A stretch of 64,000 nt of DNA. Origin: Actinoalloteichus fjordicus. GTDB lineage: Bacteria > Actinomycetota > Actinomycetes > Mycobacteriales > Pseudonocardiaceae. This document shows positions 1-64,000 of this stretch, one piece after another. The DNA lies in the NCBI RefSeq assembly GCF_001941625.1, contig NZ_CP016076.1:5812001-5876000 (forward strand). The letters run 5' to 3'. Numbering within the stretch: position 1 is the first letter of the stretch; each line of letters starts with the position of its first letter. The position numbers and the translations under genes are program-made. The notes under the pieces were generated by a model. The model ran no database searches and was not told where the DNA came from. It was given only the letters and a program-made list of their open reading frames with translations.

Positions 1-199
1 TCAGATAGGAGTGCAGGAAGCGGTCGTGGTGGCTCACCGCGCGGCAGGACTCGCCCAGCGCGAAGCGGGCCTGGTCGAGAAGAGCGAGCGCCGAGGAGGA
101 GGGCGCGGGAGCAGGCCGCATCGCCGGGACTGTCCGAAGGGGAAGGACCTGATGGGCGGGCCCGGGGTGAATCACGGCGGAGTCGTACTGAACGGACAC
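1..199 (-). CDS. Partial small protein, possibly SAV_6107-type HEPN
   Basis: Open frame running off the left edge, with only the first ~66 residues visible. The GTG start at 199 has a clear GGAGG Shine-Dalgarno at 204-208 (5-nt spacing). After a Pro/Ala-rich leader the protein reads LALLDQARFALGESCRAV, a helical start that resembles the small HEPN-domain proteins (SAV_6107 type) found near the division cluster in actinobacteria. That identity is an inference from a short stretch and from the neighbouring Rv2170-like GNAT gene. A LexA-type SOS box lies about 50 bp upstream of this start, so the gene may be damage-inducible. Confidence 0.5.
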   Translation of the reverse strand, partial: MSVQYDSAVIHPGPAHQVLPLRTVPAMRPAPAPSSSALALLDQARFALGESCRAVSHHDRFLHSYL

Positions 200-246
200 G
201 GCGGCCTCCGAAGGGAGCTTGCTCGCGAGGACGAGTCGGACTGCAT

Positions 247-262
247 TCGAACTGATGTTCGA
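247..262. promoter_or_regulatory. LexA-type SOS box
   Basis: TCGAACTGATGTTCGA is a perfect match to the Gram-positive/mycobacterial SOS box TCGAAC-N4-GTTCGA, extended by one base pair on each side (TTCGAAC...GTTCGAA). It lies between the divergent starts at 199 (-) and 320 (+), closer to the minus-strand gene. Confidence 0.7.
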
Positions 263-319
263 ACATCCCCACACTAACCCGAGATGCCGACAACGCGCCA
301 GGCGTGATCTGATGAACGG

Positions 320-826
320 GTGAGCTCGATCGAGCACCCCGGTGTACGCAAGGTCGCGGCGGCACTGGCCGAGGCAGGCCTGCCCGATGCGGCGGAGGGC
401 ATTCGCGTCCTGGACGCCGACGTCCGCACGGCCGCCCAGGCCGCCGAGGCGGTGGGCGTCGACGTCGGCGCCATCGCCAACAGCCTGATCTTCGACGCCG
501 ACTCGGCACCGCTGCTGGCCCTGACCTCCGGCGCGCACCGCGCCGACACCGCGCTGCTCGCCTCGGCGATCGGCGTCGAGAAGGTCGGCCGAGCGACGCC
601 CGAGTTCGTGCGCACCCATACCGGCCAGGCCATCGGCGGCGTCTCCCCGGTGGGGCATCCCGCGCCGATCACCACGCTGATCGACGCGAGCCTGGCCGAT
701 CACCCGGTGATCTGGGCAGCAGGCGGACATCCCAAAGCACTGTTCCCCATCACCTTTGCCGAGCTGGTCGCACTGACCGGCGGCCGGGTGCTGGCCGTCG
801 CCGAAGCGGGGGGCACCAGCAGGTGA
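320..826 (+). CDS. YbaK/EbsC-family aminoacyl-tRNA deacylase
   Basis: A 168-residue stand-alone YbaK/ProX editing domain. It should hydrolyse mischarged aminoacyl-tRNA (Cys-tRNA(Pro) class) in the cytoplasm. Family features visible: the ANSLIFD strand (residues ~54-60), the LALTSGAHRAD segment, the G-x-A-I-G-G-V-S-P-x-G-H loop (TGQAIGGVSPVGHP), and the late VIWAAGGHP loop with KALFPIT. Length is normal for the family. The start is GTG at 320 without a strong Shine-Dalgarno. The stop overlaps the next start by 4 bp, so the two genes are translationally coupled. Substrate specificity cannot be read from sequence. Confidence 0.85.
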   Translation: MSSIEHPGVRKVAAALAEAGLPDAAEGIRVLDADVRTAAQAAEAVGVDVGAIANSLIFDADSAPLLALTSGAHRADTALLASAIGVEKVGRATPEFVRTHTGQAIGGVSPVGHPAPITTLIDASLADHPVIWAAGGHPKALFPITFAELVALTGGRVLAVAEAGGTSR

Positions 827-1392
827 GCGCCGCCGCCGCAGCGGGCTGGGAACGCTTCGTCGAGCTGTCCGCCGAGGAGATGCGGCTCAGGCTCACCGAG
901 GCACTCCAGGTCTACGTCACCGCGATGCGTTATCCCCCCAGCGCCATGCACCATCGGGGCCCGACCTGGCTCTCCCACGCCGTCCGCGAGGGCTGGCGCG
1001 GCGTCGCGGCCCTCGATCACCGGGGCGCGATGGTCGGGGTGGCCTACGGCTATCGCGGCGCCCCCGGCCAGTGGTGGTACGAACAGGTGAACCACGGGCT
1101 GCTCGACACCGGCCACGCCGCGGGCGCCCAGCACTGGCTGCCCGACTACTTCGAGCTGACCGAACTGCACGTGCTGCCCACGGCGCAGGGACACGGCGTC
1201 GGCGAGACGCTGCTGCGGATGCTGCTGGACCAGGCCGAGGGGGCCAACGTGCTGCTCTCCACGCCGGAGGGCCCCAGCCGGGCCTGGCGGCTGTACCGCC
1301 GTGTCGGCTTCGAGGACGTCCTGCGCAACTACCGCTTCGCGGGCGACCCCCGCCCCTTCGCGGTACTGGGCCGCACCCTGCCGCTGGACTGA
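823..1392 (+). CDS. GNAT N-acetyltransferase (Rv2170-like)
   Basis: A 189-residue GNAT-fold acyltransferase. Motif A is visible as ELHVLPTAQGHGVGETLLRMLL (residues ~110-131; the Q-G-H-G-V-G loop binds the acetyl-CoA pyrophosphate), followed by a motif B-like LYRRVGFEDVLRNYRF. Its place beside lppM and metF matches M. tuberculosis Rv2170, a lysine-type acetyltransferase, but the acceptor here is unknown. It starts within the stop of the deacylase gene (GTGA overlap). Confidence 0.8.
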   Translation: MSAAAAAGWERFVELSAEEMRLRLTEALQVYVTAMRYPPSAMHHRGPTWLSHAVREGWRGVAALDHRGAMVGVAYGYRGAPGQWWYEQVNHGLLDTGHAAGAQHWLPDYFELTELHVLPTAQGHGVGETLLRMLLDQAEGANVLLSTPEGPSRAWRLYRRVGFEDVLRNYRFAGDPRPFAVLGRTLPLD

Positions 1393-1595
1393 CGGGCTCC
1401 GCAGCCCGGTCGCTCGGTGATCGACTCGATCGCCGATTCTCGGCCTCCGCAGCTCACGCCGACACCGTGGGACGGCGCTGCGCGTGCCGGGCAGGTAGGG
1501 ACGGCAACGAGCCGATCAGGACCAGACCGAGAACGACCTCACCGGTGTGGGACGACTCCGCGAGTTCGAGATACCGCGCCGTCAGCACAGCTTCC

Positions 1596-1685
1596 GGACC
1601 AGGCCCGGCGTGCGCGGGGAGGACGTCCGGTCCGCCGACGCGGCGGTGCAGCACGCCGGAACAGCCCCGCGTGCGCGGGGAGGAC
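1596..1685 (-). CRISPR. Vestigial type I-E CRISPR: 2 repeats, 1 spacer
   Basis: Two copies of a repeat ending in GTGCGCGGGGAGGAC lie exactly 61 bp apart (ends at 1624 and 1685), the type I-E periodicity. The repeat at 1658-1685 is 28 bp and carries the typical stem CCCCGCG/CGCGGGG; read on the minus strand it begins GTCCTCCCCGCG, as in actinobacterial I-E repeats. The repeat at 1596-1624 is degenerate in its other half, as expected for a terminal repeat. The single spacer is 33 bp (1625-1657). No cas genes are in the window. Confidence 0.65.
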
Positions 1686-1703
1686 ACTTGCTGACCTGGG
1701 ATC

Positions 1704-1717
1704 TTACCGGACGGTAA
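1704..1717. promoter_or_regulatory. Palindrome TTACCG-GA-CGGTAA
   Basis: A perfect 6+6 inverted repeat around a 2-bp centre, on the leader side of the CRISPR remnant. It has the size of a dimeric regulator site. No partner gene is obvious. Confidence 0.3.
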
Positions 1718-2135
1718 CCGGATTCTCATTCACTCCGGATAGGAGAGGAAACCGATCGGCAGGCACGAGGACCAGCCTAGCCACTCACTCGCAATCGCCG
1801 AGCGCCCCGGACCCGGACCCGGACCGTCGCGCCCGGGCGCTGCCGGCGGGCAGCCGATTCAGTCCGGTGGGATCGACGGATCGAACGGCTCCGCAGGGGA
1901 TCTCGCGATCTTCTCCCGTCCGAAGCGAGCCAGGCCGAGGAGCGACGCGGGGACCGGGCCGAACCGACGGTCGCGGCCGTCGCACCGGAGTTCGGCTCTG
2001 CCCGGAATTCGCTCTGCCCGGCGTTCGGCTCTGCGCTCGGCGCCCTCGCGGGCGATGACCACGTCCTGCGCTGGTCACCGCCCGCGAGCAGCCGACCAAG
2101 GCGCCCCGGCGACTCCACAGCCGAGGCGACCCGCC

Positions 2136-3839
2136 TCACAGCTGCGCGAGCTGCTCCCGAAGGTCGTCCAGGCCGAGCGCGCCCATCTCCAGGGCCTGCC
2201 GGTGGAAGGCCTTGATGTCGAAGTCCGCGCCGCCTCGCTTCCTGGCGTCGTCCCTTGCCGCCAGCCAGAGCCGCTCGCCGAGCTTGTAGGAGGGCGCCTG
2301 GCCCGGCCAGCCGAGGTAGCGGTCGACCTCGTCGTACACGTGGTCTCGGGCCTCGATGGTCCTGGTGAGCATGAACTCCAGGCCCAGCTCCGGCGTCCAG
2401 CGCTCGCCCTCGTGGAAGCCGGTGCCCTTCGGGATCTCCAGCTCCAGGTGCATGCCGATGTCGACGATCACCCTGGCCGCCCGCAGCAGCTGGGCGTTGA
2501 GCATGCCCATCAGGTCGCCGTCGTCGGAGAGGTAGCCCAACTCGCGCATCAGCCGCTCGGAGTACAGCGCCCAGCCCTCGCCGTGTCCGGACACCCAGCA
2601 CAGCAGGCGCTGGAACTTGTTGAGGCGCTCCCGCAGATGCACGGCCGTGGCCACCTGGAGGTGATGGCCCGGCACGCCCTCGTGGTAGACGGTGGTGACC
2701 TCACGCCAGGTGGCGAAGTCGGCCTGGCCGGTGTTCACCGACCACCACATGCGGCCCGGTCGGGACATGTCGTCGGCGGGGCCGGTGTAGTAGGCGCCGT
2801 TGCCGCCGCCGGGCGGGGCGATCCGGCACTCCAGGCTCATCAGCTCGTCGGGGATCTCGAAGTGCACGCCGCGCAGTTCCCGCAGGGCGGCGTCGGAGAG
2901 GTTCTGCATCCACTGCTGGAAGGCGTCCTGCCCGGTCACCTGGTAGCGAGGATCGACGTCCAGGGCGGCGGCGGCCTCGGCGAGCGTGGCGCCGGGGCGC
3001 ACGACGCGGCCCGCGACCTCCTTCATCTCCGTCTCGATGCGGAAGAACTCCTCCCAGCCCCAGGCGTAGGCCTCGGCCAGGTCCAGGCGCGCGCCGATGA
3101 AGTAGCGCGACCACAGCTGGTATGCCTCCGGGCCCACGGCGTCCTTGGTCGGTGCCTTCGGGGCGAGGTCGGCACGGAGGAATCGGGCGAAGTCGGCGTA
3201 GGCCTGGGCGGCGGCGTCCGCGCCCGCCTGGAGCTCGGTGCGCAGGGTGGCGTTCACGTCCGCCCGGCCGTCGGCGCCGCCGATCAGCGAGCCGAAGAAG
3301 GAGTCGACGTCGCCGCCACCCGACCAGGTGTCGCACTGTCCGGCGACCTTCTCAACCTGCCGCAACGCTGCGCAGCGGCCCGCGGCGGCACCCGCACCCA
3401 GCGACACGCGCAGTCCCGCGAGCGCGTCGGGAACGGACCGCAGCCGGGCGGCGATGTTCTCCCAGTGCTCCGTGCTCTCGGTGGGCATCAGGTCGAAGAC
3501 CTCTCGGATCTCCTGCACCGGGCTGGCGATGACGTTCAACGCCGCGGAGTCCAGCCCTGCCTGATGCAGCTCGCTGTCGAGACCGATCCGCTCCTGGAAC
3601 ACGGCCTTGGCGACCCGCTGCGCCGCATCGGCCGGTTCGGCCGCCGCCATCGCCCGCAACGCCGTCGCGGCCAGCTCTCCCCTGGCCGCGAAGCCTTCCG
3701 GCGAGTAGTCGGTCAACTTGTCGTCGTATCCCGAGATGCCGATGAAGGTGGCGTCGCTCGGAGCGAGGGAGACGAAGTCGTCCACGAATCGATCGCTGAT
3801 CTCGTGGACGCCCTTGGCCGGAGGAGGAGTGGAGGACAT
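2136..3839 (-). CDS. DUF885 family putative zinc metallopeptidase
   Basis: A 567-residue DUF885 protein, normal length for the family. The signature HEGVPGHH lies at residues 386-393 (H386, E387, H393 region, a gluzincin-like HExxxGHH metal site) and is followed by the conserved GHGEGWALYSERLM segment. No signal peptide is visible, so it is probably cytoplasmic. Substrate unknown; the family is thought to act on peptides or small amide substrates. The ATG at 3839 follows a TAGCGT -10 element by 6 nt with no Shine-Dalgarno, so the transcript is probably leaderless. It diverges from lppM. Confidence 0.85.
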   Translation of the reverse strand: MSSTPPPAKGVHEISDRFVDDFVSLAPSDATFIGISGYDDKLTDYSPEGFAARGELAATALRAMAAAEPADAAQRVAKAVFQERIGLDSELHQAGLDSAALNVIASPVQEIREVFDLMPTESTEHWENIAARLRSVPDALAGLRVSLGAGAAAGRCAALRQVEKVAGQCDTWSGGGDVDSFFGSLIGGADGRADVNATLRTELQAGADAAAQAYADFARFLRADLAPKAPTKDAVGPEAYQLWSRYFIGARLDLAEAYAWGWEEFFRIETEMKEVAGRVVRPGATLAEAAAALDVDPRYQVTGQDAFQQWMQNLSDAALRELRGVHFEIPDELMSLECRIAPPGGGNGAYYTGPADDMSRPGRMWWSVNTGQADFATWREVTTVYHEGVPGHHLQVATAVHLRERLNKFQRLLCWVSGHGEGWALYSERLMRELGYLSDDGDLMGMLNAQLLRAARVIVDIGMHLELEIPKGTGFHEGERWTPELGLEFMLTRTIEARDHVYDEVDRYLGWPGQAPSYKLGERLWLAARDDARKRGGADFDIKAFHRQALEMGALGLDDLREQLAQL

Positions 3840-3845
3840 GCGGGC

Positions 3846-3851
3846 ACGCTA
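3846..3851 (-). promoter_or_regulatory. -10 element, leaderless DUF885 gene
   Basis: TAGCGT on the minus strand, 6 nt before the ATG at 3839. No clear -35. Confidence 0.45.
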
Positions 3852-4342
3852 CCTGCTTGCTCGTCGGCGGTCGGCAGGTTTTCGTGACGGCCGACGAAGC
3901 GGGCGGCAGGGGTGATGCGCCGCGTCTTCCGGCCGGGAAGGAACCGCATCGCGCAGGCCGACACCGTGCCGCCACGGTTAAGACGTCCGTCGGTGCGGCG
4001 ACCGCCGTCCGCAGTCCCGTCAGTCTCGCCCGCAGGCGTCGAAGCAAGAGTCCGTGCCGCTTCGAACCGTCGGATCTCGCCCCGACGGGTGGTTCGGCGC
4101 GAACCGTCCGCATCGGAAGTCCGGTCCGCGACCAGGGCCCTCCCCCCGTCCAGGAGGTGACCCGAGATCCGGCCTCGCGGTGCCGCCGCCGCGTCCATGG
4201 CAGGCAGGCCGGGCAGCCCCGGCGAGCGGCCCGCGCGAGCTCAGACGGGCCTCGACGACAGAAAGCGAGACATACTCATACTCTCGAGTGGACGCCCGCG
4301 CATCTCGGGCGAGACGCCGGAATCTCCTGCGAAGATGAGCCG
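3852..4342. other. Gene-free divergent promoter region
   Basis: Between the DUF885 gene and lppM. Long open frames exist on both strands but are Arg/Pro-rich and lack codon bias. A slightly AT-richer patch (CATACTCATACTCTC, about 4270-4285) may carry the lppM promoter. Confidence 0.4.
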
Positions 4343-5020
4343 GTGGCCCCGCTGATCCCCGTGACGCCCACTCGTCGAAGGGCGTCGGCACTTGCGCTGA
4401 TTCTGTCGTTCGTCGCCGTGTTCGCCTGCGGCTGCATGCGGCTCGACATCGTGATGGACATCAACGACCAGGACCGCGTCTCGGGGCGATTCGTCGTCGC
4501 CGCGCTGCCCACCCGGCCCGACGACGTCGGCCCCGTGATCCAGGTGCCGCCGGGGATGGACCAGCTCATCACCGTCGAGCCGTATGACTCCGACGGGTAC
4601 GTCGGCACCCTGCTGACCTTCGACAGCCTGACCTTCGAACAGCTCCAGGAGCTGGTCGGCAACGGACCGCAAGCCAGCCGCTACCGCTTCAGCCTGCGAC
4701 AGATCGGCGAGAACCTGTCGTTCAACACCACGATGGATCTGAGCCAGGTGACCAAGGAGAACGCCGACATCCGCGTCGCCGTCACCTTCCCCGCCGAGGT
4801 GGACAACACCAACGGTCGCGCCGAGGGGCGGACCGTGACCTGGCGGCCGCGCGCGGGCGGGCTGAACACTCTGCAGGCATCGCTCCAGCACGGCGGGGCG
4901 GGCGACACCTGGATCTGGGGGGCCGTGACGGTCGGCGCTCTGACCGGCAGCGCCTCGGTGCTGGTCGGCATCCTCGCGCTGAACGCCCATCGGTACAGCC
5001 GCCGCCTGATCCACCGCTGA
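4343..5020 (+). CDS. lppM: LppM-family lipoprotein
   Basis: A 225-residue LppM homologue. The N-terminus has Arg residues, a hydrophobic core and a lipobox-like VFACGC, with the likely lipidated Cys at about residue 31. The body matches the LppM fold (MRLDIVMDINDQDRVSG...), and a single membrane helix (WIWGAVTVGALTGSASVLVG) lies near the C-terminus. In M. tuberculosis LppM is envelope-associated and affects lipid traffic and phagosome manipulation; the function in this organism is not known. GTG at 4343 is preceded by GAAG and gives a normal signal peptide; GTG at 4361 is the alternative. The gene sits between the GNAT and metF genes, as in mycobacteria. Confidence 0.8.
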   Translation: MAPLIPVTPTRRRASALALILSFVAVFACGCMRLDIVMDINDQDRVSGRFVVAALPTRPDDVGPVIQVPPGMDQLITVEPYDSDGYVGTLLTFDSLTFEQLQELVGNGPQASRYRFSLRQIGENLSFNTTMDLSQVTKENADIRVAVTFPAEVDNTNGRAEGRTVTWRPRAGGLNTLQASLQHGGAGDTWIWGAVTVGALTGSASVLVGILALNAHRYSRRLIHR

Positions 5021-5282
5021 TCACGGCCCCGGCGAGCGCACGACGGCAGGCCTGCCGGGACGGCGAAGGCGCGCACCCGAGCAGCCGAGAACCCCCCGGC
5101 GGAGGCCCCGGACCAGGCGCGACGCGGCCAGTGCCGAGGCGGCCGATCCAGATCCACCCTCCGCGCTGCGCCGTGCCGACGCCGGGAGCACGAAGCCGAC
5201 GCAACGGCGACGACCCGATCAGCCTCGAAGGACTCCGCAGGTCCCCTGAGGCCGACGGGTCGCCGTGCCTCGGACAGCCCGC

Positions 5283-6167
5283 TCAGGGCCGGACCGGAAG
5301 CAGCCCGAGCCTGGCGACCACCTCCCGCGTCGCCGTCGCCCGATTGAGCGTGTAGAAGTGCAGCGCGTCGACGCCCTCGGCGAGCAGGTTCGAGCACAGC
5401 TCCGTCACGATCTCGATGCCCTCCGCGCGGAAGGCCGCCGGGTCGTCGGCATGTCGCTCCAGCCTGCGTGCCAGTGCGACGGGCACGTCCGCGCCGGACA
5501 GCTCGACGGTCTTGGTCAGCATGCGCTGAGTGGTCAAGGGCATGACACCGGGCAGCAGCGGCACGTCACATCCCCTGGCGGCGAGTCGGTCCCGCAGTCG
5601 AAGAAAGTCGTCCGGTTGGAAGAAGAGCTGGGCGATGGCGAAATCGGCGCCCGCGCGGATCTTGCGCACGAGATGGTCGGCGTCGACCTCCAGATCGGCC
5701 GATCGAGGATGACCATAGGGAAAGGCCGCCACCCCGACGCAGAACGGCCCCAGCTCGCGGACCAGCCGCACCAGCTCCTCCGCGTAGGTGATGCCCTCGG
5801 GATGCGGCACCCATTCGCCCAGCGGGTCGCCGGGCGGGTCGCCGCGCACCGCCAGCACGTTGTGCACGCCGACGGCCGCGTACCAGCCGATGACGTTGCG
5901 CAGCTCCGCCAGCGAGTGGTTCACGCCGGTCAGATGTGCCATCGGCACCAGGGTCGTCTCCTGGGCGATGCGCCCAGTGGTTCGGATGGTGCGATCCCGA
6001 CTGGATCCCCCCGCCCCATAGGTGATGGACACGAAGGCGGGGTCCAACGGCTCCAGCTCTCGAACCGCACGCCAGAGCCTGCGCTCACTCTCATCGTCGC
6101 GTGGCGGGAAGAACTCCACGGAGAACACCGGACGTTGCGCTCTCAATCGATCCACGACGGCCGTCAT
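5283..6167 (-). CDS. metF: Methylenetetrahydrofolate reductase
   Basis: A 294-residue TIM-barrel flavoprotein that reduces 5,10-methylene-THF to 5-methyl-THF for methionine synthesis. Visible motifs: VFSVEFFPPRDD near the N-terminus (conserved Glu of the FFPP motif), the strand ending in TYGAGGSSRDRT, VLAVRGDPP, FAIAQLFFQPDDF, and LLPGVMPLTT. The ATG at 6167 follows TAGTCT (6175-6180) by 7 nt, consistent with a leaderless mRNA. It is convergent with lppM and divergent from the polyprenyl synthetase, the same arrangement as M. tuberculosis Rv2172c-Rv2173. Confidence 0.9.
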   Translation of the reverse strand: MTAVVDRLRAQRPVFSVEFFPPRDDESERRLWRAVRELEPLDPAFVSITYGAGGSSRDRTIRTTGRIAQETTLVPMAHLTGVNHSLAELRNVIGWYAAVGVHNVLAVRGDPPGDPLGEWVPHPEGITYAEELVRLVRELGPFCVGVAAFPYGHPRSADLEVDADHLVRKIRAGADFAIAQLFFQPDDFLRLRDRLAARGCDVPLLPGVMPLTTQRMLTKTVELSGADVPVALARRLERHADDPAAFRAEGIEIVTELCSNLLAEGVDALHFYTLNRATATREVVARLGLLPVRP

Positions 6168-6174
6168 GATTTCC

Positions 6175-6180
6175 AGACTA
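6175..6180 (-). promoter_or_regulatory. -10 element of metF (leaderless)
   Basis: TAGTCT, 7 nt upstream of the metF ATG at 6167. Confidence 0.5.
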
Positions 6181-6269
6181 AGGGCGTCCACATCGTGAAC
6201 GACTGGAGGCGCGGACGATGCACACGCGCTTCTCGACTCGATCACGACCCCGCGTGGAGTGACCACGAT

Positions 6270-6275
6270 TACCTT
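6270..6275 (+). promoter_or_regulatory. -10 element of polyprenyl synthetase (leaderless)
   Basis: TACCTT, 7 nt upstream of ATG 6283. The GGAGG at 6278-6282 touches the ATG, so it cannot serve it as a Shine-Dalgarno, but it could serve the GTG at 6292. Confidence 0.4.
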
Positions 6276-6282
6276 TCGGAGG

Positions 6283-7398
6283 ATGGGCGTCGTGCATTCC
6301 TCCCCCCGATCGTTGCGCACCCCCGACGACGACCTTCCCGACCTGGTACGACACGAACTCGTGTCGTTCTTCGAAACCAGGCAGGCCGTGCAGCGGGCGA
6401 CGGCAGGCGAGTTCGCCGACGCGACGGACTCGCTGATCGAACTCGTGCTGAGCGGGGGGAAACGCCTGCGACCCACCTTCGCCTGGTGGGGCTGGCGGGC
6501 GGCGGGCGGCGACCCGACGGGCGCCCAGGCGGGCGCGGTGATCCGCGCCGCGAGCGCCCTGGAGCTGATCCAGGGCTGCGCGCTGGTCCATGACGACCTG
6601 ATGGACGACTCGCCCCGGCGCCGAGGCCTGCCGACGGTCCACGTCACCTTCGCCGAACGGCATCGGCAGGCGGGCTGGGCCACGGGATCGAACCGGTTCG
6701 GGATGGCTGCGGCGGTGCTGCTCGGCGACCTCTCGCTCGCCTGGGCCGACGACATGCTGCGGGAGTCGGGGCTCTCGGCGGCGGCGGCGACCAGGGCGGC
6801 CGAGCCCTGGCAGGCGATGCGCACCGAGATGCTCGCGGGCCAGTATCTCGACATGCTCGCGCAGGTACGCGGGGACGAGGACCCGGAGACCGCACTGCGG
6901 GTAAACCGGCTCAAGAGCGCGGCCTACACCGTGGAGCGGCCGTTGCACCTCGGCGCGGCGATCGCCGACGCGCCTGCGGCGGTCGTCGCCGGGCTGCGCG
7001 GCTTCGGCACGGCCATCGGGGTGGCCTTCCAGCTTCGTGACGACCAGCTCGGCGTCTTCGGCGATCCCGCCGTCACCGGCAAGCCCGCGGGTGACGACCT
7101 TCGCGAGGGCAAGCGGACGCTGCTGCTGTCGATCGGGATGCGCCGAGCCGCTGAACGGGTGAACGATTCGGCCTCGGCGATCCTGCGGGCTGCCGTGGGC
7201 AATGCCGAGCTGGACGAGGACGGCGTGTCCGCCGCTCGCGCCGTGTTGATCGACCTCGGTGCTGTGGCGGAGGTCGAGAAGGAGATCGACCGGTTGACCG
7301 AGCAGGCGCTGACCGAGTTGGCGGCGACGCCGATCGTGTCGGACGCGCGGGAGGGACTCACCAGGCTGGCGGCCAGCGCCACCCGACGTGACCACTGA
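6283..7398 (+). CDS. Polyprenyl (geranylgeranyl-type) diphosphate synthase, IdsA-like
   Basis: A 371-residue trans-isoprenyl diphosphate synthase that condenses IPP with allylic diphosphates. The first aspartate-rich motif is DDLMD at residues 104-108. The second is DDQLGVFGD starting at residue 253, with the conserved Lys downstream in GKRTLL. GGKRLRP (IPP binding) lies near residue 50. Product chain length cannot be set reliably; gene order matches idsA2 (Rv2173). Start is uncertain: ATG 6283 fits a leaderless -10, GTG 6292 has a Shine-Dalgarno, and GTG 6259 is further upstream. Supplies isoprenoids next to mptA, which uses a polyprenyl-phosphate mannose donor. Confidence 0.85.
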   Translation: MGVVHSSPRSLRTPDDDLPDLVRHELVSFFETRQAVQRATAGEFADATDSLIELVLSGGKRLRPTFAWWGWRAAGGDPTGAQAGAVIRAASALELIQGCALVHDDLMDDSPRRRGLPTVHVTFAERHRQAGWATGSNRFGMAAAVLLGDLSLAWADDMLRESGLSAAAATRAAEPWQAMRTEMLAGQYLDMLAQVRGDEDPETALRVNRLKSAAYTVERPLHLGAAIADAPAAVVAGLRGFGTAIGVAFQLRDDQLGVFGDPAVTGKPAGDDLREGKRTLLLSIGMRRAAERVNDSASAILRAAVGNAELDEDGVSAARAVLIDLGAVAEVEKEIDRLTEQALTELAATPIVSDAREGLTRLAASATRRDH

Positions 7399-7640
7399 CC
7401 GGAGTACCGAACGCCCTCACCCGTTCAGCCGTAGGGTCGACACCCTCGGTGATCATATCGACACTGATGGACACACGATCATGGAATCAGGACTGCGGCA
7501 GGCCGAGTGCGACCGGCGGCCTGTGGGACCATGGGGCCGCGATGCGCAGCCCTGACACCTCCCGTACCGCCGCCGTGACGACTTCGGCAGCAGGCCACAC
7601 CGCACTCAGCCCCCCGAATCACCCGTCGAGAGAACACGCC
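7399..7640 (+). promoter_or_regulatory. Leader/promoter region of mptA
   Basis: Contains TAGGGT at 7432-7437, a likely -10 element. In-frame starts GTG 7449 and ATG 7542 would lengthen MptA by 64 or 33 residues. The extra sequence is Ser/Thr-rich and unlike the family, so I treat it as a leader. Confidence 0.3.
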
Positions 7641-9161
7641 GTGAGCAACTCGCCCGATCGACTCCGCCTGTTCCGCAGGCTGGCCGTCTTCCGCAGGCTG
7701 GTTCCGCTGCGCATCGTGCTGATCGGCGCGACCGGATCGGTGCTGATCGCCCTCGGCGCGGTCGGCGCGGCGGGCGTGCTCAACCACGATCCGCTCCTGG
7801 CGGGCTCCGGACTGAGCTGGGTCCGCTTCGGACACGGGCGCGATCTGGCGACCGGCCTGCTCTATCTCGGGCTCGGCCTGCTCGTCTGGGCCTGGGTTCG
7901 GCTGGGCCGCGAGGTGCGGATCGAACGAGTCGGCACCCACGGTGTGCTGGCCGCGATCGGCGGCTGGCTGCTGCCGCTGATGTTCACGCCGCCGCTGTTC
8001 AGTCGCGACGCCTACAGCTATCTGGCGCAGGGCAACCTCGCCGCGCACGGCATCGATCCCTACGAGATGGGGCCTGCCGCGCTGCCCGGCCCGCTCGCCG
8101 ACAACGTGAGCTGGGTCTGGCAGAACACGCCCGCTCCGTATGGTCCGCTGTTCATCCTGGTCGCGAAGACGGTGGTGATGATCACCGGGCAGAACCTGAT
8201 CCTGGGCGTGCTGCTCATGCGTCTGGTGATGGTCCTCGGCCTGGTGCTGATGTGCTGGGCGCTGCCCGGCCTGGCCCGGCATCTCGGCGGACGCGGCGAC
8301 CAGGCCCTGTGGATGGCGGCGGCGAACCCGCTGATGCTCGTTCACCTGGTCGGCGGGCCGCACAACGACCTGCTCATGGTGGGTCTGCTGGCGGCCGGGG
8401 TGCTGGTCACCCTGAATCGCCGCCATGTCTGGGGAATCGTCCTGATCATGCTGGCCGCCGCGATGAAGGCGACCGCGGTGATCGCGCTGCCGTTCATGGT
8501 GTGGATCTGGGCGGCGAGGCTGCACGGCTCGGCCCGGTCGCGCTTCCTGCGCGCGGCGGGGGCGACCACGGCGGTGTCGTTGGCGGTGTTCACCGCGTGC
8601 ACGCTGGTGGCGGGCGTCGATCTCGGCTGGATCAGCGCACTGCAGACGTCCTCGCTCATCGTCAACTGGCTCTCGGTGCCCACGGCGGTGGCGCAGATCG
8701 CGCACCTGGTGGCCGGCTGGTTCGTCACCGCCAGTCTGCCCGGTTTCCTCACCGTCACTCGGCTGCTGGGCTTCGTGGCGTTCGCGGGCGTCGCCGTCTG
8801 GCAGTGGTGGAAGGCGCGGCACGGCGGCCCCCAGGCCGTCTATCACGCGACGATCACCCTCTTCGCGCTCGCGCTGCTCTCCCCCGCGACACTGCCCTGG
8901 TACTTCAGCTGGCCGCTCGCGCTGGCGGCGGCGCTCAAGTGGCCCGGTTCGGCCACCGTGGCGGCGGTCTGCGGTTCGGTGTGGCTGCTGCTGGTGACCT
9001 TCCCGAGCGGGGACACCGCGCTCTACTCGTGGTTCTACCTGCTCGGTGCGCTGGGCGTGTCGGTGCTGGCGGCGGTGTCGCTGGTTCGGCCCGACCCGCT
9101 GCGGCTGTCGAGCCGAGATCGGGTGGACCGCCCGGTCGGCCTGCCGCCGTCGTCCGACTGA
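7641..9161 (+). CDS. mptA: Alpha-1,6-mannosyltransferase (MptA/MptB family)
   Basis: A 506-residue polytopic membrane GT-C glycosyltransferase with about a dozen hydrophobic segments (first at residues ~24-46, IVLIGATGSVLIALGAVG). It should add alpha-1,6-mannose from polyprenyl-phosphomannose to the lipomannan core outside the membrane. The GT-C signature is the acidic/aromatic loop after the second helix: FSRDAYSYLAQGNLAAHGIDPYEMGP; a second conserved stretch is NPLMLVHLVGGPHNDLLM. Gene order (after the Rv2173-type gene) matches mptA (Rv2174); MptB-like activity is possible. GTG 7641 has GAGAG upstream and gives a protein close to the 516 residues of Rv2174. Confidence 0.75.
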   Translation: MSNSPDRLRLFRRLAVFRRLVPLRIVLIGATGSVLIALGAVGAAGVLNHDPLLAGSGLSWVRFGHGRDLATGLLYLGLGLLVWAWVRLGREVRIERVGTHGVLAAIGGWLLPLMFTPPLFSRDAYSYLAQGNLAAHGIDPYEMGPAALPGPLADNVSWVWQNTPAPYGPLFILVAKTVVMITGQNLILGVLLMRLVMVLGLVLMCWALPGLARHLGGRGDQALWMAAANPLMLVHLVGGPHNDLLMVGLLAAGVLVTLNRRHVWGIVLIMLAAAMKATAVIALPFMVWIWAARLHGSARSRFLRAAGATTAVSLAVFTACTLVAGVDLGWISALQTSSLIVNWLSVPTAVAQIAHLVAGWFVTASLPGFLTVTRLLGFVAFAGVAVWQWWKARHGGPQAVYHATITLFALALLSPATLPWYFSWPLALAAALKWPGSATVAAVCGSVWLLLVTFPSGDTALYSWFYLLGALGVSVLAAVSLVRPDPLRLSSRDRVDRPVGLPPSSD

Positions 9162-9287
9162 ATCGCACGGGGTCGGGGTCGGGGTCGGCGCCCGGCCCCG
9201 TTCCGCGCCGATCGTCGGTGAGGCATCGCGCCGGACTCCGAGCGCGCCGGGGATTCTCCTCGGGGCCGGCTCTTGCCGGGCCCGGCA

Positions 9288-9662
9288 TCACGGTGGCAGG
9301 GCCGACGGCGAGTGCGCGTCCGGATATCGGCGCCGGAGACGGGACAGCAGCCGCTCGTCGGTGCACTCGACGTCCCAGCTGGTGCTGTCGAACGCCGTCA
9401 GCTCGATCGTGGGCACACCGTCGAGGCAGCCGAGGAACCTGCCGTCGATCACCTGCAGATCCGGCGCGGTCAGGGCGAGCAGCTCCAGCGTGCCGATTGC
9501 GGGCCCGCCCGAGGCCGCGAACAGGTCGGCGAGTCGAGGGTGTGCCGTGGCCTCCTCGATCCACAGCTGCCAGGTCAGCGCCAGGCCCCGGTCACCGAGG
9601 CACACCAGCAGTTCGGCGAGCGGAACGTATCGACCGTCACGCCATGCGGCGAAGGTGATCAT
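9288..9662 (-). CDS. Hypothetical protein, 124 aa
   Basis: I do not recognise the family. The frame looks coding: ordered start MITFAAWRDGRYVPLAELLVC, conserved-looking hydrophobic/aromatic spacing (LALTWQLWIEEA), then a beta-rich half (TLELLALTAPDLQVIDGRF, TIELTAFDSTSWDV). No signal peptide, membrane span or cysteine cluster. ATG 9662 has GAGGG 7 nt upstream. It sits downstream of the Rv2175c-type gene on the same strand, separated by a 26-bp tandem repeat. Confidence 0.6.
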   Translation of the reverse strand: MITFAAWRDGRYVPLAELLVCLGDRGLALTWQLWIEEATAHPRLADLFAASGGPAIGTLELLALTAPDLQVIDGRFLGCLDGVPTIELTAFDSTSWDVECTDERLLSRLRRRYPDAHSPSALPP

Positions 9663-9723
9663 CCTGCTGCCCTCGGCTCAGGAATCGACGGCACGGGGCT
9701 CGACTGTGGGGTGCGGGGAGCGC

Positions 9724-9849
9724 ACCGCGCCGGAGGCGCGAAAGGCGACACCGCGCCGGAGGCGCGAAGACGACACCACGCCGAAGGCGCGAAAGGCGAC
9801 ACCACGCCGAAGACACCAAAGAACGCACCCGCGCCGGAGGCAGGCGGCC
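9724..9849. repeat. 26-bp tandem repeat, about 4.5 units
   Basis: Units begin ACC(G/A)CGCC(G/A)(G/A)AGGCGCGAA and repeat every 25-26 bp, with the last units more degenerate. Located between two minus-strand genes; the period is not a multiple of three and no frame uses it. Confidence 0.6.
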
Positions 9850-9893
9850 CGCACGCGGCCTGCTCCCGACCGGCGGAGACGAGTCAGTCCAGC

Positions 9894-10259
9894 TCAGAAC
9901 GCCATGGCCTGAGCGCGACGCCGCACCTCGCGGCCTCGGTTCTCCCGCAGAGCGGTGACCGGCGTCCCCGGCAGGGAGTCGTCCTCGGTGAACATCCACC
10001 GCATGATCTCCTCATGGGAGAAGCCACCGTCCTGGAGGACGGTGACGGTCCCCGGCAGGCCCTTGACGATGGTGTCGTCGGTGAGGAACTCGGCGGGGAC
10101 GACGGCGACGCCGTTGCGCCGCAGCGCCAGCAACAGCCCGTCTCGCAGCATCTGGTGGACTCGGGTGAACGGAACGCCGAGCCGATCGGCGACGTCCGGC
10201 AACGGCAGGACCTCCACCTCGGGGCCGAGCACGTCCGGGGCGGTGGGGAACTCACTCAC
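9894..10259 (-). CDS. Rv2175c-like winged-helix DNA-binding protein
   Basis: A 121-residue homologue of M. tuberculosis Rv2175c, a DNA-binding protein phosphorylated by PknL. An N-terminal helix-turn-helix (LPDVADRLGVPFTRVHQMLRDGLL) is followed by the wing (LLALRRNGVAVVPAEFL), and the C-terminal half (VLQDGGFSHEEIMRWMF) is typical. GTG 10259 has AGGG upstream. It is divergent from pknL, 75 bp apart, so kinase and likely substrate are adjacent. The N-terminus is shorter than in Rv2175c (146 aa), where a threonine near the start is phosphorylated; only Thr6 is available here. Confidence 0.8.
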   Translation of the reverse strand: MSEFPTAPDVLGPEVEVLPLPDVADRLGVPFTRVHQMLRDGLLLALRRNGVAVVPAEFLTDDTIVKGLPGTVTVLQDGGFSHEEIMRWMFTEDDSLPGTPVTALRENRGREVRRRAQAMAF

Positions 10260-10321
10260 ACCGACAACCCTGCCACAGACCGGCTGCGCCGCCCTCCACC
10301 GGTGGAGGTGGTGGTCCTCCG

Positions 10322-10327
10322 TACGAT
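10322..10327 (+). promoter_or_regulatory. -10 element of pknL (leaderless)
   Basis: TACGAT, 7 nt before the GTG at 10335. Confidence 0.5.
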
Positions 10328-10334
10328 CGCAGGT

Positions 10335-12506
10335 GTGAACCGACGGGAGGCGCACGTCATCGGCACGACGCTTGAGGGCAGGTACCGGATCGACTCGGTG
10401 GTGGCCACTGGCGGGATGTCGGTCGTGTATCGGGGTGTGGACCTTCGGCTGGATCGACCGGTCGCCGTCAAGGTCATGGATCATCGCTTCTCCGGGGACG
10501 TGAGCTTCGTCCGGCGTTTCGAGCTGGAGGCCCGGTCGGCGGCCCGCCTACACCACCCGTCCGTGGTGACGGTGCACGATCAGGGCGTCGACCGCTCCCC
10601 GTCCGGTGCTCAGGTCTTCCTGGTGATGGAACTCGTCGACGGCGGCACCCTCCGCGACCTGCTGCGCGAGCGGGGGACGCTGCCGCCGGACGTGGCACTG
10701 AGCGTGCTCGAGCCGGTGCTCTCGGCACTGGAGTCGGCGCACCGCAACGGCATCGTCCACCGGGACATCAAGCCGGAGAACATCCTGATCAGCCGGGACG
10801 GCGTCGTGAAGGTCGCCGACTTCGGGCTGGTCCGCGCCCTGGCCGATGCCAAGACCACCAGCGACAGCATCATCCTCGGCACGGTGGACTACCTCGCCCC
10901 GGAGCAGGTCACCACCGGCGAGACCGATGCCAGAGGCGACGTCTACGCGGCGGGCGTGGTGCTCTACGAGCTGCTCACCGGCGTGCCGCCCTTCGCCGGG
11001 GACACCCCCTTCTCGACGGCCTACCGTCACGTCAACGATCGCGTTCCGGCACCGAGCGAGCAGGCCGCCGGGCTGCCCGCCGCGCTGGACGAGCTGGTGC
11101 TGCGGGCGACCCGTCGGGAGCAGGACGAACGACCCGCCGACGCGGGCGTGCTGTTGCGCGAGCTGCGGGAGACGCGGACCGCGCTGGGACTCGGGGCCGT
11201 CGCGGTGCCCGGCGTGACTCCGGCCGCAGGCACCGGCACCGGCACCGGCACTTCGGGCACGGCCGTCTGGCAGGCTCCCGCCGCCGAGACTCCGCCGTCG
11301 GACGAGGCCGCCGCGCACGGTGTCGGGGGAATCGGTCCGGCGGATTCGCCCGCCGACCTGGACGCTCCGACCATCCGCACCGTGCTGCCGCCGAGGGGAC
11401 CGGCAGGCGGGCCTGCCGGACCGGCGGCCGCTCCGGGCGCGGGCGCAGGCCCGAATCCCCGGGCGACCAGGGCCTTCAATCGAGCCGACCTGCCACCGGG
11501 ACCACAAGAGACCCCGGATGCCGTGCACGCCGCGAACATGGGCGGTCTCGGCGGCGAACGCGGCGATCGGGGTAGACGGGGACGACGCGGACGACCGGGC
11601 AGGGACGGGTCCGCCAAGGGCAGCGGGCTGTTCGGACTGACCTCGAAGCGGATGATCGCGCTGGTCGTCGTGCTCGTCCTCGGACTGCTGCTCTGGTGGT
11701 GGAACAGCGCCCAGTGGACCTCGGTGCCCGCGCTGGCGGGCCTGGACTCCGCGCGCGCCGAGTCGGCGCTTCGGGAGGCCGATCTGGAGGTCAGGCTCGA
11801 TCCGACGCCGCACGACGAGATCGAGTCCGGTGAGGTCATCGAGTCCGTGCCGGGTGAGGGCAGGCGACTTCGGCGGGGTGCCGAGGTCCGGCTGCGCGTC
11901 TCCACCGGGCAGCCGATCGTGCCCGAGATCGCGGCGGGCAGCACCCAGGACGAGGCCTTCGCGCAGCTCGAGGAGGCCGGACTCGAACCGGTCGTCGATG
12001 AGGAGCTTGCCGAGTTCCACGCCGAGGTCGAGGAGGGAGCGGTGATCCGGGTCGATCCCGAGGCAGGCACCGCCCTGCCCATCGACAGCGAGGTGACGGT
12101 GATCCTCAGCAAGGGCCCGCCGCCGGTTCCGGTGCCCGACGTCGCGGGCATGGCGCGAGACGACGCCTTCAACACCCTCCGCGAACAGGGCTTCGAACCG
12201 GTCGAGCTGGAGGCGGAGTTCTCCGAGGACCTCGACGGCGGCCAGGTGATCCGCACCGATCCCGCCGCCGAGACCATGATCGATCAGCCGGGCACGCAGG
12301 TCGGGGTGGTCCTGTCGAATGCGGTCAGCGCGCCGTACGTCACCGGCAGCACCCTGCGGGAGGCGCGCGAGGCCATCGCGGCGCTGAATCTGGAGATCGA
12401 GGTCAATCAGTTCTTCGGCGGGGAGAACGCCAGGGTGATCGGTCAGTTCCCGAACCACGGGGCCCGGTTGGCCCCCGGCGACACGATCACCGTGAACACC
12501 CTATGA
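10335..12506 (+). CDS. pknL: PknL-type Ser/Thr protein kinase with PASTA domains
   Basis: A 723-residue receptor kinase. The kinase domain covers residues ~13-280: glycine loop VVATGGMSVVYRG, ATP-anchoring Lys46 in VAVKVM, catalytic HRDIKPEN (H142-R143-D144), DFG Asp162, activation loop with Thr/Ser before GTVDYLAPEQ. A Pro/Ala/Gly-rich juxtamembrane stretch follows, then one membrane helix (~440-456, MIALVVVLVLGLLLWWW), then four extracellular PASTA repeats (starting near WTSVPALAG, IVPEIAAG, VPVPDVAG, APYVTGS). PASTA domains bind peptidoglycan fragments or lipid II. M. tuberculosis PknL lacks PASTA domains; the corynebacterial form has them. Context (Rv2175c-like neighbour) supports the name. 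It may control growth or envelope synthesis. Confidence 0.9.
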   Translation: MNRREAHVIGTTLEGRYRIDSVVATGGMSVVYRGVDLRLDRPVAVKVMDHRFSGDVSFVRRFELEARSAARLHHPSVVTVHDQGVDRSPSGAQVFLVMELVDGGTLRDLLRERGTLPPDVALSVLEPVLSALESAHRNGIVHRDIKPENILISRDGVVKVADFGLVRALADAKTTSDSIILGTVDYLAPEQVTTGETDARGDVYAAGVVLYELLTGVPPFAGDTPFSTAYRHVNDRVPAPSEQAAGLPAALDELVLRATRREQDERPADAGVLLRELRETRTALGLGAVAVPGVTPAAGTGTGTGTSGTAVWQAPAAETPPSDEAAAHGVGGIGPADSPADLDAPTIRTVLPPRGPAGGPAGPAAAPGAGAGPNPRATRAFNRADLPPGPQETPDAVHAANMGGLGGERGDRGRRGRRGRPGRDGSAKGSGLFGLTSKRMIALVVVLVLGLLLWWWNSAQWTSVPALAGLDSARAESALREADLEVRLDPTPHDEIESGEVIESVPGEGRRLRRGAEVRLRVSTGQPIVPEIAAGSTQDEAFAQLEEAGLEPVVDEELAEFHAEVEEGAVIRVDPEAGTALPIDSEVTVILSKGPPPVPVPDVAGMARDDAFNTLREQGFEPVELEAEFSEDLDGGQVIRTDPAAETMIDQPGTQVGVVLSNAVSAPYVTGSTLREAREAIAALNLEIEVNQFFGGENARVIGQFPNHGARLAPGDTITVNTL

Positions 12507-12534
12507 CCACCAGCATGTTCAATCCGGGTAAAAA

Positions 12535-12563
12535 CAGCCTGCGCAGCATCTATGCTCAGGCTG
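12535..12563. promoter_or_regulatory. Hairpin between pknL and the NfeD/flotillin operon
   Basis: CAGCCTG (12535-12541) pairs with CAGGCTG (12557-12563), and inside it AGCAT pairs with ATGCT. The right half contains TATGCT (12551-12556), a possible -10 element for the downstream operon, so it could be a terminator, an operator, or both. Confidence 0.4.
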
Positions 12564-12591
12564 ACTGGACGACAGTCGAGGCAGGGAGCGC

Positions 12592-12798
12592 ATGATCGGC
12601 AACCGGGGTCGCGTCACAGGAAAGATCGGGCCCGGTCTGGTCGGCGAGGTGATGATCAGTATTCGCGGCGGAGTGGAGGCGTTCTACGCCTATCCTGCCG
12701 AGGCAGGTGAGGTCATCGAGCCGGGTGAGCAGATCCTGGTCGTGGATCATCAGCCGCCGCGCAGCGTCTATGTGCAGCGCTGGCTCCCTCTCGGCTGA
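12592..12798 (+). CDS. Small NfeD-like OB-fold protein
   Basis: A 68-residue protein with the character of the NfeD C-terminal OB fold: G-R-V-x-G-K-I-G-P-G-L-V-G-E-V opening strands, then AEAGEVIEPGEQILVVDHQPPRSVYVQRW. NfeD-type proteins partner with SPFH/flotillin proteins, and this gene sits 65 bp upstream of a flotillin, as in yuaF-floT-type operons. It lacks the membrane helices of full NfeD. AGGGAG precedes ATG 12592. Confidence 0.7.
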   Translation: MIGNRGRVTGKIGPGLVGEVMISIRGGVEAFYAYPAEAGEVIEPGEQILVVDHQPPRSVYVQRWLPLG

Positions 12799-12863
12799 TC
12801 GTCTCGGTCGGCGGCGAACCATTCGTCGTCGTCTGTGACGTCTACCATTCTGGGGAGCACCAC

Positions 12864-14351
12864 ATGCCAGAGGGACTTCTTCTCGTCGCCATCTCAGTGG
12901 TGGCGGGAATCCTCGTCTTCGTCATCCTGCTGCGAATGCTATGGAAGGTCGCCGAGCCGAATGAGGCGCTGATCATCTCCGGCCTCGGCACCGGCTCTAC
13001 GCCCAAGAGCAGGCCGGACAGCATGGGGTTCAAGATCATCACTGGTAAGGGCACCCTGGTGCTGCCCGGTTTCCAGGTGGCGCGCAGGCTGTCGTTGGAC
13101 ACCAATGGCGCGAATCTTCAGGTCTCCTGTGTCACGCAGCAGGGCCTGCCGGTCACGGTCCGCGCCGTGGTGATCTACAAGGTCGGTGACGATTTCGTCT
13201 CGATCGCCAATGCGGCGCGGCGATTCCTTGATCGTCAGGACGGCATGAACAGCACCATTCACGAACTGTTCTCCGGACATCTGCGGTCGATCTGCGGTGG
13301 ACTCACCATCGAGGACCTGATCCACAATCGGGACGCGCTCACGGGTGCCGTTCGGCAGTCCTCTGCCGACGAGATGAGCAAGCTCGGTCTGGTGATCGAC
13401 TCGCTGCAGATCCAGGAGATCGACGACGAGTCGGGCTACATCCTCAACCTGGGCAAGCCGCACGCCGCCGCCGTCGCCGCCTCCGCGCGGATCGCCGAGG
13501 CCGAGCGGGATCAGGAGGCCACCGAGGCCGAGCAGCAGGCGGCGGCGAAGAAGGCCGCGTCGGTGCGCGAGAGCGAGATCCAGCAGGCCGGCTACCAGGC
13601 CGAGATGGATCAGGCGCGGGCCAAGAGCAGCCAGTCGGGTCCGCTCGCCGAGGCCAGCGCCCGCCAGGAGGTCGTGGTCCAGGAGACCAGGGCCGCCGAA
13701 CTGGAGGCCAACCTCTCCGAGCAGCGACTGCTCTCCGAGATCAGCAAGCCCGCCGACGCCAAGGCGTACGAGACGCGGACCGTCGCCGACGCCGAGCGCG
13801 ACGCCCGGATCGCCAGGGCCCAGGCCGAGGCGAAGGAGACCGAGCTCAAGGCGGCGGCCGACGCGACCAGGGTGAAGACGGCGGCGCAGGCCGAGGCCGA
13901 GGCCACCAAGGCACGTGGTTCCGCAGAGGCCGACGCGACACGGGCCACGGGTGAGGCCGAGGCGGCCGCCGCGCGGGCCAAGGGCATGGCGGAGGCCGAC
14001 GCGGCCAGGGCGAAGGGACTCGCCGAGGCCGAGGGAATCCGGGCCAGGGCGGCAGCACTGGCCGAGAACCAGGAGGCCGTGGTCGCCCAGCAGTTGGCCG
14101 AGAACTGGCCCGAGATCGTCGACGCGGGCGCCAAGGCCTTCAGCAACATCGACAATCTGGTGGTGCTCAACGGCGCCGACGGGATGTCGGAGCTGTTCGG
14201 CAAGGCGCTGTCCCTCGGCGGCACCGGTCTCGGCCTCGCCAAGACGCTGATGCAGTCGATGCAGAACGAGACCGCCACGGAGACGGCCACCCAGAACGGA
14301 ACCGTGCACACGATCCCGGTGGAGCGCGACGAGCAGCCCAGCAAGAACTAA
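12864..14351 (+). CDS. Flotillin-like SPFH protein
   Basis: A 495-residue flotillin. One N-terminal membrane helix (LLLVAISVVAGILVFVILL, ~5-23), an SPFH/band-7 domain (~30-200), then a long Ala/Glu-rich coiled coil (~205-415) with the repeated EA-rich flotillin motif (GEAEAAAARAKGMAEADAA), and a C-terminal hydrophobic, Gly-rich stretch (ALSLGGTGLGLAKTLM). Flotillins oligomerise on the inner membrane face and organise functional microdomains. Shine-Dalgarno GGGGAG precedes ATG 12864. Operon with the NfeD-like gene; a strong hairpin terminates it. Confidence 0.9.
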   Translation: MPEGLLLVAISVVAGILVFVILLRMLWKVAEPNEALIISGLGTGSTPKSRPDSMGFKIITGKGTLVLPGFQVARRLSLDTNGANLQVSCVTQQGLPVTVRAVVIYKVGDDFVSIANAARRFLDRQDGMNSTIHELFSGHLRSICGGLTIEDLIHNRDALTGAVRQSSADEMSKLGLVIDSLQIQEIDDESGYILNLGKPHAAAVAASARIAEAERDQEATEAEQQAAAKKAASVRESEIQQAGYQAEMDQARAKSSQSGPLAEASARQEVVVQETRAAELEANLSEQRLLSEISKPADAKAYETRTVADAERDARIARAQAEAKETELKAAADATRVKTAAQAEAEATKARGSAEADATRATGEAEAAAARAKGMAEADAARAKGLAEAEGIRARAAALAENQEAVVAQQLAENWPEIVDAGAKAFSNIDNLVVLNGADGMSELFGKALSLGGTGLGLAKTLMQSMQNETATETATQNGTVHTIPVERDEQPSKN

Positions 14352-14390
14352 AGGCGCGGCCGGCACCGACCGGCCGGACGACATCGACGC

Positions 14391-14415
14391 GGCGTTCACC
14401 GGTCCGGTGAACGCC
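14391..14415. terminator. Terminator after flotillin operon
   Basis: Near-perfect inverted repeat GGCGTTCACCGG / CCGGTGAACGCC with a one-base centre. No U-tract, as is common for actinobacterial terminators. Confidence 0.6.
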
Positions 14416-14634
14416 GCCTCGGCGTTGGTCCCTCGTCGGCGGCCTCCTCGGCGGCCGGGGCTGGTCGTCGGGAGCCCGAAGTCACCACCGCTCATGCGGC
14501 GCGGGACGACGCGTTCTGGTCCGCACGCACCAACCCTCGCAGCCCCGGCGACCCCCTCGGCCCGACATCCCGCGGACGTCGGGCCGCGCGGCCCTGCAAC
14601 CGCTCCTCGCGGGCGAGAACGCCCCGTCGCGGCC

Positions 14635-14835
14635 TCAGTGCCCCTCCGGAGGCGGCTCCTCCGGGTCCTCCGGTCGTGCCCGGTAGGCGACGGCCGGGTC
14701 GTCGTCGGCGGGCGGCTCCGGATCGCGGGACTCCTCCGCCCGCGTGCTGCGGTTCGCCCTCGTCAGGCCCTCCACCTCACTGCTCAGCTCGTCGTCCAGC
14801 CGGGCACCGTGCTTGTCGCTTCCCCGTTGCACCAT
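14635..14835 (-). CDS. Small conserved acidic protein, 66 aa
   Basis: A short hydrophilic protein of a type common in actinobacteria (starts MVQRGSDKHGARLDDEL, then EVEGLTR...TRAEESRDPEPPADDDP). No domain of known function. GAGGAG lies 6 nt before ATG 14835. Predicted disordered and cytoplasmic. It is downstream-oriented with the release-factor-like gene's strand but separate from it. Confidence 0.7.
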   Translation of the reverse strand: MVQRGSDKHGARLDDELSSEVEGLTRANRSTRAEESRDPEPPADDDPAVAYRARPEDPEEPPPEGH

Positions 14836-14941
14836 GGTGGTCTCCTCAGCTCGTCTGCTGTCGGTTCCCCGGACCTCTCCTACGCCGGGTCAGGCCCGGG
14901 TGCGGCTCTCGGCCCGCAGGCCCGATCGGGCGCAGCGAAGG

Positions 14942-16051
14942 TCACCGGGGCATCGGGAATCGGAGCACCGCGCCGACGCCGTCTGGCACGGCACTCACCG
15001 GGTCGATGACGAACAGGTGAGCGTCGGTCGCGGCGGCGGCCAGGGCCACGGCGGAGTCGACCCGGCCCACGCCGAGGTCGTCGTCCCCGCCGTCGGTGCG
15101 GTGCGCGTCTCGGAAGCGGATGTCGGTGACGTCGTCGCCCACGGTCACCTCGCGGTCCATGCCGTCGGAGGGCAGCAGGATCGTGTCGACCGCGCCTGCC
15201 TGGAGCGCGGCCACGACTCGTTCCGGCCCGCTCACGGCCAGGCCCTGCCCGGCGGCCAGCTCCGCCTGGAACCGTTCCACCACCTGGCCGGCCTCGTCAG
15301 CCAGGAACTCGGCAGCCAAGCGCTGGATCTCCTCGGCCAAGGCCGTCCGGTCGGACCCGGCAGCGCGGCCGCCGTGCTCGGCCTCCACGGCGATCGATTT
15401 GCTCCGTGCAGGCAGCGCGGCGAGCACCTCGGTGCGGGCCTGCACCTCCCCCGCGATCACGATCAGCCTGGTGCCGATCTCGGCGGCGGCTCGGTCCACC
15501 TCCCTGGCGATCTCGGCGGCGTTGTGCGCGGCGGTGTTCTCGACCCGGCGCTGCACTCGATTCTGCGACCAGCCCAGACCGCGCACCTTGTGCACCGGGC
15601 GATCCTCGCCCTCCACGGTTCGATCGGTGCGCCAGCCGCCGTCTCGGACGTGCACCCCGATGTCGGCGCCGATCCGGTCGACGACGGCGACCACCACCGG
15701 CTCCTCGGCCGCGACGGCCGCCACCAGCGGGAAGACGTCGGGGACGCGGGAATAGGCGGTGATCGTGTTCTCGGGCGGCTCGGCAATCAGCCGGTCGAGC
15801 AGGACCGTGCCGTTCTGTGCCACCACGGCGCGGCCCGCGCGGCCGACGGCCCAGGGCTCCGACTCCAGCGCCTCGTCCACGGCGGACAGCGTGGCCGCGT
15901 CCACTCCCCGATCGGCCAGCTCCTCCTCGATCGCCCGCCTTCGCAGCGCGATCGCGCGATAGGCCTCCTCGGTGTCGCGGGTGACGTCGAGATATGCCAC
16001 CGCGCACGGACCCGACCTCGTGGCGAGTTCTCGCAGCAGGCCCAACTCCAT
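14942..16051 (-). CDS. Bacterial eRF1-like (baeRF / Vms1-type) protein
   Basis: A 369-residue protein of the Rv2629-like bacterial eRF1 family. The N-terminal domain holds CAVAYLDVTRDTEEAYRA; the central domain reads VVVAVVDRIGADIGVHVRDGG and GWSQNRVQRRVENTAAHNAAEIA (the conserved W-S-Q-x-R-x-Q-R-R-x-E segment); the C-terminal domain ends with VDTILLPSDGMDREVTVGDD. Related proteins are proposed to release peptides from stalled ribosomes or act in dormancy and stress; the exact reaction is unproven. A Shine-Dalgarno-like GGGGAG precedes ATG 16051. Divergent from the DUF5709 gene. Confidence 0.75.
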   Translation of the reverse strand: MELGLLRELATRSGPCAVAYLDVTRDTEEAYRAIALRRRAIEEELADRGVDAATLSAVDEALESEPWAVGRAGRAVVAQNGTVLLDRLIAEPPENTITAYSRVPDVFPLVAAVAAEEPVVVAVVDRIGADIGVHVRDGGWRTDRTVEGEDRPVHKVRGLGWSQNRVQRRVENTAAHNAAEIAREVDRAAAEIGTRLIVIAGEVQARTEVLAALPARSKSIAVEAEHGGRAAGSDRTALAEEIQRLAAEFLADEAGQVVERFQAELAAGQGLAVSGPERVVAALQAGAVDTILLPSDGMDREVTVGDDVTDIRFRDAHRTDGGDDDLGVGRVDSAVALAAAATDAHLFVIDPVSAVPDGVGAVLRFPMPR

Positions 16052-16235
16052 CTCTTCACACTCCCCATCCGGTCATCGACTCTTCGCTCGGACGTTCCTG
16101 CTCACATACCCCGATGGAGCGACCACCACACGTGGCGGCGAAGGCGAGGCCTGCGGGGCGCCGGTACGCGACGAATGGACCGGCATCGCAGGGGGTACCC
16201 CCGTCGGATGCAGCCGCCGATCCAGGAGGAGCGCG

Positions 16236-16745
16236 ATGAGCGAACGCCACCAGCCCGAGCTGCCGCAGCCCGGCGCCAGTGACCAGGAGCTCCTGTCGGT
16301 GTCGGAGGAGCTGGACGAGGACGAGCTCGACGTCGACCCGCTGGAGAAGGGCGTCGAGCCGCCGGAGCGCTGGTCCAGAACGACCGCGACCGGGGTGACG
16401 CCACGCGAGATGGTCGAGGGGGAGACGCTCGATCAGCGCCTCGCGGCCGAACAACCGGAGCGGCCGCGTGACGATGCGCCGGACTGGCCGCCCGCCGACG
16501 TCCCGATGGAGGATCTCGACACCTCGGTCGACGACGAATCCGTCGACTACCCGCTTGATCAGGGCACGATCAGTCAGGGTGACGTCGATTTGAAGGAGGG
16601 GGTCGAACCGGACGAGGGGATGGAGCTCGAACCCTCCGATGCCGGGCCGACCGGCGAGGCCGCCGAGGACTTCCCGGCGTGGCGGGGCGAGCCGTCCGAG
16701 ACCGCGGAAGAGTCGTCGATCCACCCCGTCGCCGAGCCGGAGTGA
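16236..16745 (+). CDS. DUF5709-type acidic protein
   Basis: A 169-residue, strongly acidic, probably disordered protein. The family hallmark is visible as DVDPLEKGVEPPERWS, then GETLDQRLAAEQPE; similar proteins are widespread in actinobacteria with no known function. Excellent Shine-Dalgarno (AGGAGGAG) before ATG 16236, suggesting high translation. No membrane or secretion signal. Confidence 0.75.
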   Translation: MSERHQPELPQPGASDQELLSVSEELDEDELDVDPLEKGVEPPERWSRTTATGVTPREMVEGETLDQRLAAEQPERPRDDAPDWPPADVPMEDLDTSVDDESVDYPLDQGTISQGDVDLKEGVEPDEGMELEPSDAGPTGEAAEDFPAWRGEPSETAEESSIHPVAEPE

Positions 16746-16794
16746 CCGACCGGGTCGACCCGCTGATCGGCCCGGCCCGCCAGGCCCGCCACAG

Positions 16795-16835
16795 GCCCGC
16801 CTGCGACGCCGAGGGGGACGGCACCGCAGGCGGGC
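16795..16835. terminator. Convergent terminator
   Basis: GCCCGCCTGC (16795-16804) and GCAGGCGGGC (16826-16835) form a 10-bp perfect stem between the convergent DUF5709 and glycerophosphodiesterase genes. Confidence 0.55.
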
Positions 16836-16859
16836 GGCTCTTGCACGCTTTCGTCGAGG

Positions 16860-17735
16860 TCAGCTCGTGCGCAGGATCTCGCGGAGGACCTGCGGGTAGT
16901 CGGTGATCACGCCGTCGACGCCCAGTTCGACCGCCGCACGCATGTCGGACTCCGCATTGACGGTCCAGACGTTGATCTCCAGCCCGAGTGCATGCACCTG
17001 ATCGACGAGCGCCTGATCGGTCAGCGTGTAGCGGGGGTTGGCCTGCTGTGCCCAGGTGGCCGCCTCGGCCAGCTCGGCGTCCGTGGGACGGGCGCTGAAG
17101 AGCAGCCCGACCGGAACCCTCGGCAGCTCGGTGTGGAACTCGCGGGTCTCATCGTGATCGAAGGACTGCACGACCAGCGAGTCGGTGGCCACCGCACGCC
17201 GCAGGTAGCCGGGGATCTCCCGAAGCCCGTCGGCCACCGCCTGGCCGAGCCCCTCCTCGCCCTCGCACACCTTCACCTCGAGCAGCAGGTCCGTGCGCGG
17301 CCCCAGCGCCCGGATTCCCTCGCGCAGGGTAGGAATCGGCTCGCCTTCGAACTCCGGCGACAGCCAGGAGCCCGCGTCGAGTCGAGTCAGCTCGTCGGCG
17401 GTGAAGTCGCTCAGCGCGTAGGACTCGCGATCGGGGAACACCTCCTCGACGTCGGTCGTCCGCTCCAGCGTGCAGTCGTGCAGGAGTACCAGCTCGCCGT
17501 CGGCCGTGCGCTGCACGTCCACCTCGACGGAGTCGGCGCCCTGCGCGCGCGCCGTGGTGATCGCCGCGAGGGTGTTCTCGGGGGCGACGCCGGAGGAGCC
17601 TCGGTGGGCGATCACGTCGGGCTGTCCGGAGTCGCCCTTCTCGCCGGCCGCAGCGGTTGCGATCGGCGCGGTCAGGCCCGCGACGAGCAGAGAGATCACC
17701 AGGGCCGGTCGTGCCGACCGGGCGGAGAGACGCAT
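16860..17735 (-). CDS. Secreted glycerophosphodiester phosphodiesterase
   Basis: A 291-residue GDPD-fold enzyme. A Sec signal peptide (MRLSARSARPALVISLLVAGLTAPIATAAA) precedes the domain. The catalytic HRGSSGVAPENT lies near residue 44, followed by metal-binding E-V-D-V and the second catalytic His in ELVLLHDCTLERTT; C-terminal GVITDYPQVLREIL is typical. It should hydrolyse glycerophosphodiesters (from phospholipids or teichoic-acid-like polymers) outside the cell to glycerol-3-phosphate. AAAGGA precedes ATG 17735, and the upstream in-frame codons are not needed. Confidence 0.88.
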   Translation of the reverse strand: MRLSARSARPALVISLLVAGLTAPIATAAAGEKGDSGQPDVIAHRGSSGVAPENTLAAITTARAQGADSVEVDVQRTADGELVLLHDCTLERTTDVEEVFPDRESYALSDFTADELTRLDAGSWLSPEFEGEPIPTLREGIRALGPRTDLLLEVKVCEGEEGLGQAVADGLREIPGYLRRAVATDSLVVQSFDHDETREFHTELPRVPVGLLFSARPTDAELAEAATWAQQANPRYTLTDQALVDQVHALGLEINVWTVNAESDMRAAVELGVDGVITDYPQVLREILRTS

Positions 17736-18295
17736 GGGGGTTCCTTTCGACGAGCCGTCGCGGCGGGGTGCCACCGGAGGTCACCCTGACAGACGCGTTA
17801 CCGGATCGACACCCCCGAAGTCGATCTCCGCCGTTGATCGGCCGTCCCTCCCCGGTCCGTGGTCCGAGCAGGCTGGATCGACGAATCCGCAGGCAGCAGG
17901 CCTTCCGCCGCAGGAAGCGGCCTTGGCGGGCTCGTCGCGGCGGGCGGGCGCGGGTCGACATCAGACGTCTCGCAGAGTTCGCGTTCCGGACGATCGGCGT
18001 TGGTCGAACGGACGCCGGGCCACGGCTGATCGGACGCCGTGACACCGGATCGGCTGCCGATGCCTGCGGCCGTCCGACGCCGAGACCGGCACCGTGCTCC
18101 GGATGTCGAACCCGCCCGCCGCGACCCCGTGCGGCGCGCGGCCTCGGCGCAACTGCGGCGCGAGCGAGCGCGGCCCACCCGGCAGGATTCGATAGCCGGG
18201 ATGGCAAGTAAACAGACCGGTGAGTCTCTGCGGCCGCACGACTGCGTCCACAGGGGCCAGCCGGGGTGCGCGTCGGGCTGATCGAGCCGCGCCGG
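17736..18295. other. Gene-free stretch
   Basis: 560 bp between the glycerophosphodiesterase start and the amidase stop. Open frames on both strands are Arg-rich and overlap without codon bias. I see no repeat or hairpin worth naming. Confidence 0.4.
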
Positions 18296-19399
18296 TCAGC
18301 CGACGAGCGCGGCGACCCTGGTGCGGATCTCGTCCAGCGTGGGCGCGAAGACGTCACCGGGGCACTGCGTGACCGACCAGTCGCGATGCCCGGAGATGGT
18401 CGGCACCGTCCTGGACGCGTCGCCGGTCGGACTCGCATAGTGCGTGGTGCCGGTCGGGTCGAGCCCGCACAGCAGGCACAGCGCGGCGAGCGTCTCCACG
18501 AGGGCGTCCACCGCCGCCTCGGCGGGCGGCTCCACGGTGAAGTCACCGAGCAGGCAGACACCGATGTTGCCCGCGTTGTGACTCCCGACGTGCCCGGCGA
18601 GGACGGAGCGCGCCGCGCCCACCGAGGGAATGCCGTCGAAGACCGGCATCGTGTCCGAGCCGGAGAACCGGCCCTCGTAGACCTGGCCTTCCGGGTCGAT
18701 CAGCAGGTGGTATCCGAGATCGCCCCAGGCCCGGTCCACCGCGTGAAACCGATAGATGGCCCGGACCGAGGCAGTCCGGTCCGCTTCGAGTTCGATGGCG
18801 GAGTGGTGCACGGTCAGACACTGCACCGGATTGAACGTGGCGGGCCAGGTGCGCAGGGACTCGTCGGCTCCCCAGCCCGCGCGGCTGATGGCCTGGAGCG
18901 TCGCACCCGGCATCGGCAGCAGCCGGGGGGCCGAGGTGTCGGCGGCGGCGGGTCCCGCAAGCACGGCCACCGGCTCGAACGGACCGACGCCGTCGTCGAT
19001 CTCCACCTGGAACCCTGTCGCACCCGAGGGGGCGAGCACCAGATCCGACGCCGAGGCGGGCACGTGGTCGGGGGCCTCGGCCGAGGGGCGCAGCGCCTGC
19101 CATGGCCCGAGTCTTCCGTTCGTCTCGAACCGGACCCGGCCGATCGTGGTGCGTCCCGACTCGTCGATCCTGGTTCCGGCGTCGGCGGGGAACAACACGC
19201 CGACGTGGTCGAAGGCCTCGGGTCGGATGACGGCGTCGGAGTCGGGTTCGAGCCCGGTCCCCGATGTCTGAGCGTCCGGGGCTCCACCGATCGGTGCGGC
19301 AGTGACCGGAGCGGCGGCGAACGCGGCTCCCGGCGACCCGACGACCATCCAGGCTCCGACGCTCAGAGCGGCGGTCAGCATCTCGCGGCGAGTGGGCAC
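18296..19399 (-). CDS. Secreted N-acetylmuramoyl-L-alanine amidase (PGRP/Amidase_2)
   Basis: A 367-residue exported amidase. The N-terminus MPTRREMLTAALSVGAWMVV has twin arginines before a hydrophobic core, so Tat export is likely. A beta-rich ~150-residue region follows (VGVLFPADAGTRIDESGRTT...), then the amidase/PGRP domain from GWGADES: zinc ligands in LTVHHSA, the conserved YHLLIDPEGQVYEGR, HVGSHNAGNIGVCLLGDF, and the late SGHRDWSVTQCPGD with His and Cys ligands. It cleaves the lactoyl-alanine amide bond in peptidoglycan. AAGGAG precedes GTG 19399. Confidence 0.88.
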   Translation of the reverse strand: MPTRREMLTAALSVGAWMVVGSPGAAFAAAPVTAAPIGGAPDAQTSGTGLEPDSDAVIRPEAFDHVGVLFPADAGTRIDESGRTTIGRVRFETNGRLGPWQALRPSAEAPDHVPASASDLVLAPSGATGFQVEIDDGVGPFEPVAVLAGPAAADTSAPRLLPMPGATLQAISRAGWGADESLRTWPATFNPVQCLTVHHSAIELEADRTASVRAIYRFHAVDRAWGDLGYHLLIDPEGQVYEGRFSGSDTMPVFDGIPSVGAARSVLAGHVGSHNAGNIGVCLLGDFTVEPPAEAAVDALVETLAALCLLCGLDPTGTTHYASPTGDASRTVPTISGHRDWSVTQCPGDVFAPTLDEIRTRVAALVG

Positions 19400-19500
19400 G
19401 GCTCTCCTTCAGGTCGAGAGGTGAAGGCATGTCGTGGTCAGGAAACCCGCGGCGACAGATCGAATCAACTACGACAATTCCTTGTGAATCAATCTCGACG

Positions 19501-19547
19501 AAAACCCCCTGTCCGAGTGGCAGATATCCACTCGGACAGGGGGTTTC
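19501..19547. terminator. Strong bidirectional terminator
   Basis: 16-bp perfect stem (19505-19520 with 19528-19543), 7-nt loop, flanked by AAAA on the left and TTT on the right, so it works for both strands. It follows the GH81 gene on the minus strand. Confidence 0.85.
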
Positions 19548-19642
19548 GGATGTTCAACGAGTATGCAAGCGCCTAGTGGTACTCATCAGAACTCATCAGG
19601 CGGGCCGAGGCCAGAACGATGCGGCGCCTCCGTCCTCAGAGG

Positions 19643-22489
19643 CTAGTTCGCGAACGGAATGCGCAATTCGGAGATGAGCCCCTCCGTCGCCGTCGCGGCC
19701 ACCCGCAGATCGGTCGGTCCCTGGCCGATGGCGTTCCAGACCTCGATCCGCACCGTTCCCGAGTCCAGATCACCAAGACTGCCGCTCTGACTCACCAGAA
19801 CAGCGCCGGGGCCGTACTCCTCCCAGCCCGCCACCGGATCGGTGGCGAAGTACCCGTAGGTCTCGGCCCGGTCCTGCGTTCCGTCTCCGTCGAGGTCGTA
19901 GCTCACGCGAAGCTGCGTGCCGTTGCCGACGATCGCTCCCGCATCGAGGAACAGGGAGAACTCGGTCCTGCCCCCGTCGAACGCGGCGGTCAGTCCGTCG
20001 ACCTCGTACACCAGCGGCTGATGCGGCGTTCCATCGTGATTGCCGCCCGCCGCCGAGGCGATGACGTCGGTCGCGGCGCCGGTGCCGGGCGTCCGGTTCA
20101 GCCCGTTGCCGCCCAGGTAGAGCCTGCCGTCCACGAGGTCGCCGGGCTCACCGGGCTCTTCGGGCTCTTCGGGCTCTTCCGGTTCCTCTGGCTCCTCGGG
20201 GCCGCCCCCGCCGCTGCCGGTGGTGGAGGCGAGGCTGCCTGCGGGCACGTCCAGGGTGGCGCCGTCGGAGAAGGTCACCGTCCTGGCCGAGGAGTCGGGG
20301 TTGAAGGCGGTGTAGGTCCGCTGCCCGCCCTCAGCGAAGACGGCGTAGTGCGCCGCGTCCGAGGTCACCGAGGCGTCGACGTTGCCGACCTCGGCCAGCG
20401 TCGACACCCACTGGTAGGTGTGTGCCTTGGACGAGCCTGCCTCGGGCTCATAGGTCTGCCACTGCGACTCGAACGCGGCCAGTCCCGAGGCCGGGTCCCC
20501 CATCGCCTGGTAGGCCCAGTGGATGTCGCGCCATACCTGGGGTTGGCCGCCGATCCGGTCGACCAGCGACTGGTGCATCGCCTGCACGTGCTCGGGCCGG
20601 TGGCCGTGGTAGAGCGAGGAGGCGGTGATCGGCAGGTAGTTGATGCCGTAGTGCTCCTCGTCGGAGCCGTCCCACCAGATCCCGTAGTCGCCGCCGTCGC
20701 TCCACACCATGCCGACCACGTCGGCCGCGTAGTCCTCGGGGAAGGTGTCCGAGTCCGCGTTCTGCCAGTACGGCGCGACGGTGCTGGCCTGCGTGGTGTG
20801 CAGATAGACGCCGAGGTCGCGGATCTCGTCGTCGCCGGTCAGCGAGCCGAAGAGTGCGACCGCACCCGCGAAGTGCATGCCCTCCGAGGACGACTCCTGG
20901 TTGTTTCCGGAGCCGAAGCCCGCGTGACCGGACGCCCAGCCGTGTCCCGCATAGGGAGAGAACGCGCGCAGCAGCGGGAACCGGTCATCGGTCCGATCCC
21001 AGTTATTGGCGTCCTTGATGACCAGTTTGACCATGCCGCCCCACTGGTCGTCCTCGGCCCAGGCCGGGTCGTACCGGGCGAGGGTGGCTGCGGCGGTGAC
21101 GAAGTAGCCGAAGTGGAAGTCGTGGTCGTTGAGCTCCTGATCGGCGCCGAAGCTGGCCGGGTAGCCGGTCAGTGCGCCCCACTCCTCGTCATAGCGGAAG
21201 AGCGCCGAGTCGCCGGGGCCGGAGTAGGTGAGCCAGTCCTCCATCTTGCCGCGCACCAGGTCGAGCAGCTGGTCTCGGCCCTCGGCGTAGCCGATGGAGT
21301 CGGCGATCGGCACGAGCTGCGACAACCTGCCCAGTGCCTTGCCGACCCAGTAGGTGTCGGTCGAGCCGCGCCACGGGTCCTCGTGGTCGATCTCCTCGTC
21401 GATGAGCTGACGAAGGCGGTCGTGGTCGGCGGAGTCCACCGTCGGCAGGCTCGGCAGGATTCCGTTGGCGGGCAGCGCGGTGCTGAAGCCCGTGCCCTCG
21501 ACCACCCGCATCTCGCCGCGCGGCGAGGCGTAGGTCAGGTCCGTCACGTCGGTCGTCGTGTTCTTCCACTGATGCGGGTACAGCGCGACCAGGGTGCCGG
21601 TCTGCGATCCTTCCTTCGCCTCGGTCTGCACCTGGAAGTCGGTGGTCAGCGAGGCGCCTGACTCGTCGTAGTCCCAGTTCACGGTGGTGCCGGTGACGAA
21701 CGAGTAGGCATAGTCCTGGAAGGTGGGCAGGTCGGCCGGATCGGGCAGCACCGCGACGGAGAAGTAGCCGTCGCCGCCCAGGTCGGCGGTGAAGGCGTTG
21801 CCGGACTCGCTCCAGCTGGAGTTCGACGGCGCGAACAGCGCGTAGTGGTTGCCGTTGACCGTGGCCCCGACGACGCCGCCTTCCTGGTGCCAGACCTCGG
21901 GAGGCGCGCTGAACTCGACGTCGGCCGGTCCGCCGCTGCCCTCCGCGTACACGAAGGGCAGGCCGTGGCCGATGGTGGTCCGCAGCTCACGGGTGCCGTC
22001 CGACCAGTACGGGGTCACGGTCCAGTCGCTGTAGGAGTCCACCCGGGTGTCCGGCGAGGCGAGGCCGGAGAGGCCGAGTCTCAGGTCCTCCTGAAAGCTG
22101 TACTCGTATTTCGGGGCGGTCCCCACGATGCTCGACGAGCTCGGGTAGCCCACGGCGAGGCCGTCACCCCAGGCGTGGAACGCCAAGGGGTGCGGGAACA
22201 TGTTCTCGCCGTGCGGGTTGTCCGGCGCGTATCGCTGGAAGATCAGCGAGGACCACCAGTCGTTGGTCGGCGCGGGCCCGGTGAAGTCGTCGGTGACCTT
22301 CGGGGAGACCGGCTGCCCCTGGATGTTCGACGGTCCGAGCGCCCCGGCAGGCAGGTCCGTGGTGTAGCTGCCTGCGCCGATCGACACGGTCTCGGCTGAT
22401 GCCGTGCCCTGCACGAGCACGAGGATTGAGACGGCTAACGCGGATGTGGTCACCGCTGCCAGCCATTTGGGCAACGTCGCCCTGGCCAT
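19643..22489 (-). CDS. Secreted GH81 endo-beta-1,3-glucanase with C-terminal binding domain
   Basis: A 948-residue extracellular glucanase. Sec signal peptide to about residue 32 (VLVQGTASA). The GH81 domain covers ~35-690, with the family catalytic block NNQESSSEG (E532 and E536) and other GH81 landmarks TNDWWSSL, DHDFHFGYFV and YGHGWASG-like AGHGWASGHAGF. A small beta domain is followed by an acidic Pro-Glu linker (EEPEEPEEP...), and the last ~120 residues form a beta-sandwich like glucan-binding CBM56. It should attack laminarin/fungal cell-wall beta-1,3-glucan. AGGAGG precedes ATG 22489. A LacI/CebR-like operator lies upstream, suggesting sugar-responsive control. Confidence 0.92.
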   Translation of the reverse strand: MARATLPKWLAAVTTSALAVSILVLVQGTASAETVSIGAGSYTTDLPAGALGPSNIQGQPVSPKVTDDFTGPAPTNDWWSSLIFQRYAPDNPHGENMFPHPLAFHAWGDGLAVGYPSSSSIVGTAPKYEYSFQEDLRLGLSGLASPDTRVDSYSDWTVTPYWSDGTRELRTTIGHGLPFVYAEGSGGPADVEFSAPPEVWHQEGGVVGATVNGNHYALFAPSNSSWSESGNAFTADLGGDGYFSVAVLPDPADLPTFQDYAYSFVTGTTVNWDYDESGASLTTDFQVQTEAKEGSQTGTLVALYPHQWKNTTTDVTDLTYASPRGEMRVVEGTGFSTALPANGILPSLPTVDSADHDRLRQLIDEEIDHEDPWRGSTDTYWVGKALGRLSQLVPIADSIGYAEGRDQLLDLVRGKMEDWLTYSGPGDSALFRYDEEWGALTGYPASFGADQELNDHDFHFGYFVTAAATLARYDPAWAEDDQWGGMVKLVIKDANNWDRTDDRFPLLRAFSPYAGHGWASGHAGFGSGNNQESSSEGMHFAGAVALFGSLTGDDEIRDLGVYLHTTQASTVAPYWQNADSDTFPEDYAADVVGMVWSDGGDYGIWWDGSDEEHYGINYLPITASSLYHGHRPEHVQAMHQSLVDRIGGQPQVWRDIHWAYQAMGDPASGLAAFESQWQTYEPEAGSSKAHTYQWVSTLAEVGNVDASVTSDAAHYAVFAEGGQRTYTAFNPDSSARTVTFSDGATLDVPAGSLASTTGSGGGGPEEPEEPEEPEEPEEPGEPGDLVDGRLYLGGNGLNRTPGTGAATDVIASAAGGNHDGTPHQPLVYEVDGLTAAFDGGRTEFSLFLDAGAIVGNGTQLRVSYDLDGDGTQDRAETYGYFATDPVAGWEEYGPGAVLVSQSGSLGDLDSGTVRIEVWNAIGQGPTDLRVAATATEGLISELRIPFAN

Positions 22490-22618
22490 GGTCCGACCTC
22501 CTGGTCGTCGCGATCCCTCGCGGACGATCGACCGTCACGGCCGGGCGAAGGAGATTCGCCTGCGCATGTGATCGTCCGACGGGTTCTCGGGTCTGACTCG
22601 CCACCTGCGCCGGCTCTG

Positions 22619-22632
22619 TGAGAGCGCTCTCT
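22619..22632. promoter_or_regulatory. LacI/CebR-like operator upstream of GH81 gene
   Basis: TGAGAGCGCTCTCT differs by one base from a perfect palindrome and shares the GAGCGCTC core of the CebR box (TGGGAGCGCTCCCA). It lies 130 bp upstream of the glucanase start. Confidence 0.6.
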
Positions 22633-22926
22633 CAGCGAGGTGGGGAAAGTTAACAACGAGATCACGAGCACGGTCAATGGGCCGAACGGCGTAGCCCTGC
22701 AACGCCGAGTACGCCGCCGAGGACAGAAGGCCGCCCGGGGACAAACCTCGCGACCAGGCGATTCGTCGCCGATGACGGTCGCCTGCGACACGAACGGAGC
22801 AACGCCGAATCCCGACGCACGAGATCACAGATTCGGACTCTTCGGGCGGAATAGGGGCAGAGACGCTACCGAAGACGCCTGCGCGCCGAGGCCGCCCGAC
22901 AGGAAAGGCCCGGCCGTCGTCGAGCG
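22633..22926. other. Rest of the GH81 upstream region, no gene seen
   Basis: An AT-rich spot (AAAGTTAACAACGAG, about 22646-22660) next to the operator may hold the promoter. The rest shows no gene. Confidence 0.35.
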
Positions 22927-23121
22927 TCAGCCGAGCCGATCGGACTTGACGGCACCAAGGAACGCACCGAAGGCGACGCGAGAGACGACGAGCGTGCCGC
23001 CCGCCCGATTCTTCGTATCGCGGATACCGAGGACGCCCGGAGCCTGACCGACCTCGACGCAGGAATTGGCTCCCGCGCTGCGGCTGGACTTCCGCCACCG
23101 GCCGATGTCGTCTCTGATCAC
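22927..23121 (-). CDS. DUF397 protein
   Basis: A 64-residue DUF397 protein: WRKSSRSAGANSCVEVGQ, then VLGIRDTKNRAGGTLVVS and a terminal F-GAFLGAVKSDRLG, the full family pattern. DUF397 proteins are almost always encoded directly after XRE/DUF5753 regulators in actinobacteria, as here (GTG 23121 starts 2 nt after the regulator's stop, Shine-Dalgarno GGAGGG). Pairs of this kind have been proposed to act like toxin-antitoxin or developmental switches; the role here is unknown. Confidence 0.85.
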   Translation of the reverse strand: MIRDDIGRWRKSSRSAGANSCVEVGQAPGVLGIRDTKNRAGGTLVVSRVAFGAFLGAVKSDRLG

Positions 23122-23122
23122 G

Positions 23123-23971
23123 TCATCCCTCCATCTCGGACAGACGCTGCCTGATGAGGCGCAACGATTCCCGCTCACTGAGCACGGTGGCACTCAGGCT
23201 AGCGGCAGCTCGCGCGTAGCCCGCCACCTGCGCGGCATCCACGACGAACATCACGCTCAGAAGGCTGTCCAGCGCGACGAGGGGAACGGCCACCGGGAAC
23301 TCGAAGAGCTGGAACTTGGCTTCGTTCGCCGGTGTCCAACCGGAGTCGGCAGGGATGATCCTGATCGACACGTTGTCCCAGCGCGCGAGGTTGACAAGGT
23401 GGCGAAGCTGCCCACGCAGCACCTCATAGCCGCCGATCGGCTGCCGCAGGACTCCCTCGCCGATGATCGCGGTCAGCTGCACCGGCCTGGCACCCTGAAG
23501 CACCTCGGCACGCCCGACCCGTAGTTTCACTCGATAGTCGATCTCCGAGGTGGGGACCTCCGCCGCCGTCATGATCGCCCTGGCGTAGTCACCGGTCTGC
23601 AACAGACCCGGAACCATCAACGGCGAGACGTCGACGATCCGGCCGGCGGTCCGCTCGTAGTGCAGCAGCGAGTGGATCTCCTTGTCGACCCCCGGGATGC
23701 CGGTGGAGAGCTGGCTCGCCGACTGGGCGTCGTCCAGGACACGAAGGACCCGATCCCGCTCCTCGGCCGGAACACCCAGCACCGTCAGGTAGGCGTTCGC
23801 GTCCTTCGCGCTCGGCACCCGAGTTCCCTTCTCCCATCGCGCGATCGCGGTCTGCGGAAGGTCGAGCAGTTCGGCGAGCCGTCGCTGACTCATCTTCGGC
23901 ACTGCTCTGCGGTGCCTGGCCAGCTCGGCGCCCGCAGCCTGGGCCATCGGGTTCAACAATGCTCGCGCCAT
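23123..23971 (-). CDS. XRE-family regulator with DUF5753 domain
   Basis: A 282-residue regulator. The helix-turn-helix is at ~27-60 (MSQRRLAELLDLPQTAIARWEKGTRVP), and a DUF5753 domain fills ~95-275 (LLHYERTAGRIVDVSPLMVPGLLQTGDYARA is diagnostic). TAGAGT lies 6 nt before ATG 23971, so leaderless expression is likely. It probably regulates its own operon with DUF397 and the divergent gene at 24149 through the inverted repeat at 24081-24119. Confidence 0.88.
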   Translation of the reverse strand: MARALLNPMAQAAGAELARHRRAVPKMSQRRLAELLDLPQTAIARWEKGTRVPSAKDANAYLTVLGVPAEERDRVLRVLDDAQSASQLSTGIPGVDKEIHSLLHYERTAGRIVDVSPLMVPGLLQTGDYARAIMTAAEVPTSEIDYRVKLRVGRAEVLQGARPVQLTAIIGEGVLRQPIGGYEVLRGQLRHLVNLARWDNVSIRIIPADSGWTPANEAKFQLFEFPVAVPLVALDSLLSVMFVVDAAQVAGYARAAASLSATVLSERESLRLIRQRLSEMEG

Positions 23972-23977
23972 GCGTGA

Positions 23978-23983
23978 ACTCTA
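23978..23983 (-). promoter_or_regulatory. -10 element of the XRE/DUF397 operon
   Basis: TAGAGT, 6 nt before the start codon. Confidence 0.45.
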
Positions 23984-24080
23984 CGGAGTGCGACGGCGGT
24001 ACGACGCACCGCCACGATGGACGGACACGCCGTCGCGGCGGCCCGCCATCGACGACGGATCACCCGATTGAGCACTGTCT

Positions 24081-24119
24081 GATTGAGTCAGACTCAGACA
24101 GACTAAGTCTGACTCAATC
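24081..24119. promoter_or_regulatory. 14-bp inverted repeat, candidate XRE operator
   Basis: GATTGAGTCAGACT and AGTCTGACTCAATC are perfect reverse complements around an 11-nt centre that itself repeats CAGACAGACT. It sits in the divergent promoter region between the XRE gene and the gene at 24149. Confidence 0.6.
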
Positions 24120-24148
24120 GGAAGGGTTCGACTGAACGGGGTGGAAGC

Positions 24149-24394
24149 ATGTCCGGAATCAGTGTCGATGCGTGGGTGAAGCTGGAAGGCGGCTGTCGTG
24201 TCTCCGTCGACATCGTCGGCGACGAGGCACAGATTCGATTCGGCGCGGTGCGATCGGACGGGATCGATCTGATCGCGACGGAGGAGGGCTTGGAACAGCT
24301 CGTCGAGACCAGCGCGGCGGCGCTGGCCGAGCTGCGGGCGAAGCTGGACGAGTATGAGAAGGCCGAGGCCGCAGCCGAGTCTCCGGCGGCCTGA
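24149..24394 (+). CDS. Small hypothetical protein next to XRE/DUF397
   Basis: An 81-residue protein with no family I recognise. It begins with a short beta-rich part (DAWVKLEGGCRVSVDIVGDEAQIRFG) and ends in an amphipathic helix rich in Glu/Ala/Leu (LEQLVETSAAALAELRAKLDEYEKAEA), which looks like a dimerisation coil. Purine-rich GTGGAAG precedes ATG 24149. Divergent from the XRE regulator and possibly under its control. Confidence 0.6.
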   Translation: MSGISVDAWVKLEGGCRVSVDIVGDEAQIRFGAVRSDGIDLIATEEGLEQLVETSAAALAELRAKLDEYEKAEAAAESPAA

Positions 24395-24787
24395 TCGGGC
24401 GAAGATCGTCGAGACCCCGCCTGCGGGACCGGGCTCCGCCGGCCGGTCCGGCAGCAGGCAACGGCGGCCCCTTCCGACCCGAAGGGGCCGCGACGACTGT
24501 GATCATCGCCCGGCCGGGCGGTCGATCCGCGCTGGACAGGGCCGCGGACTGAGACCACGTCCACGACCAGAACTGCCGGACGTCCGGGGCGGCCCTCCAC
24601 GGGCCGCTCTCAGACGGCTCGACGGGGGCCTCGGACACGGCGCTTCGTCACGACGGCGACGCTTCGAGGGGCGGGGCGGCCTCGCCGCAAGCCGAGCCGC
24701 CCCGAGACCAACCAGGCCCACCCGGACAAGCAGCCGGACCGGTGTCCTGACTTGCGCACCGAACCAGTGAAAATGCACATTACGTAC
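24395..24787. other. Gene-free stretch
   Basis: GC-rich spacer before the toxin-antitoxin pair. Overlapping open frames are Arg/Pro-rich with no coding pattern. Confidence 0.4.
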
Positions 24788-25054
24788 ATGACCAGCGTCG
24801 AGATGGCCGTGACTGACGCACGTAACGAACTCGGACCAGTGACGAACCGTGTCAGCTACGGCGGCGAAACGGTGTACTTGACCAAGCATGGCCGCAGGGC
24901 GGCAGCTTTGGTGCCGGTCGCCGCAGCTGAACTGCTCGAAGACATCGAGGATCTGCTGGACGGCGAGGCCGTCGAAGCCATCCGACGCCGCTTGGCCGAC
25001 GGCACCGAAGGCACCGTTCCCTTCGTGCGACGTACGGAGCGCCGGGATTCCTGA
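24788..25054 (+). CDS. Phd/YefM-type antitoxin
   Basis: An 88-residue antitoxin. The N-terminal DNA-binding half reads VTDARNELGPVTNRVSYGGETVYLTKHGRRAAALVPVAAAELLE, the classic Phd/YefM pattern (the xLTKHGRxAAxLV strand). The C-terminal part (LADGTEGTVPFVRRTE) would wrap the toxin. ATG 24788 is chosen by family length; ATG 24773 is an alternative. It is followed immediately (0 nt) by the toxin frame. Confidence 0.85.
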   Translation: MTSVEMAVTDARNELGPVTNRVSYGGETVYLTKHGRRAAALVPVAAAELLEDIEDLLDGEAVEAIRRRLADGTEGTVPFVRRTERRDS

Positions 25055-25344
25055 GTGTCACAGGAGATCACCTTGACTGCTGCGGCAGACAAGTATTTGA
25101 AGAGACTTGAGAAGCAACAACGCAAGCACGCCGAGAACATCGAAGACGCCATCGAGGACCCCTCCGAAGATCCCCGCCCGCATGGCTGCACCGCGCTGTC
25201 CAGTTACCTGGCGTTCTCCGTATTCGAGTCGGCGACCATCGCCTCTGCTACACCATCGACGATGGGAAGCTGCTGATCCTGATCATCACCATCAGTACGC
25301 GGGCCGACGTCTACCAGCTCGTCCGCCGATACTTCGGCCGATGA
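25055..25344 (+). pseudogene. Frameshifted RelE/ParE-type toxin
   Basis: The first frame gives MSQEITLTAAADKYLKRLEK...DPRPHGCTAL, the start of a RelE/ParE mRNase. About 25200 it loses register. A different frame continues with LPGVLRIRVGDHRLCYTI, then DDGKLLILIITI and DVYQLVRRYFGR up to a stop at 25342-25344, the complete toxin C-terminus. One missing base (or two extra) in the stretch after GCGCTGTCC explains it. The first frame alone stops at 25276 and lacks the active C-terminal strands, so the toxin should be dead while its antitoxin is intact. A sequencing error is the main alternative. Confidence 0.8.
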
Positions 25345-25382
25345 CCACAGAGTGGTACAGCACCGTCACGACCACTCCTTGC

Positions 25383-25432
25383 CAGGACGAGACGGTGACC
25401 CCGCTCTCGGCCAGGGTCGCCGTCTCGTCCTG
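25383..25432. terminator. Terminator between TA pair and aroG
   Basis: CAGGACGAGACGG (25383-25395) and CCGTCTCGTCCTG (25420-25432) form a 13-bp perfect stem, extended by a partly paired TGACCC/GGGTCG. It serves the convergent toxin and aroG transcripts. Confidence 0.65.
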
Positions 25433-25479
25433 AAGTACTCCGTCGTGCCGTGATCACGGCTCGCGAACGGAGCATCCGG

Positions 25480-27566
<2,087 letters not shown>

Positions 27567-29351
27567 ATGAGTAATCCTTTGGTGGCTGATGTGGTGGATT
27601 CGACGTCGTCGACGTCGGGTCTGTGGCTGGTGGAGTCGGTGAACTCGACCAACACCGCTATTCAGAACGGGGACTGGCTGGAGGCCGGTCTGGGGGTGGC
27701 GGATCTGGTGCTGTCCGCGCTGGACCCGTTCGCGACGATCATCTCCAACGGTGTGGGGTGGCTCATCGAACACGTCGGTCCGCTGTCGGATGCCCTGGAC
27801 GCGTTGGCGGGGAATCCCGACGAGATCCGCTCCCACGCCGACACCTGGTCCAACGTCGCGGGCGAGGTCAACTCCGTCGCCACCGAACTCGGCAACCTCA
27901 TCCAATCCGACGTCACCACCTGGACCGGTACGGCCGCCGACGCCTACCGGACTCGGGCCGCCGACACCGCCAACCTGATCCTCGCCGCCGGAGCAGCAGC
28001 GGGCGGCGCCGCCGAGGGCATCCAGAGGGCGGGCGAGGTCGTCTCGGCCGTGCGTGACGCGGTCCGTGACATCATCGCCGACGTCGTGGGCTCGATGGTC
28101 TCGTGGGCGTTACAGGTCCTGTTCACTCTCGGCATCGGGCTGATCTGGGTGGTTCCCAAGGTCGTCGCCAAGGTCGCTCAGACCGCCGCGACCATCGCGC
28201 AGCTCATCACCAAGCTCACCACCTCCCTCAACCGGCTCAAGCCGCTGCTCGGCACACTCGGCGACGACTTCGCCACCGCCGCCCGAGGCCTCAAAGCCAT
28301 CAAGCCCGGCGACAACCACACCCCCCGCGCACTCGACGCACCCACCACCACCCCGTCCACCGCCCGAAGCACCACCCCCGACACCGGACCACCCATCACC
28401 GCCGACAACAACCCCGCAGACAGCCCACGACCCGACATCGACATCTCGGGCAGCAGCCCCGACGGAGCGACCGGCACCCGAGGCGCACCCGACATCAGCC
28501 CCACCGGCACCCGAAGCCTGCCCGGCGGCAACACCTCGCGCTCACTCGACGACGGCGCCCACGCACTCAGCCCCAGCGCCGCGCGGAGCTTCGACTTCCC
28601 ACCCATGGCGGATCGCAACCCGACCACCCCGGGACTGGGCGGCCCCTCCACCGCGCCAAGCTCACGACCAGCCGGGGCGCAGTGGAACCACTTCACCGAT
28701 GGCTTCGTCCGCAACCCCGCCGACCCCACCGGGCCGCCGTTGAGGCGACGATTCCGCCTCGACACGGTGTACTCGAACACGTTGCGGGACAAAAACGGCC
28801 GAGTGCTGGGAATCGGGTTCCCGACAAAACCGGAGGACGCGAGAAACCAGCAGAACTGGGCGAACGCGGACCACGGTCACTGGGACCGGAAGAACCTCGA
28901 AATCGCCCGCGACCGTCCCCAAGACCGCCCGACCGGGTACTGGGAGCGTACGGCCCCGTGGGCCAATGAGCCGAGTCCTTCCCGCCCGTTCGTCGCGATG
29001 GCTCACTCGGGCGGAAACCAGTTCCAGGTCCAGACTCCGACGGGCCCGAACAACCAGATGGAGAATGTCACGGTCACGCCCGAGTCGTACCACAAGATCG
29101 TGACCAGTAACCGGGTCTACCAGGACCGCATGGCAGGAAACACGAACCCGCTCCTCATGGTGTCGTGCAACACGGGTTCGCCGGGGAGGGAAGGGGCGTC
29201 GAGGTTCGCCAACGCACTACACGAGAGCGGCGACTACCGGTCCGTCTACGCCCCCAACAGCCTGGCGAGCCACGGGGTCATGCCGGACAACAAGGCCGTC
29301 ATCGCGGTGGATCGCGTCAACGGGATTCCCGCCGGATACAACCGGTTCTAG
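27567..29351 (+). CDS. T7SS-linked effector, WXG-type module + clan CD-like peptidase domain (effector 1)
   Basis: A 594-residue protein in three parts. Residues 1-250 are a helical module with a WTG turn near W119 (TTWTGTAADAY) and a hydrophobic helix (~173-197), as in WXG100-type type VII secretion substrates. Residues ~250-370 are a Pro/Thr/Ser-rich linker. The C-terminal ~220 residues hold VLGIGFP, W..., PFVAMAHSGG (His480) and NPLLMVSCNTG (Cys534), followed by FANAL and VYAPNS. The His-Gly-like and Ser-Cys sites, each after a hydrophobic strand, and the FA-xAL/V-xAP tail resemble C80/CPD-type clan CD peptidases. Substrate unknown; likely a contact-dependent toxin. No neighbouring immunity gene recognised. 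Confidence 0.75.
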   Translation: MSNPLVADVVDSTSSTSGLWLVESVNSTNTAIQNGDWLEAGLGVADLVLSALDPFATIISNGVGWLIEHVGPLSDALDALAGNPDEIRSHADTWSNVAGEVNSVATELGNLIQSDVTTWTGTAADAYRTRAADTANLILAAGAAAGGAAEGIQRAGEVVSAVRDAVRDIIADVVGSMVSWALQVLFTLGIGLIWVVPKVVAKVAQTAATIAQLITKLTTSLNRLKPLLGTLGDDFATAARGLKAIKPGDNHTPRALDAPTTTPSTARSTTPDTGPPITADNNPADSPRPDIDISGSSPDGATGTRGAPDISPTGTRSLPGGNTSRSLDDGAHALSPSAARSFDFPPMADRNPTTPGLGGPSTAPSSRPAGAQWNHFTDGFVRNPADPTGPPLRRRFRLDTVYSNTLRDKNGRVLGIGFPTKPEDARNQQNWANADHGHWDRKNLEIARDRPQDRPTGYWERTAPWANEPSPSRPFVAMAHSGGNQFQVQTPTGPNNQMENVTVTPESYHKIVTSNRVYQDRMAGNTNPLLMVSCNTGSPGREGASRFANALHESGDYRSVYAPNSLASHGVMPDNKAVIAVDRVNGIPAGYNRF

Positions 29352-29540
29352 TCTGGAACGGCAGCGACGGCCTTATTCGCTTCCGGCGGGGGCAGGCACG
29401 GGCGGGCGACTGTGGCGGTTCACCACCCGACTGTGCCGGTTGGGATGATGCCGGTTCGCATGCGCGGTGCCTGCCTGCCGAGCAGGCGAGGCGACCACCG
29501 GTGAGGCCTGTCCGCTCGACGGACCGACGAGCATCAGAGA

Positions 29541-30398
29541 GGGATGGACGATGGGTAATCCTTTAGTGGCTGATGTGGTGGACTCGACGACGTCGACGTC
29601 GGGTCTGTCGCTGGTGGAGTCGGTGAACTCCACCAACCAGGCCATCGGCAACGGCGACTGGCTCGAAGCAGGACTCGGCACCGCCGATCTGGTGATGTCC
29701 GCGCTCGATCCCTTCGCCACCATCATCTCCAACGGCGTCGGCTGGCTCATCGAACACGTCGGACCCCTCTCCGACGCCCTCGACTCCCTCGCAGGCAACC
29801 CCGACGAAATCCGCTCCCACGCCGACACCTGGACCAACGTCGCCGACGAAGTCAACTCCGTCTCCACCGAACTCGGCAACCTCATCCAATCCGACGTCAC
29901 CACCTGGACCGGCGCCGCAGCGGATGCCTACCGCGACCGCGCCACCGACACCGCCAACCTCATCCTCGCCGCCGGAACAGCCGCAGGCGGCGCCGCCGAC
30001 GGCATCCACAAAGCAGGCGAAGTCGTCACCGCCGTCCGCGATGCCGTCCGCGACATCATCGCCGACGTCGTCGGCTCCATGGTCTCCTGGGCCTTACAGG
30101 TCCTCTTCACCCTCGGCATCGGACTCATCTGGGTCATCCCCAAAGTCGTCGCCAAAGTCGCCCAAACCGCCGCCACCATCGCCCAACTCATCACCAAACT
30201 CACCACCTCCATGTCCAAACTCACCCCCCTCCTCAAAAAACTCGGCGACGACTTCAGCACCGCCACCAACGGCCTCAAAAACATCAAAACCAGCAACAAC
30301 CACAACGCCCGCAGCCTCGACGCACCACCCGTCACCCCCAACGGCACCCGAGGCAGCGGCAGCGGCGACACCGGGCCCCCCATCACACCCAACGGCAC
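29541..30398 (+). repeat. Direct repeat copy 1 (~858 bp)
   Basis: Reads as identical to 36912-37769, from 10 bp before the ATG through the WXG module and the first part of the linker. Offset 7371 bp. Confidence 0.9.
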
Positions 30399-31296
30399 AG
30401 ACGGGCCGACCAACAGAGGCGGCGGCGGAGGCGCACCAGGCGTCTCGCCCAGCAACACCACGCCGGACACCTCCCGAGGCGCCCCCGACATCAACACCTC
30501 CGGCAGCGTCAATCAGCCCCGGTCGGCCCCCGGCAGCACGATGCCCGGTCTCGGCGGAAACCCGACCACTCCGGCGGCGCCCACCCCCACGCCCGGCCCC
30601 TGGGGGGCCAATCCGCCCACCATCACCGGAAAACCGTCGCTGAGCTTCGGCCTCTTCAGCAAGAACTTCTCCGCCGACAAGGTCACCGAGCACACGATCA
30701 AGGACAGGTACGGCCGGCCGCTCGGCGTCGGTTTCCCGTCACAGAAGCAAGACGTGAAATCCGATACGATCTGGGGTGCGAAACCAAATCAGGACTGGAA
30801 GTTCAAATACGAACAGAGGCCACACGACTCGAAGAATCCGAACGCCACGAAGCCGGCCCCGTGGGCGATCAACTCCCCACTCGGATCGACACCGTTCCCC
30901 GCGCTGGCACATGGCAGCAAGGACAAGTTCATCGTCGAGGCCGCGATCGGGCCCGGCGGGGCGAAGATGGACGTCGAACTCTCCGGCGCCGAATATCACA
31001 AGCTCCTCAGCAATCACCAGACGTACAAGAACGCCATGAACGGGAATGAGAACCCGCTTCTCCTGGTGTCCTGTGATACCGGATCAGGCAAGGCAGGCAA
31101 GGACTTCGCCGATGCACTCGGCAAGAGCAACGACTCGAAGCACGACGTCTATGCGCCGACGACGACGGCGTGGGCCAACGCGACCGCCAGCGGTCCTGGC
31201 GGTGCGACCGATCGTCCGCACGCGACGTCAAGCCTCGAGGTCGACGCCGAGAGCAGCAGCGCGCCGGGACGGTTCAACAGATACCCGCATCAATGA
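29551..31296 (+). CDS. T7SS-linked effector, WXG-type module + clan CD-like peptidase domain (effector 2)
   Basis: A 581-residue paralogue of the effector at 27567, with the same layout: module 1-245 (WTG at 119-121, hydrophobic helix ~173-197), Gly/Pro/Thr-rich linker, then the C-terminal domain with GRPLGVGFP, PFPALAHGS (His454) and NPLLLVSCDTG (Cys508), FADAL and VYAPTTT. His-to-Cys spacing is 54 residues, the same as in the other two copies. The first ~850 bp read as identical to the gene at 36922, and 89 bp within the peptidase domain (30917-31005) are also identical, while the rest diverges. The frame extends upstream to 29467, but ATG 29551 matches the other copies and has GGGATGGA before it. 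Confidence 0.75.
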   Translation: MGNPLVADVVDSTTSTSGLSLVESVNSTNQAIGNGDWLEAGLGTADLVMSALDPFATIISNGVGWLIEHVGPLSDALDSLAGNPDEIRSHADTWTNVADEVNSVSTELGNLIQSDVTTWTGAAADAYRDRATDTANLILAAGTAAGGAADGIHKAGEVVTAVRDAVRDIIADVVGSMVSWALQVLFTLGIGLIWVIPKVVAKVAQTAATIAQLITKLTTSMSKLTPLLKKLGDDFSTATNGLKNIKTSNNHNARSLDAPPVTPNGTRGSGSGDTGPPITPNGTDGPTNRGGGGGAPGVSPSNTTPDTSRGAPDINTSGSVNQPRSAPGSTMPGLGGNPTTPAAPTPTPGPWGANPPTITGKPSLSFGLFSKNFSADKVTEHTIKDRYGRPLGVGFPSQKQDVKSDTIWGAKPNQDWKFKYEQRPHDSKNPNATKPAPWAINSPLGSTPFPALAHGSKDKFIVEAAIGPGGAKMDVELSGAEYHKLLSNHQTYKNAMNGNENPLLLVSCDTGSGKAGKDFADALGKSNDSKHDVYAPTTTAWANATASGPGGATDRPHATSSLEVDAESSSAPGRFNRYPHQ

Positions 31297-31358
31297 CGTC
31301 CTTCGGCGACAACACCCCGCAGCCCGCCTGACCTGGATGAAGATCGGAGCACAGCACG

Positions 31359-34300
31359 GTGACCGACAACGAGCCCGCCACAGGCCTGCAGCACTGGGTG
31401 GTTCTTCCTTCCCCCAGCTGGCAGCACGTCGAAGGCGAGTCACCGCCGCCGGACGAGATCGTCGGGGCCTGGCCGTACGACGGGCAGGGCGGTTTCGGCG
31501 TCTTCGAGCCGAATCCCGGCTATGTGCCCAGTGGTCCCGAGATCCCGACGGACCCCGCCGACGCGGCGATCCGGCTCGCGCTCGGCGGCGATGAATCGGC
31601 CACCGGGGAGATCGTGCCGCTGCTGTGGAACGCGGCCTTGGAGACGCCGGTGGCCGACGACGGCACACCGCTGATCGCGACGTCTCCCGACGGCGTGCCT
31701 TGTGTGGTGGTCACCACCGCCGCGATCAACCGAGGCCGCGTCGAGGCTCCGCTCTGGCGGCGGGTGACGGCCGGTGAACTCGTCGAACTCCTTCCCCCCG
31801 AGACCGATCTGTTCATCAACCCGGACGGCCCCGCCGCGATGCGGCTGGACGCCGTCGCCTTCCGCGAGGGAGCGCCTGCGGGCGAGCAGGCCGCGGGCCT
31901 CGGCTCCGCCGACATGTTCGGTCTGCCGGACGGGCCGCGCAGCAGGGCCGTGCCGCAGGACGGCCGGTTCTGCGAATCCGGCCCGGTGGACGTCGTTACC
32001 GGGGACGTGATCCTCAGCCAGACCGATCTCGACCTGCCAGGCTGGCTGCCGGTGGTGCTGACCCGCACCCATGTCTCGTCCTACCGGGCAGGCCGCCTCT
32101 TCGGCAGTTCCTGGGCGTCCACCCTGGACCAGCGCCTCGAGCACCACGTCAACGGACTCCGGTACTTCTCCCCCGACGGCATGGTGCTGCACTACCCGAC
32201 GCTGGAGGCGGGCGTGCCCGCCCTGCCGCTGGCGGGCCCCCGACTGCCGCTGACGCTGACGGACAGCGGTGTCCACGTGTTGGGCGATCGGGCGGAGGGC
32301 AGGCTGTCGTACTTCGCCGCGGTGCCCGGCAGCGAGGACCGCCTCCCGTTGATCTCCGTCGAGCACCAGAGCGGGCACCACATCGCGATCGAGCACGACG
32401 CCCAGGGCATGCCCGCAGCTCTCCGGCACAGTGCGGGTCAACGCGTGTCGATCGACATCGCCGACGGGCGGATCAGCAGGCTGCGACTGCACGCGAACGA
32501 CGATGCCGAACCACTGACGATCACCCGCTACGGCTACGACGAGGCGGGCAACCTCACCGAGGTGATCAACTCGGCCGGGTCGGCGTACCGGTTCGCCTAC
32601 GACGCCGAACAGCGCATCACCGGCAGGCAGGACCGGGCCGCGACCTGGTACCGCTACGAATACGACGCCGAAGGCCGCTGTGTCCGCGCTGCCGGGACCG
32701 AAGACAGGGCCAGCGCCGTCTTCCATCACGACCGCAGGCAGATGTTCACCGCCGTCACCAACGCAGCGGGCGCGACGAGGGCTTATCAGTACAACGACCT
32801 CGGTCAGGTCGTCGCCGTGACCGACGCTCTCGGCAACGCCACCCGCTTCGAGTGGAACCGCCACGATCAGCTGATCACCGACATCGGCCCGCTCGGAAAC
32901 ATCACCCGCCGGGAATGGGATGCGGACGGCAATCTCGTCGCCGTCCTCCACCCCGACGGAGGACGCACCGAGACCGGCTACGACCAACTCGGCAGGCCGG
33001 TCCGCGTCACCCGACCGGACGGGGCGAGCCACCACTGGCAGTACGACGGACTCGGCAGGCTCCTGTCAGAGACCGACGCTGCGGGCGCGACGACCGCCTA
33101 CGACTACGACGAGGTCGAGCGGGTGACGACCATCCGCAACGCCCTCGGCGGTGTGACCCGTCTGCTCCGCGACGCACGCGGCCTGCTGACCGCACGGATC
33201 GACGAACTGGGCAACCGGACGAACTACGAACTGGACGCGCTGGGGCGGGTCGTCTCCGCCACCGACGCCGCGGGGAACGTCACCCGCTACGGATGGACCA
33301 TGGAGAACCTGGCCGCGTGGGTGACCGAGCCCAACGGCCGAACCGAGCGCTGGAGTCACGACGGCGAGGGCAACTGCGTCGAGCACGTCGATGCCCTCGG
33401 CCAGGTTCATCGCGCGGAGTACGGGGCGTTCGGCCTGGTGACGGCTCGGATCGCGCCGGACGGCGCCCGCACCGGCTATGACTACGATTCCGAGCTGCAG
33501 CTGGTCTCGGTGACCGACCCGGCAGGCCTGACGTGGACCTATGACTACGACGCAGCCGGGAACCTGGTTGCCGAGACGGACTTCGACGGGCGGACGCTGC
33601 ACTACGGATTCGACGCGGCGGGCCGGATCGTCGCCAAGGCCAATGCAGTCGGCCAGACGATCACCTATGTCCGGAACGCGGCAGGCGACATCATCGAGGA
33701 GGTCGCGGACGGGGTCACCACCGTCTACACCCGGGATGCGGCAGGCCGGGTGATCGGCACCAGCAGCCCCGGCGTGCAGACCTCGTTCGAGTACGACGGC
33801 CTCGGCAGGGTGATCTCCCAGACCTGCAACGGCGCGACGAGCACCTTCGGCTACGACGCGGTCGGCCGCCGAGTGCGGCGGACCACCCCGGTGGGTCTCG
33901 AGAGCGTCTGGAGCTACGACGCGGCAGGCCGCCCGGCAAGCCTGACCGTCGACGGGCACACGATCTCTTTGGAGCACGACGCTTCGGGCGACCAGACCCG
34001 CCGGGCCCTCGGCCCGAACGCCACGCTCACCCAGACCTGGGAGGGGAACCAGCGGCTCCGTTCCCAGGCGTTGACGACGGCGATCCTGGTCGACGGCGTG
34101 GCCAGGGGGTCGTCGGTCTCGCAGCGTCGCGCCTATCTGTATCAGGCGGACGGCGGGGTCGTCGCGGTGACCGACCAGCTCTCCGGGCCTCGCGAATTCA
34201 CCCTCGACACCCGCGGGCGGGTCACGGCCGTCGAGGCCTCGGGCTGGACCGAGGCGTACGCCTACGACCACATCGGCAACATCACCCATGCCGACGTCGC

Positions 34301-35396
34301 CGACACCGACGAGCGGCCGGACGTCGCCGCCATGACCCGAATGCCCTCGACGACCAGTCAGGGACCTCGCACCTACACCGGCACCTTGATCACCCGCGCG
34401 GGAAGCGTCGCCTACGAGCACGATGCGCAGGGTCGCGTGGTGGCGCGGAAGGTGACCCGAGACGGCGAGGTCGTCGAGGAATGGCACTACGCCTGGGACT
34501 CCTTCGATCGACTCACCGACGTGCTCACCCCGAAGGACGATCACTGGCGCTACCGCTACGACACCGAGGGCAGGCGCATCCGCAAGGAGCGGCGCAGCGT
34601 GGGACTGGACGGCCTGGAAGCGGGTACGGTCCTGGAGCGAGTCGACTTCAGCTGGGACGGCGACCGGATCGTCGAACAGATCCACACCGCCCCGAACTCG
34701 GACGGCGAGCTGGTCAGCCTGGTCATCGCCTGGGACTGGGAACCGGGCGGCTTCCGCGTCCTGACCCAGTTCGAACGCACCACCGCCGTCGGGCCGGACG
34801 CGGCTGAGCAGGACTGGGTGGGCGAACGGTTCCATCACATCGTCACCGACCTGGCCGGCTCCCCCGCAGAACTCGTCGACGAGGACGGCAGCATCGCCTG
34901 GCACGCCCATCACACGCTGTGGGGCAGGCATCTCGGCGGGGACGCCGCACCGCCGACGCCGCTGCGTTTCCCCGGTCAGTACCACGACGACGAGTCCGGC
35001 CTGCACTACCACCGGCACCGCTACTACGACCCGACCACCGGCCGCTATCTGAGTAAGAATCCGCGCGGGCTCGGACCGGCGCCCAATCCCTACAGCTACG
35101 TCGCCAACCCGGTGGTCGCCAGCGACCCGTCGGGCTTGGCAGGCGATCAACAGGGCGGTGAGAACCCGGCTCCCGTCGGCGACCCCCGTGGGCGCACGGG
35201 CAGCGGATCGTCCGGCGGCACGGAGATCGTCAGCCTGCCGCAGCGCGCGCCGTCGGTCGGTCCGGATGCGGGCGGCAGGCCCACTCGGCCCACAGCTCCG
35301 CAGCTGCTCTGTCTGCCTGCGCACATCACGTCGGACCCGAAGTACGCAGGCTATCTGGGTGCGAGTCCCGACGTCACGGCGTCGAGCCCGAGCTGA
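31359..35396 (+). CDS. RHS-repeat protein with N-terminal T7SS-associated domain
   Basis: A 1345-residue RHS protein. Residues 1-175 are a T7SS-associated (SseB-like) domain: HWVVLPSPSW, EIVGAWP, FEPNPGY-PSGPE-PTDPADAAIRLAL, DGVPCVVVTTA, FINPDGPAAMRL. From ~204 (SGPVDVVTGDVIL) comes the DUF6531 start of the RHS shell, then about twenty YD repeats, ending with the core motif GQYHDDESGLHYHRHRYYDP (residues ~1206-1226). The usual DPLGL boundary is changed to NPRGL. The last ~85 residues are low-complexity with no toxin fold, so this cage appears toxin-less. GTG 31359 has GGAGC upstream. Follows effector 2 after 62 bp, probably one operon. Confidence 0.85.
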   Translation: MTDNEPATGLQHWVVLPSPSWQHVEGESPPPDEIVGAWPYDGQGGFGVFEPNPGYVPSGPEIPTDPADAAIRLALGGDESATGEIVPLLWNAALETPVADDGTPLIATSPDGVPCVVVTTAAINRGRVEAPLWRRVTAGELVELLPPETDLFINPDGPAAMRLDAVAFREGAPAGEQAAGLGSADMFGLPDGPRSRAVPQDGRFCESGPVDVVTGDVILSQTDLDLPGWLPVVLTRTHVSSYRAGRLFGSSWASTLDQRLEHHVNGLRYFSPDGMVLHYPTLEAGVPALPLAGPRLPLTLTDSGVHVLGDRAEGRLSYFAAVPGSEDRLPLISVEHQSGHHIAIEHDAQGMPAALRHSAGQRVSIDIADGRISRLRLHANDDAEPLTITRYGYDEAGNLTEVINSAGSAYRFAYDAEQRITGRQDRAATWYRYEYDAEGRCVRAAGTEDRASAVFHHDRRQMFTAVTNAAGATRAYQYNDLGQVVAVTDALGNATRFEWNRHDQLITDIGPLGNITRREWDADGNLVAVLHPDGGRTETGYDQLGRPVRVTRPDGASHHWQYDGLGRLLSETDAAGATTAYDYDEVERVTTIRNALGGVTRLLRDARGLLTARIDELGNRTNYELDALGRVVSATDAAGNVTRYGWTMENLAAWVTEPNGRTERWSHDGEGNCVEHVDALGQVHRAEYGAFGLVTARIAPDGARTGYDYDSELQLVSVTDPAGLTWTYDYDAAGNLVAETDFDGRTLHYGFDAAGRIVAKANAVGQTITYVRNAAGDIIEEVADGVTTVYTRDAAGRVIGTSSPGVQTSFEYDGLGRVISQTCNGATSTFGYDAVGRRVRRTTPVGLESVWSYDAAGRPASLTVDGHTISLEHDASGDQTRRALGPNATLTQTWEGNQRLRSQALTTAILVDGVARGSSVSQRRAYLYQADGGVVAVTDQLSGPREFTLDTRGRVTAVEASGWTEAYAYDHIGNITHADVADTDERPDVAAMTRMPSTTSQGPRTYTGTLITRAGSVAYEHDAQGRVVARKVTRDGEVVEEWHYAWDSFDRLTDVLTPKDDHWRYRYDTEGRRIRKERRSVGLDGLEAGTVLERVDFSWDGDRIVEQIHTAPNSDGELVSLVIAWDWEPGGFRVLTQFERTTAVGPDAAEQDWVGERFHHIVTDLAGSPAELVDEDGSIAWHAHHTLWGRHLGGDAAPPTPLRFPGQYHDDESGLHYHRHRYYDPTTGRYLSKNPRGLGPAPNPYSYVANPVVASDPSGLAGDQQGGENPAPVGDPRGRTGSGSSGGTEIVSLPQRAPSVGPDAGGRPTRPTAPQLLCLPAHITSDPKYAGYLGASPDVTASSPS

Positions 35397-35462
35397 ATCC
35401 GATGCGGCCCTCCGCGCGGCACGAGGGTCGAGCATGATCGGACAGGACGCGTCCCGCAGTGT

Positions 35463-35494
35463 CCGGACGGCTCGGGTTGATGCGAGCCGTCCGG
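35463..35494. terminator. Hairpin after RHS gene 1
   Basis: CCGGACGGCTC and GAGCCGTCCGG, 11-bp perfect stem with 10-nt loop, 67 bp after the RHS stop. Confidence 0.6.
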
Positions 35495-35569
35495 CCGCAG
35501 GACGTCCGGTGAGCGGAGCCTCCGCGGACGGCGCCAGGGTCGGACGGCGCCATGTCGGTAGGCAACGAG

Positions 35570-35597
35570 CGAACGGGCAGCGTGGTCTGCCCGTTCG
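35570..35597. terminator. Second hairpin downstream of RHS gene 1
   Basis: CGAACGGGCA and TGCCCGTTCG, 10-bp perfect stem, 8-nt loop. May be a back-up terminator. Confidence 0.45.
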
Positions 35598-35998
35598 GGC
35601 AGCCCTGAGTGCGACTGGGCACGGTGTCTGTCGCCACCGGATTCGGATACGGCAGGATCAGCGGCTGCGGGAGGCCGTCGGCGGCGCTCCTGGAGCCACT
35701 GAATCGTCCGAGGCCTCGCACAGTGTCGGAGGGAATTCGATGATCCGGCCGCACGCAGACAGGAGTCGGCCGCCTGCCTCTGCCGGTACGGCGGCGACGG
35801 GCTCTGACCAGGACTCGGCAGGGCCGATCCGGTCGGCCGATCCTCGGCTCTCCCGCCCTGTTCTGGTTCTCGCCCGCGTGCCACGAGAACACGCCCGGCA
35901 CGGCCGCCGAGGGCAGCACAGTCCACCGAGGAAATCCGTGTCGTACCCGGCCACGCCGACGGCGGGTGGGCACACCGACGAGGAACGAGCACGACGCG
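35598..35998. other. Gene-free stretch in the toxin island
   Basis: Together with 35397-35597 this leaves ~600 bp without a recognisable gene, where an immunity gene would be expected. Open frames are Arg/Pro-rich. Confidence 0.4.
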
Positions 35999-36580
35999 GT
36001 GAATGATCACAGGCCCGAGACGACTGCGAATGATCGGCAGAACTGGGTGGTGCTGACGTCGCCGGAGTGGCGACGTCGAGACGACACGACAGCGCCGCCC
36101 CCCGAGGCGATCGTGGGTGCGTGGCCGCTCGGCGTGGGCGAAGGTGTGGGTCTGTTCGAGCCGAATCCCGGGTATCAGCCGAGTGGGCCGGAGGTGCCGA
36201 CTGATCCGGTGGATGCGGCGATCCGGTTGGCGTTGACCGGTGATGTGACGGCGAGCGACCAGATCGTCCCGCTCTTGTGGAACGCCGTTCTGGAGGTTCC
36301 GGTGGCACAGGACGGGAGTCCGCTGGTGGCGGCGGCGCCGGACGGCGTGCCCTGTGTCGTCGTGGCGACCGCTGCGGTGAACCGGGCTCGGATCGAGGCG
36401 CCGTTGTGGCGTCGGGTGTCGGCGGCGGAGCTGGTGGGCCTGCTACCCGCAGCGACGGACGTGTTGATCAACCCGGACGGCCCGGCGGCCATGCGCCTGC
36501 TCGCCGACATCTTCCGCGACGGCCCGCCACCGGATGCGGAGCCTGCGGGACCGGGGATCACCGATCGGCTCGACATGTGA
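35999..36580 (+). CDS. Type VII secretion system-associated protein (stand-alone)
   Basis: A 193-residue single-domain protein, about two-thirds identical to residues 1-190 of the RHS protein at 31359: QNWVVLTSPEW, AIVGAWPLG, FEPNPGYQPSGPEVPTDP, DAAIRLAL, DGVPCVVVATA, LWRRVSAAEL, INPDGPAAMRL. The pattern is that of the T7SS-associated/SseB-like family common in actinobacteria. It is likely a cytoplasmic adaptor, chaperone or immunity factor for the WXG-module effectors. GTG 35999 is chosen by alignment with the fused copy and has GAGGAACG upstream; GTG 35966 is the alternative. Located 341 bp before effector 3. Confidence 0.75.
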   Translation: MNDHRPETTANDRQNWVVLTSPEWRRRDDTTAPPPEAIVGAWPLGVGEGVGLFEPNPGYQPSGPEVPTDPVDAAIRLALTGDVTASDQIVPLLWNAVLEVPVAQDGSPLVAAAPDGVPCVVVATAAVNRARIEAPLWRRVSAAELVGLLPAATDVLINPDGPAAMRLLADIFRDGPPPDAEPAGPGITDRLDM

Positions 36581-36911
36581 GGACTGTCGTCGTGGCGAGT
36601 TCCCCCTTGCCTGCGGCCGCAAGGGCACTCAGTCTCGCCGCCGATCGTCGAGGCCGTCGCCGGCCTGAACGTCCTCGATGTCGGGTCGGGTCGGATCGGA
36701 TCGACCGGGGCGCCGCTCCCCCTGAGCGGGCCGTGCCGTCGTCGCCGCTGCCCCGATCGCTTCCCTGGATCGCACCCATGACCAGCCCTGCCGGGCCGAC
36801 GACACCCGGCGCGGTTCTCGTCCGAGGTGGCGGGGACGACACACACCACACGTACGACATTGACGGCATGTCCTGATCCGTTGCGGGTGAGACGTGTCTA
36901 TTCGGGAGATG
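36581..36911. other. Gene-free spacer
   Basis: Spacer between the T7SS-associated gene and effector 3. No hairpin or gene recognised. Confidence 0.35.
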
Positions 36912-37769
36912 GGGATGGACGATGGGTAATCCTTTAGTGGCTGATGTGGTGGACTCGACGACGTCGACGTCGGGTCTGTCGCTGGTGGAGTCGGTGAACT
37001 CCACCAACCAGGCCATCGGCAACGGCGACTGGCTCGAAGCAGGACTCGGCACCGCCGATCTGGTGATGTCCGCGCTCGATCCCTTCGCCACCATCATCTC
37101 CAACGGCGTCGGCTGGCTCATCGAACACGTCGGACCCCTCTCCGACGCCCTCGACTCCCTCGCAGGCAACCCCGACGAAATCCGCTCCCACGCCGACACC
37201 TGGACCAACGTCGCCGACGAAGTCAACTCCGTCTCCACCGAACTCGGCAACCTCATCCAATCCGACGTCACCACCTGGACCGGCGCCGCAGCGGATGCCT
37301 ACCGCGACCGCGCCACCGACACCGCCAACCTCATCCTCGCCGCCGGAACAGCCGCAGGCGGCGCCGCCGACGGCATCCACAAAGCAGGCGAAGTCGTCAC
37401 CGCCGTCCGCGATGCCGTCCGCGACATCATCGCCGACGTCGTCGGCTCCATGGTCTCCTGGGCCTTACAGGTCCTCTTCACCCTCGGCATCGGACTCATC
37501 TGGGTCATCCCCAAAGTCGTCGCCAAAGTCGCCCAAACCGCCGCCACCATCGCCCAACTCATCACCAAACTCACCACCTCCATGTCCAAACTCACCCCCC
37601 TCCTCAAAAAACTCGGCGACGACTTCAGCACCGCCACCAACGGCCTCAAAAACATCAAAACCAGCAACAACCACAACGCCCGCAGCCTCGACGCACCACC
37701 CGTCACCCCCAACGGCACCCGAGGCAGCGGCAGCGGCGACACCGGGCCCCCCATCACACCCAACGGCAC
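36912..37769 (+). repeat. Direct repeat copy 2 (~858 bp)
   Basis: Second copy of 29541-30398. Recombination between the two would delete 7371 bp, including effector 2's toxin domain, the first RHS gene and the T7SS-associated gene, leaving a fused effector. Confidence 0.9.
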
Positions 37770-38673
37770 CAGCGGCGGCGGCAGCGGGACGACGGGCGAT
37801 CCGAACAACTTCCAGGGCACGTCACGGTCCGCACCCACGTCGAACATGCCGGGTCTGGGGGGTTCCTCGAGCACTCCCGGCGGCCCGAACATCACCAGTT
37901 CGTCGAACACTCCCGGCAGCTCGAACACCCCGGGCGGCTCGAACGCTCCCGGCTCGTCGAACACTCCTGGCAGCTCGAACGCCGGGCCGTGGGGCTCGAA
38001 CCCACCGACGATCGAGGGCAAACCGAGCTGGGGATTCGGCTTCTGGAACAAGAAGTTCTCCGCCGACCTGGTCACCCAGTACCCCGTGGTGGGTCCGACC
38101 GGAAAACCGATCGGCGTCGGATTCCCCTCGCAATCCGGGGACATCAAGGGCGATCAGGACTGGGGCAAGATGTCGAATCCGAACTGGAAGCAGCAGTACT
38201 TCCAGGATGTCGGCAACACGGGCGATTTCAGGAAGATGACCCCGCAGAATGCTCCGTGGGCGGCCGACCCCACCGTGAATCCTTTCGTCGCACTCGCCCA
38301 CGGCGGCAAGGACAAGTTCATCGTCGAGGCCGCGATCGGGCCCGGCGGGGCGAAGATGGACGTCGAACTCTCCGGCGCCGAATATCACAAGCTCATGACC
38401 AGCAACCGGACTTACCAGGACGCGATGAACGGCAACAACAATCCCTTGGTCCTCGGCTCGTGCGAGGTCGGAGGGGGCCGGGCGAGCCAGGAGTTCGCGG
38501 ACGCGCTGAAAGCCAGCAGTGACAACAAGCACGACGTCTACGCGCCCACCACGACGTTGTTCACGGGCCGGTTGGCCGACAAGAACGATCCCACGCTGGG
38601 CGACGCGGTCTTCTCCCTGGACGATGCGGCCCCGGGCAAGCCGGGAGTCTTCAAGGAGCACAAGCACGCGTAG
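36922..38673 (+). CDS. T7SS-linked effector, WXG-type module + clan CD-like peptidase domain (effector 3)
   Basis: A 583-residue third copy. The module (1-245) reads as identical to that of the gene at 29551. The linker differs and contains a run of short SSNTPG-like repeats (SSNTPGSSNTPGGSNAPG). The C-terminal domain has GKPIGVGFP, PFVALAHGG (His460) and NPLVLGSCEVG (Cys514), FADAL and VYAPTTT; His-Cys spacing is again 54. The tail after VYAPTTT is unrelated to the other copies, so the last ~40 residues vary. Shares an 89-bp identical block (38306-38394) with effector 2 within the catalytic domain. Confidence 0.75.
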   Translation: MGNPLVADVVDSTTSTSGLSLVESVNSTNQAIGNGDWLEAGLGTADLVMSALDPFATIISNGVGWLIEHVGPLSDALDSLAGNPDEIRSHADTWTNVADEVNSVSTELGNLIQSDVTTWTGAAADAYRDRATDTANLILAAGTAAGGAADGIHKAGEVVTAVRDAVRDIIADVVGSMVSWALQVLFTLGIGLIWVIPKVVAKVAQTAATIAQLITKLTTSMSKLTPLLKKLGDDFSTATNGLKNIKTSNNHNARSLDAPPVTPNGTRGSGSGDTGPPITPNGTSGGGSGTTGDPNNFQGTSRSAPTSNMPGLGGSSSTPGGPNITSSSNTPGSSNTPGGSNAPGSSNTPGSSNAGPWGSNPPTIEGKPSWGFGFWNKKFSADLVTQYPVVGPTGKPIGVGFPSQSGDIKGDQDWGKMSNPNWKQQYFQDVGNTGDFRKMTPQNAPWAADPTVNPFVALAHGGKDKFIVEAAIGPGGAKMDVELSGAEYHKLMTSNRTYQDAMNGNNNPLVLGSCEVGGGRASQEFADALKASSDNKHDVYAPTTTLFTGRLADKNDPTLGDAVFSLDDAAPGKPGVFKEHKHA

Positions 38674-38729
38674 CGAGGCGCGAGCGAGGAACCGATTCGA
38701 CGCGGGCCACGCTGGTCTCGGGCCTGCAC

Positions 38730-38775
38730 GCCGGTGGCGAGGGAACGAAGGGGTGACGTCGTACTCGCCACCGGC
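38730..38775. terminator. Hairpin after effector 3
   Basis: GCCGGTGGCGAG (38730-38741) and CTCGCCACCGGC (38764-38775), 12-bp perfect stem with a 22-nt loop. Confidence 0.55.
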
Positions 38776-39404
38776 ATCACCTCGACCCGGCACGCCCCTG
38801 TCGTGACCCGCCCGCTCCGCCGATTCGACGGACGTCCGCCGCGACACCCCGTCCGCCGACCCGCCTCCGCCCGGCCGCGCATCGTCCGGCGGCCGAGCGG
38901 GGAGCAGCGGGCGGGGCAGGCGGACCGGCACAGGACCGCGTCGGCGCCTCGGGTGAACGATCCGCCTAGCCGAACCGGCCGAGCCGGTGGCGCCCGCCGA
39001 TCGACAGCGCTCGGTCACGAAGACATGTCGGGTCGATGCAGGCAGCCAGGCTGCGCACAGCTGCGGCACCGGCGGCCGAACCTCGTCGGCGCTACGTCCG
39101 CGCAACCCCGTGGTCGGAGCAGGACGTCGATCTGTGGATCGTCGACGACCCGACATGACGGAGTGCCACCTTTGACCAACTGAGAGTGCGCGCTTCTCGT
39201 CGATTACTCCAGAGAGTAGCATCTTGCTACTGGCTGTCACTGCGATGCCGTGCCGGCCCGCCTCGTCTCGCGCTCTCCGGAGGTCCCGGCCTTGACGTCA
39301 TCCGAGTTCAACCCGGTGCAGAGTCACGCGAGGGCTGCCGACGACGAGGTCACCCGTCGCCGTCTCGGCACGCTCGCGCAGGTGCGGGCCATGGAGCAGC
39401 CACG
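38776..39404. other. Gene-free stretch before RHS gene 2
   Basis: With 38674-38729 this makes ~730 bp with no recognisable gene. The long plus-strand frame at 38734-39183 is Arg-rich with no codon bias. AT-rich TAGTAGCATCTTGCTAC-like sequence near 39215-39232 may carry the promoter of the RHS gene. Confidence 0.4.
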
Positions 39405-42400
39405 ATGAGCAATCCGCTCGTGGCCGACGTGGTGGACTCGACGACGTCGACGTCCGGCCTGTCCCTGGTGGAGTCGGTCAACTCCACCAACACCGCCATT
39501 CAGAACGGCGACTGGCTCGAGGCAGGACTCGGCACCGCCGACCTCGTCATGTCCGCACTCGACCCCTTCGCCGCGATCATCTCCAACGGCGTCGGCTGGC
39601 TCATCGAACACGTCGGTCCGCTGTCCGACGCCCTGGACGCGCTGGCCGGGAACCCCGACGAGATCCGCTCCCACGCCGACACCTGGTCCAACGTCGCGGG
39701 CGAGGTCAACTCCGTCGCCACCGAACTCGGGAACCTCATCAAGACCGACGTCTCCACCTGGACGGGTGCGGCCGCCGACGCCTACCGGACTCGGGCCGCC
39801 GACACCGCCAACCTGATCCTCGCCGCCGGAGCAGCCGCAGGCGGCGCCGCCGACGGCATCCAGAAAGCAGGCGAGGTCGTCTCCGCCGTCCGCGATGCCG
39901 TCCGCGACATCATCGCCGACGTCGTCGGCTCCCTCGTCTCCTGGGCACTCCAAGTCCTGTTCACCCTCGGCATCGGACTGATCTGGGTCGTCCCCAAAGT
40001 CGTCGCCAAAGTCGCCCAGACCGCCGCGACCATCGCCCAGCTCACCACGAAACTCGTCGCCTCGATGTGCAGGCTCGCACCGCTGCTCAGGAAGCTCGGC
40101 GACGACTTCGCCTGCGCAGGCAAGGACCTCAAGCGCATCAGGACCGGTGAGAACCATGACGCCCGGAGCAGCGGGCATGCACCAGAGATCGGCACCAGCA
40201 GCAGCCGAGACTCGGGCGAGAGGTCTCATCCGGTGAAAGCCGAGCCGTCTGCGGGCAGTTCGGCGGCCAGGAGCGACGGCGCGGGCGACGGCACTCGTGG
40301 TCTCGCCGGCGACGCCCTGCCGTCGACGACCGGGCGCCCGGGCGCACCGGCGCTTCAGACCGAGGGCAACCGCCCGCAGAACCCGTTCGCGACCGGCACG
40401 GACGCCGACAACCGCAACTGTGTGACCGACCCGGTCGACGTCGGCACCGGCGAGGTCCTGCTCACCGAACTCGACCTGGAGCTGCCAGACCCGTTTCCGC
40501 TGCTGCTCATGCGCACGCACGTCTCCGGTTACCGGGCGGGCCGCCGGTTCGGCTCGAACTGGGCGGCCACCGTCGACCAGCGGCTGGAGGTCGACGACGA
40601 AGGCGTCTGCTTCCTGAGTGAGGACGGCATGATCCTCGTCTACCCACACCCGCGAGGGGACGCCCCGAGCGATCCAGTGGCAGGTCCACGCCACCCGCTG
40701 TCCCGGCGGCAGGACGGCAGTTACACCGTCGAGATGGCAGGCAGGACGCTGTGGTTCGGCACCCGCTCCCCTGGTGCTCCGGGAGTGGTCGAGCTGGATG
40801 CCGTCACCGGCTCCTCAGGCAGCCGGATCGACGTCGAACGCCGCGCCCAAGCCCTGGTGCTCACCCACTCCGCAGGCTACCGGGTCACCCTGCACATCAC
40901 CCACGACCGCGTCACCGAGCTGCACGTGCTCGGCCGTGAGAACACCGCCGAGCCTGCCGACGTGCTCGTCCTGCGCTACGGCTACGACGACCGGGGCAGG
41001 CTGGCCGAGCTGATCAACTCCTCCGGGCTGGCCACCCGGTTCGACTATGACGATGCGGGCAGGCTCACCGGCTGGCGGGACCGCACCGGCACCCGGTATC
41101 GCTACGAGTACGACATCGAGGGGCGCTGTGTGCGCACCGTCGGCCCGGACGGCAGGCTGAGCAGCGCGTTCTCTTATGACGCCGACCGCCGCACCACCGC
41201 GTTCACCGACTCGCTCGGCGCGGTCACCGTCTACCAGCTCAACGAGCGATACCAGACGGTCCGGCAGACCGATCCGCTCGGCCACACCACGGTGTCCACC
41301 TGGGACTCGCGGCACCGGCTGCTCGCTCGCACCGATCCATTGGGCCACACCACCCGCTTCGAATACCGTTCCGACGGCTCCCCGAGCGTGGTCGTCCGGC
41401 CGGACGGCAGCCGAGTGGCGGTCCGGTGCGGCGCCGAACTGGACATCGAAGTGGTTCAGGACGGCAGGGTCTGGCGGCGCAGCTATGCGGGAGCCGACCG
41501 GCCGGACCCCTTCCTCACTCCGCTCGGCGTGTCCACCGCGATCGGGCTGCCGGCAGGCACGCCAGGCCCTGCCGCGGTGGGCGGCGGTGCCGGGGCGGGC
41601 GGCGCAGCCCCGGTGCCGCGCGACATGTTCGGGCGCCCGACGATGGTGCCGGACCCTGCGGGCACGCTGGCACAGGCAGGGTGGACCGTCGAGGGCAGGC
41701 TGGGTTGGCGAGCTGCCTCTGCAGGCCGCGAACAGTGGCGTTACGACCCGGAGGGCAACGAGGTCGAGTACCGCGACTCGGCGGGACACACTCGACGCAG
41801 GAGCTACGGCCCGTTCGGACTGCTGGTCGCCGAGATCGACCCCACCGGCGCGCGTACCGAGTACGTGCACGACACCGAGTCACGACTGATCGCGGTCACC
41901 AACGCACTCGGGCAGACCTGGCACTACGCCTACGACCCGGTCGGCAGGCTCATCGAGTCGGTCGACTTCGACGGCAGGCCCTCGCGATTCGACTACGACC
42001 CGGCAGGCAGGCTGGTCAGGACCGTCGTCGCCACCGGCGAGGCGGTGGAGTACCGGTATGACGTGCTCGGCAACGTGGTCGAACAGCACACCGCCGCAGG
42101 CATCACCACCTTCGGCTACGACCCGGTGGGCGAACTCGTGTTCGCGACCGCCCCCGGCACCGAACTCACCATCACCCGAGACGAGCGTGGCCGAGTCACC
42201 TCGCAGACCGTCAACGGCCGCACGGTCGCCTTCGACTACGACGAGACCGCCCGGGTCGTCCGCCGTCGCACACCATCCGGAATCCAGTGTCGAACGCGGT
42301 ACGCCGAGGACGGCGAGCCGGTGGCGTTGGACGTCGACGGGCACCCCGTGAACTTCCGGGTGCTCGCCGCCGGAACGGTCCGGCCGGGCACCGGCCACCA

Positions 42401-44045
42401 GCTCGACGCCAACGGTCGAATCACCGAGGTCACCTCGCCCGACGACGTGGAGCGCTACCGGTACGACGCGCTGGGCAACCTCACCACCTCCCCGCTGGCC
42501 GGGCTGCACCGATACGCGGGCACCACACTGGTACAGGCCGGGGCCACCGGTTACCGGCACGACGCACTGGGCAGGCTGGTGCACCGAATCCAGCGTCTCC
42601 CGGCCGGCATGCGGGAATGGCACTACGTCTGGGGGCCGCAAGATCGCCTGCTCGGGGTGGCCACTCCCGACGGCACCCGCTGGCGGTATCACTACGACCC
42701 GCTCGGCCGCCGGATCGCCAAACAGCGCCTGGACTCCTCGGGGGCAGTGGCCGAGCTGGTCGAGTTCGTCTGGGACGGCCCGGTGCTCATCGAGGAGATC
42801 CGCACGGACAGCACAGGCAGCCGCACCACGACCTGGGCGCACGGCCCGACGGACGATCGTCCGCTGGCGCAGGTGGAGACCTCGGCGCAGGCGGGAGTAC
42901 GGCGCTTCTTCACGATCCACACCGATCGGGTGGGCACGCCGGTCGAACTGCGCGACACCGGGGGCGCCACCGCCTGGCGCGCCCACCACACGCTGTGGGG
43001 TGCGCCCCTGGCAAACGCCCCTCGCTTCCCCGCCCACACCCCGCTGCGGTTTCCCGGGCAGTACCACGACCCCGAGAGCGGTTTGAACTACAACGTCTTC
43101 CGCTACTACGACCCGGTGACGGCGCGGTACATCAGCCAGGACCCGCTAGGGCTGGCGCCCTCGGTGAACCCGGTCGCCTACGTGCCCAACCCGCTCGTCG
43201 CCGCAGACCCGCTCGGCCTGACCTGCTCCTCGCCCACCACGAGCCGCTCTCCGACACCGGCGACCCCTGGCGCCGGGATCGCCCCGCAGCTGGTGACCAG
43301 CAGCGGATCGAGGGGGGTGAGCAAGAGCAGGTTCAACCACCCCGACCACGCGATCTCCGCCCCGGATCTGGACCAGGCCGCGAAGGACTATCTGAACAGC
43401 AGCGACAAGAAGCGCGCATCCGAGGCGATGGGAGAACAAGGCGCTCTGACCTACCTTCGAGAGCGCACGGGGCAGAAGATCGATGGTCTGCACACGGCCA
43501 CCGCCGCCACCCCGCACGATCTGCCCACCAACCCGGGACAGGCCTGGTCGCACGCGGTTCGGTTCGACAAGGGGGGTTCGGGTGTCACCGACGTAGCCCA
43601 CTGGGACGGCAGGACGCTGCACGTGATCGAGGCCAAGGGAGGGACCTCGGCGCTGAACACCAGGGAACAGGCCTTCTTCCACAAGGACATCACTGGTGAG
43701 GACGCGCACAGGTTCCTGACCGAGAGCCAGGCCGCGAAACCCGCGTGGCAGCGAATGTCGAGTTCGTCCGAGATCGACGCCGTCAAGAACCAGGACTACA
43801 CGGCGGGCGACCCGATCCCTGCAGTGTTCAAGGACCGCAACACCGGTGCCGCACCGAATCTGATGCAGGGCGGATCGGGCTACCTGACCGATGTCGCGCA
43901 CGCCATGAAGAACTCATCGCTCACCGACGGCCGCAATCTGCTGGGCGAACAGATCCTGCAGCACCAGAACTCGAGGACCATCGACTACGTCCCGGTGCGG
44001 ACACAGGTCTCCGACGGGGGGAGCCCGACCGTGACGGCGGGTTAG
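39405..44045 (+). CDS. RHS polymorphic toxin with WXG-type module and PD-(D/E)XK nuclease tip
   Basis: A 1546-residue toxin. Residues 1-250 are the same export module as in the three effectors (WTGAAADAY, hydrophobic helix). After a linker, DPVDVGTGEVLLTELDLELP (~342) starts the RHS shell, which runs through ~20 YD repeats to the core end GQYHDPESGLNYNVFRYYDP (~1218) and QDPLGL (~1246). The ~300-residue tip has ASEAMGEQGALTYLRER, then D1396 in GVTDVAHWDG and HVIEAKGG with E1409-A-K1411: the D-x12-E-x-K pattern of restriction-like nucleases. It is probably a DNase delivered by a type VII system; the secretion genes are elsewhere. ATG 39405 aligns with the other modules; the frame is open back to 39186. 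Confidence 0.85.
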   Translation: MSNPLVADVVDSTTSTSGLSLVESVNSTNTAIQNGDWLEAGLGTADLVMSALDPFAAIISNGVGWLIEHVGPLSDALDALAGNPDEIRSHADTWSNVAGEVNSVATELGNLIKTDVSTWTGAAADAYRTRAADTANLILAAGAAAGGAADGIQKAGEVVSAVRDAVRDIIADVVGSLVSWALQVLFTLGIGLIWVVPKVVAKVAQTAATIAQLTTKLVASMCRLAPLLRKLGDDFACAGKDLKRIRTGENHDARSSGHAPEIGTSSSRDSGERSHPVKAEPSAGSSAARSDGAGDGTRGLAGDALPSTTGRPGAPALQTEGNRPQNPFATGTDADNRNCVTDPVDVGTGEVLLTELDLELPDPFPLLLMRTHVSGYRAGRRFGSNWAATVDQRLEVDDEGVCFLSEDGMILVYPHPRGDAPSDPVAGPRHPLSRRQDGSYTVEMAGRTLWFGTRSPGAPGVVELDAVTGSSGSRIDVERRAQALVLTHSAGYRVTLHITHDRVTELHVLGRENTAEPADVLVLRYGYDDRGRLAELINSSGLATRFDYDDAGRLTGWRDRTGTRYRYEYDIEGRCVRTVGPDGRLSSAFSYDADRRTTAFTDSLGAVTVYQLNERYQTVRQTDPLGHTTVSTWDSRHRLLARTDPLGHTTRFEYRSDGSPSVVVRPDGSRVAVRCGAELDIEVVQDGRVWRRSYAGADRPDPFLTPLGVSTAIGLPAGTPGPAAVGGGAGAGGAAPVPRDMFGRPTMVPDPAGTLAQAGWTVEGRLGWRAASAGREQWRYDPEGNEVEYRDSAGHTRRRSYGPFGLLVAEIDPTGARTEYVHDTESRLIAVTNALGQTWHYAYDPVGRLIESVDFDGRPSRFDYDPAGRLVRTVVATGEAVEYRYDVLGNVVEQHTAAGITTFGYDPVGELVFATAPGTELTITRDERGRVTSQTVNGRTVAFDYDETARVVRRRTPSGIQCRTRYAEDGEPVALDVDGHPVNFRVLAAGTVRPGTGHQLDANGRITEVTSPDDVERYRYDALGNLTTSPLAGLHRYAGTTLVQAGATGYRHDALGRLVHRIQRLPAGMREWHYVWGPQDRLLGVATPDGTRWRYHYDPLGRRIAKQRLDSSGAVAELVEFVWDGPVLIEEIRTDSTGSRTTTWAHGPTDDRPLAQVETSAQAGVRRFFTIHTDRVGTPVELRDTGGATAWRAHHTLWGAPLANAPRFPAHTPLRFPGQYHDPESGLNYNVFRYYDPVTARYISQDPLGLAPSVNPVAYVPNPLVAADPLGLTCSSPTTSRSPTPATPGAGIAPQLVTSSGSRGVSKSRFNHPDHAISAPDLDQAAKDYLNSSDKKRASEAMGEQGALTYLRERTGQKIDGLHTATAATPHDLPTNPGQAWSHAVRFDKGGSGVTDVAHWDGRTLHVIEAKGGTSALNTREQAFFHKDITGEDAHRFLTESQAAKPAWQRMSSSSEIDAVKNQDYTAGDPIPAVFKDRNTGAAPNLMQGGSGYLTDVAHAMKNSSLTDGRNLLGEQILQHQNSRTIDYVPVRTQVSDGGSPTVTAG

Positions 44046-44094
44046 GGACGCGCTAGGGCAGAGATAGGTGCCGGGTATGCCGTATGGCGGTGAA

Positions 44095-44139
44095 CGAGAT
44101 TCCGAGGGTTTTTCAGGACGGCCAGCCCTCGGAATCTCG
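44095..44139. terminator. Terminator after RHS toxin
   Basis: CGAGATTCCGAGGG (44095-44108) and CCCTCGGAATCTCG (44126-44139), 14-bp perfect stem; the loop starts with TTTTT. Confidence 0.75.
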
Positions 44140-44388
44140 CGCCTCCGCCTGGCTGGGGTGCGCATCTCTCCGGACTAGGGCGGAAAACTTGCCTTAATCA
44201 AGAGTGCCGATCAGACACCTACGGACCGGGTTTAGTCTAGACGAACGAATACACTCTCCCCCAAGCAGATCCATATACAGGATATGAGCTGAATCGCTCC
44301 GTCGACGACCGTAGACCGATCTTCGCGGACCCGACCTGCAGAATTTATCAGACCTCGCCCGACGTGGAATCGGAAGCCACTTCGACGG
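44140..44388. other. Composition break: start of lower-GC island
   Basis: No immunity-like gene follows the RHS toxin. GC falls sharply here (patches such as CTTGCCTTAATCAAG and CATATACAGGATATG), and the drop continues to about 46.9 kb. Confidence 0.5.
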
Positions 44389-45135
44389 TCACGAACGCAG
44401 GATTCGCTGAGCATCCGGGACCCCCTGAATCTTCTGATACAGAATCACGTACCCGTGAAGGACCGTGAGCTGCCAACCAGGAGGGAGGACGTCAATTATC
44501 GCCTCGAACACATCCTCAGCCGATGCATCGGAGCGAATAGACACAATCTCCCCATAGGGGCCACCTAGCACGTCAGTAGATTTAATCCGAGCGCTCTCAT
44601 ATCGAAACACGTAAGGAAGATGCGCCTTCAACTCGACCAGCAGGTCAGCCAATGCCAGACCACCAGAAAGCTCACCACAAGGCCAGTCTAAACGCACCGG
44701 GTACTTCGCATCAAAGCTTTCGACGTTCAGTCGAGTCGTGTCCCGCTCTTTCCCAGGGTCATTGGATCCAAATCCTCCGCTATTCCAGGATGCTCGACCC
44801 GCCTCGCGGTTTCGATTAATAAGCATGGTTTCCGGAGTCACCACGGGAAGATCGGACTCGACATAAAGACAAGTGAACGACACATCGTCCAGGAAGATAC
44901 CTCTTCTTCCCGACAATTTGCGCCGATGCTTCTCCAACCGCGAGGGAAGAGAATTGGCCTTGCCCACATAAACGACCTCGCCATGATGACGCAGCTGATA
45001 TACACCTGCGCGAGGATCTAGAGCGTCTACGTGTTCAGACGTCAACGGAGCTGGCTCTAGCTGCTCGATCGACTCCAGCAGTTGGTCCCCCAAAGCTTTC
45101 ATAATGCTGAGACGAAACTCGGCACTGTTCGCCAT
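44389..45135 (-). CDS. GIY-YIG restriction endonuclease, Eco29kI-like
   Basis: A 248-residue GIY-YIG nuclease. The core starts with AGVYQLRHHGEVVYVGKANSLPSRL (GVY and VYVG stand for GIY and YIG; catalytic Arg in SRL) and continues to PETMLINRNREAGRASWN with the metal-binding Glu, then SGGFGSNDPGKERDTTR, which follows the Eco29kI pattern (GFGN-DPG). Eco29kI cuts CCGCGG and is paired with a C5 methyltransferase; the adjacent gene is such an enzyme. Specificity here is inferred, not shown. ATG 45135 has AGAGG upstream; GTG 45156/ATG 45153 are alternatives. Divergent from the methyltransferase. Confidence 0.7.
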   Translation of the reverse strand: MANSAEFRLSIMKALGDQLLESIEQLEPAPLTSEHVDALDPRAGVYQLRHHGEVVYVGKANSLPSRLEKHRRKLSGRRGIFLDDVSFTCLYVESDLPVVTPETMLINRNREAGRASWNSGGFGSNDPGKERDTTRLNVESFDAKYPVRLDWPCGELSGGLALADLLVELKAHLPYVFRYESARIKSTDVLGGPYGEIVSIRSDASAEDVFEAIIDVLPPGWQLTVLHGYVILYQKIQGVPDAQRILRS

Positions 45136-45263
45136 CCCCAACGTCCTCTCCATCACCCCTGGTCCACCGGGAGCCTACCGCCCATGACCCGCATCACACC
45201 ACCGCGTGAACCACGCAACTCGAACTGGTGTTCTAGCCACCGCCGCCTTCCGCTGAGCAGTCC

Positions 45264-45269
45264 CCGCGG
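45264..45269. promoter_or_regulatory. CCGCGG site abutting methyltransferase -10
   Basis: CCGCGG, the Eco29kI recognition sequence, lies directly next to the TAGGGT -10 hexamer. If this R-M system has that specificity, methylation here could autoregulate the methyltransferase. CCGCGG is common at this GC, so chance is possible. Confidence 0.35.
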
Positions 45270-45275
45270 TAGGGT
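45270..45275 (+). promoter_or_regulatory. -10 element of the methyltransferase (leaderless)
   Basis: TAGGGT, 6 nt before ATG 45282. Confidence 0.5.
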
Positions 45276-45281
45276 TCGGCC

Positions 45282-46628
45282 ATGACCAGGATGGCAGCTT
45301 CCCGCCAACAGGGCAGGTCACGCCCTACGCCGACGGAAATCGGCACCAGCATTGAGCTATTCACTGGCGGTGGGGGACTCGCGCAGGCCATGCACAACGC
45401 CGGCTTCCGACACCTCCTCTGCAACGAGTCCGCGAAGCGCGCATGCGAGACCCTCCGGGAGAACGGAGCCATCGACTGGTCGACGGGGCTCAACCAAGAC
45501 CGATCGATCAACGACTCATGGCCGCTGATCGAAGGAGACATCCGCGAACTCGTCGACGGGGGACGGTTTGAGAAGAGCGTCTTCAAGAATTTGGAGGGGA
45601 AGGTGGACGTCGTAGCGGGAGGGCCACCGTGCCAACCCTTCAGCCTCGGCGGGGTCCACAAAGGCGACGAAGACGCTCGAAACATGTTCCCTGAGCTGTT
45701 TCGAGTTGTTCGCGAGACAAGACCGAAGGCGATTGTCTGCGAGAATGTCCGAGGACTACTTCGCCCAAGCTTCAATGACTATTTCAAGTACATCTTGAAT
45801 GAGCTTCGCGCCCCATTCGAAGAACGAGATGACTCAGAAGAATGGTCAGACCACAACGGCAGACTGCTTGACATACTAAAACACGATCCCAGCGACCCGT
45901 CGGAGCGCTATTCGGTCTACCCAATCACAGTCAACGCCGCAGACTACGGCGTCCCACAGGTTCGAAACCGAATCATTATCGTCGCATTTCGCAATGACCT
46001 GGCGGTCGACTGGAAGACGCCTATATCGACCCATTCAGAAGCGAGCTTGTGGGAAGATCAGGACCCGGAATCTGGAGGATATTGGGACAGGCACGGTACT
46101 TCGCCAAGCACCCATCATCTGGAGAGGTTCCGCCGGCCGAGCAGTCTGGACTTGGAGGAAGCAAGGACCCGGCTGCCATGGCGAACTCTTCGTGACGCAT
46201 TGAGCTACGCACCGGAAGACCTGGCGGGGACACTGGAGGGTATTCAGCCACACCCGCTGCCGGAGATTGCCCCCGGAGAAAGCCACCCGCACTTCTTCCA
46301 CCACATCGGCTGGCCCGGGGCACGGATATATAAGGGCCACACGCCAAATCTTCTAGACCGTCCCGCGAAGACCGTGAAAGCAGGAGTGCATGGCGTTCCC
46401 GGTGGGGAGAATGTGCTACTCAAGGACGATGGAACCCACCGGTACATGACCGTCCGCGAAGTGGCTCGGGCAATGACCTTTCCGGATCAATGGCTTCTAT
46501 CTGGGCCTCGAACTGAACAAATGCGACAGTTGGGCAATGCCGTTCCTGTACGACTTGGGGAGGTATTCGCCCGTGCTGTGGCCGAAGCGCTGTACCCCAT
46601 GACTGCGATGCGCGCGGCCGTCTCGTGA
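45282..46628 (+). CDS. DNA (cytosine-5) methyltransferase
   Basis: A 448-residue C5-MTase. Motifs in order: I (SIELFTGGGGLAQA, SAM binding), IV (GGPPCQPFS, catalytic Cys117), VI (CENVRGL), VIII (QVRNRIIIVA), the target-recognition region (~250-380), IX (RPAKTVKAGVHG) and X (MRQLGNAVP). It should methylate the sequence cut by the neighbouring GIY-YIG enzyme. Only ~147 bp separates the two divergent starts. Lower GC and more A/T-ending codons than the flanking genes suggest recent acquisition. Overlaps the next gene by 4 bp. Confidence 0.95.
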   Translation: MTRMAASRQQGRSRPTPTEIGTSIELFTGGGGLAQAMHNAGFRHLLCNESAKRACETLRENGAIDWSTGLNQDRSINDSWPLIEGDIRELVDGGRFEKSVFKNLEGKVDVVAGGPPCQPFSLGGVHKGDEDARNMFPELFRVVRETRPKAIVCENVRGLLRPSFNDYFKYILNELRAPFEERDDSEEWSDHNGRLLDILKHDPSDPSERYSVYPITVNAADYGVPQVRNRIIIVAFRNDLAVDWKTPISTHSEASLWEDQDPESGGYWDRHGTSPSTHHLERFRRPSSLDLEEARTRLPWRTLRDALSYAPEDLAGTLEGIQPHPLPEIAPGESHPHFFHHIGWPGARIYKGHTPNLLDRPAKTVKAGVHGVPGGENVLLKDDGTHRYMTVREVARAMTFPDQWLLSGPRTEQMRQLGNAVPVRLGEVFARAVAEALYPMTAMRAAVS

Positions 46629-46990
46629 GCGGTGACTCGGGCTGGCGCGGCGCCCCGCAGTCAGAGGACGCCTGGCGACCGGCTCCCGACCAGTCCCCGG
46701 TCGAACGGGCATTGGAACAGGATCTCGCCGCACGTGGCAGGCACGTGCGGGTGATCAAGCTGCCTGATGGGCGGACGACACGTGGGTCAATCGAACTGAA
46801 ACAGAGTGGGAGACGTGTCTATGCCTACCTACGCTTTTACACCGAAGGACGAACTCACTGTCGATACGTCGGCCGAGTCGATGGTGAGACTCGGCAGGAG
46901 AACCTCGCAGCAGCCTGGCACATCGTGATGAGAAAAAGTCTGCTCGTCTGGAATGGCTTCACTGGCAACGAATCCCGCGCCGAGACGTGA
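46625..46990 (+). CDS. Small unknown protein of the R-M island
   Basis: A 121-residue protein, not recognised. The N-terminal ~45 residues are polar (PDQSPVERALEQDLAARGRHVRVIKL); the middle is a compact beta-rich unit (TRGSIELKQSGRRVYAYLRFYTEGRTHCRYVGRV); the end is helical (ENLAAAWHIVMRKSLLV). The YAYLRF...RYVGRV unit resembles small DNA-interacting beta folds. GTG 46625 is within the methyltransferase stop (GTGA), so the two are coupled, and its last 32 bp overlap the convergent vsr gene. Confidence 0.65.
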   Translation: MSGDSGWRGAPQSEDAWRPAPDQSPVERALEQDLAARGRHVRVIKLPDGRTTRGSIELKQSGRRVYAYLRFYTEGRTHCRYVGRVDGETRQENLAAAWHIVMRKSLLVWNGFTGNESRAET

Positions 46991-47408
46991 CTGCCGCCTC
47001 AACCCGATCGGCGGCGGCAATTGGGTTCTCGTGCTCCCATATTCGGATCACCAGCCATCCCGCCTCCGTCAGCAATACGTCCGTCTCCCGATCTCGGCGC
47101 TGATTCGCAGCGATCTTGTCCGACCAGAACTGAGAGTTCCGTCGCGAGGGCCGGTGATGATCAGGGCACCCATGCCAGAAACAACCGTCCACCATCACCG
47201 AGAGCCGAGCAGGCCCGAAGACGATGTCCGCCCGCCGGCGGAGTGCTGGCACCGGCCTGCGGTCGACCCTATAACGCAGCCCTCGTCGATGCAGCTCGGT
47301 GCGTAACCGTAGTTCTGGAGTCGTGTCGCGGCTGCGTACCTGCTTCATACGAGCACTCACGACCGGGTCGACGTCCGCCATCCCCTTAGTCGTAACGTCG
47401 GCTCTCAT
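46959..47408 (-). CDS. vsr: Very short patch repair endonuclease
   Basis: A 149-residue Vsr nuclease, which nicks T:G mismatches formed when 5-methylcytosine deaminates. Motifs: MKQVRSRDTTPELRLRTELHRRGLRYRVD, the catalytic RADIVFGPARLSVMVDGCFWHGCPDHH (Asp and the zinc-binding Cys/His cluster) and WLVIRIWEHE. It accompanies a cytosine methyltransferase, as is usual. ATG 47408 lies 7 nt after TAGGCT (leaderless) and gives the normal length; ATG 47384 is an alternative. Confidence 0.92.
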   Translation of the reverse strand: MRADVTTKGMADVDPVVSARMKQVRSRDTTPELRLRTELHRRGLRYRVDRRPVPALRRRADIVFGPARLSVMVDGCFWHGCPDHHRPSRRNSQFWSDKIAANQRRDRETDVLLTEAGWLVIRIWEHENPIAAADRVEAAVTSRRGIRCQ

Positions 47409-47415
47409 ACGACCG

Positions 47416-47421
47416 AGCCTA
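47416..47421 (-). promoter_or_regulatory. -10 element of vsr (leaderless)
   Basis: TAGGCT, 7 nt before ATG 47408. Confidence 0.5.
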
Positions 47422-47588
47422 GTTGTGGCGGCCGACGGTCCTCGTACAGCCTCCAGTGTGAACGGGCTCAACCGACGACCGCGTTCTGCAGGCCGATTGC
47501 GAGCCAATGGGCCCCCGATCCCACCGTCTCGGCGCGTCTCGGCGGGCGGGGGTGAGCCCACGTCGCCGGACGCGCCAAGTGGGGTGGA

Positions 47589-48614
47589 TCAGCCGAAGAA
47601 GACCTCGGCCTCGGCGTACCGCGAGGCCGGGACGGTCTTGAGTTCGGCGGTGGCCTCGGCCAGCTTGACCCGGACGATGTCGGTGCCGCGCAGGGCGACC
47701 ATCACGCCGAAGTCGGAGTCGTGCACCGCGTCGATGGCGTGCAGGCCGAAGCGGGTGGCCAGCACCCGGTCGTAGGCCGTCGGGGTGCCGCCGCGCTGGA
47801 CGTGGCCGAGGACGACCGCCCGCGACTCCTTGCCGGTCCTGGTGGCGATCTCCTCCGCCAGCCAGTTGCCGACGCCGCCGAGGCGGACGTGGCCGAACGC
47901 GTCCTTCTCGCCGTGGCTGAGCACGGCCTCGCCGCCCTTGGGCACCGCGCCCTCGGCGACGACGATGATCGGGGCGTACTCCCGCTCGAAGCGCCGCTCG
48001 ACCCAGCCGACGACCTGGTCGATGTCGAACTCGCGCTCCGGGGTCAGGATCACGTTCGCGCCACCGGCCAGGCCGGAGTGCAGCGCGATCCAGCCCGCGT
48101 GACGGCCCATGACCTCCACGACCAGCGCGCGGTGGTGGGACTCCGCCGTGGTCCGCAGTCGGTCGATGGCCTCGGTGGCGATGTGGACCGCCGTGTCGAA
48201 GCCGAAGGTGTAGTCGGTGGCGTTGAGGTCGTTGTCGATCGTCTTCGGGACGCCGACGACGCCGATGCCGTCGTCGGTCAGCCGCTTCGCCACGCCGAGG
48301 GTGTCCTCGCCGCCGATCGCGACCAGCGCGTCGACACCCTGGTCGGCCAACGTCGCGCGGATGGCGTCGACACCGCCCTCGACCTTGTACGGGTTGGTCC
48401 TGGAGGAGCCCAGGATGGTCCCGCCCCTGGTGAGGATGTCCTCCACCTGGTCGAGCCCGAGCGGCTTGGTCAGTCCCTCGATCGGGCCTCTCCAACCGTT
48501 GCGGAACCCGACGAATTCGTGCCCGTAGACCTCGACGCCCTTGCGGACCACCGCACGGATGACCGCGTTCAGACCCGGACAGTCGCCGCCGCCGGTGAGC
48601 ACACCGATGCGCAT
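47589..48614 (-). CDS. pfkA: 6-phosphofructokinase (ATP or PPi donor unclear)
   Basis: A 341-residue PfkA-type enzyme phosphorylating fructose-6-phosphate. Motifs: MRIGVLTGGGDCPGLNAVIR (donor binding), VAIGGEDTLGVA, VPKTIDNDL with catalytic TIDND, EVMGRHAGWIAL, AEGAVPKGGE and the substrate loop VVLGHVQRGGTPTAYDR. The donor-site residues (Asp of GGED and Lys of PKTIDND) match pyrophosphate-dependent enzymes rather than the Gly/Gly of E. coli, but some actinobacterial ATP enzymes share them. M. tuberculosis has pfkA elsewhere, so this gene is outside the conserved order. GAGAAG-type Shine-Dalgarno before ATG 48614. Confidence 0.92.
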   Translation of the reverse strand: MRIGVLTGGGDCPGLNAVIRAVVRKGVEVYGHEFVGFRNGWRGPIEGLTKPLGLDQVEDILTRGGTILGSSRTNPYKVEGGVDAIRATLADQGVDALVAIGGEDTLGVAKRLTDDGIGVVGVPKTIDNDLNATDYTFGFDTAVHIATEAIDRLRTTAESHHRALVVEVMGRHAGWIALHSGLAGGANVILTPEREFDIDQVVGWVERRFEREYAPIIVVAEGAVPKGGEAVLSHGEKDAFGHVRLGGVGNWLAEEIATRTGKESRAVVLGHVQRGGTPTAYDRVLATRFGLHAIDAVHDSDFGVMVALRGTDIVRVKLAEATAELKTVPASRYAEAEVFFG

Positions 48615-48843
48615 CTTCTCGTCTCGCCTCCTGTGTCAGCCTCGCCGGTCGGACCGACCGGCCTCGCCGTGCCCGACCGTTCTCCGACCTACCGGCAGCG
48701 CCACGCCCGAGCGTCCGCAGTGAAGAACAGGGGCGCCGTGAGCCTGCCACGAACTGGATCGGTGCAGCAATGGGGGTGGACCATCCGACCCCGCATCGAC
48801 ATGATCGACGCCTGCGGCCAGGCCGGATTCGTCGGCCGTCGAT

Positions 48844-49368
48844 CTAGTGGGACGGCGATGCCGAAGAGCCCGCCGCGGCGTTGCGCTCCTCCCAGTGTCG
48901 CTGGATGACGCGCCAGCGGGCCAGATTGTGGCGGGCGTCGGCCAGCGCGTCGTGCGCGTCCAACGGGGCGGGCGGCAGGGTGGGTCTACCGACGTCCTCC
49001 CAGCGCTGTCGCAGTTCGCGGGTGAACCGGGGCACGGGGCGCGGCAGCGCGGGCATGGCACCCCAGAGCTGGGCGAGTGCGACGTGGTCGTAGGCGGCGA
49101 ACCACGCCCACAACTCGATGTCCTCCCCCGGCTCGCGCAGGTACTCCAGCAGGTTCCGGCGGATCGCATCGCGGCTCTGCCAGGCCCGGTCCGCAGGCGG
49201 GGGAAGCTTGGGCAGTACGTTGCGCCGCACCCACTGGCCTGCCCTGTCCGGGTCGAACTCGGTGGACACCGCATAGAACTCGCGGCCCTGCTCGTCGACT
49301 GCCCCGATCGAGACCAGCTCGATCGTCGTGCCGTCCTCGATGAACTCGCAGTCGTAGAAGTAACGCAC
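48844..49368 (-). CDS. Rv2179c-like 3'-5' exoribonuclease
   Basis: A 174-residue DEDD-fold exoribonuclease like M. tuberculosis Rv2179c. The N-terminal MRYFYDCEFIEDGTTIELVSIGAV carries the first D and E; ELWAWFAAYDHVALAQLWG holds the next Asp; LDAHDALADARHNLARW carries the C-terminal His/Asp pair. It trims RNA 3' overhangs. GTG 49368 lies 6 nt after TAGGGT (leaderless). In M. tuberculosis it is next to aroG; here it marks the right border of the inserted island. Confidence 0.9.
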   Translation of the reverse strand: MRYFYDCEFIEDGTTIELVSIGAVDEQGREFYAVSTEFDPDRAGQWVRRNVLPKLPPPADRAWQSRDAIRRNLLEYLREPGEDIELWAWFAAYDHVALAQLWGAMPALPRPVPRFTRELRQRWEDVGRPTLPPAPLDAHDALADARHNLARWRVIQRHWEERNAAAGSSASPSH

Positions 49369-49374
49369 CGAACC

Positions 49375-49380
49375 ACCCTA
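49375..49380 (-). promoter_or_regulatory. -10 element of Rv2179c-like gene
   Basis: TAGGGT, 6 nt before GTG 49368. Confidence 0.5.
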
Positions 49381-49814
49381 AGGGTCGGCGTCGTCCGGGC
49401 GAGGCGCGCGCCTGCCGTGCCGCCGTGATTCGCGCGGAGAAGAGCAAGATCGCGCCCGGCGGTGGACGAGGTCCACGAACGGCTCCTCGGGCCGTGCAGA
49501 CGGTGTGGGCCCGGAGTGAGGCCTCGTCCCCATCCCGTCCCGCATGCCGAAGGGCCTCGCCGTCCGAGTGGATGCGGGAGGCCCCTTCCGTGGCCAGCGC
49601 GGGCCGGTCAGCGCGGAAGTGCGGCGTCCCGCCCGGTGGTGCCCGCCCGCAGCCGATCGACCCCGCCGAGGCGCGGCGTCACGCGCGGCATCGGATCACG
49701 GCCACCTCGCACGGGGCAGGCGACCGGTGGGTTGCGGGATGGCTCCGGGCGGCACTCCGCCAGGGACGCGGTTCGCGTTCGGGGCGGTCGGGTCGCCGAG
49801 ACCTGGGCTGCCGG
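49381..49814. other. Gene-free stretch
   Basis: ~430 bp between the exoribonuclease and the acyltransferase. No gene, repeat or clear hairpin seen. The long plus-strand frame here is Arg/Gly-rich. Confidence 0.4.
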
Positions 49815-50558
49815 TCAGCCCGCCTTGGACTCCGGAAGCCGATCGCCCGTCTGCCGGGTCTTCGTCGCGGCGTCGACCTCGCCGGAGAGCTCGGCCTTGG
49901 CCTTGGTGGCGTAGACGTCGACGTACTCCTGGCCGGACAGCTCCATCAGGGCGTACATGATCTCGTCGGTGATCGATCGCTCGACGAACCGGTCACCGGC
50001 CAGACCCTCGTAGCGGGAGAAGTCCAGCGGCTTCCCGACGACGATCCTGATCGGGTAGGGCCGCCACATCTTGGAGCCGATCGGGTTGGCCTTGTCCGTG
50101 CCGAAGACCACCACGGGGATCACCGGGACCTCCGACTCCAGCGCCATGCGCGCCACACCCGTCTTGCCCTTGTACAGCCTGCCGTCCGGGGAGCGGGTGC
50201 CCTCGGGGTAGATGCCGAGCAGCCTGCCCTCCTTGAGCAGTCGCACGGCCGTGTTCATCGTCGCCTGCGCCGCCGAGCCGCCGGAGCGATCGATGGGCAC
50301 CTGCCCGATCGAGGTGAAGAACAGCTTCTTCAGCCGTCCCTTGATCCCCTTGCCGGTGAAGTACTCCCGCTTGGCGAGGAAGGTCACCCGCCGAGGGATC
50401 TTCAACGGCATGAAGAAGGAATCGGCCACCGCCACGTGGTTACCCGCGAGGATCGCCCCGCCTTGCTGCGGAATGTTTTCGGCACCCTCGATCCGAGGCC
50501 GAAAGAACAACCGCATTAGGGGTCCCAAGAAGATGTGCTTCATCAACCAGTAGACCAC
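49815..50558 (-). CDS. 1-acylglycerol-3-phosphate acyltransferase (PlsC, Rv2182c-like)
   Basis: A 247-residue lysophosphatidate-type acyltransferase. The catalytic HX4D is in GNHVAVADSFF, the glycerol-phosphate motif is IYPEGTRS, and YKGKTGVARMAL and VIPVVVFGTDKA follow in normal order. The N-terminus is a short amphipathic/hydrophobic segment, so it is membrane-associated. It acylates lysophosphatidic acid or a related acceptor in phospholipid or mannolipid synthesis. TTAGGGAGG upstream of GTG 50558 supplies a Shine-Dalgarno; ATG 50543 is an alternative. Confidence 0.9.
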   Translation of the reverse strand: MVYWLMKHIFLGPLMRLFFRPRIEGAENIPQQGGAILAGNHVAVADSFFMPLKIPRRVTFLAKREYFTGKGIKGRLKKLFFTSIGQVPIDRSGGSAAQATMNTAVRLLKEGRLLGIYPEGTRSPDGRLYKGKTGVARMALESEVPVIPVVVFGTDKANPIGSKMWRPYPIRIVVGKPLDFSRYEGLAGDRFVERSITDEIMYALMELSGQEYVDVYATKAKAELSGEVDAATKTRQTGDRLPESKAG

Positions 50559-50781
50559 TGACCGCGCGCCTCCCTAACGACCACCGCTCGGCGGACCAGC
50601 CTGCGGGCATCGCCGACCAAGAGTACGGACCACACCACCGGTCGCACAACGTGAGCGTCTGTGATAGCGGCGAGACTCGACCGTCCGTCAGGCGGGCTTT
50701 CCTCCCGCAGGTCCGGTGAGCGTGGCACGATGGCGCTGCCGCTTCTCTGCGGTGTCGATCACGGATGCGAGGGAGGCGACG

Positions 50782-51552
50782 GTGCCCGTGATGGCCGGTG
50801 CCGAGCCGTTCAGTCACGACGCCTCCGGTGAGATCGGTGTCCTGCTCTGCCATGGCTTCACAGGGTCGCCGCAGAGCATGCGGCCCTGGGCGCGACATCT
50901 CGCCGAGGCCGGGTTCAGCGTGCGATCGCCGCTGCTCCCGGGCCATGGAACACACTGGCGTGAGCTGAACCGAACTCGCTGGCAGGACTGGTACGACTGT
51001 GATGCCGATGCGTTCGACGAGCTGCGCTCCCGCTGCGACTCGGTCTTCGTCTTCGGCCAGTCGATGGGCGGGACGCTCGCGTTGCGACTCGCCCAGCAAC
51101 GCGGCGCCCAGGTCGCCGGGGTGATGTTGGTCAACCCGTCGGTGATGTCCTTGCGCAAGGGGATCGCCGCGCTGCCGGTGCTGTCCAGGGTGTGGCCTTC
51201 GCTACCCGGCATCGCCGGGGGCATCGCCAAGCCGGATGTGGCGGAGATCGCCTACGACCGCCTCCCGCTCCGGGCGATGGCGAGTCTGGCGCAGCTGTGG
51301 CGGCTGGTCCGAGCCGACCTGCCGGTGGTCACTGCGCCCATGGTGCTGTGCACCTCGCCAGCCGACCCGGTCGTGGAGCCGGTGAACTCGCAGATCATCG
51401 CCGACGGCGTTCGCAGCGCGGACCTCGTGCAGATGCCGCTGCCCGACAGCTCCCACGTCGCGACGCTCGATCATGACGCCCCGCAGATCTTCGCGCGCAG
51501 TGTCGAGTTCGTGAGACGAGTGGCCGACGAACGAGCCGGGAGCCGGTCATGA
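50782..51552 (+). CDS. Alpha/beta hydrolase (carboxylesterase/monoacylglycerol lipase type)
   Basis: A 256-residue alpha/beta hydrolase. The oxyanion/HG motif is LLCHGFTGSPQSM, the lid begins PLLPGHGTHWRELNRTRWQDWYD, nucleophile Ser is in FVFGQSMGGTLAL, the acid Asp is in TSPADPVVEP and the base His is in PDSSHVATLDHD. This matches Est30/thermophilic carboxylesterase-type enzymes. GGGAGG ends 5 nt before GTG 50782; upstream in-frame starts (50716) lack a Shine-Dalgarno. Coupled to the next gene by a 4-bp overlap. Confidence 0.87.
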   Translation: MPVMAGAEPFSHDASGEIGVLLCHGFTGSPQSMRPWARHLAEAGFSVRSPLLPGHGTHWRELNRTRWQDWYDCDADAFDELRSRCDSVFVFGQSMGGTLALRLAQQRGAQVAGVMLVNPSVMSLRKGIAALPVLSRVWPSLPGIAGGIAKPDVAEIAYDRLPLRAMASLAQLWRLVRADLPVVTAPMVLCTSPADPVVEPVNSQIIADGVRSADLVQMPLPDSSHVATLDHDAPQIFARSVEFVRRVADERAGSRS

Positions 51553-52043
51553 CACGCGGCATGGGCAGCGCAGACGGGCCCGAGGACATCGACGCCGCGT
51601 TCGCCGAGATCGTGGCGGGCCTGAAGCGCGAGTCGGATGCGGTGCCGAGCTGGCCGCAGGACGAGCAGGCCGATGCGGAGCGCGGCGGCCAGCGCGCTCG
51701 CCGAGCCGAGCGCGAGGAGCGTCCCGCCCGCGAGAAGCACGTCGAGCCGGAACCCGCGCCCGAGCCCACCCCGCCGCCGGTCGAGCCGGTCCCGGACGAG
51801 GGCCACTTCGAGCCGCCGGAGCCGCCGCCGCTGCCTCGGCTGCGACGAAGCACCATCGGTGCGCTGGTGATGTTCGCGGTGGGTCTGATCCTGCTCGTCG
51901 TCCCCGGCGTGATCGGCCTCACCAGACAGGTCGGCCTGCCCCTCGGCCTGCTGATCATCAGCGGCGGAGTGGGCTGGCTGGTGTATCGCATGCGGCAGGG
52001 GCCGCCGCCGGACTCCGGTTGGCACGACGGGGCACAGATCTAG
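51549..52043 (+). CDS. Membrane protein with charged N-terminal tail
   Basis: A 164-residue protein. Residues 1-100 are acidic/basic and Pro-Glu-rich (HVEPEPAPEPTPPPVEPVP) and probably disordered and cytoplasmic. Two membrane helices follow (TIGALVMFAVGLILLVVPGVIG and VGLPLGLLIISGGVGWLVYRM) with a short loop, and a short polar tail ends it. No enzymatic motif. Its coupling to the hydrolase suggests a shared role. Conserved layout in actinobacteria near plsC, function unknown. Confidence 0.75.
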   Translation: MTRGMGSADGPEDIDAAFAEIVAGLKRESDAVPSWPQDEQADAERGGQRARRAEREERPAREKHVEPEPAPEPTPPPVEPVPDEGHFEPPEPPPLPRLRRSTIGALVMFAVGLILLVVPGVIGLTRQVGLPLGLLIISGGVGWLVYRMRQGPPPDSGWHDGAQI

Positions 52044-52251
52044 TCGGCGGGACGGACCAGGGGTCCCCGCCGGGAGTGCCGCCGAAAGGGCTTCAGATCG
52101 GACTCTCCGCGCCGAGCGTCCCGAGGCAGGGGATCTCAACGCGGACGGCTTCGACGCGGGCCGACCCGAGCGACAGGCGCCGCAGTGGAGCCCCAGCCGC
52201 CGAGAGCCCGGCCTCGTGGGCATCGGCCGTCGGTGTCTTTCGAGGCCGCCG

Positions 52252-53202
52252 CTAGCCCGTCTGCTCGACGTGGTCCCTGGCCAGCTCGGCGGCGCCGACG
52301 ATGCCCGCGAGATCACCCAGTTCCCCGAGCTGAATCCGCGCGGCAGGGCGGAATCCCGCGCCGGTCATCGCCTCGGCGTGCCGGGCCCTGGCCCGGTCGA
52401 GGAACAGTTCGGCCGAGGCCGACACCCCGCCGCCCAACACGATGACCTCCGGGTCGTAGACGTCGGAGACCAGCGCCAGGCCGCTGCCCAGCCAGTGGGC
52501 GAACTCGGCCATCGCCGCCAGCGCGATCTCGTCGCCGTCCCGCGCCGCCTCGGCCACCCGCTGCCCGGTGAGCCGGGCGGGATCGTCGGCGATCTCGGTC
52601 AGGGTCGAGACGACGTCGGCCCGTTCAGCCAGCAGTTCGCGGGCCCTGGTCGCCAACGCCGTGCCGCTCGTGTAGCGCTCCCAGCAGCCCGACTTCCCGC
52701 ACGGACAGGGCCGCCCTTCCGGCACGACGATGAGATGGCCGAGTTCCGGCGCGACGCCGAACGATCCGCGAAACAGCTGCCCGTCGATCAACAGGGCGGC
52801 GCCGATGCCCGTGCCGATCGCCACGAGCACCGCGACGCCCACCCCGCGCGCCGCGCCGAAGCGATGCTCGCCCAGCGCCGCCGCATTGACATCGTGTTCC
52901 AACACGACCGGCAGGCCGGTCCGTCGCGAGATCCGCTCGGCGACCGGCGCCCGCCGCCAGGCGAGGTGGGGTGCGAACCGCACCGAGGCACGATCGTCGC
53001 TGACGAAACCCGCGACGGCGAGTCCGACCGAGGCCACCTCGTGATCACGCATCAGCCGGTGGACGGTGTCCACCACGGCGTCGTCGAGCCGCTTCTCCTC
53101 GGCAGGCGTCCCGGTGCGCTCGATGCGCAGCACCGTGCCGTGCTCGTCGACCACTCCGGCTCGGACGCTCGTGCCGCCGACGTCCATGCCGATCGTCAGC
53201 AA
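52252..53202 (-). CDS. glk: ROK-family glucokinase
   Basis: A 316-residue ROK sugar kinase. The N-terminal phosphate loop is GMDVGGTSVRAGVVD, the sugar-binding/catalytic block is VLEHDVNAAALGEH (catalytic Asp) and ELGHLIVVPEGRPCPCGKSGCWERYTSG with the His and the CxCGxxGCxE zinc site; VIVLGGGVS closes the ATP site. It phosphorylates glucose or a related hexose. A glucokinase gene next to plsC is also the arrangement in Corynebacterium, which supports the call. The start overlaps the preceding gene's end by 7 bp. Confidence 0.88.
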   Translation of the reverse strand: MLTIGMDVGGTSVRAGVVDEHGTVLRIERTGTPAEEKRLDDAVVDTVHRLMRDHEVASVGLAVAGFVSDDRASVRFAPHLAWRRAPVAERISRRTGLPVVLEHDVNAAALGEHRFGAARGVGVAVLVAIGTGIGAALLIDGQLFRGSFGVAPELGHLIVVPEGRPCPCGKSGCWERYTSGTALATRARELLAERADVVSTLTEIADDPARLTGQRVAEAARDGDEIALAAMAEFAHWLGSGLALVSDVYDPEVIVLGGGVSASAELFLDRARARHAEAMTGAGFRPAARIQLGELGDLAGIVGAAELARDHVEQTG

Positions 53203-54341
53203 CGGTGCGTCCGCTCGACGCCGATGCGCTGCACGCGCTCCGACTCCTCAGCCGGCACCTGCCCCGGCCGCGCCGAGGCCGCCGTCGACTGGACGGTCCG
53301 TTCTCGGCGGGTCGACTGCGGCTGATCAGGATCGTCTCGGTCGGCGGGGGCCTGCCGGTCGACCCTGATGGGGCGAACTCTCGACGAACTCGGCTGTGCC
53401 GTCGAGGTCGGGTCCGCTCCGGCGGCGGCGGTGGACCGGCCGAAAGCCGCAAAGGCAGCGGCGACTCGATCCACGACGGCCGGGTCGTCGTGCGGAGCGC
53501 TGTCGTCGGCGCCGCTGCGGGCAGCGACAGGACCACCGCTGGCGGAGGCGGCATCGCCACCGTCCCGAGCAGCGGCGTCCCCACCGCCGCAGGCACCGGA
53601 CTCGGCAGGCCGGGGCCGGTGGTCATCATCGGGTTCGGCGCGGTCCGCCGCCGATCCGGCGTGCTCGGACGCACCAGAAGTCTGCCCGTTCGACTCGGCG
53701 GACGTCGGCCCGTTCGACTCGGCACCGGCGGCCGGTTCGTGCACCATCGCGCGCACGGCGTCGAGCAGGCTCATCGCCTGCTCGGCGAGCCGGAGGCCGA
53801 GTTCGGGGCGCTCGCCCCGGAACAGTCCGATCGCGGCGCACAACGGACACCAGCCGCAACTGTTCGACGGAGCCTCCGCCGCGCCCCCGACCCGCGAGCC
53901 GTCGCCTGCCGGGGTGCCCGGAGCAGCGGCTTCATCCTCGGCCGTCGGTCGGGCGGAGTCCTCGCTCGCCGCCCCGGCGAACCCGGAGTGTCCGGCTGCC
54001 CGGCCCTCGTCCGTCGACGCCGCTCGGCGGGCATCCCGGTCCGACGCAGGTGCCTCGGCAGCGTTCCGTTCTCCGTGGTGCGCGGGCGCGCCGTGATCGA
54101 CTGCGCCACCGTGATCCGCCGCCCCACGGTGAGCAGCGCCCCCGTGGTGATCGGCCCCGTGGTGATCGGCCCCGTGATGATCGGTCCCGGCGCTCGGCTC
54201 GTCCGCCGCCGCCCTGGCGCGCAGGGCGAGCAGCACCGGCTGGGCGCGATCGTGCAGCAGCTCCAGAGTTCGACGCAGTTCGGTCCCGAGGTCGCGAGCA
54301 GCGTCGCCTGCCCGCCCCGACGAGCCCCCCGGCTCAGTCAC
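53196..54341 (-). CDS. His/Ala-rich protein with CxxC motif
   Basis: A 381-residue protein of mostly low complexity. Residues ~50-90 contain HHG repeats (TDHHGADHHGADHHGG, then AHRG, ADHGG, VDHG). One ordered island lies at ~164-200: SCGWCPLCAAIGLFRGERPELGLRLAEQAM, with C-x2-C-x2-C-like cysteines, the only part expected to be conserved. The rest is Ala/Asp/Ser/Pro-rich. Metal binding by the His repeats and Cys island is possible. Encoded between the ArsA-like ATPase and glucokinase genes in one operon. Confidence 0.65.
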   Translation of the reverse strand: MTEPGGSSGRAGDAARDLGTELRRTLELLHDRAQPVLLALRARAAADEPSAGTDHHGADHHGADHHGGAAHRGAADHGGAVDHGAPAHHGERNAAEAPASDRDARRAASTDEGRAAGHSGFAGAASEDSARPTAEDEAAAPGTPAGDGSRVGGAAEAPSNSCGWCPLCAAIGLFRGERPELGLRLAEQAMSLLDAVRAMVHEPAAGAESNGPTSAESNGQTSGASEHAGSAADRAEPDDDHRPRPAESGACGGGDAAARDGGDAASASGGPVAARSGADDSAPHDDPAVVDRVAAAFAAFGRSTAAAGADPTSTAQPSSSRVRPIRVDRQAPADRDDPDQPQSTRRERTVQSTAASARPGQVPAEESERVQRIGVERTHRC

Positions 54342-54347
54342 GGTCGA

Positions 54348-55547
54348 TCACCGCATCCACAGTGCCGGGTCGGGCTGGAAACGGACGGTCACGCCGTCGT
54401 CGTCCGCGCTGGCGCCGGAGACGACACAGCGGCGCAGCACCGAGGGCAGGGCGACGAGCCGCCTGCGGCCGTCCACGGTCACCACCAGCTCGTCACCTGC
54501 CCTGGCCAGGTCGAGACGATCCTCGGCAGACAGGGGCAGCGCGATGGTCAGCAGGTACTCGCCGTCCGGCGTGGCGGGTCGCCGCACCGACAGCAGCGGA
54601 CGGTCGGGCGCCCTGCGCAGCGGGTCGCGCTCGCCGTAGAGGTCGTCGGCGACGACCAGCAGCGCCGAGGCGCCCACCGGCTCCCCGGCCCGATGCCCTG
54701 CGGTCCAGACGGGCACGGCGGTCTCCCGCCGCACCTCGTCCAGCACGGCCTGCTGCTCGGCTCGGCGGGTCCGCAGCCAGTCGGCTGCCACGCCGCGATC
54801 CGCACCAGGATCGGGTACCAGCCGGTTGACCAGCAGGGCGTCCACCGCGATGCCCTGGAGGGTGAGCACGGTGACCGTGCGTCGGGTCTCGGCGGCGACG
54901 ACGCGCTCCGGCGTCAAGACCAGCCGGACGCCGGTCACGTCGCGGTCGGTGAGCAGGGCCCGCAGGCCCTCCAGCCTGCCCGCGAGATCGCCGAGCCCGC
55001 TCGCGAGGGCATCCCACTTGTCGAGGCTGCCGCCCGCGAGGGTGCCCAGCAGTCCGCGCACCGCGCGGCGATGTGCGGGGAAGAGTCGTTCGAGATAGCC
55101 GGCCAGTGCCTCCGGCAGGGCCAGCAGTCGCAGCGTCTCCGCGGTGGGGCCGCAGTCGACGATCACCGTCTCCCAGGGGCCCGCCTGCGCGATCCTGGCG
55201 ACCTCGGTGAGCGCGAGCAGCTCCTCGATGCCGGGAAGCACGGTCAGCTCCTCGGCGTCCAGCTCGTCGAGGCCCGCCCCGGCGAGCATCGTCCGCAGGT
55301 GATCGCGCAGCGTCCGCCACGCCTGATCGACGAGTCCCCTGGTCTCGATGTGCCCCGCGAACAGCCCGGAGTCCACCTCCACCGGCTCGTCGCCGAGGGC
55401 GAGGCCGAACGCGTCGCCCAGCGAGTGCGCCGGATCGGTGGAGACGACCAGGGTCTTGACCCCGTCCCGAGCCAGCCGGGCGGCGGTCGCGGCGGCCAGG
55501 GTGGTCTTGCCGACCCCGCCCTTGCCGGTGAACAGCAGCAGGCGCAC
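54348..55547 (-). CDS. ArsA/Get3-like ATPase
   Basis: A 399-residue deviant Walker A ATPase. LLLFTGKGGVGKTTLAAATAARLA (P-loop with signature Lys), VVSTDPAHSLGDAFGL (switch I) and VIVDCGPTAETLRLLALPEAL (switch II) are clear; the C-terminal ~90 residues form an Hsp20-like beta domain (YLLTIALPLSAEDRLDLARAGDELVVTVDGRRR). Fits the actinobacterial Rv2184c-type proteins; not an arsenite pump subunit by context, since no ArsB is nearby. A membrane-protein targeting role is a guess from Get3. GTG 55547 starts 8 nt after the upstream stop. Confidence 0.85.
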   Translation of the reverse strand: MRLLLFTGKGGVGKTTLAAATAARLARDGVKTLVVSTDPAHSLGDAFGLALGDEPVEVDSGLFAGHIETRGLVDQAWRTLRDHLRTMLAGAGLDELDAEELTVLPGIEELLALTEVARIAQAGPWETVIVDCGPTAETLRLLALPEALAGYLERLFPAHRRAVRGLLGTLAGGSLDKWDALASGLGDLAGRLEGLRALLTDRDVTGVRLVLTPERVVAAETRRTVTVLTLQGIAVDALLVNRLVPDPGADRGVAADWLRTRRAEQQAVLDEVRRETAVPVWTAGHRAGEPVGASALLVVADDLYGERDPLRRAPDRPLLSVRRPATPDGEYLLTIALPLSAEDRLDLARAGDELVVTVDGRRRLVALPSVLRRCVVSGASADDDGVTVRFQPDPALWMR

Positions 55548-55555
55548 GTTCTCGT

Positions 55556-56020
55556 CTACTCCGGTCGAGCCGGCGAGGAACCGCCCTCGACCCGACGCTT
55601 GAGCTCCTTCAGCGCCGTGTCCATCACGACCTTCTCCGCCTTGCGCTTGAAGAGGCCGATCATCGGGATGGTCAGGTCGACCGACAGCGTGTAGGTCACC
55701 GTCGTCGGGCCGTCCGGGCCCTTCGGGTCGAGCCGGTAGCTGCCGCGCTGCGCCTTCTGCATCTGGCCCTCCACGAGGACCCAGCTCACCGAGAGGCCGT
55801 CGGCGGCCCATTCATAGGCCAGCGCGTACTTGTCCTTGAGGACGCCCGCGTCCAGGGAGAACCGGACCTGGCGGGCCCGTCCGTCGTCGTCCTCGGCGAG
55901 GACCTCCGTGCTCTTGAGATTGCCCGCCCACTCGGGGTAGGCCGTGAAATCCGCGATGACCCCCATGATGCGGTTGGCGGGTGCATCGATCACGAGGGAC
56001 TGGGTGGACTCGTCGGCCAT
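55556..56020 (-). CDS. SRPBCC-family protein (Rv2185c-like)
   Basis: A 154-residue START/Bet v1-fold protein: QSLVIDAPANRIMGVIADFTAYPEWAGNLKSTEV is the SRPBCC start, and the C-terminal helix is IGLFKRKAEKVVMDTALKELKRRV. It should bind a hydrophobic ligand. The gene opens the SRPBCC-ArsA-His-rich-glk operon. ATG 56020 lies 7 nt after TAGCCT (56028-56033), consistent with a leaderless mRNA. Confidence 0.87.
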   Translation of the reverse strand: MADESTQSLVIDAPANRIMGVIADFTAYPEWAGNLKSTEVLAEDDDGRARQVRFSLDAGVLKDKYALAYEWAADGLSVSWVLVEGQMQKAQRGSYRLDPKGPDGPTTVTYTLSVDLTIPMIGLFKRKAEKVVMDTALKELKRRVEGGSSPARPE

Positions 56021-56027
56021 GTCAGGC

Positions 56028-56033
56028 AGGCTA
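56028..56033 (-). promoter_or_regulatory. -10 element of the SRPBCC/ArsA/glk operon
   Basis: TAGCCT, 7 nt before ATG 56020. Confidence 0.5.
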
Positions 56034-56045
56034 CCGTGTCGTAAG

Positions 56046-56166
56046 TCCCCGCCGGTGACGATGCTCCGTGTCCAGGGCCCCCGTCGGTGACCATGCTCCG
56101 GCGTCCGGGCCCCCGCTGGCGACGATGCGCCGGGGGTCGGGGCCCAGTGGGTGACGATGCTCGTGG
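56046..56166. repeat. 32-bp tandem repeat, ~3.7 units
   Basis: Units of 32 bp of the form CCCCCG-TGGTGACGATGC-CCGG-GTCCGGG, between the metallophosphoesterase stop and the SRPBCC promoter. The period does not fit a reading frame. Confidence 0.65.
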
Positions 56167-56170
56167 CGGC

Positions 56171-56956
56171 TCACCACTGGAGCACGTACGGGACCCCGGT
56201 CTGCTGGAAGTGACCGACGTTGACGCATTCCGTGCCGTCGACACGCATTCGCGGGGCCAGCGGCTGATGGACGTGTCCGAAGACCGACCAACGCGGCCGA
56301 TGCTCCCGCAGTGCCCGCCGAATCCCGTCCGAGCCGAGTTCACTGTGCCGGGCGACGACGTCGTAACAGAGTTCCGGCACCGACGGCGGGATGTGGGTGC
56401 AGAGGAGGTCGACCGCGCCCAGCCCGGCGATCGCGGCGTCGAAGTCCGCCGCCGACCGCAGGTACGGCTTCCACGGCGAGCCGGGACGGGCTCGGACGCC
56501 CGGCGGGAAGAGCGCGCCGCCGACGAAGCCGACGCGCATCCCGTCGAGTTCGACCGTCTGACCGTCGAGCACCGTCACGTTCGGCCCAGCGAACTCCGAC
56601 CACAGTTCGGGATTGTCGACGTTTCCCGGCGTCGCGAACGTCGGGACGGTCATGGCGGCGAAGAGCCGGGCGTACTGCTCGCGGACGGCGGCGTCGACCT
56701 TGGCCGCCGCGTCGTCCAGGCCTGCCCACAGCGAGCGGATGTAGGCGCCAGCCTCACCGGTCGGCGAGCGGCGCAGCTCGCCGAAGCGCGCCACCCGCTC
56801 GGCGCCGAACAGGGCGCCGAAGATTCCGTTCCCGGGTTCCAGATAGTCGACGAAGTCGAGCAGGTCGCCGAGGACGATGAGGGCGTCGGCCCCTTCGCCG
56901 GCCTTGGCCAGACCCTCGACGTTGCCGTGCACGTCGGACACCACATGAACCCGCAC
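56171..56956 (-). CDS. Metallophosphoesterase
   Basis: A 261-residue calcineurin-like phosphoesterase: VHVVSDVHGNVEG (D and H), VLGDLLDFVDYL (GD-x-D), TPGNVDNPELW (GN-D, in place of GNHE), LLCTHIPPS and SVFGHVHQPLAPRM (GH-x-H). All metal-binding positions are present. Substrate unknown (phosphodiester, nucleotide or phosphoprotein). GTG 56956 lies 7 nt after TAGGTT (56964-56969), a leaderless arrangement. Confidence 0.88.
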   Translation of the reverse strand: MRVHVVSDVHGNVEGLAKAGEGADALIVLGDLLDFVDYLEPGNGIFGALFGAERVARFGELRRSPTGEAGAYIRSLWAGLDDAAAKVDAAVREQYARLFAAMTVPTFATPGNVDNPELWSEFAGPNVTVLDGQTVELDGMRVGFVGGALFPPGVRARPGSPWKPYLRSAADFDAAIAGLGAVDLLCTHIPPSVPELCYDVVARHSELGSDGIRRALREHRPRWSVFGHVHQPLAPRMRVDGTECVNVGHFQQTGVPYVLQW

Positions 56957-56963
56957 TCGGCCG

Positions 56964-56969
56964 AACCTA
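56964..56969 (-). promoter_or_regulatory. -10 element of the metallophosphoesterase gene
   Basis: TAGGTT, 7 nt before GTG 56956. Confidence 0.5.
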
Positions 56970-57042
56970 CCGGTCGCCGGGGCCGGTGCGGAGTCCAACG
57001 GGCCTGCGGTGCTCCGTGATCGGCGCGCGGCGGCGACGTCGG

Positions 57043-57441
57043 TCAGGGCTGCACGGGCGGTCCGCCCGGCACCCGCCCCGCCTCCAGCCTGCACTTGAGG
57101 TCGAGGGCGGCCCGGCGACCGACGACACGCCAGCGGCGGGCCAGTCGGCCGAGCGCGACCACGCCGGGCGAACGCGGCCTGCCGTCCGGGCCGAGCGGGT
57201 CGGCTCGGAGGTAGTAGTGCAGGACGGTCCCGTCGAGCACCGGTTCCAGCCAGATCTCCATGGTGCCGTGCACTGGTCCGCTCACCGTCCAGCAGCGGCC
57301 CTTGATGCCTCGGTCGGCGTAGACCCGAAGGTTCAGCTCCGGCCAGTACCGCGCAGCGAACGCGGGGTCGGCCACCTCGGCGGAGACGACGCGCGGCGGC
57401 ACCGCGAGGAAGGTGTCGTCGGCGAGATCCAACACGTGCAT
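57043..57441 (-). CDS. Polyketide cyclase/SRPBCC-like protein (Rv2186c-like)
   Basis: A 132-residue protein of the Rv2186c kind: MHVLDLADDTFLAVPPRVVSAEVADPAFAARYWPELNLRVYADRGIKG, then a beta-rich middle (MEIWLEPVLDGTVLHYYLRADPLG) and a basic C-terminal helix. It resembles the START/Bet v1 fold. ATG 57441 gives the family length; GTG 57480 with a GGGGGA upstream is the alternative. Divergent from fadD15. Confidence 0.75.
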   Translation of the reverse strand: MHVLDLADDTFLAVPPRVVSAEVADPAFAARYWPELNLRVYADRGIKGRCWTVSGPVHGTMEIWLEPVLDGTVLHYYLRADPLGPDGRPRSPGVVALGRLARRWRVVGRRAALDLKCRLEAGRVPGGPPVQP

Positions 57442-57547
57442 GACCCACGAGCCTGCCAGTGCCGGGCGGTCAGACGACACCGGGCCTGTTCCCCCGACGG
57501 GTGGTTGGTTAGGTTGCTGTCCGTGACAGTCTCACCAGGAGGTACCG

Positions 57548-59359
57548 GTGCGTGAGTTCAGTGTCCCCGCCTCCACCACGGTCTCCGCCGAGGAGAACCT
57601 CACCGACATGGTGTGGGCCAACGCGGATCGCTTCGCGGGCACCGTCAGCTTCCGCCGCCGGGTGGAGGGCACCTGGATCGACGTGACGGCGGCCGACTTC
57701 GCCGCGCAGGTCATGTCGGTGGCGAAGGGACTGATCGCGGCCGGTTTAGAGCCGGGTGACCGGATCGCGTTGATGTCACGCACCCGCTACGAATGGAGTC
57801 TGCTGGACTTCGCGATCTGGGCGGCGGGCGCGGTCAGCGTCCCGATCTACGAGACGTCCTCCGCCGACCAGGTCGAATGGCTGCTCGCGGACTCGCAGGC
57901 CAAGGCGGTGATCGTGGAGGACGCCGATCACCGGCGCCGCGTCGACGCCGTGGTCGACCTGCTGCCCGAGGTCCGCCACGTCTGGCAGATCGAGGGGCCC
58001 GACGGACAGACCGGCGCGGCGGGGGCGGTGGACGAGCTGACCGCGTTGGGCGGTGCGATCCCCAACGCGCGGGTTCGGGCCCGCAGCCGCGCCGTCGGCG
58101 CCGACGACCTCGCGACGCTGATCTACACCTCGGGGACCACCGGCCGCGCCAAGGGCTGCGAGCTGACCCACCGGAATCTCCTCGCCGAGGTCCGCGCCGA
58201 CATCACCGCCTACCCGAAACTGTTGGAGCCGGGGAACTCGGTGTTGATGTTCCTGCCGATGGCGCACGTACTCGCCAGGGCGATCGCGATCTGCGCCGTG
58301 TACGCCAGGACCACGCTCGGCCACACCAGCCAGATCGCGAGCCTGGTCAGCGACCTGGGCACCTTCCGGCCGACGTTCGTGCTGACCGTGCCCCGCGTCT
58401 TCGAGAAGGTCCATGCGAAGGCCAGGGCCCAGGCCCACGACAGTGGTCGAGGCAGCGTGTTCGACGCGGCCGAGAAGACCGCGATCGCCTACAGCAGGGC
58501 GCGCGAGGCGAGCGGCCCCTCGATCGGGCTGCGCGTGCGACACGCGATGTTCGACCGGCTGGTGTACCGACGACTGCGCGCCGCGCTCGGCGGGCGCTGT
58601 GTGGCGGCCGTCTCCGGCGGTGCGCCGCTGAGCGAGCGGCTGACGCACTTCTTCCGGGGCGTGGGCATCCCCGTCCTCGAAGGCTACGGACTGACCGAGA
58701 CCACCGCCGCCGCCTGCGTGAACACCCTGGACGCCGCGCGAATCGGCACGGTGGGCAGGCCGGTGGCGGGCACGACGGTGCGCATCGCCGACGACGGCGA
58801 GGTGCTGATCAAGGGGGAGATCGTCACCCGCGGCTACTGGAACGACGTGGCGGCCACGGCGCAGGCCATGCCCGACGGCTGGTTCCACACCGGCGACCTC
58901 GGCGAACTTGATTCGGCAGGCTTCCTACGGATCACCGGCCGCAAGAAGGAGATCATCGTGACGGCGGGCGGCAAGAACGTCGCACCCGCCGCGCTGGAGG
59001 ATCGGGTCCGGGAGCATCCGCTGGTCAGCCACTGCATGCTGGTCGGCGACCGACGCCCGTTCATCGGCGCGCTGATCACGCTGGACGACGAGGCGCTGGC
59101 AGGCTGGCGGGCCCGTCGGGGACTCGGCAACGCGAGTTCCGCCGCTCGTGCCGACGATCCTGACCTGCTCCGCGAGCTGCAGCGGGCCGTGGACGCGGCG
59201 AACGAGTCCGTGTCCACGACGGAGTCGATCAAGCGATTCCGGGTGCTCGACGAGGACTTCACCGAGGCAGGCGGCGATCTGACGCCCAGCTTGAAGCTGC
59301 GCAGGAACGTCATCGTTCAGAGCCGCGCCGTGGACATCGAGTCGATCTACCAGACCTGA
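57548..59359 (+). CDS. fadD15: Long-chain acyl-CoA synthetase, FadD15-like
   Basis: A 603-residue AMP-forming ligase. The P-loop motif is LIYTSGTTGRAKGCELTH, the fatty-acid gate region follows (FLPMAHVLARAIAICAVY), then EGYGLTETTAAACVNT, GWFHTGDLGELD and the hinge/catalytic Lys region ITGRKKEIIVTAGGKNVAP; the conserved C-terminal Lys is near LTPSLKLRRN. It activates long-chain fatty acids to acyl-CoA. Very good Shine-Dalgarno (AGGAGG) before GTG 57548. Length equals FadD15 of M. tuberculosis (~600) and the gene order is the same. Confidence 0.93.
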   Translation: MREFSVPASTTVSAEENLTDMVWANADRFAGTVSFRRRVEGTWIDVTAADFAAQVMSVAKGLIAAGLEPGDRIALMSRTRYEWSLLDFAIWAAGAVSVPIYETSSADQVEWLLADSQAKAVIVEDADHRRRVDAVVDLLPEVRHVWQIEGPDGQTGAAGAVDELTALGGAIPNARVRARSRAVGADDLATLIYTSGTTGRAKGCELTHRNLLAEVRADITAYPKLLEPGNSVLMFLPMAHVLARAIAICAVYARTTLGHTSQIASLVSDLGTFRPTFVLTVPRVFEKVHAKARAQAHDSGRGSVFDAAEKTAIAYSRAREASGPSIGLRVRHAMFDRLVYRRLRAALGGRCVAAVSGGAPLSERLTHFFRGVGIPVLEGYGLTETTAAACVNTLDAARIGTVGRPVAGTTVRIADDGEVLIKGEIVTRGYWNDVAATAQAMPDGWFHTGDLGELDSAGFLRITGRKKEIIVTAGGKNVAPAALEDRVREHPLVSHCMLVGDRRPFIGALITLDDEALAGWRARRGLGNASSAARADDPDLLRELQRAVDAANESVSTTESIKRFRVLDEDFTEAGGDLTPSLKLRRNVIVQSRAVDIESIYQT

Positions 59360-59662
59360 ACACGATCCGAGGGCGAGCCTCGATCTGCGGGGGACGGGCG
59401 TCGCGGGGGTCCGCCCCCCGTAACAGCACAGCAGGAAACGAAGAAGGGCTCTTTCTCGATCGGGCCGGAGCGCAGTCCGTCCAGTCCGGGGCGCGGCGCC
59501 GCAGGCGGAGACGGGCGCCGGGCCGAACGCGATCGGTGTCCCCCGCACGGTCGAAGTCCCCGGCAGACGATTATCCTGCCGCGGTGCCGCCGGTGATCGA
59601 ATCCTGCGCCTGCGCAGACCCCGGAGATCGGCGTCGCCGGGAGATCCGGTGCCTGCCGAGGC
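59360..59662. other. Gene-free stretch with hairpin
   Basis: No gene. CGGGGG (59404-59409) can pair with CCCCCG (59415-59420), a weak candidate terminator for fadD15. Confidence 0.4.
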
Positions 59663-60799
59663 TCAGCCGTCGAGCAGCCGCGCCAGCCGCGTGGCGAGGT
59701 CGGTCCAGCGCCAGTGTCGGGAGACCCAGTCGCGGCCTGCCCTGCCGATCGCCGCAGCCCGCTCCGGATCGGCGAGCAGCCCGCCCACCTGATCGGCGAC
59801 GGCCGCGACGTCCGTCCCGTCGACGACCGAGCCGGTGACGCCGTCCAAGACGGTCTCCGGTGCGCCGCCCGACCGGCCTGCCACCACCGGCAGCCCGGTC
59901 GCCGAGGCCTCCAGGAAGACGATGCCGAGTCCCTCGACGTCGAGGCCGCCGCCCCTGGTCCGGCAGGGCATCGCGAAGACGTCTCCGGCGGCGTAGTGCG
60001 CGGGCAGCTCCTCCCACGGCACCGAGCCGGTGAGGATCACATGGCCCGCCACCCCTCGGTCCAGCGCCAGCTTGTGCAGCCGATCGCGGTACGGGCCGCC
60101 GCCGACGATCAACAGCGCCGCGTCGGGCACCTGCCGACGGATCTGCGGCAAGGCCCGGATCAGCATGTCCTGGCCCTTGCGCGGCACGAGCCGGGAGACG
60201 CAGACCACCACCGGGCGGTCGCCGAGCCCGTGTCGACGCCGGATGTCGGCTCTGGCCGCAGGATCGGGTCGGAAGGTCTGCGTGTCCACCCCGGAGGGCA
60301 GGTGCTCCAGCGCCGCACCGGGGCCGAAGGCCGAGGAGAACCGTCCTCGGGTGTACCGACTGACGAAGGTCACGACGTCGGACGACGCGCCGATCCGCCG
60401 CAGCGCCGACCGCGCACCGGGCAGCATCGACCAGCCGACCTCGTGGCCGTGCGTGCTGGCCACCACTCGCCGCGCGCCCGCCTCCCGCAGCCACGGACCG
60501 AGCAGCGCCAGCGGGGCCGCCGCACCGAACCACACCGTGTCGCACTTCCCGGCGCGCAGGACGTCGCGGGCCCGGCTCAGGACATCGCCGGTCGGCAGCA
60601 TCAGGCTCGTCGGGTGCCGCACCACCTCGAAGGGCTGGGCCGCGTCGAAGTCGACATGCGAACCGGCCCGCCCCTCCCAGGAGGGCGCGTAGACGGTCAG
60701 CTCCTGCGCGGGCAGCCTGGTCGCGAAGGCGTGCAGATACGCCTGGATGCCGCCGGGACGCGGCGGGAAGTCGTTGGTCACCAAGAGGGTCCGACGCAC
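59663..60799 (-). CDS. pimB: GT4 alpha-mannosyltransferase PimB'
   Basis: A 378-residue GT-B glycosyltransferase (GT4). The N-terminal domain starts LLVTNDFPPRPGGIQAYLHAFATRL; the donor-site motif is VVVCVSRLVPRKGQDMLI and GGGLDVEGLGIVFLEASATGLPVVAG with the EX7E pattern. By position (next to fadD15 and the metallopeptidase) it is PimB', which transfers the second mannose from GDP-mannose to PIM1 at the cytoplasmic membrane face. GTG 60799 lies 7 nt after TAGTCT (leaderless). The frame is open far upstream, but that extension is non-coding. Confidence 0.9.
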   Translation of the reverse strand: MRRTLLVTNDFPPRPGGIQAYLHAFATRLPAQELTVYAPSWEGRAGSHVDFDAAQPFEVVRHPTSLMLPTGDVLSRARDVLRAGKCDTVWFGAAAPLALLGPWLREAGARRVVASTHGHEVGWSMLPGARSALRRIGASSDVVTFVSRYTRGRFSSAFGPGAALEHLPSGVDTQTFRPDPAARADIRRRHGLGDRPVVVCVSRLVPRKGQDMLIRALPQIRRQVPDAALLIVGGGPYRDRLHKLALDRGVAGHVILTGSVPWEELPAHYAAGDVFAMPCRTRGGGLDVEGLGIVFLEASATGLPVVAGRSGGAPETVLDGVTGSVVDGTDVAAVADQVGGLLADPERAAAIGRAGRDWVSRHWRWTDLATRLARLLDG

Positions 60800-60806
60800 C
60801 GGACCG

Positions 60807-60812
60807 AGACTA
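60807..60812 (-). promoter_or_regulatory. -10 element of pimB
   Basis: TAGTCT, 7 nt before GTG 60799. Confidence 0.5.
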
Positions 60813-60993
60813 ATGCGCGTCGGCCCGTAGTCCTCGGTGGGGCGGCGATCTCGAGAGTGGTGAGCGCGTCCGCGCCCCTGGCCGTGCATCGATGAAGCCG
60901 ACCGGTCCGCGCTGGCAGACCCCGCTCTCGACGACGGCCGAGGCCGCGCGGCGGCTTTCGACGTCCCGCCCGGCGGCGGACACCATGTCCGCC

Positions 60994-62454
60994 TCAGCCG
61001 AACTCGTCCGCCAGCATGCTCCGCCAGTCGGCGAGCAGCGCCGTCCGGCCGAGCCCGAACTCGGACCGCAGCACGCGGTCGACGTCGTCCTCGGCCCACT
61101 CGCCCTGGATCGCCAGCCGCCGGTACAGGTTGACCACCCTGGTCTCGCCGTAGCGGGTGGCGAGGAAGTCGAGCAACGACCACGAGGTCTGATAGGCGAG
61201 GTCGAGCCGCCTGCCGCCCTCGTGGAACTCGCCGTCTGCGGGGAGCGCAGGCACCGCGAGCGGCGGCGTCGGGGGCGGCTGCCCGGTCCCCGGCGCCGAT
61301 CCCTCCACGTCGGCGGCAGGCGAGCCCGAGATCAGCTCGTGCAGGTCGGGGGCGATCTGTCGGGGAGACAGCCCGCTGTCCCGGTAGCCGACGTAGTCGG
61401 CGAAGCCCTCCAGGAGCCACATCGGCGCTCCGGGGGCGGTCTGGCCCCTGGCCGCGACGTGGGTGACCTCGTGGCGCAGCACGACGCGCAGCGCCGTGTC
61501 GGACAGCCGGGCCGCCGACGTCGGATTCACCACGACGCGCTGCCCGGTGGCCCGGCCGGTGGCGGTGTCGACGGTGTCGGCGACCGCGAGGGCCGCGATG
61601 TCCTCCAGCGAGAAGACGTGACCGGCCTGCGCGTGGAACTCCTCGCTGGAGGCAGGCAGCAGCACGGCGGCCTGGCGGGACCAGTCCGTGCCCCAGACCT
61701 CGCTGACCGACCGGACGGCGTCGTCGAGTTCGTCGGCCACCCTGCGCGTCAACGCCGCGTTCTCCGGATGGCCGAGCACCAGACCGGAGCGGACCCGAAG
61801 CACCAGGCACGGGCCGTAAGACCAGGGGCCGCGCCAGGTCCGGCGGCCCTGCGACTCCAGGCCGGTGTCGGAGTTGACGTACCACTGTGCGCCGCGCCGA
61901 ACGAAGAGGAACGCCATCGGCTTCCCGGTGCTCTCCTCGTCGACCCCGGCCAGGGCGTACCGCAGCTCCACCTCGGGCGCGGCGACCGCGTCCGGCCCGG
62001 AACGGACGGCGGGCGGCGGCGGCATCAGCGCGGCCGGGCGGACGAGCCGATAACTCCACTCGGCCAACGGGACGTCGGCCAGATTGGCGAACATCTCCCG
62101 TTCGGACCGCCGGAACTCGGGGTCCGCCGCCGGGTCCACCGTGGCCAGGAACGCCTGTTCGTCGCGGTCCAGCACCGCTCTGGCCCGTCGATCCAGCAGC
62201 CGGGCGACGGCTTCGTCGTCCGCCGTCAGATTCGCCGCGTCGGCGGCGGAGCCGGACGGCTCGCCCGTCATCGAACGCGATCGGAAGGGCAGCGGCGGGG
62301 GCGAGGCCGTCACGCTCGCCGCTTCCGCACGGCCGTCGAGCCGGTGGTCGTCGAGCCGATCGGCCCTAGGCAGCGTAATGAGGGCCAGCGCCGTCACCAG
62401 CACAGCGGTGATCGCGGCTGCCGCCCAACTGCGGGACCGCGACATCCCCGACAC
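60994..62454 (-). CDS. Exported gluzincin-like metallopeptidase (Rv2189c position)
   Basis: A 486-residue protein. An N-terminal membrane anchor or signal (SWAAAAITAVLVTALALITL) precedes an extracytoplasmic body. The zinc motif HEVTH is at residues 328-332 and the third ligand is Glu349 in WLLEGFADYVGY, i.e. a gluzincin pattern (H-E-x2-H ... E). The C-terminal part resembles the M1-like/peptidase MA helical region (DLAYQTSWSLLDFLATRYG). Substrate unknown; its place between pimB and an NlpC/P60 gene suggests envelope processing. GTG 62454 lies 8 nt after TAAGAT. Confidence 0.83.
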   Translation of the reverse strand: MSGMSRSRSWAAAAITAVLVTALALITLPRADRLDDHRLDGRAEAASVTASPPPLPFRSRSMTGEPSGSAADAANLTADDEAVARLLDRRARAVLDRDEQAFLATVDPAADPEFRRSEREMFANLADVPLAEWSYRLVRPAALMPPPPAVRSGPDAVAAPEVELRYALAGVDEESTGKPMAFLFVRRGAQWYVNSDTGLESQGRRTWRGPWSYGPCLVLRVRSGLVLGHPENAALTRRVADELDDAVRSVSEVWGTDWSRQAAVLLPASSEEFHAQAGHVFSLEDIAALAVADTVDTATGRATGQRVVVNPTSAARLSDTALRVVLRHEVTHVAARGQTAPGAPMWLLEGFADYVGYRDSGLSPRQIAPDLHELISGSPAADVEGSAPGTGQPPPTPPLAVPALPADGEFHEGGRRLDLAYQTSWSLLDFLATRYGETRVVNLYRRLAIQGEWAEDDVDRVLRSEFGLGRTALLADWRSMLADEFG

Positions 62455-62462
62455 GATTCAGG

Positions 62463-62468
62463 ATCTTA
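62463..62468 (-). promoter_or_regulatory. -10 element of the metallopeptidase gene
   Basis: TAAGAT, 8 nt before GTG 62454. Confidence 0.5.
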
Positions 62469-62631
62469 GAGCCTGCCTCGGATCGCCGCGCCTGTTGCGG
62501 CGAGGGTCACCTGACGCGACGCGGGCCCGCCGGGTCGACGACGGGCGATGGCGGGCGGGCGGCGGGCGACGGCAGGCGCAGGCGGCAGGCGCAGCAGGCA
62601 CGAAGGCGGGACGCCGTCCCCACACGACAGA

Positions 62632-62672
62632 ACGGCCTGGCTCACCGATGATCTTCCGGTGAGCCAGGCCGT
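62632..62672. terminator. Terminator of the NlpC/P60 gene
   Basis: 16-bp perfect stem (62632-62647 with 62657-62672), 9-nt loop, immediately downstream of the NlpC/P60 stop on the minus strand. Confidence 0.75.
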
Positions 62673-62708
62673 CGAAGGTCTAGCCGTGCCTGTCTGTCGA
62701 TCTGGTCT

Positions 62709-63755
62709 TCAGGCCACGCGTCGCATCGCAACGATCGGGCTGTTGGAGCCCCGGTCGATCGGAACGACCTTCACGTTCTGCCCGGTGGTCGGGGCGTGCA
62801 CGACGTTGCCGTTGCCGACGTACATGCCGATGTGGTGCACCGACGGGTTTCCGTAGGCGATCAGGTCGCCGGGAGCCAGCTGGGCGCGGGAGACCGCGGT
62901 CCCGGTGGATGCCTGGGCGGCGCTGTTCCTGGGCAGCGACACGCCGACCTGGTTGTAGGCCCACTGCATCAGGCCGGAGCAGTCGAAGGTGCCGGGGCCG
63001 GTGGCCCCGTACACGTAGGGCATTCCGACCCGTGTGAGCGCGGCCTGCACCGCTGCGGAGCCGGTGCCGGTGCCGGGGGGCACCTGGTAGTCCGTCTCAC
63101 CCTCGTCCGCGCCGGAGCCCTGGTCGTACTCGGCCTGCTCCTCTGCGGTGAGGTCGTCGATGTGCGCCTGGACCTCGGCGATCTGCGCGTCCATCTCGGT
63201 CCTGCGCTCATCGATCTCGGTGCGCAGTTCCTCGGCCTCGGCGGCCGCCTCGGCCGCTGCGGTCTCCGCCTCGGATGCCGATGCCTCGGCCTCCTCGGCC
63301 TGCCGGACCACGGCGGTCAGCCGATCGAGCGACTCGGCGTTCCCGCTGGCGAGCACGTCCAGCGCGGAGAGCTGGTCGAGGAAGGCCTGCGGGTCCTCGG
63401 CGACCAGTAGTGCGGAGAGCTTGTTGAATCGAGCGCCCTGATACGAGGCGTTGGCGAGCTCGTCCACGTTGCCGCGGAACAGCTCCTCATCCCCTCGTGC
63501 CTGCTCTGCCGACTCCTGGGACTGCTCGAAGGCGGCGGTCGCCTCCTCCAGCTCCGCCTCTCGGGCGGCCAGGTCGTCGTTGGCGCGGTGCCATTCCTCG
63601 GTCAGCCGCACGGCCTCGTGATCGAGTTCTTCGAGCTGAGCCACCGCGTCTGATTTGTTGTCGGGAAGTTCCTGGGCCATCACCGGCGCGGGGACGAGGC
63701 TGACTGCCATAGCCACCACGGTCGCCGCCAGTGCCCCACGCATCGTTCTTCTCAT
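62709..63755 (-). CDS. Secreted NlpC/P60 peptidoglycan endopeptidase (RipA/Rv2190c-like)
   Basis: A 348-residue exported hydrolase. A Sec signal (LAATVVAMAVSLVPAPVMA) precedes a long coiled coil (~45-215, Glu/Ala-rich), a short linker and the C-terminal NlpC/P60 domain: GMPYVYGATGPGTFDCSGLMQWAY (catalytic Cys), SVHHIGMYVGNGNVVHAP (catalytic His) and a terminal RGSNSPIVAMRRVA. The coiled coil probably holds the enzyme inactive or docks it at the septum, as in RipA-type proteins. ATG 63755 is preferred for its RR-containing n-region; ATG 63743 (GAGAAG upstream) and 63854 are alternatives. Confidence 0.88.
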   Translation of the reverse strand: MRRTMRGALAATVVAMAVSLVPAPVMAQELPDNKSDAVAQLEELDHEAVRLTEEWHRANDDLAAREAELEEATAAFEQSQESAEQARGDEELFRGNVDELANASYQGARFNKLSALLVAEDPQAFLDQLSALDVLASGNAESLDRLTAVVRQAEEAEASASEAETAAAEAAAEAEELRTEIDERRTEMDAQIAEVQAHIDDLTAEEQAEYDQGSGADEGETDYQVPPGTGTGSAAVQAALTRVGMPYVYGATGPGTFDCSGLMQWAYNQVGVSLPRNSAAQASTGTAVSRAQLAPGDLIAYGNPSVHHIGMYVGNGNVVHAPTTGQNVKVVPIDRGSNSPIVAMRRVA

Positions 63756-63962
63756 TCGATGCGACGCCACGTCGCGAGCAACTCCTTCGTACTTCTCGAA
63801 CCGCCTACCGGACGGTCGATCAACGGTCGATGTTCGTCGATCTTCGACCGACATCCCCGCATGATCAGCTGTTGGACTCCGGTTCGGCTCCCCGACGTGC
63901 CGATTCGGCGGTGACCTGCGGAGTCGCCCTCTGTAGACAACTGCCCGCCGCGAGGTCTCGGA

Positions 63963-63968
63963 TAGGTT
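63963..63968 (+). promoter_or_regulatory. -10 element at the right edge
   Basis: TAGGTT, 7 nt before GTG 63976, the same leaderless layout as elsewhere in the window. Confidence 0.4.
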
Positions 63969-63975
63969 ACGAGTA

Positions 63976-64000
63976 GTGAGCTGCGTAGTCCACTGCCCAG
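63976..64000 (+). CDS. Possible start of a gene cut by the window edge
   Basis: Only 8 codons (GTG...) are visible, so no product can be named. It is listed because the GTG stands exactly 7 nt after a TAGGTT -10 hexamer. Confidence 0.35.

What the first reader, a model, noticed from the sequence alone, without database searches (positions are those of the whole stretch)
27567..38673. Family of T7SS-linked effectors ending in a clan CD-like (C80/CPD-type) His-Cys domain
Three proteins (27567, 29551, 36922) share a WXG-type N-terminal module, a variable linker and a C-terminal domain with His480/454/460 and Cys534/508/514. The His-Cys spacing is 54 residues in all three. Each site follows a hydrophobic strand (PFVALAHGG, NPLVLGSCEVG), and FA-x-AL and VYAPT/VYAPN follow the Cys. 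His-then-Cys order with HG and SC is the clan CD pattern; MARTX/TcdB-type CPDs have His-Cys spacings of about 45-50. A type VII-exported protease effector built this way would be an unusual toxin class.
Basis: partly seen in the sequence, partly recalled or inferred. Interest (0 to 1): 0.85.

Follow-up and report, generated by a model that had tools for sequence, protein, structure and literature searches.

The report
Toxin-fold protease effectors of actinomycetes
An actinomycete genome carries a recombining family of six proteins that share a type VII secretion-type front end and end in a domain predicted to fold like the cysteine-protease part of MARTX and clostridial toxins, so they are likely secreted protease effectors, a toxin kind proposed in 2012 but apparently still untested.

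The parts
27567..29351 (+). Effector E1: WXG/T7SS-type N-terminal module, linker, C80-like domain (His480, Cys534)
28725..29348 (+). E1 C80-like domain; dyad codons 29004-29006 (His) and 29166-29168 (Cys)
29551..31296 (+). Effector E2 (His454, Cys508); only 199 nt separate it from E1
30616..31293 (+). E2 C80-like domain; dyad codons 30910-30912 and 31072-31074
31359..35396 (+). NF033532-type domain (protein residues 12-168) fused to an RHS protein, 62 nt after E2
35999..36580 (+). Stand-alone NF033532 type VII secretion system-associated protein, upstream of E3
36922..38673 (+). Effector E3 (His460, Cys514)
36922..37769 (+). First 848 nt of E3, identical to the first 848 nt of E2; the sequences diverge from there on
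38005..38670 (+). E3 C80-like domain used for the AlphaFold2 model; dyad codons 38299-38301 and 38461-38463
39405..44045 (+). RHS protein carrying the same WXG/T7SS N-terminal module; no match to the C80-like profile

Best explanation
Three genes in this window, and three more elsewhere in the genome, encode proteins with a shared type VII-type N-terminal module and a C-terminal domain, with a conserved His and Cys, that is predicted to adopt the CPD/C80 cysteine-protease fold and is likely the active part of an exported protease effector. Shown by sequence: the shared module, the conserved His-Cys pair, the single cysteine per protein, the paired loss of both residues in dead copies of relatives, the mosaic N- and C-terminal histories, and the linkage to NF033532. 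Predicted: the fold. Inferred: the N-terminal module would take the protein out through the genome's EccC-type type VII system, with EspG/EspC-type helpers such as those coded beside the relatives; once outside or in a target cell the Cys would act as nucleophile with the His as base and cleave target proteins, possibly after cutting the protein's own linker (after Leu, as CPDs are recalled to do). Gene conversion of the N-terminal half keeps the export module uniform while C-termini diverge, as in polymorphic toxins. The substrate, the activating signal and the immunity arrangement are unknown.
Confidence: 0.62

Rival explanations
1. The domain is a self-processing peptidase: after export it cuts the linker to free itself or shed the N-terminal module, and any effector activity lies elsewhere or is structural.
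For: Most caspase-like domains of polymorphic toxins are described as releasing peptidases (PMC3482391, passages and section 11). A PGL motif lies in 7 of 12 printed linkers, PGV in 1, none in 4, and in neither of 2 RHS-type linkers without the domain; three linkers (Kibdelosporangium, Saccharopolyspora, P0011) hold a single Leu. Arrays in giant open frames mix active and dead copies.
Against: In the stand-alone proteins it is the C-terminal-most domain and no other C-terminal domain was found, so there is no evident cargo to release. The PGL copies are mostly related by descent; only the Kibdelosporangium one is distant.
Confidence: 0.22
2. It is a maturation protease of the type VII package that works on co-exported partners, for example the neighbouring RHS proteins or NF033532 proteins.
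For: E2 lies 62 nt before an NF033532-RHS fusion and E3 731 nt before a WXG-RHS protein; the same order recurs in A. hoggarensis, and a protein with the same N-terminus that looks RHS-like by eye follows the S. kobensis locus. NF033532 is the recurrent neighbour.
Against: E4 stands apart from both, and the Kibdelosporangium and Amycolatopsis stretches show no RHS-like gene by eye (not scanned with a family model).
Confidence: 0.1
3. The domain has the clan CD fold but is not a protease (a CHAT-like or acyl-transferring relative, or a binding module).
Against: The His and Cys are kept or lost together, which points to a catalytic pair, and CPDs match better than CHAT.
Confidence: 0.06

Closest known systems
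MARTX / large clostridial toxin cysteine-protease domains (CPD, peptidase family C80)
   Different: Here it is the C-terminal-most domain of a small T7SS-type protein, below the Pfam C80 cut-off, with no invariant basic residue that would suggest an InsP6 site (InsP6 binding by basic residues is recalled).
Tox-Caspase of T7SS polymorphic toxins (Zhang et al. 2012, PMC3482391; passages and section 11 seen)
   Same: Caspase-like C-terminal domain with WXG/PPE leaders in actinobacteria; an array of such domains in a Streptomyces protein, some copies lacking catalytic residues.
   Different: Its alignments (additional file) were not looked at, so identity with this subfamily is unproven; the NF033532 linkage and the strict pairing of His and Cys loss were not in the passages seen.
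Tce1 and Tce2, H3-T6SS effectors of Pseudomonas aeruginosa (PMC13323088; passages seen)
   Different: Carried in an Hcp ring of a type VI system, not type VII; the family profiles do not hit it by sequence.

Membership tests
Peptidase family C80 (CPD, PF11713) | His followed by Cys as catalytic dyad | tested here: met
   Both kept in all six genomic copies; kept or lost together in 111 of 112 resolved domains; catalysis itself not tested
Peptidase family C80 (CPD, PF11713) | CPD fold | tested here: met
Peptidase family C80 (CPD, PF11713) | Score over the Pfam gathering cut-off | tested here: not met
   No hit for window proteins; relatives 19.1-21.2 bits against 23.8. Filed as C80-like, not as a C80 member
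Peptidase family C80 (CPD, PF11713) | InsP6-binding basic pocket and activation (recalled) | tested here: inconclusive
   No invariant Lys or Arg column in A3; pocket not modelled
Peptidase family C80 (CPD, PF11713) | Autocleavage after Leu (recalled) | not testable with these tools
   Candidate Leu sites in linkers only
Clan CD cysteine peptidases | His and Cys at the ends of core strands, close in space | tested here: inconclusive
   His99 in strand 94-101, Cys153 just after strand 148-151 of the model; first 24 match rows are clan CD types; His-Cys distance not measured
T7SS polymorphic toxins (Tox-Caspase kind) | WXG-type leader | tested here: met
   T7SS_signal over cut-off in E1-E3; export itself not tested
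T7SS polymorphic toxins (Tox-Caspase kind) | Constant N-terminus joined to diverging C-termini by recombination | tested here: met
   E2/E3 identical for 848 nt, C-termini 71%; E4 N-terminus groups with E2/E3, its C-terminus is nearest E1 among the six
T7SS polymorphic toxins (Tox-Caspase kind) | Linked immunity gene | tested here: inconclusive
   Little room after E1; NF033532 is the linked gene but is also fused to RHS
T7SS polymorphic toxins (Tox-Caspase kind) | Type VII machinery in the genome | tested here: met
   One EccC match over cut-off, 926.9 bits, at 6.61 Mb; other components not searched
CHAT peptidases | CHAT fold match | tested here: inconclusive

The most novel reading that the evidence does not exclude
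Actinomycetes have turned the toxin self-processing protease into the warhead itself: type VII systems deliver stand-alone CPD-like proteases whose only active part is the protease, while relatives build it into giant open frames of thousands of codons in which active and dead copies alternate, all working with a dedicated type VII partner (NF033532) and switched on by a cue other than InsP6.
Probability: 0.3. Interest if true: 0.8.

Novelty: new variant of a known kind. Interest (0 to 1): 0.58.

Why it matters
A 2012 prediction, that type VII systems carry caspase-like protease toxins, appears not to have been followed up under its name (the label Tox-Caspase occurs in one paper of the library). 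This locus offers small proteins with one cysteine each, several alleles and an obvious dead mutant, so the prediction can be tested directly. It would also show how an autoprocessing domain can become an effector, and would give a function-linked setting to the NF033532 family, whose NCBI name gives no function beyond 'type VII secretion system-associated'.

Full report
What is there. Three ORFs on the + strand, E1 (27567-29351), E2 (29551-31296) and E3 (36922-38673), share a WXG/T7SS-type N-terminal half, a Pro/Gly/Ser/Thr-rich linker and a C-terminal domain of about 200 residues. The genome (7.12 Mb, one contig) holds three more copies, E4 at 3.42 Mb and E5/E6 at 1.21 Mb.

The pair is real. 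All six genomic copies keep both residues. A set of 132 distinct domains from 41 loci, 20 of them gapped at one or both columns, gives 68 with both, 43 with neither, 1 with His only and 0 with Cys only. The Fisher value of 2e-30 overstates the case because repeats are related, but the dead copies keep the fold mark Trp (28 of 31 resolved) while losing both catalytic letters. An earlier pass with a narrower profile gave 48, 14, 1 and 0, with 13 of 76 rows gapped. In 23 intact rows from 17 genomes (6 from this genome; dead copies were left out when the rows were chosen) only His99 and Cys153 are invariant, so no other residue is needed in every intact copy. Dead copies occur in giant stop-free frames of relatives (frames of 5,245 to 28,302 codons); in three arrays read at length, L042, L045 and L060, they often alternate with intact copies. 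These are open frames, not gene models.

Distribution. The domain was found in 28 of 249 genomes of the host's family and 8 of 394 of its class, own genome included in both.

Sequence bridge to C80. The window proteins do not match Pfam Peptidase_C80. In 28 genomes that carry the family, Peptidase_C80 gives three sub-threshold matches at E <= 0.01 and no other; all three overlap domains that the family profile scores at 4e-24 to 6e-43. Two of 23 members of the family alignment show it on their own (best E 0.046). So the domain is C80-like; it is not filed as a C80 member.

Type VII context. T7SS_signal is over cut-off in E1-E3. In Kibdelosporangium banguiense and Amycolatopsis taiwanensis the effector gene follows EspG, EspC-type and YbaB genes, named by Pfam, and precedes an NF033532 gene, named by NCBIfam; the Saccharopolyspora kobensis locus has the same order by similarity to the Kibdelosporangium proteins, with its NF033532 gene named by NCBIfam. 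In the window NF033532 occurs alone before E3 and fused to an RHS protein after E2; all 3 NF033532 copies of the genome lie beside these effectors. Across 29 genomes with 93 NF033532 matches, it lies on the same strand within 5 kb downstream for 24 of 47 domain places, within 5 kb upstream for 5 more, and within 30 kb downstream for 34. Of the 13 that are not within 30 kb downstream, 5 are those with the copy just upstream, 4 have none on the contig, 1 has one on the other strand and 3 are farther away, E4 among them. The 47 places are 47 of 70 rows; in arrays mostly the copies nearest the 3' end were kept, which favours short distances. The genome has one strong EccC match, 926.9 bits; other components were not searched.

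Recombination. E2 and E3 are identical for 848 nt and then diverge, to 71% in the last 630 nt; E2 and its A. hoggarensis counterpart are 89% in the N-terminal 750 nt and 86% in the C-terminal 630 nt. E4 has the E2/E3 N-terminus (734/750) but a C-terminus closest to E1 among the six. This is the polymorphic-toxin pattern.

How it likely works. Inferred: export through the type VII system, then cleavage of target proteins by the Cys-His pair, possibly after self-cleavage in the linker. No other C-terminal domain was found in the stand-alone proteins, so the protease is likely the effector itself. The activator is unlikely to be the InsP6 pocket of known CPDs (recalled) in unchanged form, as no basic residue is invariant.

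What is known. Zhang et al. 2012 (PMC3482391; passages and section 11 seen) list Tox-Caspase with T7SS (WXG, PPE) leaders, note that some C-terminal versions are likely to function as toxins, and describe an array of such domains in a Streptomyces flavogriseus protein, some copies of such arrays lacking catalytic residues. The label occurs in no other paper of the library. Tce1/Tce2 (PMC13323088, passages) show that CPD-like folds can be whole effectors; they had no marked effect on E. coli growth, and Tce2 impaired yeast growth in an active-site-dependent way. The first limits the novelty here; the second makes an antibacterial role less certain.

Verdict. Observation confirmed; interpretation supported at the level of fold and dyad, inferred at the level of export and toxicity. 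New variant of a known kind.

Noticed in passing
31359-35396: An NF033532 domain is fused in front of an RHS protein, in the slot where the RHS protein at 39405 carries the WXG-type module; this hints that NF033532 is an export-side module.
   Followed up: partly
L053 (G076:C1:5344000-5361000): In A. hoggarensis the copies at the E1 and E3 positions are broken pieces while the E2 counterpart is intact.
   Followed up: partly
L042, L045, L060: Giant open frames in relatives are packed with this domain, active and dead copies often alternating; three pieces of two such frames (L042, L052) had no Pfam match.
   Followed up: partly
L075 (G000:C1:3867214-3867894): A 236-codon frame matching the N-terminal module only, lying next to an EspC-type gene.
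   Followed up: no
39405-44045: RHS protein with the type VII N-terminal module and its own C-terminal region after the RHS core; that C-terminal region was not identified.
   Followed up: no
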